NCBI RefSeq assembly: GCF_002355395.1 | Contig: NZ_AP017315.1 | Location: forward strand, 1,860,001-1,924,000 | DNA: 64,000 nucleotides | Reading direction: 5' to 3' | From: Microcella alkaliphila | GTDB lineage: Bacteria > Actinomycetota > Actinomycetes > Actinomycetales > Microbacteriaceae | Shown here: positions 1-64,000 of the stretch, one piece after another | Layout of the letters: the number at the start of each line of letters is the position of its first letter | Numbering within the stretch: the first letter of the stretch is position 1 | The notes under the pieces: model-generated | Databases searched by the model: none | What the model was told of the DNA's origin: nothing | Seen by the model: only the letters and a program-made list of their open reading frames with translations | Made by a program: the position numbers and the translations under genes

Positions 1-614
1 TCGAGGTCGGTGATGCTGCGCGCCGAGCGCGGCAGGTCGTTCGCGTACACCAGCTCGAAGCCGAGCCGCTTCGCCATGAGGCCGACCTCGCGGTGGGTGA
101 TGGCGCCGCTCACATGCCCGGAGGAGCGCACGAGGTTTTCGGCGAGCTCTTCGAGGTCGGGCAGGTAGTTGTTCTTCTCGCGCATGCGGTGACGCAGCTC
201 GGTGTTCGCGCGCCGCGCCTCCTCCGGGGTGGCGATGCTGCGCCGCTCTCGGTCGACCAGCTCGCGGTGCAGCCCGACGAGAGCTTCGAGCACGTCGTCG
301 CCGAGGGTGCGCCCCGGTCGCACGGGCGGAAGCCCCAGCCGCGCGTACAGCGCCGAGCGCTGCAGCCGGTCAAGCTCAATCTCGAGGGCGGCCCGCGGCG
401 ACGGCGGCGTCTCGTCGAGCAGATCGGGAACGGTGACACCGAGGGCCTTCGCGATCTCGCCGAGAAGCGTGACGCGCGGCTCGCGTCGCCCGTTCTCGAT
501 GAGGGACAGCTGACTCGCGGCCGTGCCCACCTGTTCACCGACCTGATCGAGCGTGAGGCCGGCTTCCTGTCGGAAATGCCGGATGCGCTGCCCCAGCGTC
601 ACAAGATCACCCAT
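1..614 (-). CDS. XRE-family regulator with ImmA/IrrE-type C-terminus (RamB/ScfR-like), 3' end outside window
   Basis: About 204 codons are visible; the protein runs off the left edge. Residues 5-62 form a classic XRE helix-turn-helix, with the recognition segment [12 protein letters not shown]. The middle is helical and rich in Leu and Arg. From about residue 150 the sequence [19 protein letters not shown] resembles the linker into the ImmA/IrrE (DUF955) domain found in RamB, ClgR-like and short-chain fatty acyl-CoA regulators. Members of this group control acetate, propionate and glyoxylate genes in actinobacteria. It is divergent from pckG, and a palindrome lies 16 bp upstream of its ATG, so autoregulation and control of pckG are plausible. 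The ATG is chosen because it sits just before the HTH. Ligand and target genes are inference. Confidence 0.8.
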
Positions 615-629
615 GCACTTCACTCTAGC

Positions 630-649
630 GAAAGAAACGCGATTCTTTC
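630..649. promoter_or_regulatory. Palindrome between the XRE regulator and pckG
   Basis: GAAAGAA and TTCTTTC form perfect 7-bp arms around the centre ACGCGA, itself nearly symmetric (CGCG). It lies in the divergent intergenic region close to the regulator start, which is where an autoregulatory operator would be expected. It does not match the published RamB motif as I recall it, so the binding protein is inferred only from position. Confidence 0.5.
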
Positions 650-750
650 CACGTGATCTGCCTCAAATGGCGCCCGGATATCGGCAAAAGTGGAAACACG
701 CCACGACAGGCCGCCCGATCCGGCACGAACGCACCGAAGGAGACGCTCCC

Positions 751-2676
751 ATGACGCTGCTCGACCGCCCGCGCACGACGGCCCCGCACCGCACGCCCGA
801 CGCTCGCCCAGAGATCACGACCGCAGCGAACTCCCCGTCGAGCGCGCCCGTCGTGCTGGAGGCCGACCGGCCGGCCGACGTCGTCGCCTTCGTCGAGCGG
901 ATTGCGCGCCTCACCACCCCGGACCAGATCCACTGGGTCGACGGCAGCACCCGCGAGCGGCACGCACTGCTGCAGCAGCTCGTCGCCGCCGGCACCCTCA
1001 CTCAGCTGAACCCCGACATCCGTCCCTACTCATTCCTCGCGCGCTCCGACGAGCGCGACGTCGCACGGGTCGAGGAGCGCACCTTCATCTGCTCCGAGCG
1101 AGAAGAGGATGCCGGCCCCACCAACAACTGGATGGCACCCGAGCAGATGCGCGCTGAGCTCGAGCCGCTGTTTACGGGCAGCATGCGCGGCCGCACCCTC
1201 TACGTCGTGCCGTTCGCGATGGGGCCGATCGGGTCATCGATGACACGCTACGGCGTGCAGCTCACTGACTCGCCCTACGTCGTGGTCTCGATGGGCACCA
1301 TGACCCGCTTGGGCTCGGCAGCGCTCGCTCAGATCGTCCGCGGCCAGTCCTGGGTTCCCGCCGTGCACTCCGTCGGCGCCCCGCTCAACAACGGCCAGAA
1401 GGACGTGCCGTGGCCCTGCAACGAGACGAAGTACATCGCGCACTTCCCGAAAGAACGCGAAATTTGGTCGTACGGCTCGGCCTACGGCGGCAACGCCATC
1501 CTCGCGAAGAAGGCTTTTGCCCTGCGCATTGCCTCGGTGATGGCCCGCGACGAGGGCTGGCTCGCGGAGCACATGCTGCTCATCAAGGTGACGTCGCCCG
1601 CGGGGAAGAAATACCACATGGCTGCGGCGTTCCCGAGTGCGTGCGGCAAGACGAACCTCGCGATGCTCACCCCGACCACTCCGGGCTGGACGGTAGAGAC
1701 GATCGGCGACGACATCGCCTGGCTGCACATCGGGAAGGACGGTCGCCTGCGCGCCATCAACCCCGAGGCCGGCTTCTTCGGCGTCGCCCCCGGCACCGGA
1801 ATCTCCACCAACCGCACAGCCGTCGACACCCTCTGGGGCAACACGATCTTCACGAACGTGGCGCTTCGCGAGGACGGCGACGTCTGGTGGGAGGGACTGA
1901 CGGACACGCCCCCGGCGCGTCTCATCGACTGGCGCGGAGAAGAGTGGACGCCCGATTCTGGTCGCCCTGCCGCGCATCCGAACTCTCGTTTCACCGTGGC
2001 CGCTCACCAGGCGCCGTCCATCGCGGACACCTGGGACGACCCGGAGGGCGTCGTCATCGACGCCATCATCTTCGGCGGCCGCCGACGTGCTCTCGCACCC
2101 TTGGTGGTAGAGGCGCGCGACTGGGATCACGGTGTCTTCATGGGCGCCACGATCTCGTCAGAGCAGACGGCGGCCGCCGAGGGCACAGTCGGGCAGCTGC
2201 GCCGCGACCCGTTCGCGATGCTGCCGTTTGCCGGTTACAACATGGCCGACTACTTCGCCCACTGGCTCGACTTCGGTAAGCGCCTGCGCCGCTCGGCCCG
2301 GGTGCCGCGCGTGTTCCAGGTGAACTGGTTCCGCAAGAGCCCCGAAGGAAAGTTCCTGTGGCCCGGATTCGGCGAGAACGGCCGCGTCATCGAGTGGATG
2401 GTCGCCCGCCTCGAGAGTGAGGCGTGCATCGACGAGACCCCGCTCGGCGGCATCCCCCGTCAGGGCGAGCTCAACGTTGCGGGGCTCGACCTTCCCGAAG
2501 AGGACCTCACTGAGCTGTTCCGGATGGACACCGACGAGCTTGAGGCCGAGGCCGACGACGTGGAGCACTTCTTCCAGACTTTCGGCGACAAGTTGCCCGC
2601 CGAGCTGCGACACCAACTGAGCCACCTGCGCTCGCGGGTGCGTGCCCAGCGCGAGGCGGAGGCGGGCACCGCGTAG
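751..2676 (+). CDS. pckG: Phosphoenolpyruvate carboxykinase (GTP)
   Basis: 641 aa. Catalyses oxaloacetate + GTP to PEP + CO2 + GDP in the cytoplasm, the entry step of gluconeogenesis. The kinase-1 loop [12 protein letters not shown] is the hallmark of the GTP-dependent family. The kinase-2 motif GDDIAW follows, and VNWFRKS appears towards the C-terminus. The ATG at 751 follows AAGGAGA at a good distance; the open frame runs further upstream but has no comparable ribosome site. The first 40 residues are Pro/Thr-rich and longer than in most homologues (usual length about 600-620). A strong hairpin follows the stop. The divergent fatty-acid/acetate-type regulator suggests carbon-source control. 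Confidence 0.97.
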
Positions 2677-2694
2677 CCGGCACACACAGCACAC

Positions 2695-2733
2695 GGGGGC
2701 GGCCCGTCGCGAAGTTCGCGGCGGGCCGCCCCC
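2695..2733 (+). terminator. Hairpin after pckG
   Basis: GGGGGCGGCCCG (2695-2706) pairs perfectly with CGGGCCGCCCCC (2722-2733), and the loop itself contains CGCGA/TCGCG. There is no clear T-run afterwards, as is common for actinobacterial terminators. Confidence 0.7.
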
Positions 2734-2807
2734 AACGTTTCGCATCGCCCGTTCGTCTGACACGGTGAGAGCAACACTCACGCGACACGCACGGTGGAGG
2801 GAGGCGA

Positions 2808-3326
2808 GTGGCGCGCACGGCGGGCTGGGAGGCCGTTCTCACCGAGCTCGTTGCCCTGCGGGGCGACGCGCTCACGCGGTATGCCGTCATGCTGTGCGGC
2901 AACCGCGACGACGCGGCCGACCTCGTGCAGACCGCGCTGGAGAAGACCTTCGGCCGGCTACGCAATGGCTTCGACGTCGAGACGGCGGAAAGCTACGTGC
3001 GCAAAGCGATCGCGAGCGCGTACGTCGATGCGGGACGCAAGGCGACCCGTTTTCGACAGCGGGCGCACCTGCTCGTCACCGACGACGCGGTTCCCGCGGC
3101 CGGCGGCGCGAGCGACGAGCGGCTCGACATGCGCGGTCACCTCGACCGGCTGAGCCCTCGCGAACGCGCCTGCGTCGTGCATCGCTACTACGGCGATCTC
3201 ATGGTGGACGACATCGCCCGCACCCTCGGCATCAGCTCGGGAGCCGTCAAGCGCTACTTGAGCGACGGCCTCGCGAAGCTCGCTGCTGCTCTCGACGACG
3301 CTCGAAGGGAGCTGCCCCATGTCTGA
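2808..3326 (+). CDS. ECF-type RNA polymerase sigma factor, SigE (TIGR02983-like) family
   Basis: 172 aa, GTG start preceded by GGAGGGA. The region-2 helix contains the segment CGNRDDAADLVQTAL, and region 4 reads LSPRERACVVHRYYGDLMVDDIARTLGI followed by an HTH (SSGAVKRYLSDGL). Length and architecture fit the short SigE-type sigma factors common in Streptomyces and relatives. The stop overlaps the start of the next gene by 8 bp (ATGTCTGA), so translation is coupled to a membrane protein that is probably its anti-sigma factor. The inducing signal cannot be read from the sequence; the downstream PspA suggests envelope stress. Confidence 0.9.
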   Translation: MARTAGWEAVLTELVALRGDALTRYAVMLCGNRDDAADLVQTALEKTFGRLRNGFDVETAESYVRKAIASAYVDAGRKATRFRQRAHLLVTDDAVPAAGGASDERLDMRGHLDRLSPRERACVVHRYYGDLMVDDIARTLGISSGAVKRYLSDGLAKLAAALDDARRELPHV

Positions 3327-4134
3327 CCACGAACGAATCGAACGGATGCTGCGCGCCGACGCGCAGGACGCCTCCGGCCCCGGAATCCCGCTCGATGCGG
3401 CCGCGATCGCGCGCGGCGCGCGTCGCCGCCGACTGCCCGCCCAGCTGGGGCTGGGCGCGGCCGCGGTCGCGTTCGTCGCCGGGTTCGGCGGCGTCGCGAT
3501 CGCCGGGATGCCCGGCCTCCTTGGCGGCGCAGGCGAGTTCTCGGCGAGCGAGAGTGTCCGCGACGACGACACCTCCGGCGGCGCGGCAGAGCCGTTTGCC
3601 AGCCCCGACGGCGGAGACGAGGTGGACGGGGACCTCGGCGGGGCCGACGGCGAGACCGTGTGGGACGTGGTCCGCTGCGGCGAGCCACTCCCCCCGGTGG
3701 GACACTCCGGCGACGATCGGCTCCGTCTCGAGCTCGCTCCGCTCGACGGGAGTTCAGCCAGAGACGGCGAACTGACCGTCACCGGCACCCTCACCAACGT
3801 CTCCTCCGAACGCCTCGAGCTTCTGACCGCCACGCACCTCGTCGTTGGGCTCGCCCGCGACGGCGAGGTGATCTGGTCGACGGTCGGGATGGAGGCCGCC
3901 GCGCTCGTGCCGACGCTCGACCCCGGCGAGTCGCTCGAGTACACGGGGGCGCTCGAACTCGTCGACTGCGGTGGCACCGACCCGGAGGCGAGCATCCGCG
4001 GTGGATCCCCGCTCCCAGGCCCGGGCGCGTACGAGGTTGTGGCCGCGCTCGACGTGCGGCAGACCGACGACGGCGAGCCGATCAGCGATCCGGTCGTCGT
4101 GATCTCGCCGCGAGCATCCCTGGTTCTTCCCTAG
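3319..4134 (+). CDS. Single-pass membrane protein, probable anti-sigma partner
   Basis: 271 aa. Residues 1-35 form a short acidic/basic cytoplasmic segment, residues about 38-62 are one hydrophobic helix (LGLGAAAVAFVAGFGGVAIAGM), and the remainder is an acidic, Gly/Asp-rich linker followed by a beta-rich extracytoplasmic domain. This layout and the 8-bp overlap with the sigma gene are typical of SigE-associated anti-sigma-like proteins. No zinc-binding HxxxCxxC motif is seen, so it is not a ZAS-type anti-sigma factor. The function is inferred from context. Confidence 0.75.
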   Translation: MSDHERIERMLRADAQDASGPGIPLDAAAIARGARRRRLPAQLGLGAAAVAFVAGFGGVAIAGMPGLLGGAGEFSASESVRDDDTSGGAAEPFASPDGGDEVDGDLGGADGETVWDVVRCGEPLPPVGHSGDDRLRLELAPLDGSSARDGELTVTGTLTNVSSERLELLTATHLVVGLARDGEVIWSTVGMEAAALVPTLDPGESLEYTGALELVDCGGTDPEASIRGGSPLPGPGAYEVVAALDVRQTDDGEPISDPVVVISPRASLVLP

Positions 4135-4237
4135 AGACGGGCGAATCCTCGACGCGCGGGCGCGCGCGGTGGAAGAATCGCTTCCGCCGCCCGCGCGACG
4201 ACGGTGCGCGCGCCAGGACCCTCACGAAAGGCCCCCC

Positions 4238-4978
4238 ATGACGAAGCAGTCCATCTTCGGTCGCATCGCGCAGCTCGCGAAGGCGAACATCAACGCCCTG
4301 ATCGACCAGGCCGAAGACCCGCAAAAGATGCTCGACCAGATGGTGCGGGACTACACCGCGAGCATCCAGGAGGCGGAGGCGGCGATCGCGCAGACGATCG
4401 GCAACCTGCGACTGCTCGAGCAGGATTACGCCGAAGACGTCGCGACGGCGCAGGACTGGGGCCGTAAGGCGGTCGCGGCGAGCGCGAAGGCCGACGAGTT
4501 CCGCGCTGCGGGCAACGCGGCCGACGCCGACAAGTTCGACAATCTCGCGAAGGTTGCGCTCGGCAAGCAGCTGGCGAGCGAGAATCAGGCCCGCGCCGCC
4601 CAGCCGACGATCCAGTCGCAGACGGCCGTCGTCGAGCAGCTGAAGAGCGGCCTCGAGGGCATGAAGATGAAGCTCGAGCAGTTGCGCGGCAAGCGCGACG
4701 AGCTCGTGGCGCGCGCAAAAATCGCCGAAGCGCAGTCGCGGGTCATGGACGCCGTGCAGTCGATCGACATCATGGACCCGACGAGCGAGCTGGGCCGTTT
4801 CGAAGAGAAAATCCGCCGCGAGGAGGCGCGAGTGCTCGGCCGCCAGGAGCTCGCCGCATCGACGCTCGATGCGCAGTTCGAGGCGCTCGAGGACGTCAGC
4901 ACCCAGACCGAGATCGAGGCGCGCCTCGCCGCACTGAAGGCGGGCGGCGGACCCGCGCAGCTCACCGACGGTCAGTGA
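4238..4978 (+). CDS. pspA: PspA/IM30 family envelope-stress protein
   Basis: 246 aa, almost entirely heptad-rich helix with the characteristic N-terminus IFGRIAQLAKANINALIDQAEDP and the DPQKMLDQMVRDY segment. PspA/Vipp1/IM30 proteins polymerise on damaged inner membrane and help keep the proton gradient. The ATG at 4238 follows CGAAAGG and matches the family N-terminus; the open frame extends upstream without a ribosome site. The last bases overlap the GTG of the next membrane gene (GTGA). The position after a sigma/anti-sigma pair suggests joint envelope-stress control, although a gap of about 100 bp separates them. Confidence 0.93.
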   Translation: MTKQSIFGRIAQLAKANINALIDQAEDPQKMLDQMVRDYTASIQEAEAAIAQTIGNLRLLEQDYAEDVATAQDWGRKAVAASAKADEFRAAGNAADADKFDNLAKVALGKQLASENQARAAQPTIQSQTAVVEQLKSGLEGMKMKLEQLRGKRDELVARAKIAEAQSRVMDAVQSIDIMDPTSELGRFEEKIRREEARVLGRQELAASTLDAQFEALEDVSTQTEIEARLAALKAGGGPAQLTDGQ

Positions 4979-6108
4979 CGCTGGGCGGAGCGACGGCAGG
5001 CGTGCCGGGCGCTCGACCGCTGCGGCTCCCCGGCGTTGACGCCGCGCGCGGGCTCGCCATCGTCGGAATGATCGCGGCGCACGTCATTCCGCGCACGACG
5101 GACGCCGAACTGGTGGTCGACGGTCGGCCGTCGATCCTGTTCGCCGTGCTGGCCGGCCTCTCTCTCGGCCTGCTCGCCCCCACCCGCGCGGCCGAGCACC
5201 CCGAGAGAACCGGGGTGATCCGGGGACGCGCGCGGGCGTCGCTCGGTGTTCGCGCGCTGCTGCTCATGCTGCTTGGCCTCTGGCTCTGGACACTGCCGAC
5301 GAACATCGCCATCATCCTGGACGCCTACGGGCTGATGTTCCTGCTGATGGTGCCGCTGTTGTTCGCGAACCGCTTGGTGCTGGCGATCGTGGCCGCGGCG
5401 CTGCTGGCGATCGGCCCGCTGCTCGTGAGCCTGACCGACTCGCTGCCGCCGTACGTGCTCTACTCGGCGACGAGCCCGGTCGACCGCGCGCTCGACCTCG
5501 CACAGAACCCCGCGTCGGTGCTGGCCGACGCCTTCCTCACCGGCTACTACCCCGCCCTGCTGTGGGTTCCGCTGCTCTGCGCCGGTCTCATCGCCCAGCG
5601 CAGCGACCTGTCGTCGACCCTGACCCGACTCGTCATGGTGACCGCGGGGCTCACCGCCGCCCTCGCCGGCTACGGCGCCGGCCTGCTCATCCCCGGGGTC
5701 AGCGCCGAGGCACACTCCGTGACCCCCGCAGAACTGGTCGGCTCGGGCGGACTCGCCGTCGCGATCATCGGCGCGGCCCTGCTCTTGCTCGACACCGGCG
5801 GCCGCGGCGCCGCGCTCTCGCGGGTGGCGCTCGCTCCGCTCACGGCGATCGGGCGCATGCCGCTGACGATCTACACCCTGCACGTGCTCGTCATCGCGCT
5901 CGTTGTGGGCGTGGCCGGCATCGGCCCCGCCGGCGCGTACGAGAGCCCGGCCGGCTGGTGGATGCTCGGCGCCCTCCTCGTCGGAAGCGCCGCTCTCGCG
6001 CTTATCGCCGAGCGGCTCGGACGGCGCGGCCCGCTCGAATACGCGCTCGCGCAGGTCGGGATGCTCGTGGCCGGCTCCGCCGCTCGGCGCACCTCAGTGC
6101 CAGACTGA
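4975..6108 (+). CDS. Multi-pass membrane acyltransferase-like protein (HGSNAT/DUF418 type)
   Basis: 377 aa with about ten hydrophobic segments. The N-terminal signature LPGVDAARGLAIVGMIAAHV is typical of the heparan-alpha-glucosaminide acetyltransferase-like/DUF1624 group, and the C-terminus resembles DUF418 (LTAIGRMPLTIYTLHVLV). Such proteins transfer acyl groups to envelope polysaccharides or lipids in characterised cases; the substrate here is unknown. The GTG start overlaps the pspA stop by four bases, so the two are probably co-translated. Confidence 0.8.
   Translation: MTLGGATAGVPGARPLRLPGVDAARGLAIVGMIAAHVIPRTTDAELVVDGRPSILFAVLAGLSLGLLAPTRAAEHPERTGVIRGRARASLGVRALLLMLLGLWLWTLPTNIAIILDAYGLMFLLMVPLLFANRLVLAIVAAALLAIGPLLVSLTDSLPPYVLYSATSPVDRALDLAQNPASVLADAFLTGYYPALLWVPLLCAGLIAQRSDLSSTLTRLVMVTAGLTAALAGYGAGLLIPGVSAEAHSVTPAELVGSGGLAVAIIGAALLLLDTGGRGAALSRVALAPLTAIGRMPLTIYTLHVLVIALVVGVAGIGPAGAYESPAGWWMLGALLVGSAALALIAERLGRRGPLEYALAQVGMLVAGSAARRTSVPD
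6101..6106 (+). promoter_or_regulatory. -10 box for leaderless ureohydrolase gene
   Basis: CAGACT ends 6 nt before the ATG at 6113, overlapping the stop codon of the preceding gene. No Shine-Dalgarno is present. Same geometry as many other starts in this window. Confidence 0.45.
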
Positions 6109-6112
6109 GCGG

Positions 6113-6916
6113 ATGATGCGTCGCTTCACGGTCGTTCCGCAGTGGCAGGGGTCGGGTGCCGCGCGCGCCATGCGCCTTCAGCAGGGTGCGGAGGCGATCG
6201 CGGCTGACCTGCCGGGTCGCGCGACCGACATCGTGGAGGTACCGCTCGAAGCCGGAGATGCGGAAGGGACGGGCATCCACCGTTTCAGTTCGATTCGGCT
6301 CACCCGTGAACGCACCGAGAAGTCCCTCGCGGGGCTCGAAGACGGCGAGGTTGCCGTCGTGATCGGCGGCGACTGCGGCGTCGAATTCGCCGGGGTGGAG
6401 CGGGCAGCACGACGCGGCCGGCTCGTGTTGCTGTGGGCTGACGCGCACGCCGACCTCAACACTCCCGAGACGAGCCCGAGCGGCGCCTACCACGGCATGG
6501 TGCTGCGCGACATGATCGATTCGGGCCTCGTTGCTCCCGCGGACGTCGTCATGCTCGGTGTGCGCGCGCTCGATGACGCGGAGGCGGACGCCGCCGAGAG
6601 GCTCGGCATTGACACCGTGACGGCCGAGATGGTCGGCGCCGCCATCGCCGCGCGCGCAAGCGACGCGGCCGTGCTGTACGTGCACATCGACCTTGACGTG
6701 CTCGATCCGTCGATCATGGCGAGTGTGGGCTTTGCCGAGCCGTTCGGGTTGAGCCTCGACGAGCTGCTCGGCGCGGTGCGTGACGCTCGCGCGGCCCTTC
6801 CGCTCGGCGGAGCCGGCGTCACCGAGTACGCGCCCGCGGCCGACGCCGACCCCGAGCTGCTCGCCGACGAGTCCGCGACGATCCTGCGCGTCATCGCCGC
6901 GCTCAGCGCCGACTGA
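6113..6916 (+). CDS. Arginase/agmatinase (ureohydrolase) family protein
   Basis: 267 aa. The metal-site motifs WADAHADLN and HIDLDVLDPS are present in the right order, so it belongs to the binuclear-manganese ureohydrolase fold (arginase, agmatinase, formimidoylglutamase). The first metal motif reads GGDCG instead of GGDH: Cys88 replaces the usual His ligand. Activity and substrate are therefore uncertain; actinobacterial relatives with this substitution are, to my recollection, simply called arginase family proteins. Two adjacent ATG codons occur at 6113 and 6116; 6113 is chosen for its spacing to the -10 box. Confidence 0.85.
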   Translation: MMRRFTVVPQWQGSGAARAMRLQQGAEAIAADLPGRATDIVEVPLEAGDAEGTGIHRFSSIRLTRERTEKSLAGLEDGEVAVVIGGDCGVEFAGVERAARRGRLVLLWADAHADLNTPETSPSGAYHGMVLRDMIDSGLVAPADVVMLGVRALDDAEADAAERLGIDTVTAEMVGAAIAARASDAAVLYVHIDLDVLDPSIMASVGFAEPFGLSLDELLGAVRDARAALPLGGAGVTEYAPAADADPELLADESATILRVIAALSAD

Positions 6917-6991
6917 CAATGAATGCGCGTTCGGACATCGTGCCCGCTGAGCGAATGCCACAGGAATCGGCGTCCGGCGCATCCCGATCAC

Positions 6992-6997
6992 TAGCCT
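6992..6997 (+). promoter_or_regulatory. -10 box for leaderless crotonase gene
   Basis: TAGCCT followed by six bases and then the ATG at 7004, with no ribosome-binding site. Confidence 0.55.
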
Positions 6998-7003
6998 GCT
7001 GCC

Positions 7004-7789
7004 ATGTCTGAACCCCGCGTCACCGTCGACCGCGACGGCCACCTGCTGCTCATCGGCCTGAACCGCCCCGAGAAGATGAACGCCGCCGACCATCGGCTGC
7101 TCAGCGAGCTCGCCCTCGCGTACGGCGAACTCGACCGCGACCCCGAGCTGCGCGTGGGCGTCGTCTACGCCCACGGGGAGCACTTCACCTCAGGGCTCGA
7201 CCTCGCCGACATCGCCCCGCGCATCGGAGCGAGCGGCCTCGACATGGTTCCCGAAGGCGGTATTCACCCGTGGGGCATGGACGGCACTCGGGTCTCGAAG
7301 CCCGTCATGCTCGCCGTGCAGGGCACCTGCCTGACCCTCGGCATCGAGTTGGCGCTCGCGAGCGACATCGTCGTCGCCGCCTCCGACACCGTGTTCGCGC
7401 AGCTGGAAGTGGCCCGCGCGATCCTGCCGTTCGGCGGCGCGACGACCCGCTTCGCCGCCCAGGTCGGCTGGGGCAACGCCATGCGCTGGATGCTCACGGG
7501 CGACCGCTTCGACGCGCACGAGGCGCACCGCATCGGCATCGTGCAGGAGGTCGTCGAACCGGGCACGCAACTCGAGCGCGCCACCGCGATCGCGCGGACC
7601 ATCGCCGCTCAGGCCCCGCTCGCCGTGCAAGCGACCCTCGCCAACGCCCGCCTCGCCGTCGCGGAGGGCGAGGCCGCCGCCGCGACCCGCCTGCCTGGCG
7701 AACTCGTCCGCCTCATGCAGACAGAAGACGCCCGCATCGGCGTGGAAGCCTTCATGACCCGGTCCACGCCCCAGTTCGTCGGGCGCTGA
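7004..7789 (+). CDS. Enoyl-CoA hydratase/isomerase (crotonase) family protein
   Basis: 261 aa, the usual crotonase length. The oxyanion-hole segments HFTSGLDL (about residue 65) and GTCLTLGIELALASDI (about 108) are recognisable, and AQLEVARAILPFGG follows as in the hydratase/isomerase active-site loop. It probably acts on an acyl-CoA, by hydration or isomerisation; members of this family also include hydrolases and dehalogenases, so the substrate is open. Directly followed by a flavin disulfide reductase gene on the same strand (39-bp gap). Confidence 0.9.
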   Translation: MSEPRVTVDRDGHLLLIGLNRPEKMNAADHRLLSELALAYGELDRDPELRVGVVYAHGEHFTSGLDLADIAPRIGASGLDMVPEGGIHPWGMDGTRVSKPVMLAVQGTCLTLGIELALASDIVVAASDTVFAQLEVARAILPFGGATTRFAAQVGWGNAMRWMLTGDRFDAHEAHRIGIVQEVVEPGTQLERATAIARTIAAQAPLAVQATLANARLAVAEGEAAAATRLPGELVRLMQTEDARIGVEAFMTRSTPQFVGR

Positions 7790-7828
7790 CTCTGAGCGCC
7801 ATGTGACCGCCCGCCGAACGGAGACCCC

Positions 7829-9268
7829 ATGAGCAGCGACGACCAGTACGACGTCATCGTGATCGGCGCCGGCGCCGTGGGCGAGAATCTCGCCGATCGT
7901 ACCGTGCAGGGAGGCCTGCGCACGCTGCTCGTCGAGCACGAGCTGGTCGGCGGCGAGTGCTCGTACTGGGCGTGCATGCCGTCGAAGGCGCTCCTGCGCT
8001 CGGCCGCCGCGCTCGACGCCGCCCGCGCGGTCGATGGCGCGACGCAGGCCATCACCGGTGACCGCGTCGACGTCGCCGCGGTACTCGCCCGCCGCGACTC
8101 CTTCGCCGCACACTGGGACGACAGCGGCCAGGTGCGCTGGGTCGAGCAGGCCGGCATCGACCTCGCGCGCGGGCACGCCCGGCTCGACGGCGCGCGCACG
8201 GTCGTGATTACCGACGCCGAGGGCGCGACGCGGCGGGTGACCGCCCGGCACGCCGTTGCGGTGTGCACGGGAAGCGGGGCGAGCATCCCGCCGATCGAGG
8301 GCCTCGTCGAGGCGGAGCCGTGGGCGAGCCGCGAGGTGACGAGCGCGAAAGAGGTGCCCGGCTCGCTCGCCATCATCGGCGGCGGCGTCGTGGCCGTCGA
8401 AATGGCCACCGCCTACACCGCTCTCGGATGCTCGGTGACGGTCATCGCGCGCGGTCGCCTCCTCGCTTCGCTCGAAGACTTTGCCGGCGATGCGGTCGCT
8501 CAGCGCCTGCAAGAGTCAGGCGCGCGGGTGCTGACGCACACAGGGACCACCCGGGTCGAGCGCGACGCTACGGGACGCGTCCGCATGTCGCTCGCAGGCG
8601 GCGACACCATCGAGGCCGACGAGGTGGTGGTCGCCACCGGCCGGACGCCGCGCACCGCAGACGTCGGGGTCGACACTCTCGGGCTCGACCACCTCACCCC
8701 CGGCGACGCGCTCCCCGTCGACGACACGATGCTCGTGACCGGCACCGACTGGCTGTACGCGGCCGGTGACGCCACCATGCGGGCGCCGCTGACCCACCAG
8801 GGCAAGTACCAGGCTCGCGCGGCCGGTGACGCGATTTCCGCCCGCGCGGCGGGGCGGCCCATCGACGACGCTCCCTGGGGAACGCACGTGGCGACCTCCG
8901 ACCATCGTGCCGTGCCGCAGGTGTGCTTCTCGAGCCCCGAAGTGGCAAGCGTCGGACTGACGGCAGACCAGGCCGCCGAAGCGGGCATCCCCACCCGCGT
9001 CGTCGACTACGCGCTCGGACGCGTCGCCGGCGTCTCGGTGCACCGCGACGGTGCGGAGGGTCAGGCCCGGCTCGTGGTCGACGCCGAGCGCGATGTCATC
9101 GTCGGCTTCACGGTCGTCGGCGACGAGGTCGCCGAACTGTTGCACGCCGCCACCGTCACGATCGTCGGCGAAGTGCCGATTGCGCGGCTGTGGCATGCCG
9201 TGCCCGCGTATCCGACGGCCAGCGAAGTCTGGCTGCGCCTCCTCGAGGCGCTCGGCAGACCCTCCTGA
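7829..9268 (+). CDS. Pyridine nucleotide-disulfide oxidoreductase (dihydrolipoyl dehydrogenase/mercuric reductase-like)
   Basis: 479 aa. The N-terminal FAD fold starts VIVIGAGAVGENLA, the redox disulfide is GGECSYWACMPSK (C-x4-C), the NAD-binding fold begins LAIIGGGVVAVEMATAY near residue 185, and the C-terminal dimerisation domain is complete. The C-x4-C spacing fits class I reductases such as Lpd. The branched-chain dehydrogenase operon at 32-36 kb has no E3 of its own, so this could supply it, but the sequence is equally close to the broad NAD(P)/FAD oxidoreductase group and no lipoyl context is present here. Confidence 0.88.
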   Translation: MSSDDQYDVIVIGAGAVGENLADRTVQGGLRTLLVEHELVGGECSYWACMPSKALLRSAAALDAARAVDGATQAITGDRVDVAAVLARRDSFAAHWDDSGQVRWVEQAGIDLARGHARLDGARTVVITDAEGATRRVTARHAVAVCTGSGASIPPIEGLVEAEPWASREVTSAKEVPGSLAIIGGGVVAVEMATAYTALGCSVTVIARGRLLASLEDFAGDAVAQRLQESGARVLTHTGTTRVERDATGRVRMSLAGGDTIEADEVVVATGRTPRTADVGVDTLGLDHLTPGDALPVDDTMLVTGTDWLYAAGDATMRAPLTHQGKYQARAAGDAISARAAGRPIDDAPWGTHVATSDHRAVPQVCFSSPEVASVGLTADQAAEAGIPTRVVDYALGRVAGVSVHRDGAEGQARLVVDAERDVIVGFTVVGDEVAELLHAATVTIVGEVPIARLWHAVPAYPTASEVWLRLLEALGRPS

Positions 9269-9326
9269 CCACCCCCTGTCGAAATCCGGCAAGCGGGAGT
9301 AGACAATTCCTGCCAGTATGGGGCGC

Positions 9327-9341
9327 ATGGACGTGGTCTAG
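9327..9341 (+). other. Possible four-codon upstream reading frame before the SDR gene
   Basis: ATG GAC GTG GTC TAG runs directly into the ATG of the SDR gene (TAGATG), in the same frame. It could couple re-initiation to the SDR start, or be chance; the SDR gene has no obvious Shine-Dalgarno of its own. Confidence 0.25.
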
Positions 9342-10172
9342 ATGAGCCGTACCGCCGTCATCACGGGGGCAAGCGCCGGCATCGGCGCTGAGGCGGCGCG
9401 CGAACTCGTCCGACGCGGCTGGCAGGTCGCGGTCGCCGGCCGTCACCCTGAACGCACCGCCCATGTCGCGGCCGAGATCGGCGCCGTCCCGTTCGTCGCC
9501 GACTTTGATCGCCTCGACGATGTGCGCGCCCTCGCCGACGCACTCCAGGGTCGCTTCGGACGCATCGACGTGCTCGTCAACAACGCGGGCGGTCTCGTGC
9601 CGCAGCGCGCGCTCACCGTCGACGGTCACGAGACAACGCTCCAGCGCAACCTGCTCGCAAGCGCCCTCCTCACCACCCTCCTCCTTCCGCGCCTCACCGA
9701 GAGCCGGGCCCGCATCGTGCACACCTCGAGCGTCATGAATCGCCTCGGTGGCCTGCGCATCGACGACCTCGACTTCGACCGCCGCCCCTACAAGGGTGGG
9801 TGGAAGCCCTACGCCGCCGCAAAACTCGGCGTCATTCTGTACGCGCGGGCGCTGGCCGCGCGCACGGGACTCGAGAACGTCGCCGTGCATCCCGGATACG
9901 TGCGCAGCGGGTTCGGTGCCCGGTCGTCAAGCGCGCGATTCGTGCAATCGCTGACCGCGCCCCTGCAGATCAGCGTCGAGGCCGGTGCCGCGCCCCTCGT
10001 CCACCTGGTCGACACGCCCGAACTGGGCGTGCCCAACGGAACCTACTTCGACGGTCTGACACCCTGGGCAGCGACCCACCGCTCGGCCACCGACACGCGG
10101 CTCGGCGACGAGTTGTTCGCGGCGGTCGAAGATCGGTTCGGTAGCAGAATCCCCACCGGAGACACCGCATGA
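9342..10172 (+). CDS. Short-chain dehydrogenase/reductase (retinol dehydrogenase-like)
   Basis: 276 aa. Rossmann motif TGASAGIGAEAAREL, NNAG at about residue 83, and the active-site pair YxxxK in KPYAAAKLG, with the catalytic Ser in HTSSVMN. The longer C-terminal half resembles the WWOX/retinol dehydrogenase-like SDR group. Substrate unknown; cofactor choice is not clear by eye, although the Arg after the first beta strand (RHPER) favours NADP. Its stop overlaps the next gene by four bases (ATGA). Confidence 0.9.
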   Translation: MSRTAVITGASAGIGAEAARELVRRGWQVAVAGRHPERTAHVAAEIGAVPFVADFDRLDDVRALADALQGRFGRIDVLVNNAGGLVPQRALTVDGHETTLQRNLLASALLTTLLLPRLTESRARIVHTSSVMNRLGGLRIDDLDFDRRPYKGGWKPYAAAKLGVILYARALAARTGLENVAVHPGYVRSGFGARSSSARFVQSLTAPLQISVEAGAAPLVHLVDTPELGVPNGTYFDGLTPWAATHRSATDTRLGDELFAAVEDRFGSRIPTGDTA

Positions 10173-10831
10173 CCCAGCCCGCGCGCCCCCGTGCCCGCGT
10201 TCGCCTTGACACATCGATTCGCGCCGCGGCGCTGACCGTCGCGGCTCTTCTCGCGCTGGCCGGATGCGCGGGGCCCGATCCGAATACCCTTCCGTCATCG
10301 CCGGACGCGCCCGCCTCGGCCTCGCCGACCCCCGACGCCGATGCCGGCATCGACCCGGGCGACGGCGACACGGACGACGTCGTCGCCTTGCCGGGCTGCG
10401 ACGAGATCTACTCCCCCGAGCTCACCGCAGAACTCACCGACGAGGGGCGTGAGTCACTCGGCGACACGGCCGCGGCGGGTGCCGGTGGCTGGGGCAGCGG
10501 CGACGCCGTGATCGTCGCCCTCCTCCAGGGCGCGATGGAGCGAGTCAGCTGCAGCTGGATCCTGCCGTTCAGCGAGAGCGGGTCGACGACCACGATCATC
10601 CGCATCGACGACGCAACGGCCGACTTCGTTGCCGAGCACCTGACCGACACGGCGGGGTTCACCGGGTCCTCGGCACTCGGCGGGCAGCTCTACACGCTCG
10701 TGGTCGACGGCGACTTCCCGTACAGCGAGGCGCACCTCATCGTTGACGGCCTCCTCGTCGCGACGGAGGCCTTCGGCGGCGATGCCGAACCGCTCACCCT
10801 CGACGCGGGCACGCAGCTCAGCGCGCCGTAG
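10169..10831 (+). CDS. Putative secreted lipoprotein
   Basis: 220 aa. A twin-Arg-rich N-terminus is followed by a hydrophobic signal peptide and the lipobox LAGC (Cys about residue 32). A Pro/Ser/Asp-rich linker comes next, then a compact domain of about 150 residues with two Cys (in PGCDEIY and SCSWI) that could form a disulfide. The same organisation, including the CDEIYSPEL-like opening, recurs in the lipoprotein at 12419, suggesting related domains. Function unknown. Overlaps the SDR stop by four bases. Confidence 0.8.
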   Translation: MTQPARPRARVRLDTSIRAAALTVAALLALAGCAGPDPNTLPSSPDAPASASPTPDADAGIDPGDGDTDDVVALPGCDEIYSPELTAELTDEGRESLGDTAAAGAGGWGSGDAVIVALLQGAMERVSCSWILPFSESGSTTTIIRIDDATADFVAEHLTDTAGFTGSSALGGQLYTLVVDGDFPYSEAHLIVDGLLVATEAFGGDAEPLTLDAGTQLSAP

Positions 10832-10850
10832 CGGCAGCTCGCCCCGGCGC

Positions 10851-12305
10851 TCAGTCGAGCACGGGGGTCGACGGAAGCCGTAGCCGCCGTTCCAGTTGCG
10901 CGGCCACCGCCAGCAGCGTTGCCTCACCGCCCGGCCGGCCGATGAGCTGCACGCCCATGGGCATGCCGGGTCGATCGCTGAGTTCGCCGTCCGATTCGCG
11001 GCTCAGCCCCATCGGGATCGTGATGGCGGGAAGCCCCGCGACGTTGATCATGCTCGTCCACGGGGTGTACTGCACCTGCTGCGCGAAGTTGCGCTCCGCA
11101 TCCCCCGCGTCGTACCAGCCGAGCGGGCGCGGAGTCAGCGCGAGTGCCGGCGTCATCACGACATCGACGCTCGAAAACCGCGCGATCAGCCGCCGTTCGA
11201 AGCCCGAGAGCCACGACAGCGCCGCCGTGAGACGGGCGACCGGCAACTCGCGTCCTCGGGCGACCAGCCAGGCCGTGAGCGGTTCGAGCAGCGCGAGCTC
11301 GGCGTCGCTCTCGGCCGGGATTCCGGCGGCCGCTGCCATCCAGACGATCCGAAACGCGTCGGGGTAGCCGGCCCAGTCGTCGCTCGGCCCCAGGTCGATG
11401 TCGTCGACACCGTGGCCCATGGCGTCGAGGTGGCGGATGGCCCGGTCGAGGGCGTGGCGCGCTTCAGGCGCGATTGTCAGCTCATAGTCGAGCTGCCAGG
11501 GACTCTCGGTCAGCACGCCCACCTGGACACGCCCCTCGCCGCGGACCGCGTGGGCGAGGAACGGTCCCTCCGCCGCGGGGCCAGCGGCGCGCGTCGCGAA
11601 TGGCCAGGGGCTGGCGCTGACGAGCGCGTCGAGCAACAGCGCCGCGTCGGCGACGGTACGGGCGAGAGGGCCCGCGACCACGAGTCCGGCGAGCGATGCG
11701 AGCCCGCTGCCCGCGGGCACCCTGCCCCGAGAGGGCTTGAGCCCCACGATGCCGCACGCCGCAGCGGGGATGCGGATGCTGCCTCCGCCGTCGGAGCCCG
11801 GAGCGAACGGCACGAGGCCGGCAGCAACCGCGGCGGCCGCCCCGCCGCTCGACCCACCAGCACCCCTGTCGAGGGCGTGCGGCGTGCGCGCGGGCGGCGC
11901 GACGCGCGACTCGGTGTACGACGGCAGCCCGAACTCGGGCGCCGCGCTCGCCCCGAGGCTGATCGCCCCGGCCTCATCGAGGTGCCGGGCGAGTTCGTCA
12001 GAGGCCTCGGGCACGTTGTCGGCGAACAGGCGCGAGCCGTAGGTGGTGCGCTGCCCGGCCCGTGCCGTCAGTTCTTTGTCGACGAGCGGCAATCCGAACA
12101 GCGGTGCGGCGGTGCTGACGGTCTCCGTGAGGCGTGCCGCGGCGTCGCGCGCCCGGTCGCCCTCGACCACGGTGAGCGCACCCACACGGGGGTTGAGTCT
12201 CTCGATGCGCGCCAGATAGTGCTCGACGAGGTCCCCGGGCGTGAGCTCGCCGGATCGAATGAGGGTCCACTGCTCGAGAGCGGTCAACTCGTGCAGGGCG
12301 GTCAT
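10851..12305 (-). CDS. Amidase (amidase signature family)
   Basis: 484 aa. The Ser-Ser-Lys catalytic triad is recognisable: Lys in LPLVDKELT (about residue 77), the Gly/Ser-rich signature GGSSGGAAAAVAAG, and the nucleophile loop GSDGGGSIRIPAA. Hydrolyses a carboxamide; relatives include GatA and various catabolic amidases. It is not GatA by context, as no gatB or gatC is nearby. The ATG lies 6 nt from a TAGGCT -10 box, so the mRNA is probably leaderless. Convergent with the upstream lipoprotein gene. Confidence 0.92.
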   Translation of the reverse strand: MTALHELTALEQWTLIRSGELTPGDLVEHYLARIERLNPRVGALTVVEGDRARDAAARLTETVSTAAPLFGLPLVDKELTARAGQRTTYGSRLFADNVPEASDELARHLDEAGAISLGASAAPEFGLPSYTESRVAPPARTPHALDRGAGGSSGGAAAAVAAGLVPFAPGSDGGGSIRIPAAACGIVGLKPSRGRVPAGSGLASLAGLVVAGPLARTVADAALLLDALVSASPWPFATRAAGPAAEGPFLAHAVRGEGRVQVGVLTESPWQLDYELTIAPEARHALDRAIRHLDAMGHGVDDIDLGPSDDWAGYPDAFRIVWMAAAAGIPAESDAELALLEPLTAWLVARGRELPVARLTAALSWLSGFERRLIARFSSVDVVMTPALALTPRPLGWYDAGDAERNFAQQVQYTPWTSMINVAGLPAITIPMGLSRESDGELSDRPGMPMGVQLIGRPGGEATLLAVAAQLERRLRLPSTPVLD

Positions 12306-12311
12306 CGTGTC

Positions 12312-12317
12312 AGCCTA
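12312..12317 (-). promoter_or_regulatory. -10 box for leaderless amidase gene
   Basis: TAGGCT on the minus strand, six bases before the ATG at 12305. Confidence 0.55.
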
Positions 12318-12406
12318 CGGCCGCGCACCCGTATCGATTCGACAACGAAGGGATGCTGGGGGCACTGCGCCGGGGAATCATGCCTCTTCCGTTCTTCTCC
12401 CGCTGA

Positions 12407-12412
12407 TACATT
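12407..12412 (+). promoter_or_regulatory. -10 box for leaderless lipoprotein gene
   Basis: TACATT, six bases before the ATG at 12419; no ribosome site. Confidence 0.5.
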
Positions 12413-12418
12413 CGCGCC

Positions 12419-13081
12419 ATGGTGACCGCTTTCCGCCCTCGCCGCGCATCCCGCCTCGTCTCCGCCCTCGCTGCGGGTTTGCTCGCTGTCGGTCTGGGCG
12501 CGTGCGCCGACCAGCCCGTCGAGGCCCCCGACCCGATCGCCGAACCGACCACGACACCGGAGCCGGAGCCCACGACCGAGCCGGAACCCGAGCCCGAACC
12601 GGAGCCCGAACTCGTCTTCACGATGCCGAGCGACTGCACCGAGATCTTGCCGGCCGCGCGCGTGGCGTCGCTCGAGGTGCAGAACCTGCAGTTGCTCGGG
12701 GGGCCCGGCAGCATCTACGGCGACGAGTTCTTCTTCGACGAGACTCCCGAACAGCTCGTCGGGGGCATCAGCTGCGTCTGGGGTCAGGAGGGCGTCGATC
12801 TCTCGACCATCCTGCTGAGCGTTGCTCCGCTGAACGCCGCGACCCGCGCGCAGACGATCGACGACCTGATCGCGCAGGGGTATATCGCGTATGACCGCGA
12901 CGACTCCTCACTCGCCTACGGCCTCATCGGCGACGCGGGAGGGCCGCCCGCGATCTACAACCTGATCACGAACGATGCATGGTTCTCGATGTTGAACTCG
13001 CTCGGCGGCCAGGCCGGCTTCGACGAGTCGATTCTGCTGACCGAAGAGCTGCGCGGGGTCGCCTACGGCGCCCTCGAATAG
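12419..13081 (+). CDS. Putative lipoprotein with Glu-Pro repeat linker
   Basis: 220 aa. Signal peptide ending in the lipobox LGAC (Cys about 30), then an acidic linker of repeated Pro-Glu units (residues about 40-62) that would span the cell wall, then a globular domain of about 150 residues. The domain starts with MPSDCTEIL, similar to the lipoprotein at 10169. Function unknown; probably cell-surface anchored. Confidence 0.8.
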   Translation: MVTAFRPRRASRLVSALAAGLLAVGLGACADQPVEAPDPIAEPTTTPEPEPTTEPEPEPEPEPELVFTMPSDCTEILPAARVASLEVQNLQLLGGPGSIYGDEFFFDETPEQLVGGISCVWGQEGVDLSTILLSVAPLNAATRAQTIDDLIAQGYIAYDRDDSSLAYGLIGDAGGPPAIYNLITNDAWFSMLNSLGGQAGFDESILLTEELRGVAYGALE

Positions 13082-13151
13082 CGCGCAGGATGAGTCGGCG
13101 CCGCACGTCGGCGCCCGTGCATCAGCGCGCCCTGCCAGCTCGTCCTCATTT

Positions 13152-13167
13152 TGGTACATTTGTTCCA
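13152..13167. promoter_or_regulatory. Operator-like palindrome upstream of the SMR exporter
   Basis: TGGTACATTTGTTCCA is an inverted repeat with one mismatch pair (TGGTACA/TGTTCCA). It lies 19 bp before the exporter ATG, overlapping the likely promoter. The TetR regulator encoded directly downstream is the natural candidate to bind it. Confidence 0.5.
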
Positions 13168-13186
13168 GAATTGAGGAGAGGATTCC

Positions 13187-13564
13187 ATGGGCTACATCTA
13201 TTTGGCCGGCGCGATCGTCGCTGAGGTCATCGCCACGAGCTTCCTGAAGCTCACGAGCGGCGAGCGGGTCGTCTGGTGGGCCTTCCCCATCGTGGTCGTC
13301 GGCTACATCGCGGCATTCACGATGCTGTCGGCGTCGCTCGGTCGCGGCGTGCCCCTCGGCACGGCCTACGGCATCTGGGCGGGTATGGGCGTCGCGCTCG
13401 TCGCCGGCGTCAGTTGGCTCGTCTTCGGCGAGACGCTCACCATCGGCCAGCTCATCGGCATCGCCCTGATCATCGCCGGCGTCGCCCTCGTCGAGCTCAC
13501 GGGCGACCACGGTGCGACCGTGGCCAGCGGGCTCAGTGCGCCGGCGACCCTCCCGAAGGCATGA
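13187..13564 (+). CDS. Small multidrug resistance (SMR) family exporter
   Basis: 125 aa with four transmembrane helices. Glu13 in the segment AGAIVAEVIATSFLKLT is the proton/substrate-binding residue of the family. GTAYGIWAGMGVA in helix 3 matches the EmrE/QacC consensus. A C-terminal tail of about 20 residues extends beyond the usual 105-110 aa. Exports cationic compounds or guanidinium in known members. Strong ribosome site GAGGAGAGG. Overlaps the TetR gene by four bases, so exporter and regulator form one autoregulated operon. Confidence 0.93.
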   Translation: MGYIYLAGAIVAEVIATSFLKLTSGERVVWWAFPIVVVGYIAAFTMLSASLGRGVPLGTAYGIWAGMGVALVAGVSWLVFGETLTIGQLIGIALIIAGVALVELTGDHGATVASGLSAPATLPKA

Positions 13565-14163
13565 GCCCGAGCGCCCGCCGGGAAGACGGCCCCCGGCTAA
13601 CCGCCAAGGGCCGCGCGCGCCGAGACGCCCTGCTGGACGCCGCTCTCACGGTCATCGAGCGGGACGGCCCGGCTGCGCTCACCCACCGAGCGGTGGCGGC
13701 CGAGGCGGGGCTGCCCACGTCGGCGGCCACGTACTACTTCGCGGACATCGACGACCTGCTCGTGTCAGTTCTTCGGCGGAGCATCGCGGACTATGACGCA
13801 ACCGTCGGCCCGCTCGATGCGCTCGACGTCGACGCCGCGGCCGCGACGATCCGCCAGTATGCGATCGACGAGCGCTCGACCGCGGTGGCCCACTACGAAC
13901 TGCTGCTGCTCGCCACCCGGCGACCCACACTCCGCACCGATGCCGAACACTGGTACACCCTGCTCGAGCGGGACCTGGCCACGGCACTGCCGGAGGACGC
14001 ACCGGATCGCGCCACGCGCATCCGCACGGCGGCGCTCGCCCTCGACGGGCTGATCCTGCGGATGCTGTGGCGCGGCGAACCGCACACGCCCGCCGACGTG
14101 CGCGCGGCGGTCGCCGCGGCGCTTGCCCCGCTCAGCGACGACGACGCAATGACTTCTGCATGA
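13561..14163 (+). CDS. TetR-family transcriptional regulator
   Basis: 200 aa. N-terminal HTH at residues about 15-62 (RRDALLDAALTVIERDGPAAL, then THRAVAAEAGLPTSAATYYF). The C-terminal ligand domain has no recognised signature. The ATG start inside the exporter stop (ATGA) and the palindrome in front of the exporter point to local repression. The 3' end overlaps the convergent GNAT gene by 32 bp. Confidence 0.9.
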   Translation: MSPSARREDGPRLTAKGRARRDALLDAALTVIERDGPAALTHRAVAAEAGLPTSAATYYFADIDDLLVSVLRRSIADYDATVGPLDALDVDAAAATIRQYAIDERSTAVAHYELLLLATRRPTLRTDAEHWYTLLERDLATALPEDAPDRATRIRTAALALDGLILRMLWRGEPHTPADVRAAVAAALAPLSDDDAMTSA

Positions 14164-14719
14164 GCACGATGCCGAGCCACCGGTCGAACTTGAAGCCGAC
14201 GCGGCCCATCGACCCGGTCTGAGTGAAGCCGAACGACTCGTGCAGGCGAATCGAGCCCTCGGCGCCCTGGTCGGCGATGACGGCGACCACCTCGCGCACC
14301 CCGGCGTCGGCGGCGCGCTCGAGTAGCTCGCCGAGCATGGCCTTGCCCAGCCCTCGACCGGTGGCGGCGGGCGCGAGGTAGATCGAGTTCTCGACCGTGT
14401 AGCGGTAGGCGGCCTTCTCTTTCCAGGGGTACACGTACGCGAACCCGAGTAGCTGACCGCGGGGCGATTCGGCGACGAGGAACGGGTACCCCAGCTTCTG
14501 CAGATGCGCGAACTTCTGCTTCAGCCCCTTCAGCGTCCACGGCTGCTCGTCGAACGTGACGGTCGAGTTCGCGACGTAGTGGTTGTAGATCTCGCGCACC
14601 GCGGGCAGGTCGGCGGTCACCGCGTCGCGCAGGGTGAAACTGAACTCCGGTTCTGGCTCGGGGGCAGGCTTCAGGTGACGCGGCAAGCGCCGACGCTGCT
14701 GGTATTCCTCCTCAAGCAT
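14132..14719 (-). CDS. GNAT N-acetyltransferase, phosphinothricin/methionine sulfoximine acetyltransferase-like
   Basis: 195 aa. Residues about 30-190 form a GNAT domain with the opening VREIYNHYVANSTVTFDEQP typical of the Pat/YncA group, and acetyl-CoA loop ATGRGLGKAML. YncA-type enzymes acetylate methionine analogues such as methionine sulfoximine; the actual substrate is not determined. An unusual charged N-terminal extension of about 28 residues (LEEEYQQRRRLPRHLKPAPE) precedes the domain. The ATG is six bases after TAGGCT, supporting this start. Confidence 0.88.
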   Translation of the reverse strand: MLEEEYQQRRRLPRHLKPAPEPEPEFSFTLRDAVTADLPAVREIYNHYVANSTVTFDEQPWTLKGLKQKFAHLQKLGYPFLVAESPRGQLLGFAYVYPWKEKAAYRYTVENSIYLAPAATGRGLGKAMLGELLERAADAGVREVVAVIADQGAEGSIRLHESFGFTQTGSMGRVGFKFDRWLGIVLMQKSLRRRR

Positions 14720-14725
14720 GGAATC

Positions 14726-14731
14726 AGCCTA
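14726..14731 (-). promoter_or_regulatory. -10 box for leaderless GNAT gene
   Basis: TAGGCT on the minus strand, six bases before the ATG at 14719. Confidence 0.55.
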
Positions 14732-14742
14732 CGTCGCGCGGG

Positions 14743-15444
14743 TTACGGGCTGATGTCCCAGTCGATCGGCTCGGCACCCTGCAGGAGAAGCGCCGCGTTC
14801 ACCCGACTGAACGGGCGTGAGCCGAAGAACCCGCGGCGGGCCGACAGAGGGCTCGGATGTGCGCTCGCGACCACCGGAACATCGCCCAGTAGCGGGCGCA
14901 CGGCCTCCGCATCGCGCCCCCAGAGCACGGCGACGAGCGGTCCGCCGCGCGCGACGAGGGCGCGCACGACGGCATCGGTGACGCGCTGCCAACCGAGGCC
15001 GCGGTGCGAGTTCGCCCGGCCCGCCGCGACGGTGAGCACGCGGTTGAGTAGGAGCACGCCGCGCTCGGACCACGGTGACAGGTCGGGGTGCGGCGGCGGG
15101 GGGACTCCCACGTCATCGGCGAGCTCGCGGTAGATGTTCGCGAGACTGCGCGGAAGCGGCCGCACGGAGCGATCCGCCGAAAAGGCGAGGCCGACGGGAT
15201 GGCCGGGCGTCGGGTACGGGTCTTGGCCGATGACGAGAACCCGCACATCGGCGAGCGGCACGGTCAGCGCGCGCAGCACACGCTGAGGAGCCGGTAGCCA
15301 TTCGCGGCCCGCAGAGGCCTCAGCATCGAGCCGGGCGGCGATCGCCGCCAGAGCGTCGTCGAGCTGCGGGTCCACCGTGTCAAGCGCCACGGCCCAGCCG
15401 TCACCCAGGCCGCCTGGCGGGGCGATGATCTCGGGGACGCGCAC
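14743..15444 (-). CDS. ung: Uracil-DNA glycosylase
   Basis: 233 aa. The catalytic water-activating loop GQDPYP (residues about 75-80), the uracil-recognition segment GLAFS, and the Leu-intercalation loop [18 protein letters not shown] are all present, defining family 1 UDG. Removes uracil from DNA to start base-excision repair. The GTG at 15444 lies six bases after TAGCGT on the minus strand, so the message is probably leaderless. Its promoter faces that of the MFS gene, whose start is only 50 bp away. Confidence 0.96.
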
Positions 15445-15450
15445 GGGCCC

Positions 15451-15456
15451 ACGCTA
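15451..15456 (-). promoter_or_regulatory. -10 box for leaderless ung
   Basis: TAGCGT on the minus strand, six bases before the GTG at 15444. Confidence 0.5.
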
Positions 15457-15480
15457 CCGAGCCCTGGGCATCCCGAGGGC

Positions 15481-15486
15481 TAGCCT
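15481..15486 (+). promoter_or_regulatory. -10 box for leaderless MFS gene
   Basis: TAGCCT, seven bases before the ATG at 15494. Confidence 0.5.
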
Positions 15487-15493
15487 CGCGACC

Positions 15494-16999
15494 ATGGCAT
15501 CGAGGCTGGCCGGAAAATCTGGCGCGATCACTGCAGGGCTCGTCGGGTACCTGTTCTTCGTCGAGTTCGTCAGCGGCATCATTCAGGGCTACTACATTCC
15601 GCTCATCCCGGACCTCGCCCGGTACCTCGCCATCAACGACCCCGAGTTCAACTGGTTCGAGGCCGCGCAGTTGCTGCTGAGCGCGCTCGTGGTGCCGATC
15701 CTCGCGAAGCTCGGCGACATGATCGGGCACAAGAAGGTGCTGCTGATCTCGACCGTCGTAACGGCGGGCGCGAGCTGGTGGCTCGTCGCCGCCGCCGACT
15801 TCTGGAGCTTCCTGATCGCCTGGGCGCTACAGGGCTTCTATGTCGTCTGGCTGCCGCTCGAGATTGCGCTGATCTTCGACCGGGGGCGCACGACGGGCCG
15901 GGGCCCCTCGCAGACCCGGCGCGCGGCCGGACTGCTCGTCGTCGCCCTGCAGGCAGGCGCGATCGTGGGCGCGCTCGGCGGCGGGCGCATCTTCGACGCG
16001 TTCGACGGCAATGTGCCGTTGACATTCGCCGTGCCCGCGATCGCGGTGACGATCGCATTCTTCGTAATCCTGTTCGGGGTACCCGAGTCGACACCTGTTC
16101 CCGGTCGCCGACTCGACACCGTTGGTTTCGTGCTGTTGACGCTGTCGCTCATGACCATCACGAGCGGGCTCGCGTTCCTGCGCATCAACGGGCCGGAGGC
16201 GATCTGGGTCTACCTCGTGATTCTGCTGGGGCTCGCTCTGCTCTACCCCTTCGGCCGCTGGGTGCTCGGCCACCCCGACCCGGCGATCGACATTCGTGTG
16301 CTGCACCGGCCCGAGATGTGGCCCGTGCAGCTGGTCGCGGGGCTTTTCGGCATCAGCGTGCTGGGCGCGCAGGCGCCGCTCGCCACGTTCGCCGGCACCC
16401 CCGTCGAGGCGGGGTACGGCCTCGGGCTCGGCGCGAGTGACATCTCCACCATCGTCGGCGTCTACCTCATCGGCATGATCACCGGTGCAGCCCTGTTTTC
16501 AGCGACGGCGCGGCGACTCTCCCCTCGGGTCGCCCTCATCGTCGCGACAAGCCTCGTGGCGGTCGGCTACCTGCTCTTCTTGCCGCTCCACTTCACTCCC
16601 GTGCAGGTGGCGACCAACATGGTGATCGCGGGGCTCGGCTCGGGCGCGCTTGTCGCCGCCCTGCCGGCCGCTGCGGCCGCCGCGGCACCGCTCGGGCAGA
16701 CGGGCATCGCGGCCGGGCTCACCAACACGACGAAGACGATCGGCGGCTCGTTCGCGAGCGCGATCTTCGCGATCGTCGTGGTCTACGTCGGAACGCAGTC
16801 GGTGGTCGCGACGGCTGGCACCTACGGCGGCTACATGACCGTGTTCGCGATTTGCGGCGGCACCGCCCTCATCGGCGCGGTGCTGCTCGTGTTCGTGCCG
16901 AAGCTTGCCTTCCGCGATCCCATCATCGATGAGGTCGCCGAATCGATCGCCTCGCCCGGGGCGGCGACCGCGCGCCCCGACGCCGCTACCGAGGGTTGA
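15494..16999 (+). CDS. Major facilitator superfamily transporter (DHA2/14-TM type)
   Basis: 501 aa with 12-14 hydrophobic helices. The MFS loop GDMIGHKKVLL follows the second helix. The length and the late Ala/Gly-rich helices fit the drug:H+ antiporter-2 group, exporters of small amphipathic molecules; the substrate is unknown. The ATG at 15494 is chosen over the longer open frame because it lies seven bases after TAGCCT and begins the first amphipathic segment. Overlaps the convergent SDR gene by 14 bp. Confidence 0.87.
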   Translation: MASRLAGKSGAITAGLVGYLFFVEFVSGIIQGYYIPLIPDLARYLAINDPEFNWFEAAQLLLSALVVPILAKLGDMIGHKKVLLISTVVTAGASWWLVAAADFWSFLIAWALQGFYVVWLPLEIALIFDRGRTTGRGPSQTRRAAGLLVVALQAGAIVGALGGGRIFDAFDGNVPLTFAVPAIAVTIAFFVILFGVPESTPVPGRRLDTVGFVLLTLSLMTITSGLAFLRINGPEAIWVYLVILLGLALLYPFGRWVLGHPDPAIDIRVLHRPEMWPVQLVAGLFGISVLGAQAPLATFAGTPVEAGYGLGLGASDISTIVGVYLIGMITGAALFSATARRLSPRVALIVATSLVAVGYLLFLPLHFTPVQVATNMVIAGLGSGALVAALPAAAAAAAPLGQTGIAAGLTNTTKTIGGSFASAIFAIVVVYVGTQSVVATAGTYGGYMTVFAICGGTALIGAVLLVFVPKLAFRDPIIDEVAESIASPGAATARPDAATEG

Positions 17000-17804
17000 G
17001 CGGACCGCGCACGAGCTTGTGCTGCGCGGCCTGCGCGACGGGCCGCATCGTCACTTCGTCGACGTTGATGTGCGGGGGCAGCTCGAGCGCGTCGACGATC
17101 ACGCGGGCAACGTCGGCGGCGGTCAGCGGGCGGTCCACGCCCTCGTACAGCGCCGCCGCGCGCTCGGCGTCACCCCCGAGCCGATTCAGCGTGAACTCGT
17201 CGGTGCGCACCATGCCGGGGGCCACCTGCATCACCCGCAGGGGCTCACCGGCGAGTTCGAGGCGCAGCGCGTCCATCATGATGCGCAGACCCGCCTTCGA
17301 CGCCGAGTACCCGGCGCCGCCCTCGTAGGCACGCTGGCCGGCCGTCGACGTGACGGCGACGATGTCGGCCCCGCCGCGCGCGCGGGCCGCGTCGCGCAAC
17401 ATCGGCACGAGGACGCGCAGCACGCGCTGGGCGCCGAGCACGTTCACGTCGAACATGCGCGCCCAGTCAGCCGTGGACGCCTCGACAACCGGATCGACCC
17501 CGATCGCGAGACCCGCGTTCAATACGACGGCGTCGACCGGCGGCGCCCCCGATTCGCGGGATGCCCGCAGCACGTCTGCGAGGCCGGCCACGGCGGCGTC
17601 GTCGGTCACGTCGAGGACGTGCACCGAGCATCCCGTGTCGGCGGCGAGCGCCTCCAAGCGGTCGGCGCGGCGCGCGACGCCCGTGACGTACCAGCCGGCC
17701 GCGGCGAGGCGGCGGACGGTGGCGGCGCCGATGCCGCTGGAGGCTCCGGTGACGAGGGCGTGACGTCGGGCGGGGTGGCTCGTGGAAGCGCTGTGGTCGC
17801 TCAT
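16986..17804 (-). CDS. Short-chain dehydrogenase/reductase
   Basis: 272 aa. TGASSGIGAATVRRL, NAGLA, catalytic Ser in VTSTAGQ, and YSASKAG are the classical SDR motifs. ARRADR after the second beta strand suggests NADP preference. Resembles the YdfG/serine 3-dehydrogenase-like classical SDRs, but the substrate is open. The ATG is six bases after TAGCCT on the minus strand; that box overlaps the -10 box of the divergent acyltransferase gene. Confidence 0.9.
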   Translation of the reverse strand: MSDHSASTSHPARRHALVTGASSGIGAATVRRLAAAGWYVTGVARRADRLEALAADTGCSVHVLDVTDDAAVAGLADVLRASRESGAPPVDAVVLNAGLAIGVDPVVEASTADWARMFDVNVLGAQRVLRVLVPMLRDAARARGGADIVAVTSTAGQRAYEGGAGYSASKAGLRIMMDALRLELAGEPLRVMQVAPGMVRTDEFTLNRLGGDAERAAALYEGVDRPLTAADVARVIVDALELPPHINVDEVTMRPVAQAAQHKLVRGPLNPR

Positions 17805-17809
17805 GCTCG

Positions 17810-17816
17810 TAGGCTA
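17810..17816. promoter_or_regulatory. Overlapping bidirectional -10 boxes
   Basis: TAGGCT (17810-17815, plus strand) ends six bases before the GTG at 17822. TAGCCT (17816-17811, minus strand) ends six bases before the ATG at 17804. The two hexamers share five base pairs, and the start codons of the divergent genes are separated by only 17 bp, so both transcripts should be leaderless and mutually exclusive at the polymerase-binding step. Confidence 0.55.
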
Positions 17817-17821
17817 ACGCG

Positions 17822-18862
17822 GTGCCTACGACGACTCGCACCCCGTACTGGGATACGGCCCGCGCCATCGCCATCACCCTCGTCGTCATCGGACACGCGA
17901 TTCAGCCTCTGAACAGTCAGTACGCGCCGTCGTATGCGACGTACCTCGTCATCTACGCGTTCCACATGCCGGCCTTTGCCCTCCTCGCCGGGTACTTCAG
18001 CAGGGCGGAGCCCGGGAAGAAGCAGTGGGGGCGTATCGTCACCGACCTGCTTGTGCCGTACCTGATCGTTGAGACGATCTGGACCGTCGTCCGCCTCGTC
18101 GTCACCGGCGGCACGACGTTTGACCCGGCGTCGCCGTCGTGGACACTGTGGTTCTTGCTGGCGCTCGCGATCTTCCGCATGGTGTTGCCGGTCATCGCCC
18201 GCCTGCGGTGGCCGCTCGTCGTCACGATCCTTTTGTCGGTGGGGGTCGGCTACGTCGACAGCGTCGACACGACCTTCTCGCTGTCGCGCCTGTTCGGCCT
18301 CCTGCCGTTTTTCACGCTGGGCTGGTGGCTCGCCCACACCCGCGTGATCGACCGCGTGCGCTGGCTCGAGCGCGCCCGCTTCGACCCGACGGTGGTCGTG
18401 ACCCGCGCGGTGGCGGCCTTCGTATTCGGCACGGCCGCCACCATCGCCCTCATCGGCACCGACTACTTCGGGTCGATCGGCGCCGGGCGCATCCTGTTCT
18501 ACGCCGACCCGTATGCGGCCCTCGGCCTCGACGAATGGTGGGCGGGCGTCGTGCGCCTGCTCGTCATCGGGCTCGGCGTGCTCATGACGCTCAGCATGCT
18601 GGCGCTCGTGCCCCGGACCGTGACGCCCATCACGTGGATCGGCACGCACACGATGTACGTGTACCTGCTGCACACGTTCCCGCTCTATGCGTTGCGGCAG
18701 AGCGAGCTCACCGGGGTGGGCGCCCCGGGGTGGGTGTGGTTCGTCGGCCTGATCGCCGGGTCGGTTGCCCTCACGGTGGTGCTCGCGAGTCGCCCCGTGC
18801 GCGCGATCACCCGACCCATCATCGAACCGCGCGTCGAGTGGCTTCTCTCGTCAAAACGCTAG
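17822..18862 (+). CDS. Acyltransferase 3 family membrane protein
   Basis: 346 aa, about ten hydrophobic helices. The opening YWDTARAIAITLVVIGHAIQ with the conserved His, and IYAFHMPAFALLAGYFSR, match acyltransferase-3 proteins of the fucose 4-O-acetylase/OafA branch. These O-acylate surface glycans or secondary metabolites. The GTG start is chosen because the active-site helix begins ten residues later and the -10 box is correctly spaced. Confidence 0.88.
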   Translation: MPTTTRTPYWDTARAIAITLVVIGHAIQPLNSQYAPSYATYLVIYAFHMPAFALLAGYFSRAEPGKKQWGRIVTDLLVPYLIVETIWTVVRLVVTGGTTFDPASPSWTLWFLLALAIFRMVLPVIARLRWPLVVTILLSVGVGYVDSVDTTFSLSRLFGLLPFFTLGWWLAHTRVIDRVRWLERARFDPTVVVTRAVAAFVFGTAATIALIGTDYFGSIGAGRILFYADPYAALGLDEWWAGVVRLLVIGLGVLMTLSMLALVPRTVTPITWIGTHTMYVYLLHTFPLYALRQSELTGVGAPGWVWFVGLIAGSVALTVVLASRPVRAITRPIIEPRVEWLLSSKR

Positions 18863-18864
18863 TC

Positions 18865-18900
18865 GCGAGACACCCCGCGAGACACCCCGCGTGACGCCCG
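18865..18900 (+). repeat. Three tandem 12-bp units
   Basis: GCGAGACACCCC occurs twice in perfect tandem and a third, degenerate unit follows (GCGTGACGCCCG). Located just after the acyltransferase stop, in the 132-bp gap before metY, and followed by GTGTCAC twice. Could be replication slippage or a regulatory cluster. Confidence 0.6.
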
Positions 18901-18994
18901 GTGTCACGGTCCGGTTACGGCGTGTGTCACGAGCCGTTGCCGCCCCACCCGCCGCCCCCTAGCGTGGGCACACCGCGACAGGGAAGGACCCATC

Positions 18995-20311
18995 ATGAGC
19001 GAGAACCCCACCGCCGACTGGCGCTTCGAGACGCTGCAGATCCACGCCGGATCGCAGCCCGACCCGGTCACGAACGCCCGAGCGACGCCGGTCTACCGCA
19101 CGACCGCCTACACGTTCAACGACTCCTCGCACGCGAAGAATCTGTTCGCGTTGGCCGAGTTCGGCAACATCTACACGCGCATCCAGAACCCGACGCAGGA
19201 CGTCGTCGAGCAGCGCGTCGCGGCCCTCGAGGGCGGCACGGCCGCCCTGCTGCTGTCGTCTGGCCAGTCGGCGACGACCTACGCGGTGCTGAACATCGCC
19301 AACGCGGGCGACCACATCGTCTCGTCGTCGACCGTGTACGGCGGAACCTACAACCTGTTCAAGTACACGCTCGCGAAGCTCGGCATCGAGGTCACGTTCG
19401 TGGAAGACCAGGATGACGCGGAGGCGTGGCGCGCCGCGATCCGCCCGAACACGAAGCTGCTGTTCGGTGAGACGGTCGGGAACCCGAAGGTGAACATCCT
19501 CGACATCGAGAAAGTCGCCGGTGTGGCGCACGAGGCGGGACTGCCGCTCATCGTCGACAACACGATCGCGACCCCGTACCTCATTCAGCCGCTGAAGCAC
19601 GGCGCTGACATCGTCGTGCACTCGGCGACGAAGTTCTTGGGCGGGCACGGCACGGTGCTCGGGGGCGTGATCGTCGACGGCGGCAGCTTCCCGTGGTCGC
19701 AGCACGTCGCCAAGTTCCCCGGACTCACCGCGCCCGACCCCTCGTACCACGGCGCCAGCTACACGGGCGTGCTCGGCGACGGCATCGCCTACATCATCAA
19801 GGCGCGCGTGCAGCTCTTGCGCGACATCGGCTCGGCGATCTCGCCCGATAACGCCTGGCAGCTCATTCAGGGCATCGAGACGCTCAGCCTGCGCATCGAG
19901 CGGCACGTGCAGAACGCCCTCGCCGTCGCGCGGTGGCTGGAGGCCCACCCGGACGTCGCGCACGTCGACTACGCCGGCCTCGAGTCGAGCGCCTGGCACG
20001 CGGCCGGCCAGAAGTACGCCCCGAAGGGCGTCGGCGCGGTGCTCTCGTTCGAGCTGAAGGGCGGGGTCGACGCCGGTCGCGCGCTGGTCGACAGCGTGCA
20101 GCTGTTCAGCCACGTCGCGAACATCGGCGACGTGCGCAGCCTCATCATCCACCCCGCCTCGACGACGCACTCGCAGCTGACAGCCGAGCAGCAGCTGACA
20201 GCAGGAGTCACGCCCGGCCTCGTGCGCCTGTCCGTCGGGCTCGAAAACCTCGACGACATCATCGCCGACCTCGAGCGCGGCTTCGCGGCCGCGAAGACCG
20301 CCGGCGCGTAG
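18995..20311 (+). CDS. metY: O-acetylhomoserine sulfhydrylase (O-acetylhomoserine aminocarboxypropyltransferase)
   Basis: 438 aa. PLP enzyme of the Cys/Met metabolism family. The internal aldimine Lys lies in [13 protein letters not shown] (about residue 211), with [24 protein letters not shown] upstream. The length and the FETLQIHAG opening fit MetY rather than the shorter MetB/MetC. It combines O-acetylhomoserine with sulfide to form homocysteine. Ribosome site GGGAAGGA precedes the ATG. The next gene, metX, makes its substrate, so the pair forms the direct sulfhydrylation route to methionine. Confidence 0.96.
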
Positions 20312-20320
20312 CACTCGGTC

Positions 20321-20361
20321 TCTGGTGCACGTGCGGGCCAGCACCCCGCGCGTGCACCAGA
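20321..20361 (+). promoter_or_regulatory. Perfect long inverted repeat between metY and metX
   Basis: TCTGGTGCACG (20321-20331) and CGTGCACCAGA (20351-20361) are perfect 11-bp arms. Inside, a T-G wobble and GCGGG/CCCGC extend the stem to 17 pairs around the 7-nt loop CCAGCAC. No T-run follows, and the metX start lies within ten bases. It may be a metY terminator, an RNA element affecting metX translation, or a DNA operator covering the metX promoter. Confidence 0.7.
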
Positions 20362-20370
20362 ATGGCCCTG

Positions 20371-21570
20371 ATGGACTGGCAGACCAGCGAAGACACCGTT
20401 CCCTCGGCGTTCATCACCGAGGCGAATCGTCGCGCCCTGCGCGGCACGCCCCCGACGACTGGCGCGTGGCGCGAGGGGGACGACCCGGGCGACCGCCAGT
20501 TCGCCTCGCTCGGAGCCCTCGCGCTGGAGTCGGGTGAGACGTTGCCCGTCACGCGCCTCGCCTACGAGACGTGGGGCGAGCTGAACGCTGACGCATCCAA
20601 TGCGGTGCTCATCGTGCACGCGCTAACGGGTGACAGCCACGTGGTCGGCAGGCCCGGTCCCGGGCATCCCACCGCCGGCTGGTGGGGCGGCATCGTCGGA
20701 CCGGGCCTTCCCATCGACACCGACCGCTACTTCGTCGTCGCCCCCAACATGCTGGGCGGCTGCCAGGGATCGACCGGCCCCGCCTCCTTCGCCCCCGACG
20801 GCGTCGAGTGGGGGTCGCGCTTCCCGTACCTCACGATCCGCGACCAGGTTGCCGCGCAGCGCCTGCTCGCCGACCGGCTGGGCATCGAGCGCTTCGCCGC
20901 CGTCATCGGCGGTTCGATGGGCGGGATGCACGCGATCGAGTGGGCGGTCGGCTCGCCCGATCGACTCGACCGCGTCGCCATCCTCGCCGCTCCTGCCATT
21001 TCGAACGCCGATCAGATCGCTCTGAACTCGGTGCAGATCGAGGCGATCCGCATGGATCCGACGTTCCGCAACGGCGCCTACTACGACGAGGACGAGGGAC
21101 CGTATCGCGGGCTCGCCCTCGCCCGGCGCATGGCGCTTCTGAACTACCGCTCACCCGATGAGCTGAATGAGCGTTTCGAACGCTCGTGGCAGGGCGCCCT
21201 CGACCCGCTCGGCCACGGCGGCCGCTTCGCGGTCGAAAGCTACCTCGACTTTCACGGCAACAAGTTCACCCGGCGATTCGACGCCAACAGCTACATCACG
21301 CTCGTCGAGGCGATGAACTCGCACGACGTCACCCGCGGCCGCGGCACGCTCGCCGACGTGCTCGGGACGGTCACCGCACGCGCCCTCGTGCTCGGCATCG
21401 ACACCGACCGGCTGTTCCCGGTCGAACAGCAGCAGGCGATCGCAGCGGGTATCCCGACGACCATTCACGGCTCGGAGGCGGTCGTCATCTCTTCCCCCTT
21501 CGGCCACGACGCCTTCCTCATCGAGGACGAACTCGTCGGCCGGCATCTAGCGGCGCTGCTCGCCGACTGA
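20371..21570 (+). CDS. metX: Homoserine O-acetyltransferase
   Basis: 399 aa. Alpha/beta-hydrolase-type acyltransferase: nucleophile elbow GGSMGGMHAIEWA with Ser, catalytic Asp in VLGIDTDRLFP and His in SPFGHDAFLIE. The motifs VLIVHALTGDSH and YFVVAPNMLGGCQGSTGP are the MetX signatures. Uses acetyl-CoA to activate homoserine for MetY. The start is ATG at 20371 (MDWQT), with an alternative in-frame ATG three codons upstream immediately after the inverted repeat; neither has a Shine-Dalgarno, and CAGAAT lies seven bases before 20371. Confidence 0.95.
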   Translation: MDWQTSEDTVPSAFITEANRRALRGTPPTTGAWREGDDPGDRQFASLGALALESGETLPVTRLAYETWGELNADASNAVLIVHALTGDSHVVGRPGPGHPTAGWWGGIVGPGLPIDTDRYFVVAPNMLGGCQGSTGPASFAPDGVEWGSRFPYLTIRDQVAAQRLLADRLGIERFAAVIGGSMGGMHAIEWAVGSPDRLDRVAILAAPAISNADQIALNSVQIEAIRMDPTFRNGAYYDEDEGPYRGLALARRMALLNYRSPDELNERFERSWQGALDPLGHGGRFAVESYLDFHGNKFTRRFDANSYITLVEAMNSHDVTRGRGTLADVLGTVTARALVLGIDTDRLFPVEQQQAIAAGIPTTIHGSEAVVISSPFGHDAFLIEDELVGRHLAALLAD

Positions 21571-21614
21571 CCCCGCTCGCGTGTCGGCGCCGGGGCGCAC
21601 GGGACGCAGGATGA

Positions 21615-21620
21615 CAGACT
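21615..21620 (+). promoter_or_regulatory. -10 box for leaderless histidine kinase gene
   Basis: CAGACT, six bases before the GTG at 21627; no ribosome site. Confidence 0.4.
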
Positions 21621-21626
21621 GACCCT

Positions 21627-22784
21627 GTGATCGAGCGCGAACGACGCAGCCTGCTGCAGCGGGCCGCGCGCGCGATCGGGCTTGCCGGTCTCATCATCGC
21701 GGCGTTCTGCCTGTCGCTGCCCGGCATCGTCGACCCTGACCTGCTGCCGTCGGTCATGATCTTGCTCGCTGGTCAGGCCGGAGCACTGGTCATGGTCGGC
21801 CGCAGCGAGCACGTCGGCTGGCCGGCGCTCACGATCGTGCTCGGCCTCGCAGCGCTCGCTGTCGCGCAACTGCCGTTCGGCGGAAACACGTCGGTGTCGC
21901 TGCCGATCGCGCTCGCCCCGCTCGGCGCCGTCGGCATCGGCGCCGTCGGCATCGTCTTGAGTGAGAGCCAACCGCGCTGGCTGCTGTGGGCCGGCGGCAC
22001 ACTCGGCTCAGCCTTCCTCGTCGCGCTCGCCGGACCCACCATGGGCTTCTTCTCGACCGCCGCGATTGCGACTCTCGCCGGCTGGACGATCACGATGATC
22101 GTCGGCATCTGGGTGACCGTCGGCGTGCAGCGCTCGCTCGTGCGCATCGACGGAATCGGGCGGGCCCACCAGGTGGAGCGCCAGGCGAGCGAGATGGAGG
22201 CGCAGCGGCGGCAGAGCGCGCGTCTGCTGCACGACACGGTGCTCGCAACCCTGACGTTGCTCGCCCACTCGGGTGTCGGCGTGAACGCTGATGCGCTCCG
22301 CCAGCAGGCGACAGAGGATGCTCGCCTGTTGCGCCAGTTGCGGCTCGGCTCGACTCCCATGCCGCGGTTCTCGGGCTCGTACAACCTCGAACCCGTGTCG
22401 GAGTCGACGCTTGGCACGACGCTGGAAAGCGTCAAGCAGCGTTTCCTCCGCATGGGCCTCGAAGTGCGTTGGCACGGTACCGGCCAGGTTCTCTTGCGCA
22501 GCGACGTGCTCGATGCGTTCCTGTTCGCCCTGGCGGAGTGTCTCGAGAACGTGCGCCGGCACGCCGGTGTCACGGACGCCGACGTCACGATCACCGAGAG
22601 TGACGACACCCTGCGCGCCGTGGTGACCGACGCGGGGGTGGGATTCTCCCTCGACGAGGTCGAGGTCGGGCGGCTTGGCGTCGCCGAGTCGGTCATTGCC
22701 CGGCTGCGGGACGTCGGCGGAAATGCGCGGCTGTTCTCGACTCCCGGGGCCGGCACCACCGTCATTCTCGAGGTCCCGCGATGA
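21627..22784 (+). CDS. Membrane sensor histidine kinase (HisKA_3/NarX-like)
   Basis: 385 aa. Six hydrophobic segments cover residues about 15-170, followed by a short coiled coil. The dimerisation/phosphoacceptor helix contains SARLLHDTVLATLTLL with His202. The ATPase domain has an N-box ECLENVRRHAG and a G1 box VTDAGVGF, with GAGTTVILEVP at the end. First gene of a tight operon with a second membrane protein (four-base overlap) and a response regulator at 24086, the likely phosphotransfer partner. The signal is unknown; there is no large extracytoplasmic domain, so it probably senses a membrane-linked cue. Confidence 0.9.
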   Translation: MIERERRSLLQRAARAIGLAGLIIAAFCLSLPGIVDPDLLPSVMILLAGQAGALVMVGRSEHVGWPALTIVLGLAALAVAQLPFGGNTSVSLPIALAPLGAVGIGAVGIVLSESQPRWLLWAGGTLGSAFLVALAGPTMGFFSTAAIATLAGWTITMIVGIWVTVGVQRSLVRIDGIGRAHQVERQASEMEAQRRQSARLLHDTVLATLTLLAHSGVGVNADALRQQATEDARLLRQLRLGSTPMPRFSGSYNLEPVSESTLGTTLESVKQRFLRMGLEVRWHGTGQVLLRSDVLDAFLFALAECLENVRRHAGVTDADVTITESDDTLRAVVTDAGVGFSLDEVEVGRLGVAESVIARLRDVGGNARLFSTPGAGTTVILEVPR

Positions 22785-24046
22785 GGGGCAAGCACGCGTT
22801 GGCGGCACCAGATGAGCGGACCCTCGGTGCGCGTATCCGCCCGGCCGGCGCCCGCTCGTCGACTCGCCGCGGCTCACCCTCCTCGACGCACGTGTCCGCG
22901 CTCGGCAGCGGCTTCCTCGGCATCGGCATCGCGATCGTCGCGGCGCTGCAGTCGATGCTCGGCCTCGGCATCTTCCTGGCGCGCGCCGACACGTACGCGA
23001 GCCTGCTGCCCGCCGTCTCGGCGTGGACCTTGCTGCTCGTCACCTTCCTCGGCATCATCGTGACGATCTCCGCGACGGGCGAGCGGCTGCCCGACTGGTT
23101 GTACGCGTTCTTCCTCGTCGCCCTCGGCGCGGTCGTCTGGCTCGATTTCGTGGCGATTGCGCCGTTCAATGACGTGGGGCGCAATGCCAGCGCATCCATT
23201 TCGGCGGGGTTCGTCCTGCTCGTCATCGTGACGCTGCGGTCACGCTGGGAGGTGCTGGTCGCCACCAGCCTGCTGGGCGTCGCCTTCGTGGTGGCGATCG
23301 TGCTGACCACGCCGCTCACGCCCGTGACGATTCCGTATCAGGTGACCGCCGTCGCCCTCGCGGTGTCGCCGGGCATCATCGGCGTCTTGCTCGTTGCGGG
23401 CTTTGAACGCATTCTGCGGCGCGAACTGGATCGCGTGCTCGTGCAGTCGACCGTCACGGCGCCGCGGCTTGCCGTGGGAATGCTCGCCAGCGAGGAGCTG
23501 GCGCGGCTTGACTATGACGCGGAGGAACTCCTCGACGCGGTGGCCACGGGGGATGCTCCCCTTCCGCTCCCGCCGTCGCTTGCGTCGCGCGCATCCTCGC
23601 TCGCGACGGAGTTGCGCCTGCACCTCGTGCAGGGCAGGCGTGAGACGTGGCTGTTCCACGCGATCACTGAGTCGGATCACCTCGGCCGTCACGTCACGGT
23701 CAGTGATCCGGGGACGCTTGCGGGTCTGCTCGATGACGTGCAGCGCGACGCCCTGTTGGCGGCCCTGTGGTTGCTGTCGACCGACCCGGTCGGAGTGGCG
23801 CCCGCGCGCACCATTGCCGTCGAGCTCGGCCCGATGGTGGGCGGGGCGGTCTCCACCGGCGGCGACCGGACGATCGTACCGATCGCCGTCCGTGTCTCAA
23901 GTATGAAACGGAATCGTGTCGACCCCGGTGTGTGGGAAGCCCTCGACCGCGTCGGGCGTTACAGTGACACCACGGCCCAGGGCTCGCTTCGCATCGAGGT
24001 GGACTGCGTGGTCGTGAACCCGGCTGACGCCGCCCGGCCCTCCTGA
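22781..24046 (+). CDS. Membrane protein of the two-component operon, no recognisable kinase catalytic domain
   Basis: 421 aa. Residues 1-40 are basic and Ser-rich. Six hydrophobic helices follow (about 42-205), mirroring the topology of the neighbouring kinase. The C-terminal 210 residues are soluble and mostly helical, with no H-box, N-box or G-box that I can find. It may be a diverged kinase-like sensor that pairs with the true kinase, or an input module. Sandwiched between kinase (ATGA overlap) and response regulator (39-bp gap), so co-expression is very likely. Confidence 0.7.
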   Translation: MRGKHALAAPDERTLGARIRPAGARSSTRRGSPSSTHVSALGSGFLGIGIAIVAALQSMLGLGIFLARADTYASLLPAVSAWTLLLVTFLGIIVTISATGERLPDWLYAFFLVALGAVVWLDFVAIAPFNDVGRNASASISAGFVLLVIVTLRSRWEVLVATSLLGVAFVVAIVLTTPLTPVTIPYQVTAVALAVSPGIIGVLLVAGFERILRRELDRVLVQSTVTAPRLAVGMLASEELARLDYDAEELLDAVATGDAPLPLPPSLASRASSLATELRLHLVQGRRETWLFHAITESDHLGRHVTVSDPGTLAGLLDDVQRDALLAALWLLSTDPVGVAPARTIAVELGPMVGGAVSTGGDRTIVPIAVRVSSMKRNRVDPGVWEALDRVGRYSDTTAQGSLRIEVDCVVVNPADAARPS

Positions 24047-24085
24047 CCGGGCACGCGAGCCGACGAACCTGTGGAGGGGCACCGC

Positions 24086-24760
24086 ATGGCATCCGCGAAC
24101 CCGTCGATCCGTCTGGCGATCGTTGACGACCACCGCATGCTTCTGGGGGCTCTGACGGAGTGGATCCGTCAGGCCGCCGACGACATTGACATGGTGGCGG
24201 CGGTGGCGAGCTGGCCAGAGCTGCTCGCCCACCCCGAGTTCCCGGTCGATGTGGTGCTTCTCGACCTCGACCTCAAAGACAACATCCCCGTATCGCTGAA
24301 GATTCAGACGCTGAAGTCGACCGGCGTGCGGGTCGTGCTCATGAGCACCTACTCCGAGCCGAACGTGGTGCGCGAGGCGCTGAACGCGGGCGCGCTCGGT
24401 TACCTCGTGAAGAGCGAAGACGCCGGGATGATCGTGGAGGCGATCCGCGCCGCTCGCCAGGGCGAGTCGTTCATTTCGACAGAGCTCGACCTCGCGCTGC
24501 ACGCCAGCGAGGGCGGCGGATCGCCGCGCCTCAGCGCGCAGGAGCGGCGCGTCATGGCGCTGTACGGCGCCGGTGAACCCGTGAAGTCGGTCGCGTACCA
24601 GCTCGGCATCTCGGAGGAGACGGCGAAGAGCTACCTCAAGCGGATCCGCGAGAAGTACCGCATTGCCGGTATTGACGTCGGCACGAAGGTGGCCCTGCGG
24701 AAGCAGGCCATCAACGACGGGATTCTCGTCGACACCCCGACCGGGGCGAGCCCGGTCTAG
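24086..24760 (+). CDS. Response regulator, receiver plus LuxR-like HTH
   Basis: 224 aa. Receiver domain residues 8-125 with acidic pair Asp14/Asp15, phosphoacceptor Asp60 in VVLLDLDLKD and Lys109 in GYLVKSED. The C-terminal HTH (about 145-210: LSAQERRVMALYGAGEPVKSVA, then QLGISEETAKSYLKRIREKY) is a LuxR/NarL-type DNA-binding domain in slightly divergent form. The start ATG follows GGAGGGG. Partner of the histidine kinase two genes upstream. Confidence 0.92.
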   Translation: MASANPSIRLAIVDDHRMLLGALTEWIRQAADDIDMVAAVASWPELLAHPEFPVDVVLLDLDLKDNIPVSLKIQTLKSTGVRVVLMSTYSEPNVVREALNAGALGYLVKSEDAGMIVEAIRAARQGESFISTELDLALHASEGGGSPRLSAQERRVMALYGAGEPVKSVAYQLGISEETAKSYLKRIREKYRIAGIDVGTKVALRKQAINDGILVDTPTGASPV

Positions 24761-24774
24761 GCGACGAAACCGGT

Positions 24775-26049
24775 CTAGCCGCGCACCCGCGCGCCCTCAC
24801 CCCGGGCAACCACGACGCTCAGCAGTGCGAGGCCGACTCCGATCGCGGCGAGCACCAGGCCCACCCAGGCGGGTGCGAGGTAGCCGAACCCTGCGACGAC
24901 GACGAGCCCGCCGAGGAATGCGCCCAGCGCGTTGCCGAGGTTGAGGGCCGAGTGGTTGAGGGCCGCGGCGAGCGTTTGGGAGTCGCCCGCAACATCCATG
25001 AGGCGCGTTTGGATGATCGGGGACAGGGCGGCCGCCGTGAATCCGACGGCGAAGGTGCCGATGGCGGCGCCGACCGGCGTGCCCCCCGCGAGGCCCGTGA
25101 GGGTGAGCGCCGCGGCGAGGCCCGCGAAGGCGATGAAGACGGCGCGCGTGGCGCCGCCGTCGGCGAGGCGACCGCCGAGAAGGTTGCCGAGGGTCATGCC
25201 GACGCCCGTGCTGGCGAGAAGCCACGGCACCGCGGCCGCGGAGAAGCCGGCCTCTTCGGTCGCGAGGGGCGCGATGTAGCTGTAGACGGCGAAGAAGCCG
25301 CCGAAACCGATGGCGCCGACGGAGACGGCGATCCAGACTTGGGGGCGCGCGAAGGCGGCGAGCTCGCGCCGGATCGTCGAGTTCGGGTCTCCCGCGACGA
25401 CGGGCACCAGGATGCGCACGGCGAGGATCGTGGCCGCGAAGACGGCGGCGACGAGCAGGTAGGCGGCGCGCCAGCCGGCGGCCTGGCCGACCGCGGTGAT
25501 GATCGGCACGCCGATCACGGTAGAAACGGTGAGACCCGCGAGCACGAGCGCGACGCCCTGGCCGCGCTTGCCGGGACCCATGAGTTCGGCCGCGACGAGC
25601 GCGGCGACGCCGAAGTAGGCGCCGTGCGGGAGCCCGGCGATGAAGCGAGCGGCGATCACGCCCTCGATGGTGGGAAGTGCGGCGGTCGCGAGGGTGGCGA
25701 GCGTGAAGGCGACGGCGAGGGCGACGAGCAGGCCGCGGCGCGGGAACCGCCCGGCGATCGCCGCGATCGTCGGGGCGCCGACGACGACGCCCAGGGCGTA
25801 GGCGGTGATGACCCAGCCGGTGAGTCCGATTGCGGCGTCGGGGTCGGTGGCGAGCAGGCCCGGCACGAGGTCTGCGGCGATGTCGGGCAACAGGCCCATG
25901 GCGGCGAACTCGGTGGCGCCGATGCCGAAGCCGCCGAGGGCGAGGGCGAGCAGCGCGGCGATCGTGCGGCGGCGCGAGAGGGTGCGTGTCGTGCGCGGAT
26001 GGGTGACCCCTGCTGCGGACGCCTCAGCCGAGTCAGTGGATGTCGTCAC
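24775..26049 (-). CDS. MFS exporter (AraJ/Bcr-like, DHA1 type)
   Basis: 424 aa with 12 predicted helices. GFGIGATEFAAMGLLPDIAADL in helix 1 and the GRFPRRGLLVA loop are typical of the AraJ/YdhP and chloramphenicol-exporter branch. Probable proton-coupled efflux of an amphipathic compound or sugar. The GTG lies six bases after TACGCT on the minus strand, fitting the leaderless pattern. Convergent with the response regulator gene (14-bp gap). Confidence 0.88.
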   Translation of the reverse strand: MTTSTDSAEASAAGVTHPRTTRTLSRRRTIAALLALALGGFGIGATEFAAMGLLPDIAADLVPGLLATDPDAAIGLTGWVITAYALGVVVGAPTIAAIAGRFPRRGLLVALAVAFTLATLATAALPTIEGVIAARFIAGLPHGAYFGVAALVAAELMGPGKRGQGVALVLAGLTVSTVIGVPIITAVGQAAGWRAAYLLVAAVFAATILAVRILVPVVAGDPNSTIRRELAAFARPQVWIAVSVGAIGFGGFFAVYSYIAPLATEEAGFSAAAVPWLLASTGVGMTLGNLLGGRLADGGATRAVFIAFAGLAAALTLTGLAGGTPVGAAIGTFAVGFTAAALSPIIQTRLMDVAGDSQTLAAALNHSALNLGNALGAFLGGLVVVAGFGYLAPAWVGLVLAAIGVGLALLSVVVARGEGARVRG

Positions 26050-26055
26050 ACCCCC

Positions 26056-26061
26056 AGCGTA
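26056..26061 (-). promoter_or_regulatory. -10 box for leaderless MFS exporter gene
   Basis: TACGCT on the minus strand, six bases before the GTG at 26049. Confidence 0.5.
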
Positions 26062-26122
26062 TCGAATCGATTCGAGTCGGGTGTTCCAGCCGGGTGTCGC
26101 AGCGCGGGTCCAATACCGCTCT

Positions 26123-27676
26123 TTAGAACGGCGGTTCGTCGGGGAGCGGCGCTGTCGGCCCGAATTGTCGGCGCGGTCGTGGAGGCGGGCTGCCGTCGTC
26201 GCGGCGTTCGCGCGACCCCACCGGTATCGCCTCCGTCGCCTTTCGCGCAGTGCTTCGCACCCGCGGCGGGTCGTCGAAGCCCGGTGGTTCGGTCACGTGG
26301 ACGCGCGTGCGCGGCGATGTCCATTCGAGGCGCCCGGCGCCGAGGTGTTTCACGCCCCACGAGGTTCGGTGCTTCAGCTGGTGGTGTGACCGGCACAGGT
26401 GGGCGAGGTTGTCGGCGGAGGTCGCTCCCCCGTGAGCCCAGTCGACAGTGTGGTCGAGTTCGCAGGAGCTCGCGGCCCGCACGCAGCCGGGGAACCGACA
26501 CGTGTCGTCGCGCACCCGGAGGGCGGCGGCCAGGTCGGCGGGCACGGCGTAGCGCTCGCGGCCGACGCTGAGCACGGCGCCGGTGTGGGGGTCGGTGAGG
26601 ATGCGCCGGAAGCTCGGTGCTCGAGCCGCCCACCGCGCAGCCGTCTCGTCGTCTATAGGACCGTAGCCTTCCAGGTGCGCCGCCCGGGCGTCGGCGGGTA
26701 CGTCGACGCCGGCACGGGCAAGCAGCGTCAGGGCGGGAACCGTGATCGAGACGCGGGGTCTGATGCCGTGACCGAGCGGCGTGTGTGCTGGAGCGGCACC
26801 GGCGCGGTGTGCCGTGTCGTCACTCCCCGGTCCTGCGGTCTCACACGCCCCGCCCGGCACCTCTCCCGCGACGAGGAGTGCCGTGAAGACGTCGGCGCGC
26901 CGCTGGGCCGCGGTACGCGTCTCGCCGTCCCCGGCGAGGTTGCGCGCAATGGCGATCACCCGGTCGTGGATCGCCACCGCGTCGATGGCCGGCAGGTAGG
27001 CGGTGAGGTAGGCCATCGCGTCGGCGGCGGGCTCGACCGCCACCCACCGTTCGGCGCTGGCCGTCTCGGCCCGCTGCTCGATCGGCTCGGGGTGCATCAG
27101 TTCGCGAAGCCGCCGCAGCCGTCGCGCGAATGGGCCGACGCCCATGCGCTCGGCCGCGGAGAGCGCAAGCCGCTCAAACTCGGCCCGCGTCTCGGCGGGT
27201 AGGTCGCACGCTCGGTCGATGATCAACTGAGCATGACGCGGCGTGATGACTGCGCGCTCGAGCGCGTCGGCCGTCTCCGACAGGTGGGCGCCGAGCAACT
27301 CGGCGTGCGCGATGCGGGTTTCGGCGGTGCGCTCCGACTCGCGCAGCAGCGTGGCCAGCTCGGTGGCGAGTTCGCGGCGGGCGGTGAAGCGGGGCGTCCA
27401 GGTGGCGCCGCCGCGTGCATCCGCAGAATTGTCGCCGGACTCCGCGGAACGCGCGGCGGCCGTTGCGACAATGCGGCGCTCGGTGAGCGCCCGCAGTTGC
27501 TCGATCGTGCGCGCGCGACGCGCCTCGATGAGCGACTCACGGGCCTGCAGCTCGATCAGGTCGTCGAGCAGTTGCTGCTCGCGCTCGCCGTCGGGATCGG
27601 CGACGGGTACCGCGACCCCGAACCGGTCGACCACGGCGTGGCGGTCGAAGCTCGGGGTGGCGGTGGGGGCGTCCAT
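26123..27676 (-). CDS. DUF222/HNH endonuclease signature protein (13E12-like)
   Basis: 517 aa. The N-terminal 280 residues form the helical DUF222 region (LIELQARESLIEARRARTIE, then RELATELATLLRESERTAETR). The C-terminus carries a complete HNH motif: CRFPGCVRAASSCELDHTVDW, then HGGATSADNLAHLCRSHHQLKH. Such proteins are abundant, multi-copy families in Microbacteriaceae and mycobacteria (the 13E12 repeat group); activity is mostly untested and some copies behave like selfish elements. I chose the ATG at 27676 because the open frame upstream has no domain content. A Ser/Pro-rich stretch follows the HNH domain. Confidence 0.88.
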   Translation of the reverse strand: MDAPTATPSFDRHAVVDRFGVAVPVADPDGEREQQLLDDLIELQARESLIEARRARTIEQLRALTERRIVATAAARSAESGDNSADARGGATWTPRFTARRELATELATLLRESERTAETRIAHAELLGAHLSETADALERAVITPRHAQLIIDRACDLPAETRAEFERLALSAAERMGVGPFARRLRRLRELMHPEPIEQRAETASAERWVAVEPAADAMAYLTAYLPAIDAVAIHDRVIAIARNLAGDGETRTAAQRRADVFTALLVAGEVPGGACETAGPGSDDTAHRAGAAPAHTPLGHGIRPRVSITVPALTLLARAGVDVPADARAAHLEGYGPIDDETAARWAARAPSFRRILTDPHTGAVLSVGRERYAVPADLAAALRVRDDTCRFPGCVRAASSCELDHTVDWAHGGATSADNLAHLCRSHHQLKHRTSWGVKHLGAGRLEWTSPRTRVHVTEPPGFDDPPRVRSTARKATEAIPVGSRERRDDGSPPPRPRRQFGPTAPLPDEPPF

Positions 27677-27817
27677 GAGTGAAGTGAACCAGCGACCACC
27701 GACATTCGGTGGGCACCGTCGGCCGCGCGCGCAGGCTGGGGATAACCTCGCCGAGCGGCATGAGACCGCGTTATGACACCGCACAGCTGCACGCCAGACC
27801 GCCGCCACAATCCGCCT

Positions 27818-28138
27818 CTACGGCGTGTCGCCACCCTCCAGCGCCGCCTCCAGCCGCGCCACCTTGCCGTCCAACTCTCCGACGCGCCCCGGCCGGATGT
27901 CGGCCTTCAGCACGAGCGAGACCCGCGTGCCGTACTCGCCAACGGCCTCGGTGGCGCGGCGCACGACGTCCATGACCTCGTCCCACTCTCCCTCGATCTC
28001 GGTGAACATCGACGACGTGCGGTTCGGCAGCCCCGACTCACGCACGATGCGCACGGCGGCCGCCACCGCCTCGTGCACCGAGTCGGGCTCCGAGCCGGCC
28101 CTGCCGCCCGACGGGGCGACCGAAAAGGCGACGATCAT
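27818..28138 (-). CDS. Thiamine-binding-type protein (MTH1187/YkoF, DUF77 family)
   Basis: 106 aa. The opening MIVAFSVAPSG and the segment ESGLPNRTSSMFTEIEGEWDEVMDVVRRATEAV are typical of the small MTH1187/DUF77 ferredoxin-like fold, whose relatives bind thiamine or its HMP moiety. The ATG overlaps the stop of the upstream glycosyltransferase gene by four bases, so it is translated from the same message. Its physiological role is unclear in most organisms. Confidence 0.82.
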   Translation of the reverse strand: MIVAFSVAPSGGRAGSEPDSVHEAVAAAVRIVRESGLPNRTSSMFTEIEGEWDEVMDVVRRATEAVGEYGTRVSLVLKADIRPGRVGELDGKVARLEAALEGGDTP

Positions 28139-29433
28139 GGGGATGCTCCTTCCGCGTCCGCGACGGCGGCCCGCACCGTGCGCGCCCCGCCGTCCGCACC
28201 CATCCTGCCCCGCACGAGCGCCACGAGCATCCAGGTCGCCCACAGCAGCAGCGCCAGGTACGCGAGGTTGCGGACGGTGAGCACCACGAGCATCCAGGGT
28301 TCGGCGCTCAAGACGGCGCCGTATTCGACCGGGTAGATCACCTGCGTGAGCGCCGCGGCGGCGATCGCGATCGTCGCGGGCACGCGGAACCGCACGCCTC
28401 CGTCGGCGCGGGCGAGGATGCCGAGCACGATCGGCGCCGCGAGCCACGTCGCGAACTGCGGAGATCCGACCTTGTTCACCGTGATCAGCGCGGCCACGAG
28501 GGCGAGCGTGAGGGCGGGCAGCAGTAGGTGCTCGGCGACCTTGCGGCGACGCGCGAGAAGACCGAGGGCGAGCACGCCCAGCACAACCGCGGCGAGCACA
28601 GGGGTCGCGAGTGCCGCCATGAGCTCACTCCCCGGCCCCGACACCTGCCAGGTGAGAATGTCGGTGTCGTAGGCAATGACGACAGGCCGCTCGGCACCGG
28701 CCCCGCGAACGCCCGCGCCGCTGCCCGAGAGGCCCGCGAGCCACATCCAGGGCAGCGCGAGCGGCGACTCGACCTGCAGGCCACGGCCGGTCTGCTCGGT
28801 GAGCGGGCTGAGGAGCGCCCACCCACCGCCGAGCAGCACGCCCACCCCGATCACCACGACGCTGACACCGAGGAAGCCGCGGGTCACGTCGACCCAGCGT
28901 CGAGCGGCGACGACCGCGGCCAGCAGCAGCGCCCCCGGCCACACCTTCACCCAGGCACCCGCCGCCATGAGAGCGCCCGCCCAGCGCGGATGCTCCGCCA
29001 GTACCGCGGCCGCCGAAACCGCGAGCGCGGCCGTCACCGCGTCGATGCGGCCGAGCGCGATCGGGCCCAGCACGGCGAGAAACGCCAGCCACCACCAGGC
29101 CGCGGCCACCCGTCGCACATCGCGCTGCACGCCCGCGAGCGCCACCAGCGCGATCGCGTTGAGCACCGACATGAGCAGCAGCCACGCGAGCGACCCGGCA
29201 AGCCCCTGCCCAAACGGGAACACGGCGAGCATCGGCAGCAGCGCCGGGTAGGGGTACACCCACGCCGTGTCAATGCCGACCCAGCCCTCGCCGGTGATGC
29301 CGAGCGCCGCCCAGAACGGGTACACCAGCTGCACGTCGCCGAGCGGCAAGCCCGGCAGCAGCAGGTTTCCGGCGACCAACCAGGCGTGCACCGCGACGAA
29401 GCCACCGATAAGGGCGACGGGATGCGCGCCCAC
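28135..29433 (-). CDS. GT87/DUF2029-type polyprenol-phosphate-mannose-dependent mannosyltransferase-like membrane protein
   Basis: 432 aa, about ten to eleven transmembrane helices. Membrane glycosyltransferase of the GT-C fold; DUF2029 members in mycobacteria (PimE-like) use polyprenyl-phosphate-mannose to build lipoglycans. GRIDAVTAALAVSAA and AGAWVKVWPGALLL match the conserved GRxD and K-W/K-P core. Start GTG at 29433. The frame stays open upstream to 29514 through an 18-bp tandem repeat encoding ALTRAR-like units, but only CTG codons are available as starts there. Acts at the outer face of the membrane; acceptor unknown. Confidence 0.82.
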   Translation of the reverse strand: MGAHPVALIGGFVAVHAWLVAGNLLLPGLPLGDVQLVYPFWAALGITGEGWVGIDTAWVYPYPALLPMLAVFPFGQGLAGSLAWLLLMSVLNAIALVALAGVQRDVRRVAAAWWWLAFLAVLGPIALGRIDAVTAALAVSAAAVLAEHPRWAGALMAAGAWVKVWPGALLLAAVVAARRWVDVTRGFLGVSVVVIGVGVLLGGGWALLSPLTEQTGRGLQVESPLALPWMWLAGLSGSGAGVRGAGAERPVVIAYDTDILTWQVSGPGSELMAALATPVLAAVVLGVLALGLLARRRKVAEHLLLPALTLALVAALITVNKVGSPQFATWLAAPIVLGILARADGGVRFRVPATIAIAAAALTQVIYPVEYGAVLSAEPWMLVVLTVRNLAYLALLLWATWMLVALVRGRMGADGGARTVRAAVADAEGASP

Positions 29434-29444
29434 CGCCCTGAAGC

Positions 29445-29516
29445 GCGCCCGGGTCAGCGCTCGCGCCCGGGTCAGCGTTCGCTCCCGCGTCAGCGCTCGC
29501 TCCTCGTTCAGCGCTC
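29445..29516. repeat. Four tandem 18-bp units between the GT87 and NAD(P)HX dehydratase genes
   Basis: GCGCCCGGGTCAGCGCTC is repeated four times with increasing divergence from 29445 to 29516. The stop codon of the dehydratase gene (29508-29510) is inside the fourth unit. Being a multiple of three, the repeat keeps one minus-strand frame open into the glycosyltransferase gene. Confidence 0.75.
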
Positions 29517-30374
29517 ACTCCCGTCGAGCAGCCCGCGAATGACGGCCGGCACGGCCGCGCACAGGTCAAGAATCGTCAGCGGGCCGCCCGCCGAGGCGCG
29601 CCGCGCCGCCCGCCCGTGCACGACCGCCGCGGCGGCGGCGAGCTCGGCCAGCCGGTCGTGGTCGGCACCGCGGGCAATCTCGCTGAGCGCGAGGTCGCGC
29701 GCGTGAGTGGCGACGAGGGCACCGAGGATTCCCGCCAGTGCGTCGCCGGCGCCGGCGGTGGCGAGCCAGGGCGTTGCCTCCGCGACCACGAGCATCCGGC
29801 CGTCGGGGGTGGCGATGCGGGTGGTCGCGCCCTTCAGCAGCACGACCGCGTCGAGCGTGACCGCCGCGTCGCGCGCGGCCCGCTCGGGGTCGGCCGCAAC
29901 GGTGGCGCGCTCGACACCGGTGAGGCGGGCCAGCTCGCCCGCGTGCGGAGTGAGCACACGCGGTACGGATCGGGCACGCGGGTCACGGGCGAGCGGCAGG
30001 GCTCCGGCGTCGAGCACGAGCGGCGCCCCCGCCTCGAGCGCAACACTCACCCGATCGTCGGCGAGCGGGTCGGTTTCACCCGAGTCGTCGAGTCCGGAGC
30101 CGATGAGCCACGCCTGCACGCGACCTGAGGCAGTGACGGCCTCGGGGCGGCGGGCGAGCACGAGGTCGGCGGCGCGGCGCGGCCCGAGATAGCGCACCAT
30201 GCCGAGGCCCGCGCGCAGCGCCGCCTCGACGGCGAGCACCGCGGCCCCCGGGTATCGGTCAGACCCGGCCACAACGCCCAGCACGCCGCGCGCGTACTTG
30301 TCATCCGAATCCTTCGGCACACGGATGCACGTGGCCGCATCTGACACCCCGAACGCCCCAGCCTCACCGCTCAT
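29508..30374 (-). CDS. nnrD: ADP-dependent NAD(P)H-hydrate dehydratase
   Basis: 288 aa. Ribokinase-like fold: KYARGVLGVVAGSDRYPGAA, VLTPHAGELARLTG and the C-terminal TAGAGDALAGILGAL loop are hallmarks of the ADP-dependent (S)-NAD(P)HX dehydratase (COG0063). It repairs hydrated NAD(P)H. The epimerase half (NnrE) found fused in many bacteria is absent, so this is the stand-alone form. Start ATG six bases after TAGGGT on the minus strand. Confidence 0.93.
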   Translation of the reverse strand: MSGEAGAFGVSDAATCIRVPKDSDDKYARGVLGVVAGSDRYPGAAVLAVEAALRAGLGMVRYLGPRRAADLVLARRPEAVTASGRVQAWLIGSGLDDSGETDPLADDRVSVALEAGAPLVLDAGALPLARDPRARSVPRVLTPHAGELARLTGVERATVAADPERAARDAAVTLDAVVLLKGATTRIATPDGRMLVVAEATPWLATAGAGDALAGILGALVATHARDLALSEIARGADHDRLAELAAAAAVVHGRAARRASAGGPLTILDLCAAVPAVIRGLLDGSER

Positions 30375-30380
30375 GCGCCC

Positions 30381-30386
30381 ACCCTA
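30381..30386 (-). promoter_or_regulatory. -10 box for leaderless nnrD
   Basis: TAGGGT on the minus strand, six bases before the ATG at 30374. Confidence 0.5.
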
Positions 30387-30436
30387 CGGCGGGAATACGC
30401 TGAGCCGCCGTCCGCTTGGATGAAAACGTGGATTCG

Positions 30437-31528
30437 ATGCTTTTCAGCCCCCTGACCCTCCGCTCGCTGACCCTGCGCAACCGCCTCTGGGTGTCGCCGC
30501 TGTGCCAGTACTCGTCGACGAACGCCGACGGTATGCCGACCGACTGGCACCTCGTGCACCTCGGCTCGTTCGCCCGCGGCGGTGCGGGCCTCGTCATGGC
30601 CGAGGCGACCGCCGTCGTTCCGGAAGGGCGCATTAGCCCGCACGACACCGGCATCTGGAACGACGAGCAGGCCACCGCGTGGAAGCGGGTCACCGACTTC
30701 ATCCACAGCCAGGGCTCGGCCGCGGCGATCCAGCTCGCCCACGCGGGCCGCAAGGCGAGCGTCTACCCCGAGTGGGGCACGCTCGCGGGTGGCCACACCG
30801 GACGCGGCACGGTGCCCGCCGAGCAGGGCGGGTGGGTGACCGAGGCGCCGAGCGCGATTGCGTTCGAGCCGTACGCGACGCCCGTCGCACTGATGGCCCC
30901 GCGCATCCAGGAGCTCGTTGCGGCGTTCGCCGACGGCGCGCGTCGCAGCGTCGAGGCCGGCTTCGACCTCGTCGAGATTCACGCCGCCCACGGCTACTTG
31001 ATTCACCAGTTCCTGTCGCCGCTGTCGAACGAGCGCGGCGACGAGTACGGCGGCTCACTCGAGAACCGCGCGCGCTTCCTGCTCGACATCGTGCGGGCGG
31101 TGCGCGCGGCGGTCCCCACCACCCCGGTGCTCGTGCGCTTCAGCGCCACCGACTACACCGACGGCGGCTGGGACGAAGACCAGACGGCCACCGTCGCCCA
31201 CTGGGCGCTCGAGGCCGGCGCCGACCTGTTCGACATCTCATCCGGCGGGCTCGTGCGCGCGCCGATCCCCGTCGGCCCCGGCTACCAGGTGCCGCTCGCG
31301 GCGCACGTCCGCGAGCACGGCGAGGTTCCGGTGAACGCCGTCGGCCTCATCACGACCGCCGAGCAGGCCGAGCAGATCCTCCGCGAGGGGAAGGCCGACG
31401 CGATCATGATGGGCCGCGAGTTCATGCGCGACCCGCACGCACCGCTGCGATTCGCCCGCGAACTCGGCGTCGAGTTCGATGAGGGCGCCGACATCTGGCC
31501 GCCGCAGTACGTGCGCGCGAAGATATAG
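30437..31528 (+). CDS. NADH:flavin oxidoreductase, old yellow enzyme family (YqjM-like)
   Basis: 363 aa FMN-dependent TIM barrel. LFSPLTLRSLTLRNRLWVSP and CQYSS with Cys (about residue 24) match the thermophilic-like OYE subclass in which this Cys tunes the flavin. The substrate-binding HAAHGYLIHQFLSP and the FMN phosphate site MGREFMRDP are present. Reduces activated C=C bonds with NAD(P)H. In-frame GTG (30428) and TTG (30416) lie upstream; the ATG is preferred because family members begin at this position. Confidence 0.93.
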   Translation: MLFSPLTLRSLTLRNRLWVSPLCQYSSTNADGMPTDWHLVHLGSFARGGAGLVMAEATAVVPEGRISPHDTGIWNDEQATAWKRVTDFIHSQGSAAAIQLAHAGRKASVYPEWGTLAGGHTGRGTVPAEQGGWVTEAPSAIAFEPYATPVALMAPRIQELVAAFADGARRSVEAGFDLVEIHAAHGYLIHQFLSPLSNERGDEYGGSLENRARFLLDIVRAVRAAVPTTPVLVRFSATDYTDGGWDEDQTATVAHWALEAGADLFDISSGGLVRAPIPVGPGYQVPLAAHVREHGEVPVNAVGLITTAEQAEQILREGKADAIMMGREFMRDPHAPLRFARELGVEFDEGADIWPPQYVRAKI

Positions 31529-31561
31529 CGCGCGTACTCGCCGCGATTCGGCGTCGTCCGA

Positions 31562-32434
31562 TTAGGCGGATGCTCGGCTCGGCTTCACCGCCCGGCCGAG
31601 CACCGAGGTGGTCACGTGGTCGACAGTCGCGCCGTCGCCGCTCGTCAGCATGAGCCGCAGCGAGCGCATGAGCGCCGCGCGCCGGTCGTCATCGAAGCGG
31701 TCGACCACGGGGCCGAACGGGGTGCCGAACAGCCCGTTCAGCTCGGCGTCGAGGCTCGGCCAACGCACCGGCAGCGACTCGCGCGCCGCGCGCACCTCGG
31801 ACAGCCCCGCGCCCAGCAGCGCGTCGACGACGTCGGCCACCGACATGGTGAGCGCCGCGTTTGAGATCGTGCGCGGGGTGCCTGCCGCGGCCGCGTCGGC
31901 GGTGAGCGCGTCGGCGAAGGCGTCGAACGGGTCGAGCCGCTCGCCCTCGGCCCAGACGGCCACGACGAGCACTCCCCCTGGCTTCAGCACTCGTCGGCAC
32001 TCGGCGAGGGCCGCCCGGCGGTCGGCCATGAACGGCAGGCCCTGCTGGCAGAGCACGGCGTCGACGCTGTCGTCGGGCAGCTCGATGGCCGTCGCGTCGC
32101 CCACAAGTGCCTCAATGGGGGCGCGGCCGGGCGCGGCATCCTCGATGGCGTAATCGAGCATCCGGGCGCTCGAATCGCACGCGATCACGCGACCGGACTC
32201 GCCGACGGCCGCGGCCGCCGCGCGCGAGGCGGCGCCCGTTCCGGCGGCGACGTCGAGCACCGTCGCGCCCGGCGTGAGGTGTGCGAGGCGCACCAGCCGG
32301 TGGGCCCACGGCTCGAACAGCACCGGGTCGAGGTAGCGGTGGTAGTTCTCGGGAACGCTCGGTGCGTCGAAGTGGTTGCGGCGCGGCGCGCCCGCCGCGG
32401 AGCTCGACGAGCGGGATGCGGTTGCCGCGTTCAC
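31562..32434 (-). CDS. SAM-dependent methyltransferase (class I, UbiE-like)
   Basis: 290 aa. Motif I VLDVAAGTGAASRAAAAAVG, motif II VIACDSSARMLDYA, and the post-motif segments VDAVLCQQGLPFM and ALAECRRVLKPGGVLVVAVW are typical of the Methyltransf_11/25 group. Substrate unknown. It starts 4 bp after the E2 gene stop and may be the last gene of the dehydrogenase operon. Residues 1-20 are a low-complexity Ser/Ala segment, so a later start is possible. Confidence 0.87.
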   Translation of the reverse strand: MNAATASRSSSSAAGAPRRNHFDAPSVPENYHRYLDPVLFEPWAHRLVRLAHLTPGATVLDVAAGTGAASRAAAAAVGESGRVIACDSSARMLDYAIEDAAPGRAPIEALVGDATAIELPDDSVDAVLCQQGLPFMADRRAALAECRRVLKPGGVLVVAVWAEGERLDPFDAFADALTADAAAAGTPRTISNAALTMSVADVVDALLGAGLSEVRAARESLPVRWPSLDAELNGLFGTPFGPVVDRFDDDRRAALMRSLRLMLTSGDGATVDHVTTSVLGRAVKPSRASA

Positions 32435-32438
32435 TGCG

Positions 32439-33836
32439 CTACACCCGCCCCAGCACGGTCGCCGGGTCGCTCAGCATGCGCCCGACGTCGGTGAGGAAGC
32501 GCGCACCCTGCTCGCCGTCGACCAGGCGATGGTCGAACGACAGGCTGAGAGTCATGACGTCGCGCAGGCGAACCTTTCCGCGATGCTCCCACGGGCGACG
32601 CTGCACGGCACCGGTCGCGAGGATCGCCGCCTGCCCGGGCACAAGGATCGGCGTGCCCGCGTCGATTCCGAAGACGCCCACGTTCGAGATCGTGATCGTG
32701 CCGCCACTCAGCTGCTGCGGGCTGAGCTCGCCAGCCCGCGCGGTGCGCGCCAGCTCTCCGATGCTGTCGGCAAGCTCCGCGACCGTTTTCGCGTGGGCAT
32801 CGTGCACGACGGGCACCATCAGCCCGCGTGGCGCGGCGACCGCGATGCCGAGGTTCACATGACCCCACTCGACGATCTCGGAGGCGTCGTCATCCCAGTG
32901 GGAGTTCAGCGCGGGCTGAGCCGCGGCCGCCAAGCACACGGCCTTCGAGATGACGGCGAGCAGCGACGCACGGTCGCCCCCCTCGGTGAGCCGCCTCACG
33001 AGCTTCATCGTGCGCGTGACGTCGACCGTGAGGAACACGCTCGCGTGCGGCGCCGTGAAGGCGCTCTCGACCATGGCCTGCGCCGTTGCCTTGCGCACGC
33101 CCTTGATCGGAGTGTGACGCTCGGCCGGGAAGCCTGCCCGCGCCGGTGCCGGGGCGGAGGTCGCTTGCTCCCTTGCCGACGATGCGCTCGGTGACGCCGG
33201 GGCGCTCTGTTCGCCCGGCGCCGATGCCGCGTGCTGCACGTCGTCGCGGGTCACAACACCGTGCGGCCCGGAGCCGGTGAGCTGGGCGAGATCGACGCCG
33301 AGGGTGTGCGCGAGCTTCCGCACGGGCGGGGTCGCGAGGGTGCGGGCCCTGGCGGCCGGCGCGGACGTGGTCGCGGTCGCGACGGCGGCCGGGGCGGCCG
33401 GGATGCTCGTCGCGGCGGGCAGGAACGCCCCCTTCCGCGCCTTTCGCGCGGGCGCCCTGCCGGAGGCCGCGGCGGGCCCGTAGCCGACGAGTACCGACTG
33501 GCGCTCGGGCTCGGCCGGAGCTGCGGCCGCAGGTTCTGCGGAGGACGCACTCGCCGCGGGCGCGTCGGGGACCGACGCGGGTGCGGCGTCGCCGCCGCCC
33601 ACCTCGAAGCGCACGATCGGCGTGCCGACCTGCACCGTCTCGCCGGGTTCGGCACACAGTTCGGTGACGACGCCGGCGACGGGCGACGGCAACTGCACGA
33701 CGGCCTTCGCCGTCTCGACGTCGGCGATCGTCTGGTTGAGGGTCACGGTGTCGCCGACGCTGATGTGCCACTCGATGAGTTCGGACTCGGTGAGCCCCTC
33801 CCCGAGGTCGGGCAAACGGAACTCGCGGGTCGCCAT
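32439..33836 (-). CDS. bkdC: Branched-chain 2-oxoacid dehydrogenase E2 (dihydrolipoamide acyltransferase)
   Basis: 465 aa. Lipoyl domain at residues 3-80 with the lipoylated Lys in IADVETAKAVVQ. An Ala/Pro-rich linker follows, then a peripheral subunit-binding domain (TPPVRKLAHTLGVDLAQLTG). The catalytic acyltransferase domain ends with the active-site motif HRLVDGEQGARFL. Receives the acyl group from E1 and transfers it to CoA. Single lipoyl domain as in BCKDH E2s. Start overlaps the E1-beta stop by one base (TGATG). Confidence 0.93.
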   Translation of the reverse strand: MATREFRLPDLGEGLTESELIEWHISVGDTVTLNQTIADVETAKAVVQLPSPVAGVVTELCAEPGETVQVGTPIVRFEVGGGDAAPASVPDAPAASASSAEPAAAAPAEPERQSVLVGYGPAAASGRAPARKARKGAFLPAATSIPAAPAAVATATTSAPAARARTLATPPVRKLAHTLGVDLAQLTGSGPHGVVTRDDVQHAASAPGEQSAPASPSASSAREQATSAPAPARAGFPAERHTPIKGVRKATAQAMVESAFTAPHASVFLTVDVTRTMKLVRRLTEGGDRASLLAVISKAVCLAAAAQPALNSHWDDDASEIVEWGHVNLGIAVAAPRGLMVPVVHDAHAKTVAELADSIGELARTARAGELSPQQLSGGTITISNVGVFGIDAGTPILVPGQAAILATGAVQRRPWEHRGKVRLRDVMTLSLSFDHRLVDGEQGARFLTDVGRMLSDPATVLGRV

Positions 33837-34873
33837 CAGAGCACCGCCCCCGCGTAGAGGGCCGGCCGTCTGCCCATCGTGCGATCGACCGCGTCGAGGA
33901 TGCGGTCGAGGTCGGGCAGGAAGTGCTCTTCGTGGCGCGACGCCGGGTAGGGGATGTCGAAGCCGGTGACCCGCTGGGGGGCCGCTTCGAGGTGGTAGAA
34001 GCAGCGGTCGGTGAGTTCGGCCGCAAGGTCGGCGCCGATTCCGCCGGTGCGCTGGGCCTCGTGCGCGATGACGAGCCGACCGGTCTTCGCGACCGAGGCG
34101 ACGACCGTGTCGACGTCGACGGGGGCGAGCGAGCGCAGGTCGATCACCTCGATCGAGACGGCGTCGGCGTCTCCGCCGCCCGACTCCGCTGCCGCGGCCG
34201 CCGCGGCGTCGATCGCGGTGGCGACGAGCGGACCGTAGGTGACGAGCGTGACGTCCGAGCCGGGCACGACGACGCGGGCCGAGCCCATCGGCAGCACGTC
34301 GTCGCGGTCGATGGCGTCCTCGTCAACCTCGCCCTTCGTCCAGTAGCGGCGCTTGGGCTCGAAGAACAGCACGGGGTCGTCGCACCGGATCGCCTGCTGC
34401 AGCATCGTGTGGGCGTCCTGCGGCGTCGAGCAGGTCACGACCCTGAGGCCCGCCGTGTGCGCGAAGTAGGCCTCCGGGCTCTCGGAGTGGTGCTCGACCG
34501 CTCCGATGCCGCCGCCGAACGGTACGCGAATCGTGATGGGCATGCGCACATTCCCGCGGGTGCGGTAGTGCAGTTTCGCCACCTGCGTGACGATCTGGTC
34601 GAACGCCGGGTAGATGAAGCCGTCGAACTGAATCTCGACGACCGGCCGGAAGCCCTTGAACGCGAGCCCGACGGCCATGCCGAGAATGCCGGATTCCGCG
34701 AGCGGCATATCCATGACCCGGTCGCCGCCGAACTCCTTCTTGAGCCCGTCGGTGACACGAAACACGCCCCCGAGGGTGCCGATGTCTTCGCCCATGATGA
34801 GCACCCGGTCGTCGTGCGCGAGCGATCGCCGCAATGACGCGTTCAGCGCCTTGGCGAGAGTCATCTCGGCCAT
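33836..34873 (-). CDS. bkdB: Branched-chain 2-oxoacid dehydrogenase E1 component, beta subunit
   Basis: 345 aa. Transketolase-like pyrimidine-binding half followed by the C-terminal domain. MAEMTLAKALNASLRRSLAHD, then LIMGEDIGTLGGVFRVT, and PLAESGILGMAVGLAFKG are the E1-beta signatures. Works with the alpha subunit in decarboxylating branched-chain 2-oxoacids, feeding branched-chain fatty acid primers and amino-acid catabolism. Overlaps both neighbours by one base. Assignment as branched-chain rather than pyruvate dehydrogenase rests on overall family resemblance and gene order. Confidence 0.92.
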   Translation of the reverse strand: MAEMTLAKALNASLRRSLAHDDRVLIMGEDIGTLGGVFRVTDGLKKEFGGDRVMDMPLAESGILGMAVGLAFKGFRPVVEIQFDGFIYPAFDQIVTQVAKLHYRTRGNVRMPITIRVPFGGGIGAVEHHSESPEAYFAHTAGLRVVTCSTPQDAHTMLQQAIRCDDPVLFFEPKRRYWTKGEVDEDAIDRDDVLPMGSARVVVPGSDVTLVTYGPLVATAIDAAAAAAAESGGGDADAVSIEVIDLRSLAPVDVDTVVASVAKTGRLVIAHEAQRTGGIGADLAAELTDRCFYHLEAAPQRVTGFDIPYPASRHEEHFLPDLDRILDAVDRTMGRRPALYAGAVL

Positions 34874-36000
34874 CAGTTCTCCTCCTCAAAGCTCTCGAGG
34901 TACTCGCCGAACTGGCGACGCTGCTCGTCGATACCGCGGTGCGGCTCGGCGTACACGTGGTCGAACATGGCGAGCGGTGGCGGGTCGGTCTGTTCCGTGC
35001 ATCCCGCTCGGAATTCGGCGGCCGCCTCGTCGGCGCGGCGGGCGATGGATGCGGCGAGCGCGTCATCGAGGACGCCGGCCTCGCGCAGGTGCGCCTCCAC
35101 GCGCGCGAGCGGGTCGCGCCCCGCCCACTCTTCGCGCTCGAGCGGGTCAACGTAGCGTGACGGGTCGTCGGAGGTGGTGTGAGGCCCCATGCGGTAGGTG
35201 ATCGCCTCGATGAACGTCGGGCCGCCGCCCTCGCGGGCCTGCTCGACGGCGCGGCGGGTCACCGCCATCACAGCGAGCACGTCGTTGCCGTCGACCCGCA
35301 CGCTGGGAATGCCGAAGCCGGGTGCCCGGTCGGCGATCGGCCGCTGTGCCTGCAGGGTCACGGGCTCGCTGATCGCCCACTGGTTGTTCTGGCAGAAGAA
35401 GATGACGGGGGCGCGGAAGGAGGCGGCGAACACCATCGCCTCGTTGACGTCGCCCTGCGTGGTGGCGCCGTCGCCGAAGTAGGCGACCGCGACCGAGTCC
35501 TCGCCGTCGAGCTTCGCGCCGACCGCGTACCCCATGGCGTGCAGGGCCTGCGTGCCGATGACGATCGCGGGGGTCGCCATGCCGACCTCGTAGGGGTTCC
35601 AGCCCGAGAGGGCGGTGCCGCGCCAGACGTTCAGCATCTCGGTGAGCTTCACGCCGCGGCAGTAGGCGACGGCGTTCTCGCGGTAGCTCGAGAACACGAA
35701 GTCGTCGGGGCGCAGCACCCGGGCCGAGCCGACCTGGGCGGCCTCCTGGCCGAGCAGCGGCGGCCAGAGACCCAGCTCGCCCTGGCGTTGCAGCGCGGTC
35801 GCCTCGACGTCGAGGCGACGCACGATCACGAGGTCTTCGTAGAGACTCGCGAGCTGGTCGCCCGAGACGTCGGCGACGTAGTCGTCGTAGGGAGCGTGCG
35901 GAACTCGGCGACCGGAGGGGTCGAGCAGCTGAACCGGGCGGTCGTGCGGCGCGGATGCGCGCGGCCGCGACTCGCGGGATTCGGACAGGGACGACGGCAT
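34873..36000 (-). CDS. bkdA: Branched-chain 2-oxoacid dehydrogenase E1 component, alpha subunit
   Basis: 375 aa, first gene of the operon bkdA-bkdB-bkdC(-methyltransferase). The thiamine diphosphate motif runs from GDGATTQGDVNEAMVF to FFCQNNQWAIS. The phosphorylation-loop-like segment TYRMGPHTTSDDPSRY fits BCKDH E1-alpha. Ribosome site GGAGGAG precedes the ATG. No E3 gene is adjacent. An imperfect palindrome lies about 60 bp upstream. Confidence 0.93.
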   Translation of the reverse strand: MPSSLSESRESRPRASAPHDRPVQLLDPSGRRVPHAPYDDYVADVSGDQLASLYEDLVIVRRLDVEATALQRQGELGLWPPLLGQEAAQVGSARVLRPDDFVFSSYRENAVAYCRGVKLTEMLNVWRGTALSGWNPYEVGMATPAIVIGTQALHAMGYAVGAKLDGEDSVAVAYFGDGATTQGDVNEAMVFAASFRAPVIFFCQNNQWAISEPVTLQAQRPIADRAPGFGIPSVRVDGNDVLAVMAVTRRAVEQAREGGGPTFIEAITYRMGPHTTSDDPSRYVDPLEREEWAGRDPLARVEAHLREAGVLDDALAASIARRADEAAAEFRAGCTEQTDPPPLAMFDHVYAEPHRGIDEQRRQFGEYLESFEEEN

Positions 36001-36054
36001 TGGCTCCTCCGATCCACCGCTCGCGACTGGTGTGTCGGTGCGCGGTGACGCTCA

Positions 36055-36079
36055 CAGTTCCCACTTGTGGCGGAAACTG
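36055..36079. promoter_or_regulatory. Imperfect palindrome upstream of bkdA
   Basis: CAGTTCCCAC and GTGGCGGAAACTG face each other across two bases (CAGTT, CC and CAC match their partners with small bulges). It lies in the 198-bp divergent gap between bkdA and the FAD-dehydrogenase gene; a regulator site is possible but unproven. Confidence 0.35.
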
Positions 36080-36197
36080 ACCCGGGCGACGGTGCCCGAG
36101 GCTACCTACGACGGTATCCCCGAAGCGCTCCCGCGACAAGCCGGGCACGCCCTTCGCGGCATACTGGCCGGGGCCCCAACGATGCGGAGACTTCTCT

Positions 36198-37856
36198 ATG
36201 ACCGAGACCGATCAATCCGACGCGATCATCATCGGCGCGGGCCTGTCTGGCCTCGTGGCGGCGGCCGAGCTGGTCGACGCCGGTAAACGCGTGACGATCG
36301 TCGACCAGGAGCCGGAGGCCACCTTCGGCGGGCAGGCCTGGTGGTCGTTCGGTGGGTTGTTCCTCGTCGACAGCCCCGAACAGCGCCGCATGGGCATCCG
36401 CGACTCGCTCGAGCTCGCGCGTGCGGACTGGGCGGGCACGGCGGGCTTCGATCGGCCGGAAGATGACCACGCACGGGCGTGGGCGGAGGCCTACCTCGCG
36501 TGGGCTGCCGACGAGAAGCGCGCATGGCTGCGCGAAAAGGGCATCGGCCTCTTCCCGGTTGTCGGCTGGGCTGAGCGCGGCGGGGATACGGCGACGCGGC
36601 ACGGCAACTCGGTGCCCCGCTTTCACATCGTGTGGGGCACGGGACCGGGCATCCTCGAGCCGTTCATCCGCACCGTGCGGCGTGGCGTCGACGAGGGGCT
36701 CGTCACGCTCACGTTCCGCCACCGCGTCGATGCGCTGTCGGTGACCGACGGGCGCGTTCACGGGGTGACCGGTAGCATCCTCGCCCCCGACGATGCCGCG
36801 CGAGGGGCTCCGTCGAATCGCGACGTGGTCGGCGAGTTTGCCCTGCAGGCCGATGCGGTCGTGCTTGCCTCAGGCGGTATCGGCGGCAACCACGACCTCG
36901 TGCGCGCGGCGTGGCCGGAGCGTCTCGGCACTCCCCCGAGCCGCATGCTCAGCGGCGTGCCGGAGCACGTCGACGGGCGCGGGCTCGGCATCGCCGAGGC
37001 GGCCGGTGCGCGACTCGTCAACGGCGACCGCATGTGGCACTACGTGGAGGGCCTCGAGAACTACGCGCCCGTGTGGCAGCGGCACGGCATTCGCATTTTG
37101 CCGGGGCCGTCGAGCCTGTGGCTCGACGCGACGGGCAGGCGACTACCGACCCCCCTGTTTCCCGGATTCGACACCCTCGGCACGCTCGCACACCTGCGGC
37201 ACACCGGGTACGACCACAGCTGGTTCGTCACGACCCAGTCGATCATCGAAAAAGAGTTCGCGCTCAGCGGCAGCGAGCAGAACCCCGACCTGACCGGAAA
37301 GAGTGTGCGCGAGCTGCTGCGCCAGCGTCTCGGGAAGGGCGCGACGGAGCCGGTGGAGGCGTTCAAACGGCAGGGGGCGGATTTCCTCGTCGCCGACTCC
37401 GTCGACGAGCTCGTCAAACGCATGGCCGCCCTCGAACCGAGTGCGCCGCTCGATACGGATCGCGTGCGCGACGAGATCGCCTCGCGCGATCGGATGCTCG
37501 ACAACGCCTTCGGAAAGGACGCCCAGCTGACCGCCGTCCGCGGCGCGCGTCGCTACCGCGGCGACAAGCTGATCCGGGTCGCGCGCCCCCACCGGCTGAC
37601 GGACCCGGCGCACGGGCCGCTCATCGCCGTGCGTCTGCACGTCATCACGCGCAAGAGCCTCGGCGGCATCCAGACCGACCTCGACTGCCGAGCGCTCGAC
37701 GCGGGTGGCGCGGTAGTTCCGGGGCTGTACGCCGTCGGCGAGGCTGCGGGTTTCGGCGGCGGCGGCGTGCACGGCTACCGCTCGCTCGAGGGCACGTTCC
37801 TCGGCGGCTGTCTGCACACGGGGCTGCGGGCGGGGCGGGCCATCGCGCGCGGATGA
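36198..37856 (+). CDS. FAD-binding dehydrogenase (3-ketosteroid dehydrogenase/fumarate reductase flavoprotein-like)
   Basis: 552 aa. Dinucleotide fold AIIIGAGLSGLVAAAELVDAGKRV at the N-terminus, GGQAWWSFGG after it, and a second FAD contact LYAVGEAAGFGGGGVHGYRSLEGTFLGGCL at the end. This matches the conserved actinobacterial FAD-binding dehydrogenase group related to KstD and succinate dehydrogenase flavoproteins. It acts on an unknown substrate by alpha,beta-dehydrogenation or reduction. No iron-sulfur or membrane partner genes are nearby. Confidence 0.9.
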   Translation: MTETDQSDAIIIGAGLSGLVAAAELVDAGKRVTIVDQEPEATFGGQAWWSFGGLFLVDSPEQRRMGIRDSLELARADWAGTAGFDRPEDDHARAWAEAYLAWAADEKRAWLREKGIGLFPVVGWAERGGDTATRHGNSVPRFHIVWGTGPGILEPFIRTVRRGVDEGLVTLTFRHRVDALSVTDGRVHGVTGSILAPDDAARGAPSNRDVVGEFALQADAVVLASGGIGGNHDLVRAAWPERLGTPPSRMLSGVPEHVDGRGLGIAEAAGARLVNGDRMWHYVEGLENYAPVWQRHGIRILPGPSSLWLDATGRRLPTPLFPGFDTLGTLAHLRHTGYDHSWFVTTQSIIEKEFALSGSEQNPDLTGKSVRELLRQRLGKGATEPVEAFKRQGADFLVADSVDELVKRMAALEPSAPLDTDRVRDEIASRDRMLDNAFGKDAQLTAVRGARRYRGDKLIRVARPHRLTDPAHGPLIAVRLHVITRKSLGGIQTDLDCRALDAGGAVVPGLYAVGEAAGFGGGGVHGYRSLEGTFLGGCLHTGLRAGRAIARG

Positions 37857-37898
37857 CCTGAGCACCCGGGAGCGGGCGCCGCGATGGGGGTGCGTCGC

Positions 37899-38588
37899 CT
37901 AGAGGCTCCAGGCGACGGGCTTGACCAGCACGTGGCCGCGGCGCGACGTGAGCCGCAGCCACGCCCCTGAGGCGAACTGCTGCACCTGCTCGTCCTCGGC
38001 ACCCTCCGCTCCGTCGTCGAGAAAGGCAAGGCTCTCGGCCGCGAACGCCGCACCGGCCGGCAGATGGTCGTGGCCCTCGATGGGGCGCCCCCACACCTCG
38101 GAACGCACCCGGTCGACGAGCGCCTGCCCGGGGTTGTCGGGCACCGCGGCCGCGACCTCGGCGATGCCCTCCGTGGCCGTCCGCCGCAGGGTCGAGGCGG
38201 CGATCGGCGCCATGCGCTGCCAGCCGCCCCGCGGCGGCGAGATCGCGGCCCAGCTGACGGAGTGCACGGGGGTCGGCAGGGCGAGGTCGACGGGAGTCGC
38301 GTCGTCCGTGACGGCCGCGAGGCGTGCATCCACCCGCGTGTGCAGCGAGCGCAACGGAACGACCGCGTCGACCGTGCCGTCGGGCGCGGCCAGCGTGCGC
38401 AGCCCCAACACGGTCGGGCTGCGGTCGAGCAGGCCCTTCGGCGCAATGACGGCCACGTACGCGGCGAGCACGCCCGAGTCGGCGATGATGCGCATTGAGC
38501 CGGCCTCATCGAGGCGCAGGCCACGGGCGGCGAGCGTGCCGAGGTCGCGCAGCGCCGCAGCGCTGCCGAGGGTCACGGTCGCAGGCAT
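37899..38588 (-). CDS. Conserved hypothetical protein
   Basis: 229 aa, soluble, no signal peptide or transmembrane helix. The N-terminal half is beta/alpha with hydrophobic strands (LAAYVAVIAPKGLL, VDAVVPLRSLHTRV). The remainder contains a helix rich in Ala/Glu (TEGIAEVAAAVPDN). I recognise no domain. The ATG at 38588 is preferred over the in-frame GTG one codon earlier because it sits seven bases after TAGTCT on the minus strand. Confidence 0.75.
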   Translation of the reverse strand: MPATVTLGSAAALRDLGTLAARGLRLDEAGSMRIIADSGVLAAYVAVIAPKGLLDRSPTVLGLRTLAAPDGTVDAVVPLRSLHTRVDARLAAVTDDATPVDLALPTPVHSVSWAAISPPRGGWQRMAPIAASTLRRTATEGIAEVAAAVPDNPGQALVDRVRSEVWGRPIEGHDHLPAGAAFAAESLAFLDDGAEGAEDEQVQQFASGAWLRLTSRRGHVLVKPVAWSL

Positions 38589-38594
38589 CACTTC

Positions 38595-38601
38595 TAGACT
38601 A
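38595..38601. promoter_or_regulatory. Overlapping bidirectional -10 boxes
   Basis: TAGACT (38595-38600, plus) precedes the ATG at 38609 by eight bases; TAGTCT (38601-38596, minus) precedes the ATG at 38588 by seven. The hexamers share five base pairs and the two start codons are only 20 bp apart. Confidence 0.5.
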
Positions 38602-38608
38602 CGGGGCG

Positions 38609-39493
38609 ATGACTGACGACACTCGCGACCCCGTAGCCTCCATGCTCGCCGCCCTCACACTCAGCGAGACGGGTGCGCGCACGAGCGAAGACATCTTCAC
38701 CGCCCCCAGCCAGTGGATGCCGCACGGCCGCGTATTCGGCGGTCAGGTCGCCGCGCAGTCGGTCATGGCCGCGATGCGCACCGTCGAGGCCGACCGCAGC
38801 ATCCACTCGATGCACGGGTACTTCCTGCGGCCGGGCGACGTCTCCCAGCCGATCACGATCAGTGTCGACCGCATTCACGACGGGCGCTCGTTCTCGACCC
38901 GCCGCAGCCAGGCGTACCAGAACGGCGTGCCGATCTTCTCGATGATCGCGTCGTTCCAAGACGACGACCCCGGGCTCGAGCACCACGCCGCGATGCCCGA
39001 GGGCCTCCCCCAGCCCGAAGAGCTGCCGAGCGCCGCCGAGGTGCTCGAACCGATCGACCACCCGACGGCGCAGTTCTGGGCAAGCTCCCGGCCGTTCGAC
39101 CTGCGGCACGCCCCCGGCCCCGTGTACTTCCGGGTCGAGGGCGACCAGGTGCCGCACCAGGCCGTGTGGTTCCGGGCGCTTTCGCCGCTTCCCGACGACG
39201 AGAACCTGCACCGCGCGGCGCTCGTGTATGCCAGCGACTACTCGATCCTCGAGCCGATCTTGCGCGTGCACGGCCACTCGTGGGCGACGCCCGGCCTCAA
39301 GATGGCGAGCCTCGACCACGCCATGTGGTGGCACCGCTTCGCGCGCGTCGACGACTGGCTCTGCTACGTGCAGGAATCGCCGAACGCCATCGGCGGGCGC
39401 GGCCTGTCGACCGGCCGCATCTTCACCCGCGACGGGATGCTCGTGGCCTCCGTCGCCCAGGAGGGCATGGTGCGGGTGCCGCGCCAGGCGTAG
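38609..39493 (+). CDS. tesB: Acyl-CoA thioesterase II
   Basis: 294 aa, a double hot-dog fold. HGRVFGGQVAAQS near the N-terminus, IHSMHGYFLRPGDVSQPI, and the C-terminal catalytic region SLDHAMWWHRFARVDDWLCYVQESP are the TesB signatures. The Asp-Thr/Ser-Gln catalytic network appears intact (SLDHAMW, RGLSTGRIF). It hydrolyses medium- and long-chain acyl-CoA to free acid and CoA. Probably leaderless. Confidence 0.95.
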   Translation: MTDDTRDPVASMLAALTLSETGARTSEDIFTAPSQWMPHGRVFGGQVAAQSVMAAMRTVEADRSIHSMHGYFLRPGDVSQPITISVDRIHDGRSFSTRRSQAYQNGVPIFSMIASFQDDDPGLEHHAAMPEGLPQPEELPSAAEVLEPIDHPTAQFWASSRPFDLRHAPGPVYFRVEGDQVPHQAVWFRALSPLPDDENLHRAALVYASDYSILEPILRVHGHSWATPGLKMASLDHAMWWHRFARVDDWLCYVQESPNAIGGRGLSTGRIFTRDGMLVASVAQEGMVRVPRQA

Positions 39494-39503
39494 CCGCCCC
39501 GCC

Positions 39504-40514
39504 TCAGTGCGCGTGACCGCGGTGCCACGCGGGAAACGGGTCGACGTAGCTCGCCCACTCCATCGGCCCGGCGATGAGCTCATCGTCGGCGAGCAGGGCC
39601 GCGCCGAGCGCGCGGGTGATCTCACTCCCCCGTAGCCGCTCGCCCACGAACACGATCTCCTGACCGCTGATGATGTCGGGCTCGTCGTCGCTCAGTCCTG
39701 TCGGGTCGAGATTCAGGTGCGCTCCGGCGCTCGACCATGAGCCGACCGCTCCGGCGCGGGAGGCCAGGCGCACGACCCCGCGGGAGCGCCAGATCGTGCC
39801 GGCGTGCTGGGGTGTAAGACAGACCCGCACGACCTCGTCGAGGCGGCCCGGGTGAAAGGGCCGGGGGTCGCGAAACACGACCGAGTCGACCCCGCGCGGA
39901 AGCCGCGGTGCGCGGTCGCTGAGGGCGAGCATCCAGCCCTGCTCGGAGGCGAGGTCGTCGACCGGCGGGCGGATGAGGCGTCGGAATCGGTAGGCGCCGA
40001 CCGACGCGGGGCGGTCGACGAGCAGGATGGGCGCGCGCGGGTTCAGCGCATAGGCGAGGTCGGCGGCGCGCGGCGGCGCGTCACCCACCACGATCACGGC
40101 GGTCGCGAACTCGACGCGATTCGCAATCGCCTGGGCGGAGGTTCCGTCGCCCCTGTCGCGCCCGGGGTGCAGGAGCCGGTCGAGCTCGTCGCCGCGCACG
40201 ACGGCAATGACGTCTCGCACGTGCAGGGGGCGCTCACTCGGTTCGCGGGCCGACAGCGCGGCGTGCAACGCAAGGCCGACGTCGGCGGGGTCGTACACGT
40301 CGTCGATGCCGAGGGCGAGCGTCACGGGCGCGGAGTCCGGCGCGGATTCGGGCACCGCGTCGTCGATGCGGGCGACGAGGGCGTCGATGTCGATGCCGGA
40401 TGCGTCGCTCGTGCGACACTCGCCGACGCGGTCGGCGACGAGCGCGGCAGCCTCGGCGCGCAGGGCACGGTTCGGCCCGGTGACGAGCGTGACCAAGACG
40501 GGCGGGACGGGCAT
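39504..40514 (-). CDS. COG0523/CobW-like protein with degenerate P-loop, probable zinc-starvation gene
   Basis: 336 aa. The overall order (N-terminal Rossmann-like region, linker, C-terminal CobW_C-like domain with the segment SRGVVRLASRAGAVGSWSSAG) matches COG0523 G3E GTPases. However, the Walker A site reads VTGPNRALRAEAA and lacks GKT, and there is no CxCC metal motif, so GTP hydrolysis is doubtful. It is divergent from the zinc-free L36 gene across a Zur-box-like palindrome, and has GAGGAG as ribosome site. The role is probably zinc handling under limitation; this is inference from context. Confidence 0.8.
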   Translation of the reverse strand: MPVPPVLVTLVTGPNRALRAEAAALVADRVGECRTSDASGIDIDALVARIDDAVPESAPDSAPVTLALGIDDVYDPADVGLALHAALSAREPSERPLHVRDVIAVVRGDELDRLLHPGRDRGDGTSAQAIANRVEFATAVIVVGDAPPRAADLAYALNPRAPILLVDRPASVGAYRFRRLIRPPVDDLASEQGWMLALSDRAPRLPRGVDSVVFRDPRPFHPGRLDEVVRVCLTPQHAGTIWRSRGVVRLASRAGAVGSWSSAGAHLNLDPTGLSDDEPDIISGQEIVFVGERLRGSEITRALGAALLADDELIAGPMEWASYVDPFPAWHRGHAH

Positions 40515-40527
40515 CGAACTCCTCGTG

Positions 40528-40561
40528 CTAGCTTAATGATAACGATTATCACTATAGCTAG
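40528..40561. promoter_or_regulatory. Zur-box-like operator between the COG0523 gene and rpmJ
   Basis: TGATAACGATTATCA (40537-40551) has perfect 6-bp arms around CGA and resembles actinobacterial Zur boxes (TGA-rich, AT-rich, 15-23 bp dyad). It is framed by a second dyad, CTAGCT (40528-40533) and AGCTAG (40556-40561), with nearly the same centre. Only 55 bp separate the two divergent start codons, so one bound repressor could silence both genes. Confidence 0.8.
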
Positions 40562-40569
40562 GAGTGGCG

Positions 40570-40692
40570 ATGAAGGTCCGCAACAGCATCAAGAGCATGA
40601 AGAAGATGCCCGGGTCGCAGGTTGTGCGGCGCCGCGGGCGCGTCTTCGTCATCAACAAGCAGAACCCGCGCTTCAAGGCGCGCCAGGGCTAG
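40570..40692 (+). CDS. rpmJ: Zinc-independent 50S ribosomal protein L36 (C-minus paralogue)
   Basis: 40 aa, highly basic: it starts [20 protein letters not shown] and continues [20 protein letters not shown]. The normal L36 has a CxxC...CxxxH zinc ribbon; every one of these Cys residues is absent here. Such C-minus paralogues replace the zinc form when zinc is scarce, freeing the metal. Ribosome site AGGAG six bases before the ATG. Zur control is supported by the palindrome immediately upstream. Confidence 0.95.
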
Positions 40693-40715
40693 TCCGGCTC
40701 GGGGCTCAGCGGGTC

Positions 40716-41192
40716 TCAGCCGCGGAAGGCGACCGGCTCGTCCGTGAAGCGCTGCCAGACCTCGCGCACCGCGGGCGGGATGCGCGTGGGCGCGCCGGTC
40801 GCCGCATCCACCAGTACCAGCGTGGTCGCCGCGACCGCGTACGGGGCACGGTCTCCGCTGTCGGCGTCACCGACAGCGCGCGGGGGAAGCACCTCGTAGT
40901 GCACCTCGAGGCTCGCCCCTCCCATGCGCGCGATCCACAGCGAGACCTCGAGCGGCTCCCGCAGGTGCGGAATCTCGCGGCGGTACTCGATGCGCTGCGC
41001 CGCGATCACGGTGTGCTGCGCAGCCTGAGGCCCCGACGGGAGGACGGCCGTGGGATGCACGGCGTCCGGCCCCGCCCAGAACGCACTGATGCGCGCCTCC
41101 TCCAGCAGAGTCAGGAAGGCGGCGTTGTTGACGTGCCCGTACGCATCCAGATCGCTCCAGCGCACGGGCACGTCGACGCTGACGCGCGACAT
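40716..41192 (-). CDS. Acyl-CoA thioesterase, 4HBT/YbgC-like hot-dog protein
   Basis: 158 aa, a single hot-dog domain. The motif VRWSDLDAYGHVNNAAFLTLLEEAR carries the catalytic Asp (second Asp of SDLDAYGHVNN) of the 4-hydroxybenzoyl-CoA thioesterase/YbgC group. It hydrolyses a small or aromatic acyl-CoA; substrate unknown. It follows ettA on the same strand after 15 bp and may be co-transcribed. Confidence 0.9.
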   Translation of the reverse strand: MSRVSVDVPVRWSDLDAYGHVNNAAFLTLLEEARISAFWAGPDAVHPTAVLPSGPQAAQHTVIAAQRIEYRREIPHLREPLEVSLWIARMGGASLEVHYEVLPPRAVGDADSGDRAPYAVAATTLVLVDAATGAPTRIPPAVREVWQRFTDEPVAFRG

Positions 41193-41207
41193 GCGACTCG
41201 CCGCCCG

Positions 41208-42890
41208 CTAGTCGCGGGTCAGCTTGCGGTAGGTGACCCGGTGTGGGCGAGCCGCGTCGGGGCCGAGTCGCTCGATCTTGTTCGCCTCGTACGCCTCGAA
41301 GTTGCCCTCGAACCAATACCAGTTCGCCGGGTTCTCCTCCGTGCCCTCGTAGGCGAGGATGTGCGTGGCGATGCGGTCGAGGAACCACCGGTCGTGCGTA
41401 ATGACCACGGCGCAGCCGGGAAACTCGAGCAGGGCGTTCTCGAGCGACTGCAGCGTCTCGACGTCGAGGTCGTTCGTCGGCTCGTCGAGCAGCAGCAGGT
41501 TGCCGCCCTCTTTCAGCGTGAGCGCGAGGTTGAGGCGGTTGCGCTCACCGCCCGACAAGACGCCGGCCTTCTTCTGCTGGTCGGGGCCCTTGAAGCCGAA
41601 CTTCGACACGTACGCACGCGACGGGATCTCGGTCTTGCCGACCGTGATGATGTCGAGCCCGTCGCTGACGACCTCCCAGAGGGTCTTGTTCGGGTCGATG
41701 TTCGCGCGCGACTGGTCGACGTAGCTGATCTTGACCGTCTCGCCGACCTTCAGGTCGCCGCCGTCCAACTCTTCGAGGCCGACGATCGTCTTGAACAGCG
41801 TGGTCTTTCCCACACCGTTCGGGCCGATCACGCCGACGATGCCGTTCGGCGGCAGGCTGAAGGACAGACCGTCGATCAGGGTGCGGTCGCCGAACGACTT
41901 GTGCAGCTTCTTCGCCTCGATCACGATCGAGCCCAGCCGCGGACCGGCGGGAATCTGGATCTCCTCGAAGTCCAACTTCCGCGTCTTCTCGGCCTCGGCC
42001 GCCATCTCTTCGTAGCGCGCCAGACGCGCCTTCGACTTCGCCTGGCGACCCTTCGCGTTCGAGCGCACCCACTCGAGCTCGTCGGCGAGCCGCTTCGCGA
42101 GCTTCGCGTCCTTCTTGCCCTGCACGTTCAGGCGCTCGGCCTTCTTCTCGAGGTAGGTCGAGTAGTTGCCCTCGTAGGGGTACAGGCGACCACGGTCGAC
42201 CTCGGCGATCCACTCGGCGACATGGTCGAGGAAGTACCGGTCGTGCGTGATCGCAATGACGGCGCCGGGGTACTTCTGCAGGTGCTGCTCAAGCCACAGC
42301 ACGCTCTCGGCGTCGAGGTGGTTCGTGGGCTCGTCGAGCAGCAGGAGGTCGGGCTTCTCGAGCAGAAGCTTGCACAGCGCGACGCGGCGCTTCTCACCAC
42401 CCGACAGGTGCGTGATCACGGCGTCCCCCGGGGGGCACCGCAGCGCATCCATCGCCTGCTCGAGCTGCGAGTCGAGGTCCCAGCCATTCGCGGCGTCAAT
42501 CGCCTCCTGTAACACGCCCATCTCTGCCAGCAGCGTGTCGAAGTCGGCGTCGGGGTCGGCCATCGCGGCCGAAATCTCGTTGAAGCGCGTGATCTTGTCG
42601 TACAGCTCGCGCACGCCGTCCTGCACGTTCTCGAGCACCGTCTTCGACTCGTCGAGCTCGGGCTCCTGCATGAGGATGCCGACCGAGTAGCCCTCGGAGA
42701 GCCGCGCCTCGCCGTTCGACGGGGTGTCGAGCCCCGCCATGATCTTCAGAATGGTCGACTTACCGGCCCCGTTCGGGCCCACCATGCCGATCTTCGCTCC
42801 GGGATAGAACGACATCGTGACATCGTCGAGGATCAGCTTCTCGCCCACCGTCTTGCGGGCGCGCACCATGGTGTAGATGAATTCGGCCAT
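41208..42890 (-). CDS. ettA: Energy-dependent translational throttle protein EttA (ABC-F)
   Basis: 560 aa with two ABC domains. Walker A sites GPNGAGKST (about residue 40) and GPNGVGKTT (about 360), signatures LSGGEKRRVALC and LSGGERNRLNLAL, Walker B LLLLDEPTNHLD and LLLLDEPTNDLD. The inter-domain linker contains the PtIM-like charged helix. The extended opening FIYTMVRARKTVGEK is specific for EttA. It binds the ribosomal E site and gates initiation according to ATP/ADP ratio. The ATG at 42890 is seven bases after TAGACT and matches the family N-terminus. Confidence 0.97.
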   Translation of the reverse strand: MAEFIYTMVRARKTVGEKLILDDVTMSFYPGAKIGMVGPNGAGKSTILKIMAGLDTPSNGEARLSEGYSVGILMQEPELDESKTVLENVQDGVRELYDKITRFNEISAAMADPDADFDTLLAEMGVLQEAIDAANGWDLDSQLEQAMDALRCPPGDAVITHLSGGEKRRVALCKLLLEKPDLLLLDEPTNHLDAESVLWLEQHLQKYPGAVIAITHDRYFLDHVAEWIAEVDRGRLYPYEGNYSTYLEKKAERLNVQGKKDAKLAKRLADELEWVRSNAKGRQAKSKARLARYEEMAAEAEKTRKLDFEEIQIPAGPRLGSIVIEAKKLHKSFGDRTLIDGLSFSLPPNGIVGVIGPNGVGKTTLFKTIVGLEELDGGDLKVGETVKISYVDQSRANIDPNKTLWEVVSDGLDIITVGKTEIPSRAYVSKFGFKGPDQQKKAGVLSGGERNRLNLALTLKEGGNLLLLDEPTNDLDVETLQSLENALLEFPGCAVVITHDRWFLDRIATHILAYEGTEENPANWYWFEGNFEAYEANKIERLGPDAARPHRVTYRKLTRD

Positions 42891-42895
42891 GGGCT

Positions 42896-43408
42896 TCAGT
42901 CTATTGAGGCGTCGGTCCCCACGAGGCACCGGCCGGTCGCGAGCACAGGGACGACGGATGTGGTGACGGACGAGCCGCGCACCTCGCCGATGATGCAGTC
43001 ATCGTCGATACGGACGGCGAAGGAGATGACGTCGGTGGCCAACCCGAGGGGCGTCTGGTCCGCCGTTACCTCGAGCGCGGCGCGATCGAAGCCTGCGGCG
43101 ATGAGCGCCTCCGCAACCTGGGCCGAACTCGGGCGCTCGCCCACCGCGTCCGCGCCCTGCTGCACGACGAAACGGGCGAACGGCGCGTTGTCGGCGGCGC
43201 TCCCTCCCTCGACGAACTCGGGGGCCGGCTCCGACGGGTCGACGTCGGGGCCGCCCGGCTCGCCGGGCGAGGCCGTCGAGGTCGGAAGCGGCGCGGCGGT
43301 CGACGGAGGGTCTGTCGGGGCGGAGGACGTGCATCCCGCGGTGATGAGCGCCGCGACCGCAATGAACGCACCGGCGAGCGCCGTGCGCGACGCGGACCGA
43401 CGAAGCAT
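42896..43408 (-). CDS. Putative lipoprotein with small Cys-paired C-terminal domain
   Basis: 170 aa. Signal peptide with lipobox ITAGC (Cys26), then a Pro/Ser/Thr/Gly linker (about 30-65), then a domain of about 100 residues containing two Cys (DDDCIIGEV and ATGRCLVG) likely forming a disulfide. The domain pattern QVAEALIAAGFDRAALEVT...DVISFAVRI is conserved in Microbacteriaceae lipoproteins as I recall, but has no known function. AAAGGGG provides the ribosome site. It ends 6 bp before ettA. Confidence 0.8.
   Translation of the reverse strand: MLRRSASRTALAGAFIAVAALITAGCTSSAPTDPPSTAAPLPTSTASPGEPGGPDVDPSEPAPEFVEGGSAADNAPFARFVVQQGADAVGERPSSAQVAEALIAAGFDRAALEVTADQTPLGLATDVISFAVRIDDDCIIGEVRGSSVTTSVVPVLATGRCLVGTDASID
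42898..42903 (-). promoter_or_regulatory. -10 box for leaderless ettA
   Basis: TAGACT on the minus strand overlaps the stop codon of the upstream lipoprotein gene and lies seven bases before the ettA ATG. Confidence 0.45.
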
Positions 43409-43435
43409 GGGGCCCCTTTCCCGGGTGACCCGTCG

Positions 43436-43441
43436 AGTCTA
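43436..43441 (-). promoter_or_regulatory. -10 box for the lipoprotein gene
   Basis: TAGACT on the minus strand, 27 bases before the ATG at 43408, so this message would have a short leader carrying the AAAGGGG site. Confidence 0.4.
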
Positions 43442-43581
43442 CGGTCGCGGCGTGGGCACGAGCGCCCGGAGTAGTACACGACAGTCGCTGGAAAAAAACA
43501 CGGGCGGCGAGCGACGTATTCGATATCCGAACACGAACAATTGCACTCGCTTGCACCCATCACACTGCCGGAGCAGACTCA

Positions 43582-43677
43582 TCTCAGGAACAGCGGACAG
43601 GCGATCGGGGGATCGCCGGGGGGCCGCAACCGTGACAGGGGTTTTCGACCGTTCGGGTCGGACGAAAGCTCCTGAGA
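43582..43677 (+). ncRNA. Candidate structured leader RNA (three-way junction)
   Basis: The 396-bp gap between 43409 and 43804 has no gene but contains ordered complementarity. P1: TCTCAGGA (43582-43589) with TCCTGAGA (43670-43677). Inside, P2: GCGG/CCGC (43593-43596, 43624-43627) enclosing GGCGATC-GGGG-GATCGCC (43600-43617), and P3: CGACC/GGTCG (43646-43660), extendable by two pairs. An intrinsic terminator follows six bases later on the plus strand. This is the order expected for a riboswitch-type aptamer with a terminator, or for a small RNA. It does not match any riboswitch consensus I can recall. The plus orientation rests on the T-rich tail of the terminator. Confidence 0.5.
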
Positions 43678-43682
43678 CACAT

Positions 43683-43733
43683 CGGCCGTTCCTGGCCTCT
43701 TCGGGTGGGGCCAGGAACGGCCGCTTCTCTTTC
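43683..43733 (+). terminator. Strong intrinsic terminator upstream of the signalling cluster
   Basis: CGGCCGTTCCTGGCC (43683-43697) pairs perfectly with GGCCAGGAACGGCCG (43709-43723) around an 11-nt loop, and is followed by CTTCTCTTTC. No plus-strand protein gene lies upstream to be terminated, so it must end a non-coding transcript or attenuate the leader of the gene at 43805. Confidence 0.8.
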
Positions 43734-43804
43734 ACGGCCGCGCACTCGCGGTACCGTGAGCCACGGACGTAGCCGAACCGCTACCGGCGGAAGGACCCCC
43801 ACCG

Positions 43805-45214
43805 ATGTCGAGCCTGAGCGCACGCGCGGCTTTCGGTGGTGCCTGGTCGACGCACTGGACGATCTGGGCCGGCCTCTACCCGGTCACGCTGCCGTTCGTC
43901 GTCTACCGCGACCAGGCGCTTCGCCCCGACAGCGTGTGGTGGAGCGTCGGCTCGGCGACGGTGCAGCACATCGCGGTCGGTCTCGTGGTGGTGGGCGTCG
44001 GCGCGATTCTCCGCCGCAGGCGCAGCATCCTCCCCGTGGGCGTCGTGGCCACTCTGTGGATCCTCGCGTGCGTCGTCCGTGCGGCCGTCGCCTACGCCGT
44101 GACCGCGGTCGGGTACGCCGAACAGTCGTCTCTGATCATCGACACGCTGATTTGGCTCGGCATCAGTGCGCTCTGGGTGCCGGTGACAGTGTTCGCGGTC
44201 GCGCAGCTCGACCAGCGACGCCTGTTGCTCGCGGCACGCGACATCACGACGGATGCTCTGCTCAGCGAACGCGCGGAGGGCGAGGAGACCTCGCAGCAAC
44301 TGCAGGCGCGACTGCTGGCGACCGTGACAGCCCAGCTCACGCCGGTGCTCGCTGACCTCCAAGCGAGCCTCAACGCCGCCCGACGCCGCATCACCGGGTC
44401 GACGGCGGCCGAATTGAGCATGCGAATCTCGCGCGTGCACGACGAGACGGCGGAGCTCGTCGAGGGGGAAGACACCCCCGACCCGTCGCCGGCACTGCTG
44501 GAGCGCGCAGAACGGGTCACCTTCCGCCGCGCCTTCGAGATCACCACCGTGCCGCCGGCGCGCATGGCCGCGCTCGTCACCCTGGCGACGCTCGTCGGAG
44601 TCATCCCCGACACCGTGCGCATTTACGAGCCGATCGTGCCGTTGCAGGTCGCACTCGCGGTGACCGCTTCAGGCATCCTGCTGGCTGCGCTCCCCGCGCT
44701 GTTTGCCGAGCGCGCCTCTCGAGGCAAGCGGATGACCCACCTCCGGGCGACGGTGATTCTGCAGGCGGTGGCCGTCGCTGCTGCGGCCGTGATCCTCGCA
44801 GTGATTCCGCCCAGCGTGTGGTCGTCGGCACAGTGGCCGGTTGTCCCCCTCACCCTGCTGGCTCTCGCGCTCGCTCACACCCTGTATTCGGTCGCCTTCA
44901 TTGTCGCTGACGCGAACGCCGACGACAGTGCAGCCCTGCGCGCGGCGAGCGCCGAACTCGACGCGGTGCGCGGACAAAGGGCGGAACGCTCGCGGCTGGC
45001 GCGAGAGCGCATGGCGCAGCTCATGCACGGGCCCATCCAGGGACGCCTCGCCGCCTGCGTCATGGCACTGAACTTCCATGCGGAGATGGTGAACAGCGAC
45101 CCGGCGCGGGCGGAGGCCACGCTCGACGCCGTGCTCGAACACCTGCAAGCCGTGACCGGAGAGCTTCAACGACTGGGCGCCGAGGCCGGGCTGGGCGACG
45201 TGCGCCACCCCTGA
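43805..45214 (+). CDS. Membrane sensor protein with histidine-kinase-like DHp helix but no ATPase domain
   Basis: 469 aa. Four hydrophobic helices at about 20-130, a long helical cytoplasmic region, a second group of helices at about 250-360, and a C-terminal coiled coil. The latter holds ERMAQLMHGPIQGRLAACVM, which looks like a HisKA_3-type phosphoacceptor helix with His408. The protein stops about 60 residues later, so no N, G1 or G2 boxes of a catalytic domain are present. It could be phosphorylated by the hybrid kinase encoded two genes downstream. Ribosome site CGGAAGGA. Confidence 0.75.
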   Translation: MSSLSARAAFGGAWSTHWTIWAGLYPVTLPFVVYRDQALRPDSVWWSVGSATVQHIAVGLVVVGVGAILRRRRSILPVGVVATLWILACVVRAAVAYAVTAVGYAEQSSLIIDTLIWLGISALWVPVTVFAVAQLDQRRLLLAARDITTDALLSERAEGEETSQQLQARLLATVTAQLTPVLADLQASLNAARRRITGSTAAELSMRISRVHDETAELVEGEDTPDPSPALLERAERVTFRRAFEITTVPPARMAALVTLATLVGVIPDTVRIYEPIVPLQVALAVTASGILLAALPALFAERASRGKRMTHLRATVILQAVAVAAAAVILAVIPPSVWSSAQWPVVPLTLLALALAHTLYSVAFIVADANADDSAALRAASAELDAVRGQRAERSRLARERMAQLMHGPIQGRLAACVMALNFHAEMVNSDPARAEATLDAVLEHLQAVTGELQRLGAEAGLGDVRHP

Positions 45215-45268
45215 TCGGGGGGGCGCAGTTTCGGCCGCCTGTCCGGTGCGCTACGTCCGGGCCGCGCC

Positions 45269-45274
45269 TACACT
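45269..45274 (+). promoter_or_regulatory. -10 box for leaderless receiver gene
   Basis: TACACT, six bases before the ATG at 45281; gives the three downstream signalling genes their own promoter. Confidence 0.5.
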
Positions 45275-45280
45275 GGCACC

Positions 45281-45667
45281 ATGGCTGCACCCGACCGGCC
45301 CGCCACCGTGGTCGTCGCCGATGACGACGATCTGGTGCGTACCGTGTTGCGGATGGCGCTGTCGTCGATGTCGCTCACCGTCCGCGAGGCGGCCGACTCG
45401 CGCGCTCTCGCCGCCGCCGTCGACGACGGCGCCGTCGACCTCACCATTCTCGACATTTCGATCCCAGGGCCGGGACTCGCGGCGAACGTTGCACTCGTGC
45501 GGGAGGCGGCGCCAGACGCGCGCATCCTGATCCTCAGCGGCGATACCGAAGTACCCGCGAGCGAGGCGCCCCTCATCGACGACTTCGCCCGCAAGCCGAT
45601 AGACCTCGACGAACTACGGAGTCGAGTCAGCCACCTGCTCGGCACTCCGTCGGCGAGCACCCCATGA
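45281..45667 (+). CDS. Stand-alone receiver-domain protein
   Basis: 128 aa, a single CheY-like receiver: acidic cluster VVADDDD (14-17), phosphoacceptor Asp58 in LTILDISIPG, and the conserved Lys in DFARKPIDLDEL. No output domain. Its stop overlaps the hybrid kinase start by four bases, so it probably shuttles phosphate or tunes that kinase. First gene of the operon 45281-48605. Confidence 0.9.
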   Translation: MAAPDRPATVVVADDDDLVRTVLRMALSSMSLTVREAADSRALAAAVDDGAVDLTILDISIPGPGLAANVALVREAAPDARILILSGDTEVPASEAPLIDDFARKPIDLDELRSRVSHLLGTPSASTP

Positions 45668-47958
45668 GTGCGAACGAGTCGCCGGACGGTCCAGAACTGC
45701 TGCGAATCGCCGGAACAATGGCCCGTTTCGGAGGGTGGTCCGTCGATGCGCGGACCCACCAATTGGAGCTGAGCGCCGAAGCGAGGGCGATACTCGCCCT
45801 GCCTCCGAGCGGACCGCTCGACCTCGCGACGGTCTTCACTTTGCATCCCGAGGAGTGGCGCCCGGTCGTTGCTGCTCACCTCGAACGGTGCCTCACTGCT
45901 GGTGAACCTTTCGACATCGAGTCCCCTATGCGCACCACCGACGGGGAGCTCTTGACGATTCGTACGATCGGCGAAGCAGCCCGGGGGGCCGACGGAAGCA
46001 TCGAACGCGCCCATGGCGCTGTGTGGGACATCACGGCGACCGCGGAGCAACGAGAGCGCACTCGAGCGCTCGAGGCGCGACTGGAAGCAACGCTGAACAC
46101 CATTACCGACGGGATGCTCTTCATCGATCACGAGGGACGATTCACCTTCGTCAACGATGACGGCGCCCGCATGCTGCAGTCTTCTGTCGAATCGCTCGAG
46201 GGGGTCAGGGTGCTCGACGCGTTTCCGGAGGCGGCCGGCACGAGCTTTCTCGCGGCCCTGGAGACGTCGTTGACGCGCCGCGAACGCACAATCACCCGCA
46301 ACTATTACCCGCCACTTGATGCGATCTTCGAGGCGACCATCTACCCCTCCGATAACGGCGTTGCGGTCTACCTGAAGGATGTGACCGAAGAGGAGCGACT
46401 TCGCGACGAACGCGAGGAGTCGGCGCGGCGGCTAGCCGAACAGGCCGCGCTCATCGAGGCCGCCAAGGACGCCATGATCGTCCGCGATCTTGACGGTCAC
46501 ATCACCTACTGGAACCGCGCGGCCGCGGCGCTCTACGGCTGGTCGGCAACGGAGGCCATCGGCCGGGCTGAGCACGAGCTGCTGTACGACGACACCGCCG
46601 CCTACGATGACGCGGTCGCTCACACACTGCGCGACGACTATTGGAGTGGCGAGCTCGACCAGCGGACGCGATCGGGCCGCGCCCTGGTCGCCGAGTGCCG
46701 CTGGCAGTTGCTCCGCGACGGCTCGGGCGCCCCCGAGTCGATCTTCGCGGTCGTCAGCGACATCACCGCCGAGAAGAAGGCTCAGGAGGCTCGCTTGCGC
46801 GCCCAACGCATGGAAAGCCTCGGCACCCTCACTGGGGGCATCGCCCACGACCTCAACAACGTGCTGACGCCGATTCTCATGTCGGTGCAGCTTCTCGAGC
46901 AGGGAGAAGACAACCCGGGTCGTCGGGAGATCCTGAAAACCATGGAGGGCGCCGTCAAGCGCGGCGCCGACATGATTCGCCAGGTGCTGTCGTTCGCCCG
47001 CGGGGTCGAAGGACGCCGCGTCGAGGTCGATGTCGTCCGTCTCGTCGACGACGTCGTGGCGTACGCCCAAGATGTCCTGCCGGAGAGCGTGCACCTCGAT
47101 CTCGTGCTCGACACGAGTCTGCCCGCGACGAGCGGCGACCCGACCCAGCTGCTACAGATTCTCGTGAACCTCGTGACGAATGCGCGTGATGCCATGCCGA
47201 GCGGCGGCACACTGCGCATCCGCAGTTCGGAACTGGTCTTGGAGGATACGTACTCCTCCGTCAGCCACCTCGCCATGCCGGGGCGCTACGTGGCGATCGA
47301 CGTGGAGGATTCCGGTCACGGCATGAGCCCCGAGGTCGCGGAGAAGATCTTTGAACCATTCTTCACGACGAAGGACATCGGCAAGGGGACGGGGCTCGGG
47401 CTCGCCACGTCACTCGCAATCGTGCGTAGCCACGGCGGCTTCATGCAGGTCTACAGCGAGCTGGGGCGCGGAACCCGCTTCACGGTCGGCTTGCCCGTGT
47501 CGTCGTCTCCGCGCGCCGACAGCCCCGCGGCCGCACGCCCCGAGGCGCTACTCCCGCGCGGACACGGGGAGCGCATCCTCGTCGTCGACGACGAGTCGAC
47601 CATTCTGCAGATCACGTGCCAGACGCTGGAGCTCCACGGCTACCGAACCCTGCGGGCCGCGAACGGGCGCGAAGCGATCGACGTCATCGCCAGCAGTAAC
47701 GAGCCCGTCGACCTCGTGCTCACCGACATGATGATGCCCGTCATGGATGGCGCTGCGCTGTCGGCGCACCTCGAAGAGGAGCACCCGGAGATTCCGGTCA
47801 TCGCGGCGAGCGGGCTCAATTCGAACGGCGGTGTTGCGCGCGCGGTCGGAATGGGCGTGTCGAGGTTCCTGCCGAAGCCGTACACGACGAACATGCTGCT
47901 CACCACGGTGCGGGACACGCTGCTCGAACACCGTGTCGACGGTATGGTGACGGAATGA
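45664..47958 (+). CDS. Triple-PAS hybrid sensor histidine kinase
   Basis: 764 aa, no transmembrane segment, so a cytoplasmic sensor. Three PAS domains in a row (about 15-130, 138-250 and 268-385; the third has ITYWNRAAAALYGWSATEAIGR). HisKA with GGIAHDLNNVLTPIL (His395). HATPase_c with NARDAMPSGG, DSGHGM and GKGTGLGLA. A C-terminal receiver starts ILVVDDEST with phosphoacceptor Asp688 in LTDMMMPVMDG and ends FLPKPYTTNML. PAS domains may bind haem, flavin or small ligands; none is evident. Overlaps both neighbours by four bases. Confidence 0.95.
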   Translation: MSANESPDGPELLRIAGTMARFGGWSVDARTHQLELSAEARAILALPPSGPLDLATVFTLHPEEWRPVVAAHLERCLTAGEPFDIESPMRTTDGELLTIRTIGEAARGADGSIERAHGAVWDITATAEQRERTRALEARLEATLNTITDGMLFIDHEGRFTFVNDDGARMLQSSVESLEGVRVLDAFPEAAGTSFLAALETSLTRRERTITRNYYPPLDAIFEATIYPSDNGVAVYLKDVTEEERLRDEREESARRLAEQAALIEAAKDAMIVRDLDGHITYWNRAAAALYGWSATEAIGRAEHELLYDDTAAYDDAVAHTLRDDYWSGELDQRTRSGRALVAECRWQLLRDGSGAPESIFAVVSDITAEKKAQEARLRAQRMESLGTLTGGIAHDLNNVLTPILMSVQLLEQGEDNPGRREILKTMEGAVKRGADMIRQVLSFARGVEGRRVEVDVVRLVDDVVAYAQDVLPESVHLDLVLDTSLPATSGDPTQLLQILVNLVTNARDAMPSGGTLRIRSSELVLEDTYSSVSHLAMPGRYVAIDVEDSGHGMSPEVAEKIFEPFFTTKDIGKGTGLGLATSLAIVRSHGGFMQVYSELGRGTRFTVGLPVSSSPRADSPAAARPEALLPRGHGERILVVDDESTILQITCQTLELHGYRTLRAANGREAIDVIASSNEPVDLVLTDMMMPVMDGAALSAHLEEEHPEIPVIAASGLNSNGGVARAVGMGVSRFLPKPYTTNMLLTTVRDTLLEHRVDGMVTE

Positions 47959-48605
47959 GCGCCCCCGAGGCCCGACACTTGCGCGTCGTCGTCGCGGATG
48001 ACGACGCCTTCACCATTTCGCTCGTGGCCGGCGCGCTCGAATCCTCCGGATACGCCGTGACCACGGCGACCACCGTGGAGGAGGCGTTTCACCACGTCGC
48101 GACGGGCGAACCGCACGCGCTGGTGTCAGACCTCAACTTCGGCACGACGCGGACGGGTGCCGACCTCTTGGCGAAGGTCGCCCACGAGTTTCCGTGGATC
48201 GGGCTGGTGGTGCTGACCTCGCACCGCTCCCCCGAATTGGCCGTGCCGAATCCGCAACTCATCCCCGACTCTGTGGTGTACCTGGTGAAGTCGAAGCTCG
48301 GCGCGATCGGCGAACTGCGCGGAGCCGTCGAACGCGCGATCAGCGGCGCCACGAGCGACGGGGAGCCTGCGGTTGACGACGAAGGAATTCCCGTCGTCAC
48401 CGCCGCCCAGGCGGAGGTACTGCGCATGCTTGCGGAAGGCGCGTCGACGAAAGCATTGGCTGATCACCGCGGAACGTCGGTACGCGCAGTCGAGACGATG
48501 TTGCATCGACTGTTCGACGCCCTCGGAATCGACACGAGCGACGCCGCCAACCCGCGTGTTGCCGCCGTGCGGATGTGGCAACGCGGCGAGATTCGCGTGC
48601 GCTAG
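47955..48605 (+). CDS. Response regulator, receiver plus LuxR-like HTH
   Basis: 216 aa. Receiver with VVVADDDAFTISLV, phosphoacceptor Asp59 in LVSDLNFG, and VYLVKSKLG at the end. The C-terminus (about 148-205: VVTAAQAEVLRMLAEGAS, then LADHRGTSVRAVETMLHRLFDALG) is a LuxR-type DNA-binding domain. Similar in form to the regulator at 24086. Last gene of the operon and the likely output of the hybrid kinase. A convergent terminator follows. Confidence 0.92.
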   Translation: MSAPEARHLRVVVADDDAFTISLVAGALESSGYAVTTATTVEEAFHHVATGEPHALVSDLNFGTTRTGADLLAKVAHEFPWIGLVVLTSHRSPELAVPNPQLIPDSVVYLVKSKLGAIGELRGAVERAISGATSDGEPAVDDEGIPVVTAAQAEVLRMLAEGASTKALADHRGTSVRAVETMLHRLFDALGIDTSDAANPRVAAVRMWQRGEIRVR

Positions 48606-48611
48606 AGACGG

Positions 48612-48653
48612 CACGCTGCCCCGCACCGTTCGGGTCAGCGCGGGGCAAGCGTG
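48612..48653. terminator. Convergent hairpin between response regulator and ssb
   Basis: CACGC-TGCCCCGC pairs with GCGGGGCA-GCGTG (one bulged A), a 13-bp stem with a 15-nt loop. Placed between two converging genes, it can serve both directions. Confidence 0.65.
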
Positions 48654-48664
48654 GGCGGCCGCCG

Positions 48665-49144
48665 TTAGAACGGCGCGACGGCCTCGGTCTCTGCCGCAAC
48701 CGGCTCGGGCGCGGACTGCGTCTCTGCGCCGGTCGGCTGCACGGCGGCGGGTGCACCCTCACCCTCGGCGGACGTCGTCGACGCCGCCTTTACGGTGCGG
48801 GTGAACGTCGAGCGGCCGAAAGTGAGGTCGTGGCCCACCGTGTCGGCGTCGATCTCGATCGTCGTTCCCTTGTTCGTGTCGCTCTGCCAGTCGCGCTGGC
48901 GGACGCGGCCGGCCACGACGACGCGCTCGCCCTTTCGCACGCTCGATGCCACGTGCATCCCGAGTTGACGGAAAGCGGTCACGGTGTACCAGTTGGTGTC
49001 GCCGTCGATCCACGCGTTCTGGCTGCGATCGAAGCGGCGCTGGTTGGACGCGAGCCGGAACGAGGTGATGGTGAGGCCGTTCTGGGTCGTGATGTGGCGC
49101 GGCTCAGTGGCGACGAGCCCCGTCACGGTGATGGTGTCGGTCAT
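48665..49144 (-). CDS. ssb: Single-stranded DNA-binding protein
   Basis: 159 aa. OB-fold at residues 1-112: ITVTGLVATEPRHI, then TSFRLASNQRRFD, and NWYTVTAFRQLGMHVASSVRKGERVVVAGRVRQRDW. An Ala/Glu/Pro-rich tail ends in APF rather than the usual acidic DDDIPF, so partner-protein docking may be weaker. In actinobacteria a second SSB (SsbB-type) often has a shortened or altered tail, which suggests this is a paralogue, not the essential replication SSB next to rpsF. Confidence 0.92.
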   Translation of the reverse strand: MTDTITVTGLVATEPRHITTQNGLTITSFRLASNQRRFDRSQNAWIDGDTNWYTVTAFRQLGMHVASSVRKGERVVVAGRVRQRDWQSDTNKGTTIEIDADTVGHDLTFGRSTFTRTVKAASTTSAEGEGAPAAVQPTGAETQSAPEPVAAETEAVAPF

Positions 49145-49312
49145 GGTGTCCTCCTCATGGGTGTGTGGGTGGACGCCGGACGGTTCGTGCCGGGAACGCC
49201 CGGCGTCCGCGCACAGTGTCGGCGCGCACCACAGTGCGGCGGCGGCACAAGCCGCGAAGTGTCGAAGCCGCGACGCGGCCGCCGCGTGGGGAGGAGGGAC
49301 GCCGGAAAGCGC

Positions 49313-49525
49313 CTAGTGTTCGCGGAACTCAGGCCGATCGGCGCCGGGACCGAGCGAGGCGGTCAACGCGCCCTTCGCCGCATCCAAGGAGTCGAACGGG
49401 CCGCGGAGCTCATCTTTGCCGGCAACACGGATCGAGAATTCGTCGCCGTGCCGCAGAATCGATCCGACGGTGCCCGCCGAGCCGGTCGCGACCCAGCTCT
49501 GGTCGTAGACGGTGTGGTTAGTCAT
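49313..49525 (-). CDS. Small conserved hypothetical protein
   Basis: 70 aa, acidic C-terminus. It opens NHTVYDQSWVATGSAGTVGSIL and contains GKDELRGPFDSLDAAKGALTASLG, resembling a small beta-beta-alpha module. An AGGAGC ribosome site precedes the ATG. No known function; no Cys and no membrane segment. The 168 bp between it and ssb hold no clear gene. Confidence 0.7.
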   Translation of the reverse strand: MTNHTVYDQSWVATGSAGTVGSILRHGDEFSIRVAGKDELRGPFDSLDAAKGALTASLGPGADRPEFREH

Positions 49526-49607
49526 CGGTGCTCCTTACTCGTCACGCAGGGACGTACTCGGTGCACTCATCGACGGTACTCCTCCGGCGCCGAGGCCGGT
49601 AGGGGCG

Positions 49608-50135
49608 TCAGCGGGAGCGAAGGTAAGGAGCGTACGACTGACGCACCTTGTTGACCTTCGGAAGAGCGACCGCCAGGCAGTAGCCCTGGCCAGGGTTCTT
49701 CGCGAAGAAGTCCTGGTGATACTCCTCCGCGTCGTACCAGTAGCCGAGCGGAGACAGCTCGGTCACGATCCCGCCGCCCCAGGTGTCGTCGGCGCGCGCG
49801 ATCGCCGACTCGAACAGCGCACGCTCCTCGTCGTCGGCGTAGAACATCGCCGAGCGGTACTGCGTGCCGATGTCGGCCCCCTGACGGTTCAGCTGCCGCG
49901 GGTCGTGCAGGGTGAAGAAAACATCCAGGATGACGTCGGCGGGAATGATCTCCGGATCGAACACGACCTTCACGGCCTCCGCGTGCCCGGTTGTGCCCGT
50001 GCAGACCTGCTCGTAGCTCGGATTCGGCAGGCTTCCGCCGGTGTAACCAGAGATCACATCCTCGACTCCGTCGAGCACGCGGTAGACCGCATCCAGGCAC
50101 CAGAAGCAACCGCCGGCGAGGTGAAAGGTACGCAT
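49608..50135 (-). CDS. msrA: Peptide methionine sulfoxide reductase A
   Basis: 175 aa. The active-site motif GGCFWCLDAVYRVLDGV contains the catalytic Cys. GYTGGSLPNPSYEQVCTGTTGHAEAVKV, then FFTLHDPRQLNRQGADIGTQYRS, and the C-terminal resolving Cys in GQGYC are all present. It reduces the S-epimer of methionine sulfoxide in oxidised proteins using thioredoxin. The ATG at 50135 is chosen because the family begins with (M)xTxxxAGGCFWC; a TTG lies seven codons upstream. Confidence 0.96.
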   Translation of the reverse strand: MRTFHLAGGCFWCLDAVYRVLDGVEDVISGYTGGSLPNPSYEQVCTGTTGHAEAVKVVFDPEIIPADVILDVFFTLHDPRQLNRQGADIGTQYRSAMFYADDEERALFESAIARADDTWGGGIVTELSPLGYWYDAEEYHQDFFAKNPGQGYCLAVALPKVNKVRQSYAPYLRSR

Positions 50136-50159
50136 GCGCTCATGGTACGCAGGCAAAGC

Positions 50160-50165
50160 TAGAGT
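50160..50165 (+). promoter_or_regulatory. -10 box for leaderless aldo/keto reductase gene
   Basis: TAGAGT, six bases before the ATG at 50172. Confidence 0.5.
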
Positions 50166-50171
50166 GACGCC

Positions 50172-51179
50172 ATGAGCTACGTCGCCGCCCCCGATCGCTA
50201 CAGCCGCCTCGACTACGCCCGGTGCGGGGTCAGCGGTCTGAAGCTCCCCCGCATCTCACTCGGACTGTGGAACAACTTCGGCGATGACCGGTCGCTCGAG
50301 ACGCAACGGGCGATCATCCGGCGCGCGTTCGATCGCGGTGTGACGCACATCGACCTCGCCAACAACTACGGCCCGCCGGCGGGCAGTGCCGAGATCAACT
50401 TCGGCCGCATCCTGCGCGACGACCTCGCGCAGCACCGCGATGAGCTCGTCATCTCGACGAAGGCGGGCTACTACATGTGGGAGGGACCGTACGGCGAGTG
50501 GGGCTCGCGCAAGTACATGCTCTCCTCGCTCGATCAGAGCCTCCAGCGCATGCAGCTCGACTACGTCGACATCTTCTACTCCCACCGCCCCGACCCCGAG
50601 ACGCCGATCGAGGAGACCATGGGCGCGCTCGCGAGTGCCGTGCAGAGCGGCAAGGCGCTGTACGCGGGCATCTCGAACTACTCGGCCGACCAGACGCGCG
50701 AGGCCTACGACGTGGCGCTCGACCTGGGGCTCCGACTCGTCATTCACCAGCCGCGATACAACATGTTCGATCGCTGGGTCGAAGATGGTCTGCTCGACGC
50801 CCTCAGCGACACCGGGATGGGCTCGATCGTCTTCTCGCCGCTCGCGCAGGGCCTGTTGACGAACCGCTACCTGAACGGCGTGCCCGACGGATCGCGCGCC
50901 GCAGAGGGTCGCTGGATCACCCCCGATCACATCGACGACACCTACCTCGAGCGCGCCCGCGCCCTGCAGCAGATCGCCACGGACCGCGGCCAGAGCCTCG
51001 CTCAGCTCGCGTTGCAGTGGGTGCTGCGACACCCGCAGGTGACGAGCGCCCTCATCGGCGCATCGAGCGTCGCACAGTTGGACGACAACCTGGATGCACT
51101 GGCGAGCGCGCCGCTCGACGACGACACGCTCGCCCTGATCGAGACGCACGCGGTTCACGGCACTGGGTCCCGGCGCTAG
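50172..51179 (+). CDS. Aldo/keto reductase (YghZ/Kv-beta-like)
   Basis: 335 aa TIM barrel. The tetrad is recognisable: Asp in GVTHIDLANNYG, Tyr of the same motif, Lys in VISTKAGYYMW and His in DIFYSHRPDPETP. C-terminal NADP-binding SALIGASSVAQLDDNL. Closest to the L-glyceraldehyde-3-phosphate reductase YghZ group, which detoxifies aldehydes. The next gene starts at the base immediately after its stop codon. Confidence 0.94.
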   Translation: MSYVAAPDRYSRLDYARCGVSGLKLPRISLGLWNNFGDDRSLETQRAIIRRAFDRGVTHIDLANNYGPPAGSAEINFGRILRDDLAQHRDELVISTKAGYYMWEGPYGEWGSRKYMLSSLDQSLQRMQLDYVDIFYSHRPDPETPIEETMGALASAVQSGKALYAGISNYSADQTREAYDVALDLGLRLVIHQPRYNMFDRWVEDGLLDALSDTGMGSIVFSPLAQGLLTNRYLNGVPDGSRAAEGRWITPDHIDDTYLERARALQQIATDRGQSLAQLALQWVLRHPQVTSALIGASSVAQLDDNLDALASAPLDDDTLALIETHAVHGTGSRR

Positions 51180-52157
51180 GTGGGATACGTCTACGCCCTG
51201 ATCGCCGCTGTGCTGTTCGGGGCAAACGGGAGCGTCACGAAGCTGACGATGGAGGCAGGTCTCAGCCCCGCGCAGGTCACGCAGTTTCGCCTGATCGGCA
51301 CGGCGCTCATCGCCGGCGCTGTGCTGTTCCTCATTGAGCGTCGGGCGTTTCGGGTTCCTCGTCGGCAGTGGCCGGTACTGATCGTGCTCGGCGTGGTTGG
51401 CGTCGCCCTGCTGCAGGCCACCTACGCCGCCGCCGTTCAACTCTTGCCGGTGGGCATCGCCCTGTTGCTCGAGTACCTCGCCGTGCTCTTCGTCGCGCTG
51501 GTGGCCTTCTTCATCTTCCGCGAGCCGGTCAAGGCGCGACTGTGGGTCGCGATCGGCTTCGTGCTGGTGGGGCTCGCCGTCGTCGCGCAGATCTGGTCGA
51601 GCACGTTGAACGTCGTGGGCGTTCTGCTCGCGCTCGCGGCGGCCGTCTGCCTCGCCACCTACTTCCTCGTCGGTGAGCGTCAGGTCGCGACAACCTCGCC
51701 GCTGGCGGTGTCGTTCTGGACGATGCTCATCGCCGCCGTCTTTTGGGCCTTCGTCAGTGGATGGTGGGAACTCGAACCCGGCGTCTTCGTCACCCCGGTC
51801 GAGGTCGGTGGAGTGCTCGGTGAGCTCAGCGTGCCGATGCTGATTCCGCTGTTGTGGAACGTCGTGCTCGGCTCGTTCGCCCCCTTCCTGCTGAGCCTCG
51901 CCGCCCTGCGCCACCTGCCCGCGACGGCGGCCGGGATCGTCGCCTCGAGCGAGGTCATCTTCGCCTTCGCCGTCGCCTGGGTGTGGCTCGGCGAAACGCT
52001 CGCGCTCGTGCAGGTTCTCGGGGCGGCGATCGTGCTCGTCGGCATTGTGCTCGCCCAGACCGCGCGCGTCGGAAAGCGTCCGGTCGTAGACGCCGACCTG
52101 GCGCTCGATACCGGTCCGATCACGACTATCCACACCCGCGAGGCCTCCCGCGAATGA
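51180..52157 (+). CDS. EamA/DMT-family transporter (RhaT/YdcZ-like)
   Basis: 325 aa, ten transmembrane helices in two EamA repeats. The opening YVYALIAAVLFGANGSVTKL and the second-repeat ATAAGIVASSEVIFAFAVAWVWLGE are typical of drug/metabolite transporters. Substrate unknown. The GTG start directly follows the aldo/keto reductase stop without any gap, so the two are probably co-translated. Confidence 0.9.
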   Translation: MGYVYALIAAVLFGANGSVTKLTMEAGLSPAQVTQFRLIGTALIAGAVLFLIERRAFRVPRRQWPVLIVLGVVGVALLQATYAAAVQLLPVGIALLLEYLAVLFVALVAFFIFREPVKARLWVAIGFVLVGLAVVAQIWSSTLNVVGVLLALAAAVCLATYFLVGERQVATTSPLAVSFWTMLIAAVFWAFVSGWWELEPGVFVTPVEVGGVLGELSVPMLIPLLWNVVLGSFAPFLLSLAALRHLPATAAGIVASSEVIFAFAVAWVWLGETLALVQVLGAAIVLVGIVLAQTARVGKRPVVDADLALDTGPITTIHTREASRE

Positions 52158-52171
52158 GCCCTGAGCGGGAG

Positions 52172-52177
52172 TAGCCT
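52172..52177 (+). promoter_or_regulatory. -10 box for leaderless gene at 52184
   Basis: TAGCCT, six bases before the ATG at 52184. Confidence 0.55.
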
Positions 52178-52183
52178 GACCCC

Positions 52184-52954
52184 ATGCAATGGGGGAACGA
52201 TCTACTCACCTGGCTGGCCACCGACGATGGGCAGCGTGTGCTGTTCAGCTCGGTCGTGCCCGCCGTCGCCATCGTCGTCGCCGGCATTATCGCGGCCCTG
52301 ATCGGCCGCGCGGCGTCGAAACGGGTGATCGCGCAATACCAGCGCGATGCGCTCACCGCCGCGGTGCAGGGCCTCGTGCTCGCCGGGCGCAAAGCCGCCG
52401 GCTGGAATGCGATCGGAACCATCGAGCGCGTGCAGGTCGACCACCTCATTGCGGAAGCCGAGACGCGCATCCGATTGCTGCCTGTCCCGGGCGCCGCGCT
52501 CGCCGCCAACTGGTCGGCCCACCAGCTGGAAGACATGAAGCGCAACTCGGCCGGGTTCTCGTTCCAGGCCCAGCAGCTGCTCGCCGAGTACCGCGACCGA
52601 CTGATCGCGTGGAACGAGAAGCCCCGCCGGGCGAAGAAGCTTTTCGGCGCGGACCTTGAGCGCTGGAAGTACGAGGCCGACCCGGAGGAGCAGAAGCTCG
52701 TCGCTGAACAGGTCGAGTGGGAGCGCGGGCACACGCAAGCCGAGCACGAAAAGACGGTCGCGGCACCCGCCGTCGTCACGCCAGCGCCAGCGACACCCGA
52801 ATCGGAGCCCGCGGAGGCGTCGAACTCGGAGGCCGTTGCCCTCGCTTTCGCTCCCCCACCCGCGGTCGTGCCCTCAGCGCCGAGCGACGATGCCCCGGCG
52901 CCAAAGCCGGCATCGGCGGTTCGCGAACGCATCGAGGGCGACGAGAACTCCTAA
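52184..52954 (+). CDS. Membrane-anchored conserved hypothetical protein
   Basis: 256 aa. One transmembrane helix at about residues 22-42 (SVVPAVAIVVAGIIAALIG), then a charged helical region with conserved-looking Trp residues (AGWNAIG, ANWSAHQLEDMKRNS) to about 185, then a low-complexity Ala/Pro/Glu tail. I do not recognise a domain; proteins of this layout occur across Microbacteriaceae. The last four bases overlap the convergent decarboxylase gene. Confidence 0.75.
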   Translation: MQWGNDLLTWLATDDGQRVLFSSVVPAVAIVVAGIIAALIGRAASKRVIAQYQRDALTAAVQGLVLAGRKAAGWNAIGTIERVQVDHLIAEAETRIRLLPVPGAALAANWSAHQLEDMKRNSAGFSFQAQQLLAEYRDRLIAWNEKPRRAKKLFGADLERWKYEADPEEQKLVAEQVEWERGHTQAEHEKTVAAPAVVTPAPATPESEPAEASNSEAVALAFAPPPAVVPSAPSDDAPAPKPASAVRERIEGDENS

Positions 52955-54384
52955 GCCTCCGCGGCGCTCGCCAGGGCGGACTTCCCGGCGAGTATGCGCT
53001 CGTAGGCGCGGCGCGACCACATCGACACGTGGTGGTGCATCTCGGGGATCAGCGGTTCATGCTCGGGCTTCATCAATACGCTGCGCATGATGCGCGCGGT
53101 GGGCGCGTCGTCCTTCAGATTGATGCCGCGCATCCGCAACTGTTCGGGCTTCACGACGTACGTCGCGAGGTGTGTCTGCTGCGGGCGCGCGGGAGCCGCG
53201 GCCATCTCGAAAATGGCGTGCGACACCTCGTCGAGCTGACGCATTGTTTCCACCCGCGGCAGGTACGTGATGATGTCGGTCTCGGGGCGTTGGTACGGCT
53301 GCAGGATCTCGCTGTCACTGATGAGGCCGTGCCAGGCCTGCGCGGCGCGGTAGCCCGGCGCGATGATCGCACCGAGACCCGACATGTCGAGGGGGAACAC
53401 CTTGAGGGTCGCCCAGAGCGCCGCGGCCGAGGCACCGGCCCGCGAGCACTCGAGTTGGATCTCACCGAAGTGCCGCTCGGTGGAGGCGAAGTACGTGTAC
53501 GGCGACTCGTGGTGGTAGAAGCGCAAGATCGACTGGTCCGGGAACAGCACCGCCCCGCAGCCGTACGGCTGTAGGCCGTGCTTGTGCGGGTCGACAACGA
53601 CGCTGTCGGCCTCGCCGATCGCGGCGTAGTGGCGGGCTGTTTCGGGCGCGAGCTCGCCCTGCAGAAGCGTGAAGAAGCCGCCGTACGCTGCATCCACGTG
53701 CACGCGCGCGCCGTACTCGCGCGCAAGCGGGATGATGTCGGCGAGCGGGTCGACGGCGCCGAGGCCGGTCGTGCCGAGCGTTCCGACCACAACACCGATC
53801 TCGCGGCTGCGTAACTGCTCCTCGAGCGCGTCGAGCGACATGCGACCGTCGGCCTCGGTGGGGACGCTCACCGTGTCGATGCCGAGCACCTCGCCCATGC
53901 GGGAGTGTGTGTAGTGCGAGTCGGCGCTGTGCGCGATCGCCGCGCCCGGCCGAATCTCGCGGCACACCCACAGCGCCTCGAGGTTCGCGGTCGTGCCGCT
54001 CCAGGTGAGATGACCCATGTAGTCGGCGCCGAGACCGAACATGGCGGCGAGCTGGTCGAGCACCTCGTGCTCCATCTGCGTCGTCGCGCGGCTCGCATCG
54101 ATGGAGTGGTTGTTGGGGTTGATCTGCATCGCCGCGATGTACGCCGCCATCGCGACGGGGTGCGGGGGCTTCAGCATCTGCCCGGCGTACTGCGGGTGGA
54201 AGTACGGAAAATCGGCGTCGAGTCGCTGGATCAGTTCACCGAGTACCGACTCGACCTGCGTCGGGTCGGCGTGGGTCGCGGGATGCGCCTCCCACGTTCC
54301 GTACGTCGCTTTCAGGTCTTCGATTCCCGTGATGACCTGAGGAACCAACTCGGCCAGCGTCATGGCCCGCTTCGAGGACGACAC
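52951..54384 (-). CDS. Pyridoxal-phosphate-dependent decarboxylase (aromatic-L-amino-acid/glutamate type)
   Basis: 477 aa group II decarboxylase. The PLP Lys lies in VVDPHKHGLQPYGCGAV; the cofactor-contacting HVDAAYGGFF and THLTWSGTTANLEAL-type segment are present. Members decarboxylate glutamate, aspartate, tyrosine or tryptophan; substrate cannot be assigned by eye. The GTG at 54384 is selected because GAAGGAG lies six bases upstream; the longer frame lacks such a site. No antiporter gene is adjacent, so an acid-resistance role is not supported. Confidence 0.9.
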   Translation of the reverse strand: MSSSKRAMTLAELVPQVITGIEDLKATYGTWEAHPATHADPTQVESVLGELIQRLDADFPYFHPQYAGQMLKPPHPVAMAAYIAAMQINPNNHSIDASRATTQMEHEVLDQLAAMFGLGADYMGHLTWSGTTANLEALWVCREIRPGAAIAHSADSHYTHSRMGEVLGIDTVSVPTEADGRMSLDALEEQLRSREIGVVVGTLGTTGLGAVDPLADIIPLAREYGARVHVDAAYGGFFTLLQGELAPETARHYAAIGEADSVVVDPHKHGLQPYGCGAVLFPDQSILRFYHHESPYTYFASTERHFGEIQLECSRAGASAAALWATLKVFPLDMSGLGAIIAPGYRAAQAWHGLISDSEILQPYQRPETDIITYLPRVETMRQLDEVSHAIFEMAAAPARPQQTHLATYVVKPEQLRMRGINLKDDAPTARIMRSVLMKPEHEPLIPEMHHHVSMWSRRAYERILAGKSALASAAEA

Positions 54385-54495
54385 ACCGCACTCCTTCGTG
54401 TGGATGAACGGGGCACGCGGCGCGGGATCGGCCGCCACCCCGGGTGGCTGGCCTGAGTCTAGTCAGGATCGTTCGGAGGCGTACGAGATTGCGTG

Positions 54496-54535
54496 AGCGC
54501 GCCCTCGGCAGGAATCGAACCTGCGACCAAGAGAT
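54496..54535 (-). repeat. Duplicated 3' half of tRNA-Arg
   Basis: Forty bases identical to 54561-54600, which is the 3' half of the adjacent tRNA-Arg (variable region, T-arm, acceptor) plus four bases beyond. The sequence to its 5' side cannot form a D-arm or anticodon stem. The period is 65 bp. This is the kind of fragment left by site-specific integration at a tRNA 3' end, or by slippage. Confidence 0.8.
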
Positions 54536-54564
54536 GAGACGGCCCACGAGATCTGCGGTCAGCG

Positions 54565-54637
54565 CGCCCTCGGCAGGAATCGAACCTGCGACCAAGAGAT
54601 TAGAAGGCTCCTGCTCTATCCGCTGAGCTACGAGGGC
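54565..54637 (-). tRNA. tRNA-Arg (anticodon TCT)
   Basis: 73 nt on the minus strand. The acceptor GCCCTCG pairs with CGAGGGC, the D-arm contains TAGCTCAGCGGATAGAGCA, the anticodon loop reads CTTCTAA with TCT at the centre, and the T-arm is GCAGGTTCGATTCCTGC. CCA is not encoded. The 3' half is duplicated downstream. Confidence 0.93.
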
Positions 54638-54696
54638 TTTACCGCGTTCAGGGTACCGGAGCGGCGCACCCTCTCTGCGGATCCCGGCCCCCTGCC

Positions 54697-54702
54697 TACC
54701 GT
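54697..54702 (+). promoter_or_regulatory. -10 box pointing to the original channel start
   Basis: TACCGT lies seven bases before the ATG at 54710, which opens the channel frame but meets an in-frame TGA twelve codons later. Confidence 0.4.
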
Positions 54703-54772
54703 GGATCGCATGACGTACGAACGCTGGACCCGCGTTGCCGAGTGACCGATCGCCTCGACGGCTATTGTCTTC

Positions 54773-55390
54773 TTGGGCATGTGTTCGTGGCTAGTTATCG
54801 CCCAGCCGACGGGCACGACGTTGATCGTGCTCGATGTGGCGCTGCTCGTTCTGTGGGTCGTGTTCGCGGTCGACTACGTGGCGCGGCTGGCGCTTGCGAA
54901 GCCGCGGGCGCGCTGGTTTTGGCGCAACATCCCGTTGCTGCTGATGGTCGTCCTTCCGTTCTTCCGCCCGTTGTACCTGTTGCGCCTGTTGACACTGTTG
55001 ACGGTGCTGCGCAAGGCCACGGGCTCCGCGTTCCGCGGCACGGTCACGGTGTACGTCACGGTGGCGGCCCTCGTGATCATCCTGATCGGTGCGCTCGGCG
55101 TGCTCGACGCCGAGCAGAACGCTGACGGCGCCCTGATCACGACGTTCCCCGACGCACTGTGGTGGGCACTAGTGACGATAACCACGGTCGGCTACGGGGA
55201 CCTGTATCCGGTCACGGGCACGGGCCGCGTCATCGCCTCGGGGCTCATGATCGCGGGCATTGCCCTCGTCGGTTCGGTCACGGCGACGCTCGCCTCGTGG
55301 TTCGTCGAGCGCATCAAAGACGCTGACGACCAGGCGACGAGCACGTCAGCCGTCAGCGACGGCGGCGAGAGCGGTGAGCAGGCGCGGTAG
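54773..55390 (+). CDS. Potassium-channel-family protein, N-terminus cut by an in-frame TGA
   Basis: 205 aa from the first usable start (TTG 54773; ATG at 54779). Hydrophobic helices, then the pore helix and selectivity filter ALVTITTVGYGDLYPVT followed by the inner helix, as in KcsA-type two- to six-helix channels. The Arg-rich region YLLRLLTLLTVLRK recalls a truncated voltage-sensor helix. The frame is open back to an ATG at 54710 except for TGA at 54743-54745, where a Trp would fit family members. So the encoded protein probably lacks its first 21 residues, including part of helix 1, or the base is an error. Confidence 0.8.
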   Translation: MGMCSWLVIAQPTGTTLIVLDVALLVLWVVFAVDYVARLALAKPRARWFWRNIPLLLMVVLPFFRPLYLLRLLTLLTVLRKATGSAFRGTVTVYVTVAALVIILIGALGVLDAEQNADGALITTFPDALWWALVTITTVGYGDLYPVTGTGRVIASGLMIAGIALVGSVTATLASWFVERIKDADDQATSTSAVSDGGESGEQAR

Positions 55391-55612
55391 CGTCGGCACG
55401 CCTTCCGCGCGGAGGTGCTCGTCGCCGTTGGCCGCGTAGATGACCGTGGTCGGCGTCGACCGAATGCCGAGGTCAGCCGCTCGCTCCTGGTGCGCGGCAA
55501 CGTCGCGCTCAACGACCTCGAGCGCGGGCACGAGGCGCTGCGCCTCGGCGACGACCTCCCTGGCCCGATGGCAGGGGTCGCAGAACGCTGACGTGTAGAG
55601 CTCGAGTCGCAC
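55346..55612 (-). CDS. Thioredoxin/glutaredoxin-fold protein
   Basis: 88 aa. The opening LELYTSAFCDPCHRAREVV contains a CxxC redox site, and the cis-Pro motif STPTTVIY follows at about residue 55. Size and order fit small glutaredoxin- or thioredoxin-like proteins. Likely a thiol-disulfide reductase in the cytoplasm. The GTG at 55612 is used, since the longer frame adds only an Arg-rich stretch. It overlaps the channel gene 3' end by 45 bp. Confidence 0.82.
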   Translation of the reverse strand: MRLELYTSAFCDPCHRAREVVAEAQRLVPALEVVERDVAAHQERAADLGIRSTPTTVIYAANGDEHLRAEGVPTLPRLLTALAAVADG

Positions 55613-55807
55613 GCCCCCAATGCTACGGCGCGGCCCTCGGCGAACCTGCGGTGAACAGTGAGAGACGGATGCTCGCACGGGCACCCTTTCTCGGCCCGCG
55701 ACCCGCTCGAGGCATCACACTGCTTTCGTGAGGGCATGGATGCGCGTGCGAGCGCTCGGCGTTCCGTACCGCGACGGTCTCCCGCCGCCCGTGTCGGAGC
55801 CCGCCGG

Positions 55808-55813
55808 TAGACT
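55808..55813 (+). promoter_or_regulatory. -10 box for leaderless orn
   Basis: TAGACT, six bases before the GTG at 55820. Confidence 0.55.
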
Positions 55814-55819
55814 GCCCGG

Positions 55820-56461
55820 GTGAGTGCAGCCAACGACCGTCTCGTCTGGATCGACTGCGAGATGACGGGGCTCGACCTAGCCATCGACGAACTCGTCGAA
55901 GTCGCCGTCGTCATCACCGACTACGACCTAAACCCCGTGCATCCCGGGTTTTCGATCGTGATCGCGCCGTCGCCGACGGCTCTCGCGAACATGAGTGACT
56001 TCGTCCGGCAGATGCACGAGACGTCTGGCCTGCTCGACGAGTTGGCGCTCGGTGCCGACCTTCCCGACGCCGAGAAGGCCGTGCTCGACTACATCGTCGA
56101 GCATGTGCCGACCGCCGGCTCCGCGCCGCTCGCCGGCAACACGATCGGCACCGACCGGGCGTTCCTGCAGCGCTCGATGCCGTCGGTTGACGCGCACCTG
56201 CACTACCGGTCGGTCGACGTGTCGTCGATCAAAGAGCTTGCTCGGCGGTGGTTTCCGCGCATTTACTTCAACGCGCCCGAGAAGAACGGCGGGCATCGGG
56301 CGCTCGCCGACATTCTCGAGTCGATCCGCGAGCTCGCCTACTACCGTCGCGCCGCGTTCGTGCCCGAACCGGGGCCGACGACCGAAGCCCTGCAGACAGT
56401 GTCCGGCGAGGTCGTCGATGCGTGGTCCGGCCACCTACCGGTGGTGCGCGGCGGGCACTAG
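55820..56461 (+). CDS. orn: Oligoribonuclease
   Basis: 213 aa DEDDh exonuclease. WIDCEMTGLD (Asp/Glu of motif I), GNTIGTDRAFLQRSMP (motif II Asp) and HRALADILESIRELAYY (motif III His/Asp) are all intact. It degrades 2-5-nt RNA and linear di-nucleotides such as pGpG. A tail of about 25 residues after motif III is normal for actinobacteria. The GTG start fits the leaderless -10 spacing. Confidence 0.97.
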   Translation: MSAANDRLVWIDCEMTGLDLAIDELVEVAVVITDYDLNPVHPGFSIVIAPSPTALANMSDFVRQMHETSGLLDELALGADLPDAEKAVLDYIVEHVPTAGSAPLAGNTIGTDRAFLQRSMPSVDAHLHYRSVDVSSIKELARRWFPRIYFNAPEKNGGHRALADILESIRELAYYRRAAFVPEPGPTTEALQTVSGEVVDAWSGHLPVVRGGH

Positions 56462-56480
56462 CCTGTACTACCATTGACCG

Positions 56481-56496
56481 GTCGCACTCGTGCGAC
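56481..56496. repeat. Short perfect inverted repeat between orn and tRNA-His
   Basis: GTCGCA and TGCGAC around CTCG, in the 39 bp between the orn stop and tRNA-His. It could be the orn terminator or lie in the tRNA leader; TACCAT at 56469-56474 is a possible -10 for the tRNA. Confidence 0.45.
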
Positions 56497-56500
56497 GCAC

Positions 56501-56577
56501 GGTGGGTATAGCTCAGTCGGTAGAGCGCCTGGTTGTGGTCCAGGAGGTCGCGGGTTCAAGCCCCGTTACTCACCCCA
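56501..56577 (+). tRNA. tRNA-His (anticodon GTG)
   Basis: Includes the G-1 base characteristic of tRNA-His (paired with C73) and an encoded CCA. The acceptor GTGGGTA pairs with TACTCAC, D-arm TAGCTCAGTCGGTAGAGC, anticodon loop TTGTGGT, T-arm GCGGGTTCAAGCCCCGT. Everything to its right in this window looks horizontally acquired. Confidence 0.95.
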
Positions 56578-56644
56578 AATGGGTCAGGTGTGAACTTGCG
56601 ACCAAGGGTCCGCCCTTGGTCGGGGTTCGCGCTTGGCCCATTTT
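56577..56644 (+). terminator. Branched terminator after tRNA-His
   Basis: Inner stem ACCAAGGG-TCCG-CCCTTGGT (56601-56620) and outer stem AAATGGG/CCCATTT (56577-56583 with 56637-56643), followed by further T residues. Fits a Rho-independent end of the tRNA transcript. Confidence 0.65.
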
Positions 56645-56670
56645 CTTCGCCTCCACGCCTCCCCGCAGCC

Positions 56671-57168
56671 CTGCTGAGCCTGGGATCAGCGTTCGGCGCC
56701 GCCCTCTGCCTCGCCGTGATCGTCCTGGACATCGCCCACGCCACCGGCCAACTCGACCTCATGCATGCCATCCAGCCCGACTACGACCCGCTGTCGGTCC
56801 TCACTTTCGTGTTCCTCTGCGCCGGGTCCGCGGTCCAACTCGCCGTCCGCCGCGCCCAGAACCACGCCCGACGGCGGCACACCATCTCCTTCGCGGCGCA
56901 GTTGGAGCCGCTCTGGCACCGGGCCACGCTCGCACGGCCCGGGCTGAGCCAGGCCGACCCCCTCGCCGCCAACAGCGAAGACCCCGAAGGACACCTCCGC
57001 CGCGTGATCGTCGAAATCCGCGACGCGATGATCGACCCCCGAATCACCTTCGACATCAGCACCGACGACCGCGACCTGCTCGAACGCGCCGAGAGCCACC
57101 TCGTCGGAAGCGATAGCGCCGTCGCAAGGGCCTTGCCCGGTCCCTACGTCGAGGAGCGGGAGTCGTGA
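56671..57168 (+). pseudogene. 5'-truncated MAB_1171c/DUF6545-like membrane protein gene
   Basis: From CTG at 56671 an open frame encodes two hydrophobic helices (LGSAFGAALCLAVIVLDI and LSVLTFVFLCAGSAVQLAV), then a basic cytoplasmic segment with LEPLWHRATLARPG and RRVIVEIRDAMIDPR. This matches the C-terminal part of actinobacterial MAB_1171c-type proteins, which normally have about seven helices. The first five helices are missing: upstream lies only the tRNA-His terminator. No ribosome site is visible. The stop overlaps the next gene's GTG by four bases, as in an intact operon. Family assignment is by memory, moderate confidence. Confidence 0.65.
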
Positions 57169-58301
57169 TCGGCCGCATCGCCCTCGGCGGCGGGATCGCG
57201 ACGGCAGCGGCCGCCGGGGCCGGGTGGGTCATCGCCAGGCGACTCACCGCACCCGCCGACCCACGCACGTTCGACCTCACCATCCGAGCAGTCGAGCACG
57301 ACGACAGAGGCGGCCTGATCGTGCTCGACCGCACCGAGCAGACCACCGCAGCCGGCATCTACAACCTCTGGTTCGAGACCGGCGGCTGGGTACAGCTCTC
57401 CACCGAGATCGTCGACCGCGGACCCACTGGCACCGCTCGCAGAATCACAGGCACCGCACCCGACTTCACCCCGAAAGTCGGCGACAGTGCCTCGTGGAGC
57501 GGCATCTACTACGCCACCCCAGCCGACGCCGGACTCCACGCCCGCGACATCACCATCACGACCCCCGCCGGACGATGCCCCGTCTGGCGCATCGACGGCG
57601 ACCCTTCAACGTGGGCGATCCACATCCACGGCCTCGGCAGCACCCGTGCCGGAACCCTCCGCGGCGTCCAGGTCGCAGCCGAGCTCGGTTACAGCTCCCT
57701 CGTCGTCAGCTACCGCAACACCGTAGAGGGGCCGCGAGACGGCGCCGGCCGATCAACCCTCGGCGATGCAGAGATGGCCGACGTTGACGACGCCATCGGA
57801 TATGCCGTCCGACGCTGAGCCGCACAGGTCGTGATCTTCGGCTGGTCGATGGGTGCCGCGATCGCCCTCCAGCTCGCCAGCCACCCGCGACACGAGGGGC
57901 TGATTGCCGCACTTGTACTCGACTCACCAGTCCTCAACTGGACCGAAGTCATCAAGGCCAACTGCGCCAGCAGCGGACTGCCCTCAGCAGCCGGACACCT
58001 CGCGATCCGGTGGCTCACCCTTCACCCGCTGGCGCGCGCCGTCGGGTTGCCGGAGCGCATCCCGCTCCGCTCGTTCGACTGGTCCACGCGAGCAGCAGAC
58101 CTCACCATGCCGACCCTGATCCTCCACGGCACACGAGACGACTCCGTACCGATCCAGCTCTCACAAGCACTCCGAGGCGTCCGTCCCGATCTTGTGGAGT
58201 TGGAACCCTTCGACGCCGGCCACACCCTCTGCTGGAACACCGACCCCGACCGGTGGCGGTATGCAGTGACCATGTGGCTCACGTCACGTGTCCCACGGTG
58301 A
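57165..58301 (+). pseudogene. Alpha/beta hydrolase gene interrupted by an in-frame TGA
   Basis: The 5' part (57165-57818, 217 codons) has a membrane anchor (GRIALGGGIATAAAAGAGW) and HIHGLGSTRAGTLRG; the 3' part carries the nucleophile elbow VVIFGWSMGAAIALQ, the Asp loop LHGTRDDSVP and the His motif DAGHTLCW. Both are in the same frame, separated only by TGA at 57816-57818 (GGA, Gly, would give a normal sequence). No frameshift. Translation of the 3' part from GTG at 57831 would lack the oxyanion loop. Probably a serine hydrolase or esterase gene inactivated by one point change. Confidence 0.8.
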
Positions 58302-58385
58302 TTGGCCGAGCCGAGCGACCTCCCTCAGCACCCATCTCGTTCGGCCACGCCCGGAGAAACCCAACTCAAGCCGTACCTCCACCGG

Positions 58386-58391
58386 TATCAT
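58386..58391 (+). promoter_or_regulatory. Possible -10 box of the restriction-modification operon
   Basis: TATCAT, about 45 bp before the GTG of the HTH gene, leaving a short leader that contains GGGAGG. Confidence 0.3.
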
Positions 58392-58436
58392 CGTGAGTGT
58401 TGGCCTGACTGGGCCATTGAGCGAGGGAGGACCAAC

Positions 58437-58706
58437 GTGGCTGAGCCGTGGCTGTCCGCAGATGACATCGCCGCCCACCTCGGGGTCACCAAAGACACCG
58501 TCTACACCTGGATCGCCGAGAAGGCCATGCCCGCCCACAAGGTCGGACGCCTCTGGAAGTTCCAAGCCAGCGAGATCGACGACTGGGTGCGCGCGGGTGC
58601 TGCAGCCAGCGACCACGAGGCGCCGCAGCAGGTCACGCCAATGTCGGTGGCCGCTCCTACGATCATGACGACGAGCACGGGGAGGAGAGACGATGACGCT
58701 GAGTGA
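58437..58706 (+). CDS. Excisionase-like helix-turn-helix protein
   Basis: 89 aa. The segment WLSADDIAAHLGVTKDTVYTW, then AMPAHKVGRLWKFQASEIDDWV, is a MerR/Xis-like winged HTH as in excisionases and the small HTH proteins in front of restriction-modification operons. The GTG follows GGGAGG by six bases; longer open frame upstream has no domain. Stop overlaps the methylase gene by 14 bp. It may act as a controller of the system or as a DNA-specificity factor. Confidence 0.85.
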   Translation: MAEPWLSADDIAAHLGVTKDTVYTWIAEKAMPAHKVGRLWKFQASEIDDWVRAGAAASDHEAPQQVTPMSVAAPTIMTTSTGRRDDDAE

Positions 58707-59337
58707 GGCCCAGCGCTTGGTGAAGTCCAAGCAGCGCGTTGCGGATCACGGCGAGGTGTTCACGCCAGCGTGGATGGTCGAGGACATGCTCGATCTTGTA
58801 AAGCACGAGTCTGAGCGGATCGACTCTCGCGTGCTTGAGCCCGCTTGCGGCTCGGGCAACTTCCTCGTGCCAGTCTTGGCCCGCAAGCTCGTGACCGTCC
58901 AGCTTCGCCACGGCAAGAGCGACTTCGAGAAGCGTCACTACGCGCTGTTTGCGCTGATGTGCACCTACGGCATTGAGCTCCTCGGTGACAACGCCGAGGA
59001 GTGCCGGGACAATCTCGCCGAGGTGTTCAACACGTTCTTGGATATCGGCAGCGATGACCAGTGGGCGCGAGCGGCACGCGCGGTTCTAGCCGTGAATATC
59101 GTCCAGGGCGATGCCTTGACTATGACCGCGCCAAGCGGCCAGCCGATCACGTTTCCTGAGTGGGGTTACCTCGGCAAGGGGAAGTTCCAGAGGCGGGACT
59201 TCCGCTACGACGATCTCACTCAGCGCGCCTCGTACGAGGGGACACTGTTCGGCGAACTCGACGACGATGACCTGTTCGTTCCCGCGCAAACCTATCCGAC
59301 GATGACCTTCAGCCAGATCGCGAAGGCCGCCGCGTGA
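58693..59337 (+). CDS. N-6 DNA methylase-like protein, short (SAM motif I only)
   Basis: 214 aa. GEVFTPAWMVEDMLDLV followed by motif I LEPACGSGNFLVPVLARKL is the SAM-binding start of N6-adenine methylases (type I HsdM/Eco57I class). The catalytic NPPY/F motif is absent and the protein ends after a KAAA tail, overlapping the next gene by four bases. Together with the next protein, which has NPPY but an aberrant motif I, it looks like one half of a split or complementary methylase. Ribosome site GGGGAGGAGAG. Confidence 0.85.
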   Translation: MTLSEAQRLVKSKQRVADHGEVFTPAWMVEDMLDLVKHESERIDSRVLEPACGSGNFLVPVLARKLVTVQLRHGKSDFEKRHYALFALMCTYGIELLGDNAEECRDNLAEVFNTFLDIGSDDQWARAARAVLAVNIVQGDALTMTAPSGQPITFPEWGYLGKGKFQRRDFRYDDLTQRASYEGTLFGELDDDDLFVPAQTYPTMTFSQIAKAAA

Positions 59338-60987
59338 GCCTTGCACCTTTCACTCTCCGAGGGCACAACCCGGATGTCTTGACCTGCATCGCGAACCTGT
59401 CCAACGACGAGGTCTTCACCCGGCCAGAGTTCGCGAACCAGATGCTCGATACGCTCGCAACCGCGTGGGCAGACGCCAACGACGGCGCAGACATCTGGGC
59501 TAACCCCGATGTCACGTTCCTCGATCCGTTCACCAAGTCCGGCGTGTTCCTCCGCGAGATCGTCCGTCGACTCACCGACGGACTGGTCCTGGCAATCCCC
59601 GACCTCGACCAACGCGTCGATCACATCCTCACCCATCAGGTGTTCGGCATCGGAATCACCCAGCTCACTGCGCTGCTTGCGCGCCGGAGCGTCTACTGCT
59701 CGAGGTTCGCCAACGGCCCGCACTCGATCGCCAGGTCATTCACGACCGAGGACGGCAATATCTGGTTCGAGCGCACCGAGCACACCTGGGACGGCGGTAA
59801 ACCAGAGTTCCGATCCGATCCACTTACCGGCGAAGAAGTCATCGCCTATACCAACCGCAAGTGCGTCTATTGCGGTGCAGGCGAAGGTGACTACGGGCGT
59901 GGCGAAGACCTCGAGACTCACGCCTACGCTTTCATCCATACCGACGACATCAAGGCTCGCATCGCCGAGCTGTTCGGAGAAGACATGCAGTTCGACGTCA
60001 TCATCGGGAACCCTCCGTACCAGCTCAGTGACGGCGGCTATGGCACCTCCGCAGCACCGATTTACCAGTTGTTCGTGGAGAAGGCGCTGGGGCTAGACCC
60101 ACGCTTCGCCGTCTTTGTGACTCCGTCTCGTTGGTTTGCGGGAGGCAAGGGTCTTGATGAGTACCGCAAGAAGATGCTCTCCGACCATCGCATGCACGAC
60201 ATCGTCGACTACCCCAAACTCTACGAGGCCTTCCCCGGCGTAAAGATCCGAGGCGGAGTCTCGTATTTCCTCTGGGATCGCGAATACGACGGTCCTTGCA
60301 CGATCCAGACCATGTGGGACGGCGAGCCGCTCGGCGCACGTGTTGCTCGCTATCTCGACGCGTACGACGTACTCGTCCGACGCAATGAAGCCGTTCCGAT
60401 TCTCGAAAAGGTTCGAGCGAGGCAGGAGCCAACGCTCGACTCACGGGTGTCGAGTCGTAAGCCTTTCGGGCTCGCTACCAATTTCAGAGGGAGTACATCC
60501 CCCTCGCGAATGGTCGCGCCGGTGAAACTTTTCGCGAACCAGAGGGTCGATTGGATAGAGCGAGGCGACTTGCCGTCCAACCGCGATTGGGTTGACGACT
60601 GGAAAGTCTTGATGACGCGTGTGCAGGGCACGAGCGCCGCGGTCGAGACGAAGTTCCTCTCGAAGCCGATCATTGCCGGGCCCGGCACGGCCTGCACGGA
60701 GACTTATCTTGTCGCCGGAAGGTTCGACACTGAGGAGGAGGCGACGCGGTATGCAGCGTACCTGCGCACTCGCTTCGTCCGCTTTCTGGTGTCTTTAAGA
60801 AAGGGGACACAAGACGCTGCGCGGAACGTATATGCGTTTGTGCCGGACTTGCCTCTCGACCGGGATTGGACGGATGCTCTCCTCTACGAGCGCTACGGCC
60901 TGACCGACGACGAGATCGCGTTCATTGAGTCTCAGGTCGCTCCTCATGACGACGCCCTGTTCGACGAGGACGGGGCCGACGATAGCG

Positions 60988-60995
<8 letters not shown>
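59334..60995 (+). CDS. Eco57I-type DNA methylase subunit
   Basis: 553 aa. Opens with DEVFTRPEFANQMLDTLATAW and FLDPFTKSGVFLREIVRRL, where the usual ACGSGNF is replaced by FTKSGVF. Catalytic motif IV is VIIGNPPYQLSDGG (about residue 222), with a CVYCG half zinc-knuckle just before it. The C-terminal part probably holds the target-recognition region. The family modifies adenine N6. The last 8 bases overlap the helicase gene (ATGAGTAG). GC content is visibly lower than in the core genes to the left. Confidence 0.88.
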
Positions 60996-61917
<922 letters not shown>

Positions 61918-62002
61918 GTTGGTCCAGCGCGTTGGCAGTAGGGGCAGTGGCTGAGCAGGCGGATGACCGCGGTCTGAAGGTCGCGGAGGATGCCGTAGAA
62001 GC

Positions 62003-63247
62003 TCAGGCTGCCCCGCGGGCTTTTGGGTCCGCGCTCAGGCGCTGGATCGTGATGAACAGGTGCGCGGCGCTCACGAGCGTGACGTGGTGGTGCCACCCGG
62101 GCCAGGTGCGTCCTTCGAAGTGGTCCAGGCCCAGGCCGTGCTTGAGTTCGCGGTAGTCGTGCTCGATGCGCCAGCGGATCTTCCCGAGCCGAACCAGCTC
62201 CGCGATCGGCGTGTGGGCGGGGAGGGTGGACAGCCAGTAGTCGGTGGGCTCGTCCGCGTCGTCCGGCCATTCGGCGAGTAGCCAGCACTCGGGTAGCGAT
62301 CCGTCGGGCTCGCGGGGCAGGTTCCGGTTCGCGGGGCGCACCCGCGTGGCGGTGAACCGGCTGGTCATCATGCCGCGTGATCCTTGCCGCCACGACACCT
62401 GCTCGAACGCGTCGTCGCCGAGGGCTGCGATGAGGCTCTTCGCGCGGATCGGGTCACTGCGGTAGCTGGCCTGCACGGGTGGCCGCCCGCGTCCGCGGTA
62501 GGGCGGCATCTCGAACACCGCGGCTTCGGGGTGCATGCTGGTGTCCGACTTCACCTGCACCACGTAAGGGATTCCGCGGTCGGTGAGCGCGGTGCGGAAG
62601 TAGCCGATCTCGCCGTATCCGGCGTCGGCGCAGATCAGCGGCGGCAGCAGCCCCCAGCTGCGAAGCTCGTCGATCATCTCCAGCGCGAGCTCCCACTTCG
62701 GTCGATGCCGCACCGCGTCGGGGATCTGCGCCTTCACCCGCCGCGCGACGACGAGGTCGGCGTGCTCGTTGGTGTCCGAGCAGGTGTCGTCCCACGATTC
62801 GGGAAGGAACAGCCGCCAGTCCAACGGGCAAGACGCCGCATCGGTGACCGCGTGCACGGTGACACCGATCTGCACGTTCCCGACCTTTCCGAGCGTGCCC
62901 GAGTACTGCCGCGCCACCCCAGGTGAGGCTGGGCCGTCCTTGACGAACCCGGTGTCATCGACAACCCACGCCTCCGGCGACAACAGCGACGCCGCCTTAC
63001 GGGCGAGCCGACGACGCACCGGCTCGACAGGCCACGGCGAGGAGGACACGAACTGCTGCAGCTGCTGATAATCGATGCCGAGCCGGTCGCCCATCGGCTG
63101 CATCGACTTCCGCCTGCCCTCCAGCATCAGGCCCTGCAGATACAGGCCACCCTTGGACCGCTGATCCTTCCGAGCCAGCGACGCGAACACCTCACCGACG
63201 AACTCGTCCAACTCGACCCGCACCCGCTCGATCTCATCCACCCGCAC
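62003..63247 (-). CDS. IS701-family transposase
   Basis: 414 aa DDE transposase. WVVDDTGFVKDGPASPGVARQYSG holds the first Asp motif with the family-typical GVARQYSGTLGKVGN sequence, LICADAGYGEIGYFR the second, and IEHDYRELKHGLGLDHFEGR the Glu. GTG start near the right inverted repeat. No truncation or frameshift. Opposite in orientation to the helicase it disrupts. Confidence 0.95.
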   Translation of the reverse strand: MRVDEIERVRVELDEFVGEVFASLARKDQRSKGGLYLQGLMLEGRRKSMQPMGDRLGIDYQQLQQFVSSSPWPVEPVRRRLARKAASLLSPEAWVVDDTGFVKDGPASPGVARQYSGTLGKVGNVQIGVTVHAVTDAASCPLDWRLFLPESWDDTCSDTNEHADLVVARRVKAQIPDAVRHRPKWELALEMIDELRSWGLLPPLICADAGYGEIGYFRTALTDRGIPYVVQVKSDTSMHPEAAVFEMPPYRGRGRPPVQASYRSDPIRAKSLIAALGDDAFEQVSWRQGSRGMMTSRFTATRVRPANRNLPREPDGSLPECWLLAEWPDDADEPTDYWLSTLPAHTPIAELVRLGKIRWRIEHDYRELKHGLGLDHFEGRTWPGWHHHVTLVSAAHLFITIQRLSADPKARGAA

Positions 63248-63284
63248 GCCGCGAGGTTAACAGTCACCACGACCATTAACAAGG

Positions 63285-63300
63285 ACCTAACCAAGTACTA
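63285..63300 (-). repeat. Right terminal inverted repeat of the IS701 element
   Basis: ACCTAACCAAGTACTA, matching the left end inverted; followed by the second CTAG. Confidence 0.95.

Positions 63301-64000
<700 letters not shown>

Follow-up and report, generated by a model that had tools for sequence, protein, structure and literature searches.

A predicted small RNA gene with its own putative promoter and terminator beside a phosphorelay gene cluster in Microcella

The CsrB/RsmZ-type small RNAs of the Gac/Rsm systems go together with a hybrid kinase and a LuxR-type regulator, have a palindromic site upstream and fold into several hairpins. 6C RNA is a small RNA of high-GC Actinobacteria with two or more hairpins, and ANTAR leader RNAs consist of two hairpins with 6-nt loops that carry an A at position 1 and a G at position 4. 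To our knowledge, few small RNAs have been described in Microbacteriaceae; literature searches combining Microbacteriaceae with sRNA and terminator, or TTCGGGT with terminator and hairpin, returned no paper, and a search for Microcella with small RNA revealed nothing related. Here, we describe a predicted small RNA of 148 nt (43586–43733, plus strand) from the window, i.e. the whole stretch of 64,000 nt of Microcella alkaliphila DNA that was analysed. The prediction is based on promoter position, terminator, fold and a covariance model.

The RNA lies in a gene-free gap of 396 bp (43409–43804) between a minus-strand DUF6993 gene, which adjoins an EttA gene, and a plus-strand signalling cluster of four genes. 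The first-pass annotation had reported this gap and the absence of a plus-strand protein gene upstream of it, and both statements hold, as only shadow ORFs are present on that strand. The first gene of the cluster (43805–45214) encodes a sensor-like protein of 469 aa, which by eye is a multi-spanning membrane protein with a degenerate sensor kinase. HisKA_3 matched this protein below the Pfam cut-off (E 0.039 only), and an alignment of 15 revealed an invariant HGP(I/V)QGR(L/I)AACVMALNFH close to the C-terminus. It is followed by genes encoding a receiver-only response regulator of 128 aa (45281–45667; Pfam Response_reg, 6.4e-13), a PAS hybrid histidine kinase with a receiver of 764 aa (45664–47958; Pfam PAS, HisKA, HATPase_c and Response_reg) and a response regulator of 216 aa (47955–48605; Response_reg, 3.7e-10) with a weak LuxR-type helix-turn-helix (GerE, E 0.0013, below the Pfam cut-off), all on the plus strand. 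The receiver-only regulator and hybrid kinase genes overlap at 45664 in the window and are separated by approximately 400 bp in most relatives (L096–L107). Further downstream (48575–50162), the plus-strand ORFs are shadows and minus-strand genes are likelier, namely an SSB gene (48665–49144, Pfam), a 70-aa ORF (49313–49525, a likely gene) and an MsrA gene (49608–50156, Pfam).

Folding from the predicted start (43586–43733) gave -82.9 kcal/mol compared to an average of -61.3 for shuffled sequences (z -5.5; 0/200 shuffles as low) and yielded the hairpins that covary among the copies; the predicted RNA matched covariance model R1 over 1–150 with 146.1 bits. The first hairpin, HP1 (43593–43627), has an outer stem GCGG/CCGC, an inner stem of 7 bp, a GGGG loop (43607–43610) and a G-rich 3' bulge. 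HP2 (43636–43674) has the loop UUCGGGU (43652–43658), and the same 7-nt loop (43700–43706) caps the 17-pair stem of the terminator hairpin (43683–43723), which is directly followed by the T-rich tail CTTCTCTTTC (43724–43733). All of these elements are on the plus strand. With its G+C-rich stem and U-rich tail the window has both parts of an intrinsic terminator, the tails being weak in several relatives; a loose terminator rule found 1 in 1.5 kb, with 0.6 expected from shuffles. The first-pass annotation had described a terminator stem with a T-rich tail and two further hairpins, which correspond to the 17-pair stem, HP1 and HP2. It had also placed an 8-bp closing helix, TCTCAGGA/TCCTGAGA, around these two hairpins, and this part did not stand: the letters are present, but only 40.9% of 176 cells pair in 22 aligned copies, which is below shuffles (44.9%), and covariation was not found. 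Moreover, the first four bases of the 5' arm TCTCAGGA precede the predicted transcription start A43586. By comparison of the copies, HP1, HP2 and the terminator hairpin each stand on their own stem.

Covariation, which the first-pass annotation had named as a check on the structure, was strong in four helices of the Microcella copies. In a plain MAFFT alignment of 22 copies, which is not fitted to a model and in which the outer stem of HP1 was put in register by eye, 92.4% of 919 cells were paired and 29/42 pairs had changed on both sides; 0/500 shuffles were as high on four measures and 34/500 on the fifth, the number of pair types. The model-fitted alignment of 25 copies, which leans towards the proposed structure, had 95.2% of 1028 cells paired and 34/42 pairs changed on both sides, with 0/500 shuffles as high on any of the five measures and slid controls at no more than 50.9%. 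In this alignment, the paired cells and the pairs changed on both sides amounted to 98.8% and 5/7 for the inner stem of HP1, 88.0% and 5/5 for its outer stem, 91.3% and 11/14 for HP2, and 99.2% and 13/16 for the terminator hairpin. C-GGGG-G of HP1 is invariant in 25/25 copies, including those of G010 and G018 with differing stem letters; CG-UUCGGGU-CG of HP2 was found in 24/25 copies, the exception being a paralogue in G021, and UUCGGGU of the terminator in 24/25, the loop of G018 being one U shorter. A check for a small ORF with ATG starts revealed no ATG common to all 25 copies.

A DNA search of 60 genomes found the RNA in 22, all within the 26 Microcella members and including the genome of the window (G000), and the covariance model found it in 24/26 Microcella genomes. 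The same 24 genomes encode orthologues of the sensor protein (33–38% identical in most), and the RNA is directly upstream of the sensor gene in 24/24 primary loci. In 14 loci, the matched genes keep the order of the window as far as the contig reaches; in L100, a second hybrid-kinase match was found farther on. The two genomes without the RNA are G003 and G017. In G003 (99% complete), the genes that come next to EttA and DUF6993 are far-side genes matching the SSB, MsrA, aldo-keto reductase and EamA stretch of the window; neither the RNA nor any of the four signalling genes lies in between. In G017 (81% complete), neither a sensor nor an RNA match was found, and the best match to the hybrid kinase there has 46% identity and lies in a different setting; since DUF6993 was likewise not found, the stretch may be unassembled. 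Judged from these loci, a five-part module of the RNA with the four signalling genes is the best reading. Covariance searches with stricter filters, by which divergent homologues may be missed, gave matches at E ≤ 0.01 in 8/299 genomes, 6 of which are Microcella, with G088 and G257 weak, and in 14/398 genomes, 10 of which are Microcella, with G088, G152 and G395 weak. Plasmids, phages and viral contigs had no match.

Upstream of the RNA, a palindrome TTCG-N5-CGAA (43519–43531, plus strand), predicted to be a likely activator site, is found at the same place in 25/25 copies; TTCGNNNNNCGAACA matched the window once, compared to 0.12 matches expected. On the same strand follow a putative -35 element TTGCAC (43551–43556) and, after a spacer of 17 nt, a putative -10 element CAGACT (43574–43579). 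This layout is shared by 25/25 copies, the G021 paralogue included, with TTGC 18–19 nt after the 15-nt palindrome match and CAnnnT after a spacer of 17–18 nt; it was read by hand in L054 and L068 and by script in the remaining copies. The predicted start A43586 is 7 nt past the -10 element and in most copies corresponds to the A right before (C)GGAACA. Relative to it, the centre of the palindrome is at about -61 (script values -60.5 or -61.5), and around -61 is the usual site of a class I activator. At the level of sequence, the parts expected of an activator-controlled small RNA gene were found together: a conserved site, a promoter, a structured RNA and its own terminator.

The palindrome is not restricted to this promoter. 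Matches to RTTCGNNNNNCGAACA numbered 1 to 11 per Microcella genome, a full palindrome counting twice, compared to 4 over 26 genomes for the reversed control. TGTTCG-N5-CGAACA lies near diverse Microcella genes (e.g. G000:C1:2001499-2001515), its neighbours being glgE and, by eye, genes encoding acetyl-CoA synthetase, pilin and secreted proteins. The palindrome on the glgE side, between a glycogen-phosphorylase-like gene and glgE, was found in 8/26 genomes only and is missing in many RNA-bearing genomes too, where some loci end short upstream. Together, the sites are perhaps a small regulon. Since the palindrome occurs elsewhere, including in G003, which has no signalling cluster, the regulator of the cluster may not be the activator.

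The one clear paralogue of the RNA, a second copy in G021 (2085024–2085139, 72.4 bits with R1), comprises the palindrome, TTGCAC, CAGAGT, HP1 and a UUCGGGU terminator and has no HP2. The end of a LuxR-type gene precedes its promoter, and the copy is followed by a convergent YaeQ gene; since there is no gene downstream in its direction, the unit can apparently stand alone. The first-pass annotation had left open whether this is an independent small RNA or instead controls the sensor gene as a leader. Because of the promoter layout, the terminator and the gene-less paralogue, the former is favoured and the latter weakened. We therefore consider it rather probable that the locus is an activator-controlled small-RNA gene of approximately 148 nt within a phosphorelay module, whose RNA acts in trans. 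Sequence comparison shows the conserved promoter layout, the covarying helices, the co-occurrence with the cluster and the stand-alone paralogue, and transcription, the identity of the activator and action in trans are inferred. According to this reading, an activator would bind to the palindrome centred near -61 and switch the promoter on, and RNA polymerase would make a three-hairpin RNA and stop at the third hairpin. The likeliest candidate for the activator would be the LuxR-like response regulator (47955–48605). The head hairpin with its GGGG loop would most likely work in trans, with a C-rich RNA or a protein as its binding partner. Since the RNA is tightly linked to the cluster, it is suggested to serve the phosphorelay, and it would most likely be an output of, or a feedback on, the phosphorelay of the four downstream genes.

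Cis-acting attenuation is possible, albeit clearly less probable than a trans-acting small RNA. Here, the RNA would be the leader of the sensor operon, GGAAC at its 5' end would pair with GUUCC in the rising arm of the terminator, and polymerase would pass unless something bound at HP1 or HP2 prevents this pairing. The position directly upstream of the sensor gene in all 24 primary loci is consistent with a leader, and so is the helix between the 5' end and the terminator arm, in which 81.6% of 125 cells are paired and 4/5 pairs have changed on both sides, with 0/500 shuffles reaching the percentage, the number of doubly changed cells or the score. However, the G021 paralogue precedes no gene that it could attenuate, and the helix is, by eye, missing from it. 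Furthermore, the helix has 5–6 bp compared to 17 bp in the terminator, its 9 doubly changed cells come from few lineages and one slid control reaches 7, its score of 0.209 compares to 0.161 in another slid control, 500/500 shuffles attain its number of further pair types, and pair 9–132 fails in 9/25 copies. We regard it as improbable that both roles are combined, i.e. that a terminated small RNA has a leaky terminator which feeds part of the sensor transcript, and that the UUCGGGU loops pair with ACCCGA near the sensor start as a feedback. ACCCGA or CCCGAA was indeed found between terminator and start codon in 7/22 loci (2/24 loci with an unsure sensor start were left out), compared to 1.1 on average and at most 5 in shuffles (n = 300), but this excess was noticed post hoc, the loci are related, the locus of the window has no such motif, and the UUCGGGU loop caps unrelated terminators too. 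In the sensor 5' region, CCCC was not in excess (6/22 loci, 6.7 expected), and CCCCC was found in 5/22 loci compared to 1.9, a number reached by 7/300 shuffles. That the locus has no functional RNA and is merely a double terminator or a DNA element is very improbable, since, despite tandem UUCGGGU hairpins behind a MarR gene in G338, a genome of another genus, a plausible plus-strand gene that it could terminate is absent upstream, the promoter layout is conserved, and HP1 both covaries and persists in the G021 paralogue.

The loop UUCGGGU was also searched for outside the RNA. It caps 2/137 distinct hairpin-strands with 7-nt loops in 400 kb of G000, one of which belongs to a possible second RNA, and none in 400 kb of G338 (0/142) or in 100 kb each of G026 (0/19), G031 (0/21), G037 (0/37) and G047 (0/20). 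In Microcella, it recurs in terminator-like hairpins in the window (48629–48635), in L164 (1329–1335) and in L251 and L252; in other genera, successive UUCGGGU-looped hairpins were seen at G338:C1:640809-640968 and at G088:C8:197025 and 263150. The idea that UUCGGGU is a unique recognition loop was weakened by the gene-end examples of L251 and L252: because it caps ordinary Microcella terminators, the loops do not prove that they have a special function. The possible second RNA would be another small RNA of this type, located on the minus strand of G000:C1 at approximately 850,440–850,660 (L156 10440–10660). There, a divergent TetR gene and a convergent gene for an ABC-2-like permease (match below the Pfam cut-off) flank a hairpin with a GGGG loop and, 68 nt further on, a UUCGGGU terminator. 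The sample contained 0.0066 GGGG hairpins of this kind per 220 nt. In G010 (L171), the same TetR/permease pair (60% and 63% identity) encloses a GGGG-looped hairpin as well as UUCGGGU hairpins. Neither locus has a TTCG-N5-CGAA palindrome within 300 bases upstream and, therefore, these RNAs would answer to another regulator. A wider RNA group is a lead only, as it comprises two loci, both noticed post hoc.

The RNA matches no catalogued RNA family, and the failure of the first-pass annotation to match it to known RNA patterns is borne out. With Rfam 15 at gathering scores, no family was found at the RNA, and only two tRNAs elsewhere in the window and one tRNA elsewhere in six relatives were detected; a permissive scan gave three sub-threshold matches (E 1.5 to 8.3). 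6C RNA (RF01066), with which the RNA shares the high-GC actinobacterial background and multiple hairpins, was rejected as family or partner: 0/26 Microcella genomes had a match above the cut-off and 1 below it (a control search also gave 0/14 above), and the loops here, GGGG and UUCGGGU, are G-rich whereas those of 6C RNA are C-rich. Unlike in ANTAR leaders, the loops have 4 and 7 nt (6 in one terminator), and none has an A at position 1. Attenuating leaders and riboswitches likewise have a structured RNA and then a terminator ahead of a gene, but the RNA described here has a gene-less paralogue and no Rfam match. The two successive hairpins of the Microbacteriaceae G338 and G088 share their loop with HP2 and the terminator, but the pair of G338 (58.4 bits with R2) lacks HP1 and a TTCG-N5-CGAA palindrome within 300 bases upstream and lies just behind its MarR gene.

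The likeness to the CsrB/RsmZ-type RNAs comprises a hybrid kinase and a LuxR-type regulator, which here are found in the neighbourhood, an upstream palindrome and several hairpins, with the activator here being a candidate. The difference is in the loops, which have repeated GGA there and are GGGG, UUCGGGU and UUCGGGU here; in most copies, an unpaired GGA is confined to the 5' end. A speculative and rather doubtful extension would be a Gac/Rsm-like but unrelated actinobacterial switch, in which the LuxR-like regulator switches on an RNA whose GGGG head captures an RNA-binding protein or a C-rich RNA, and in which the G021 paralogue and the TetR-flanked RNA at 850.5 kb would be relatives under other regulators that share head and terminator. 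In sum, the RNA is well supported by comparison alone and is tied to a signalling cluster, with start, end and promoter being predicted. If the regulator of the cluster drives the RNA, the module would be an actinobacterial counterpart of the Gac/Rsm logic.
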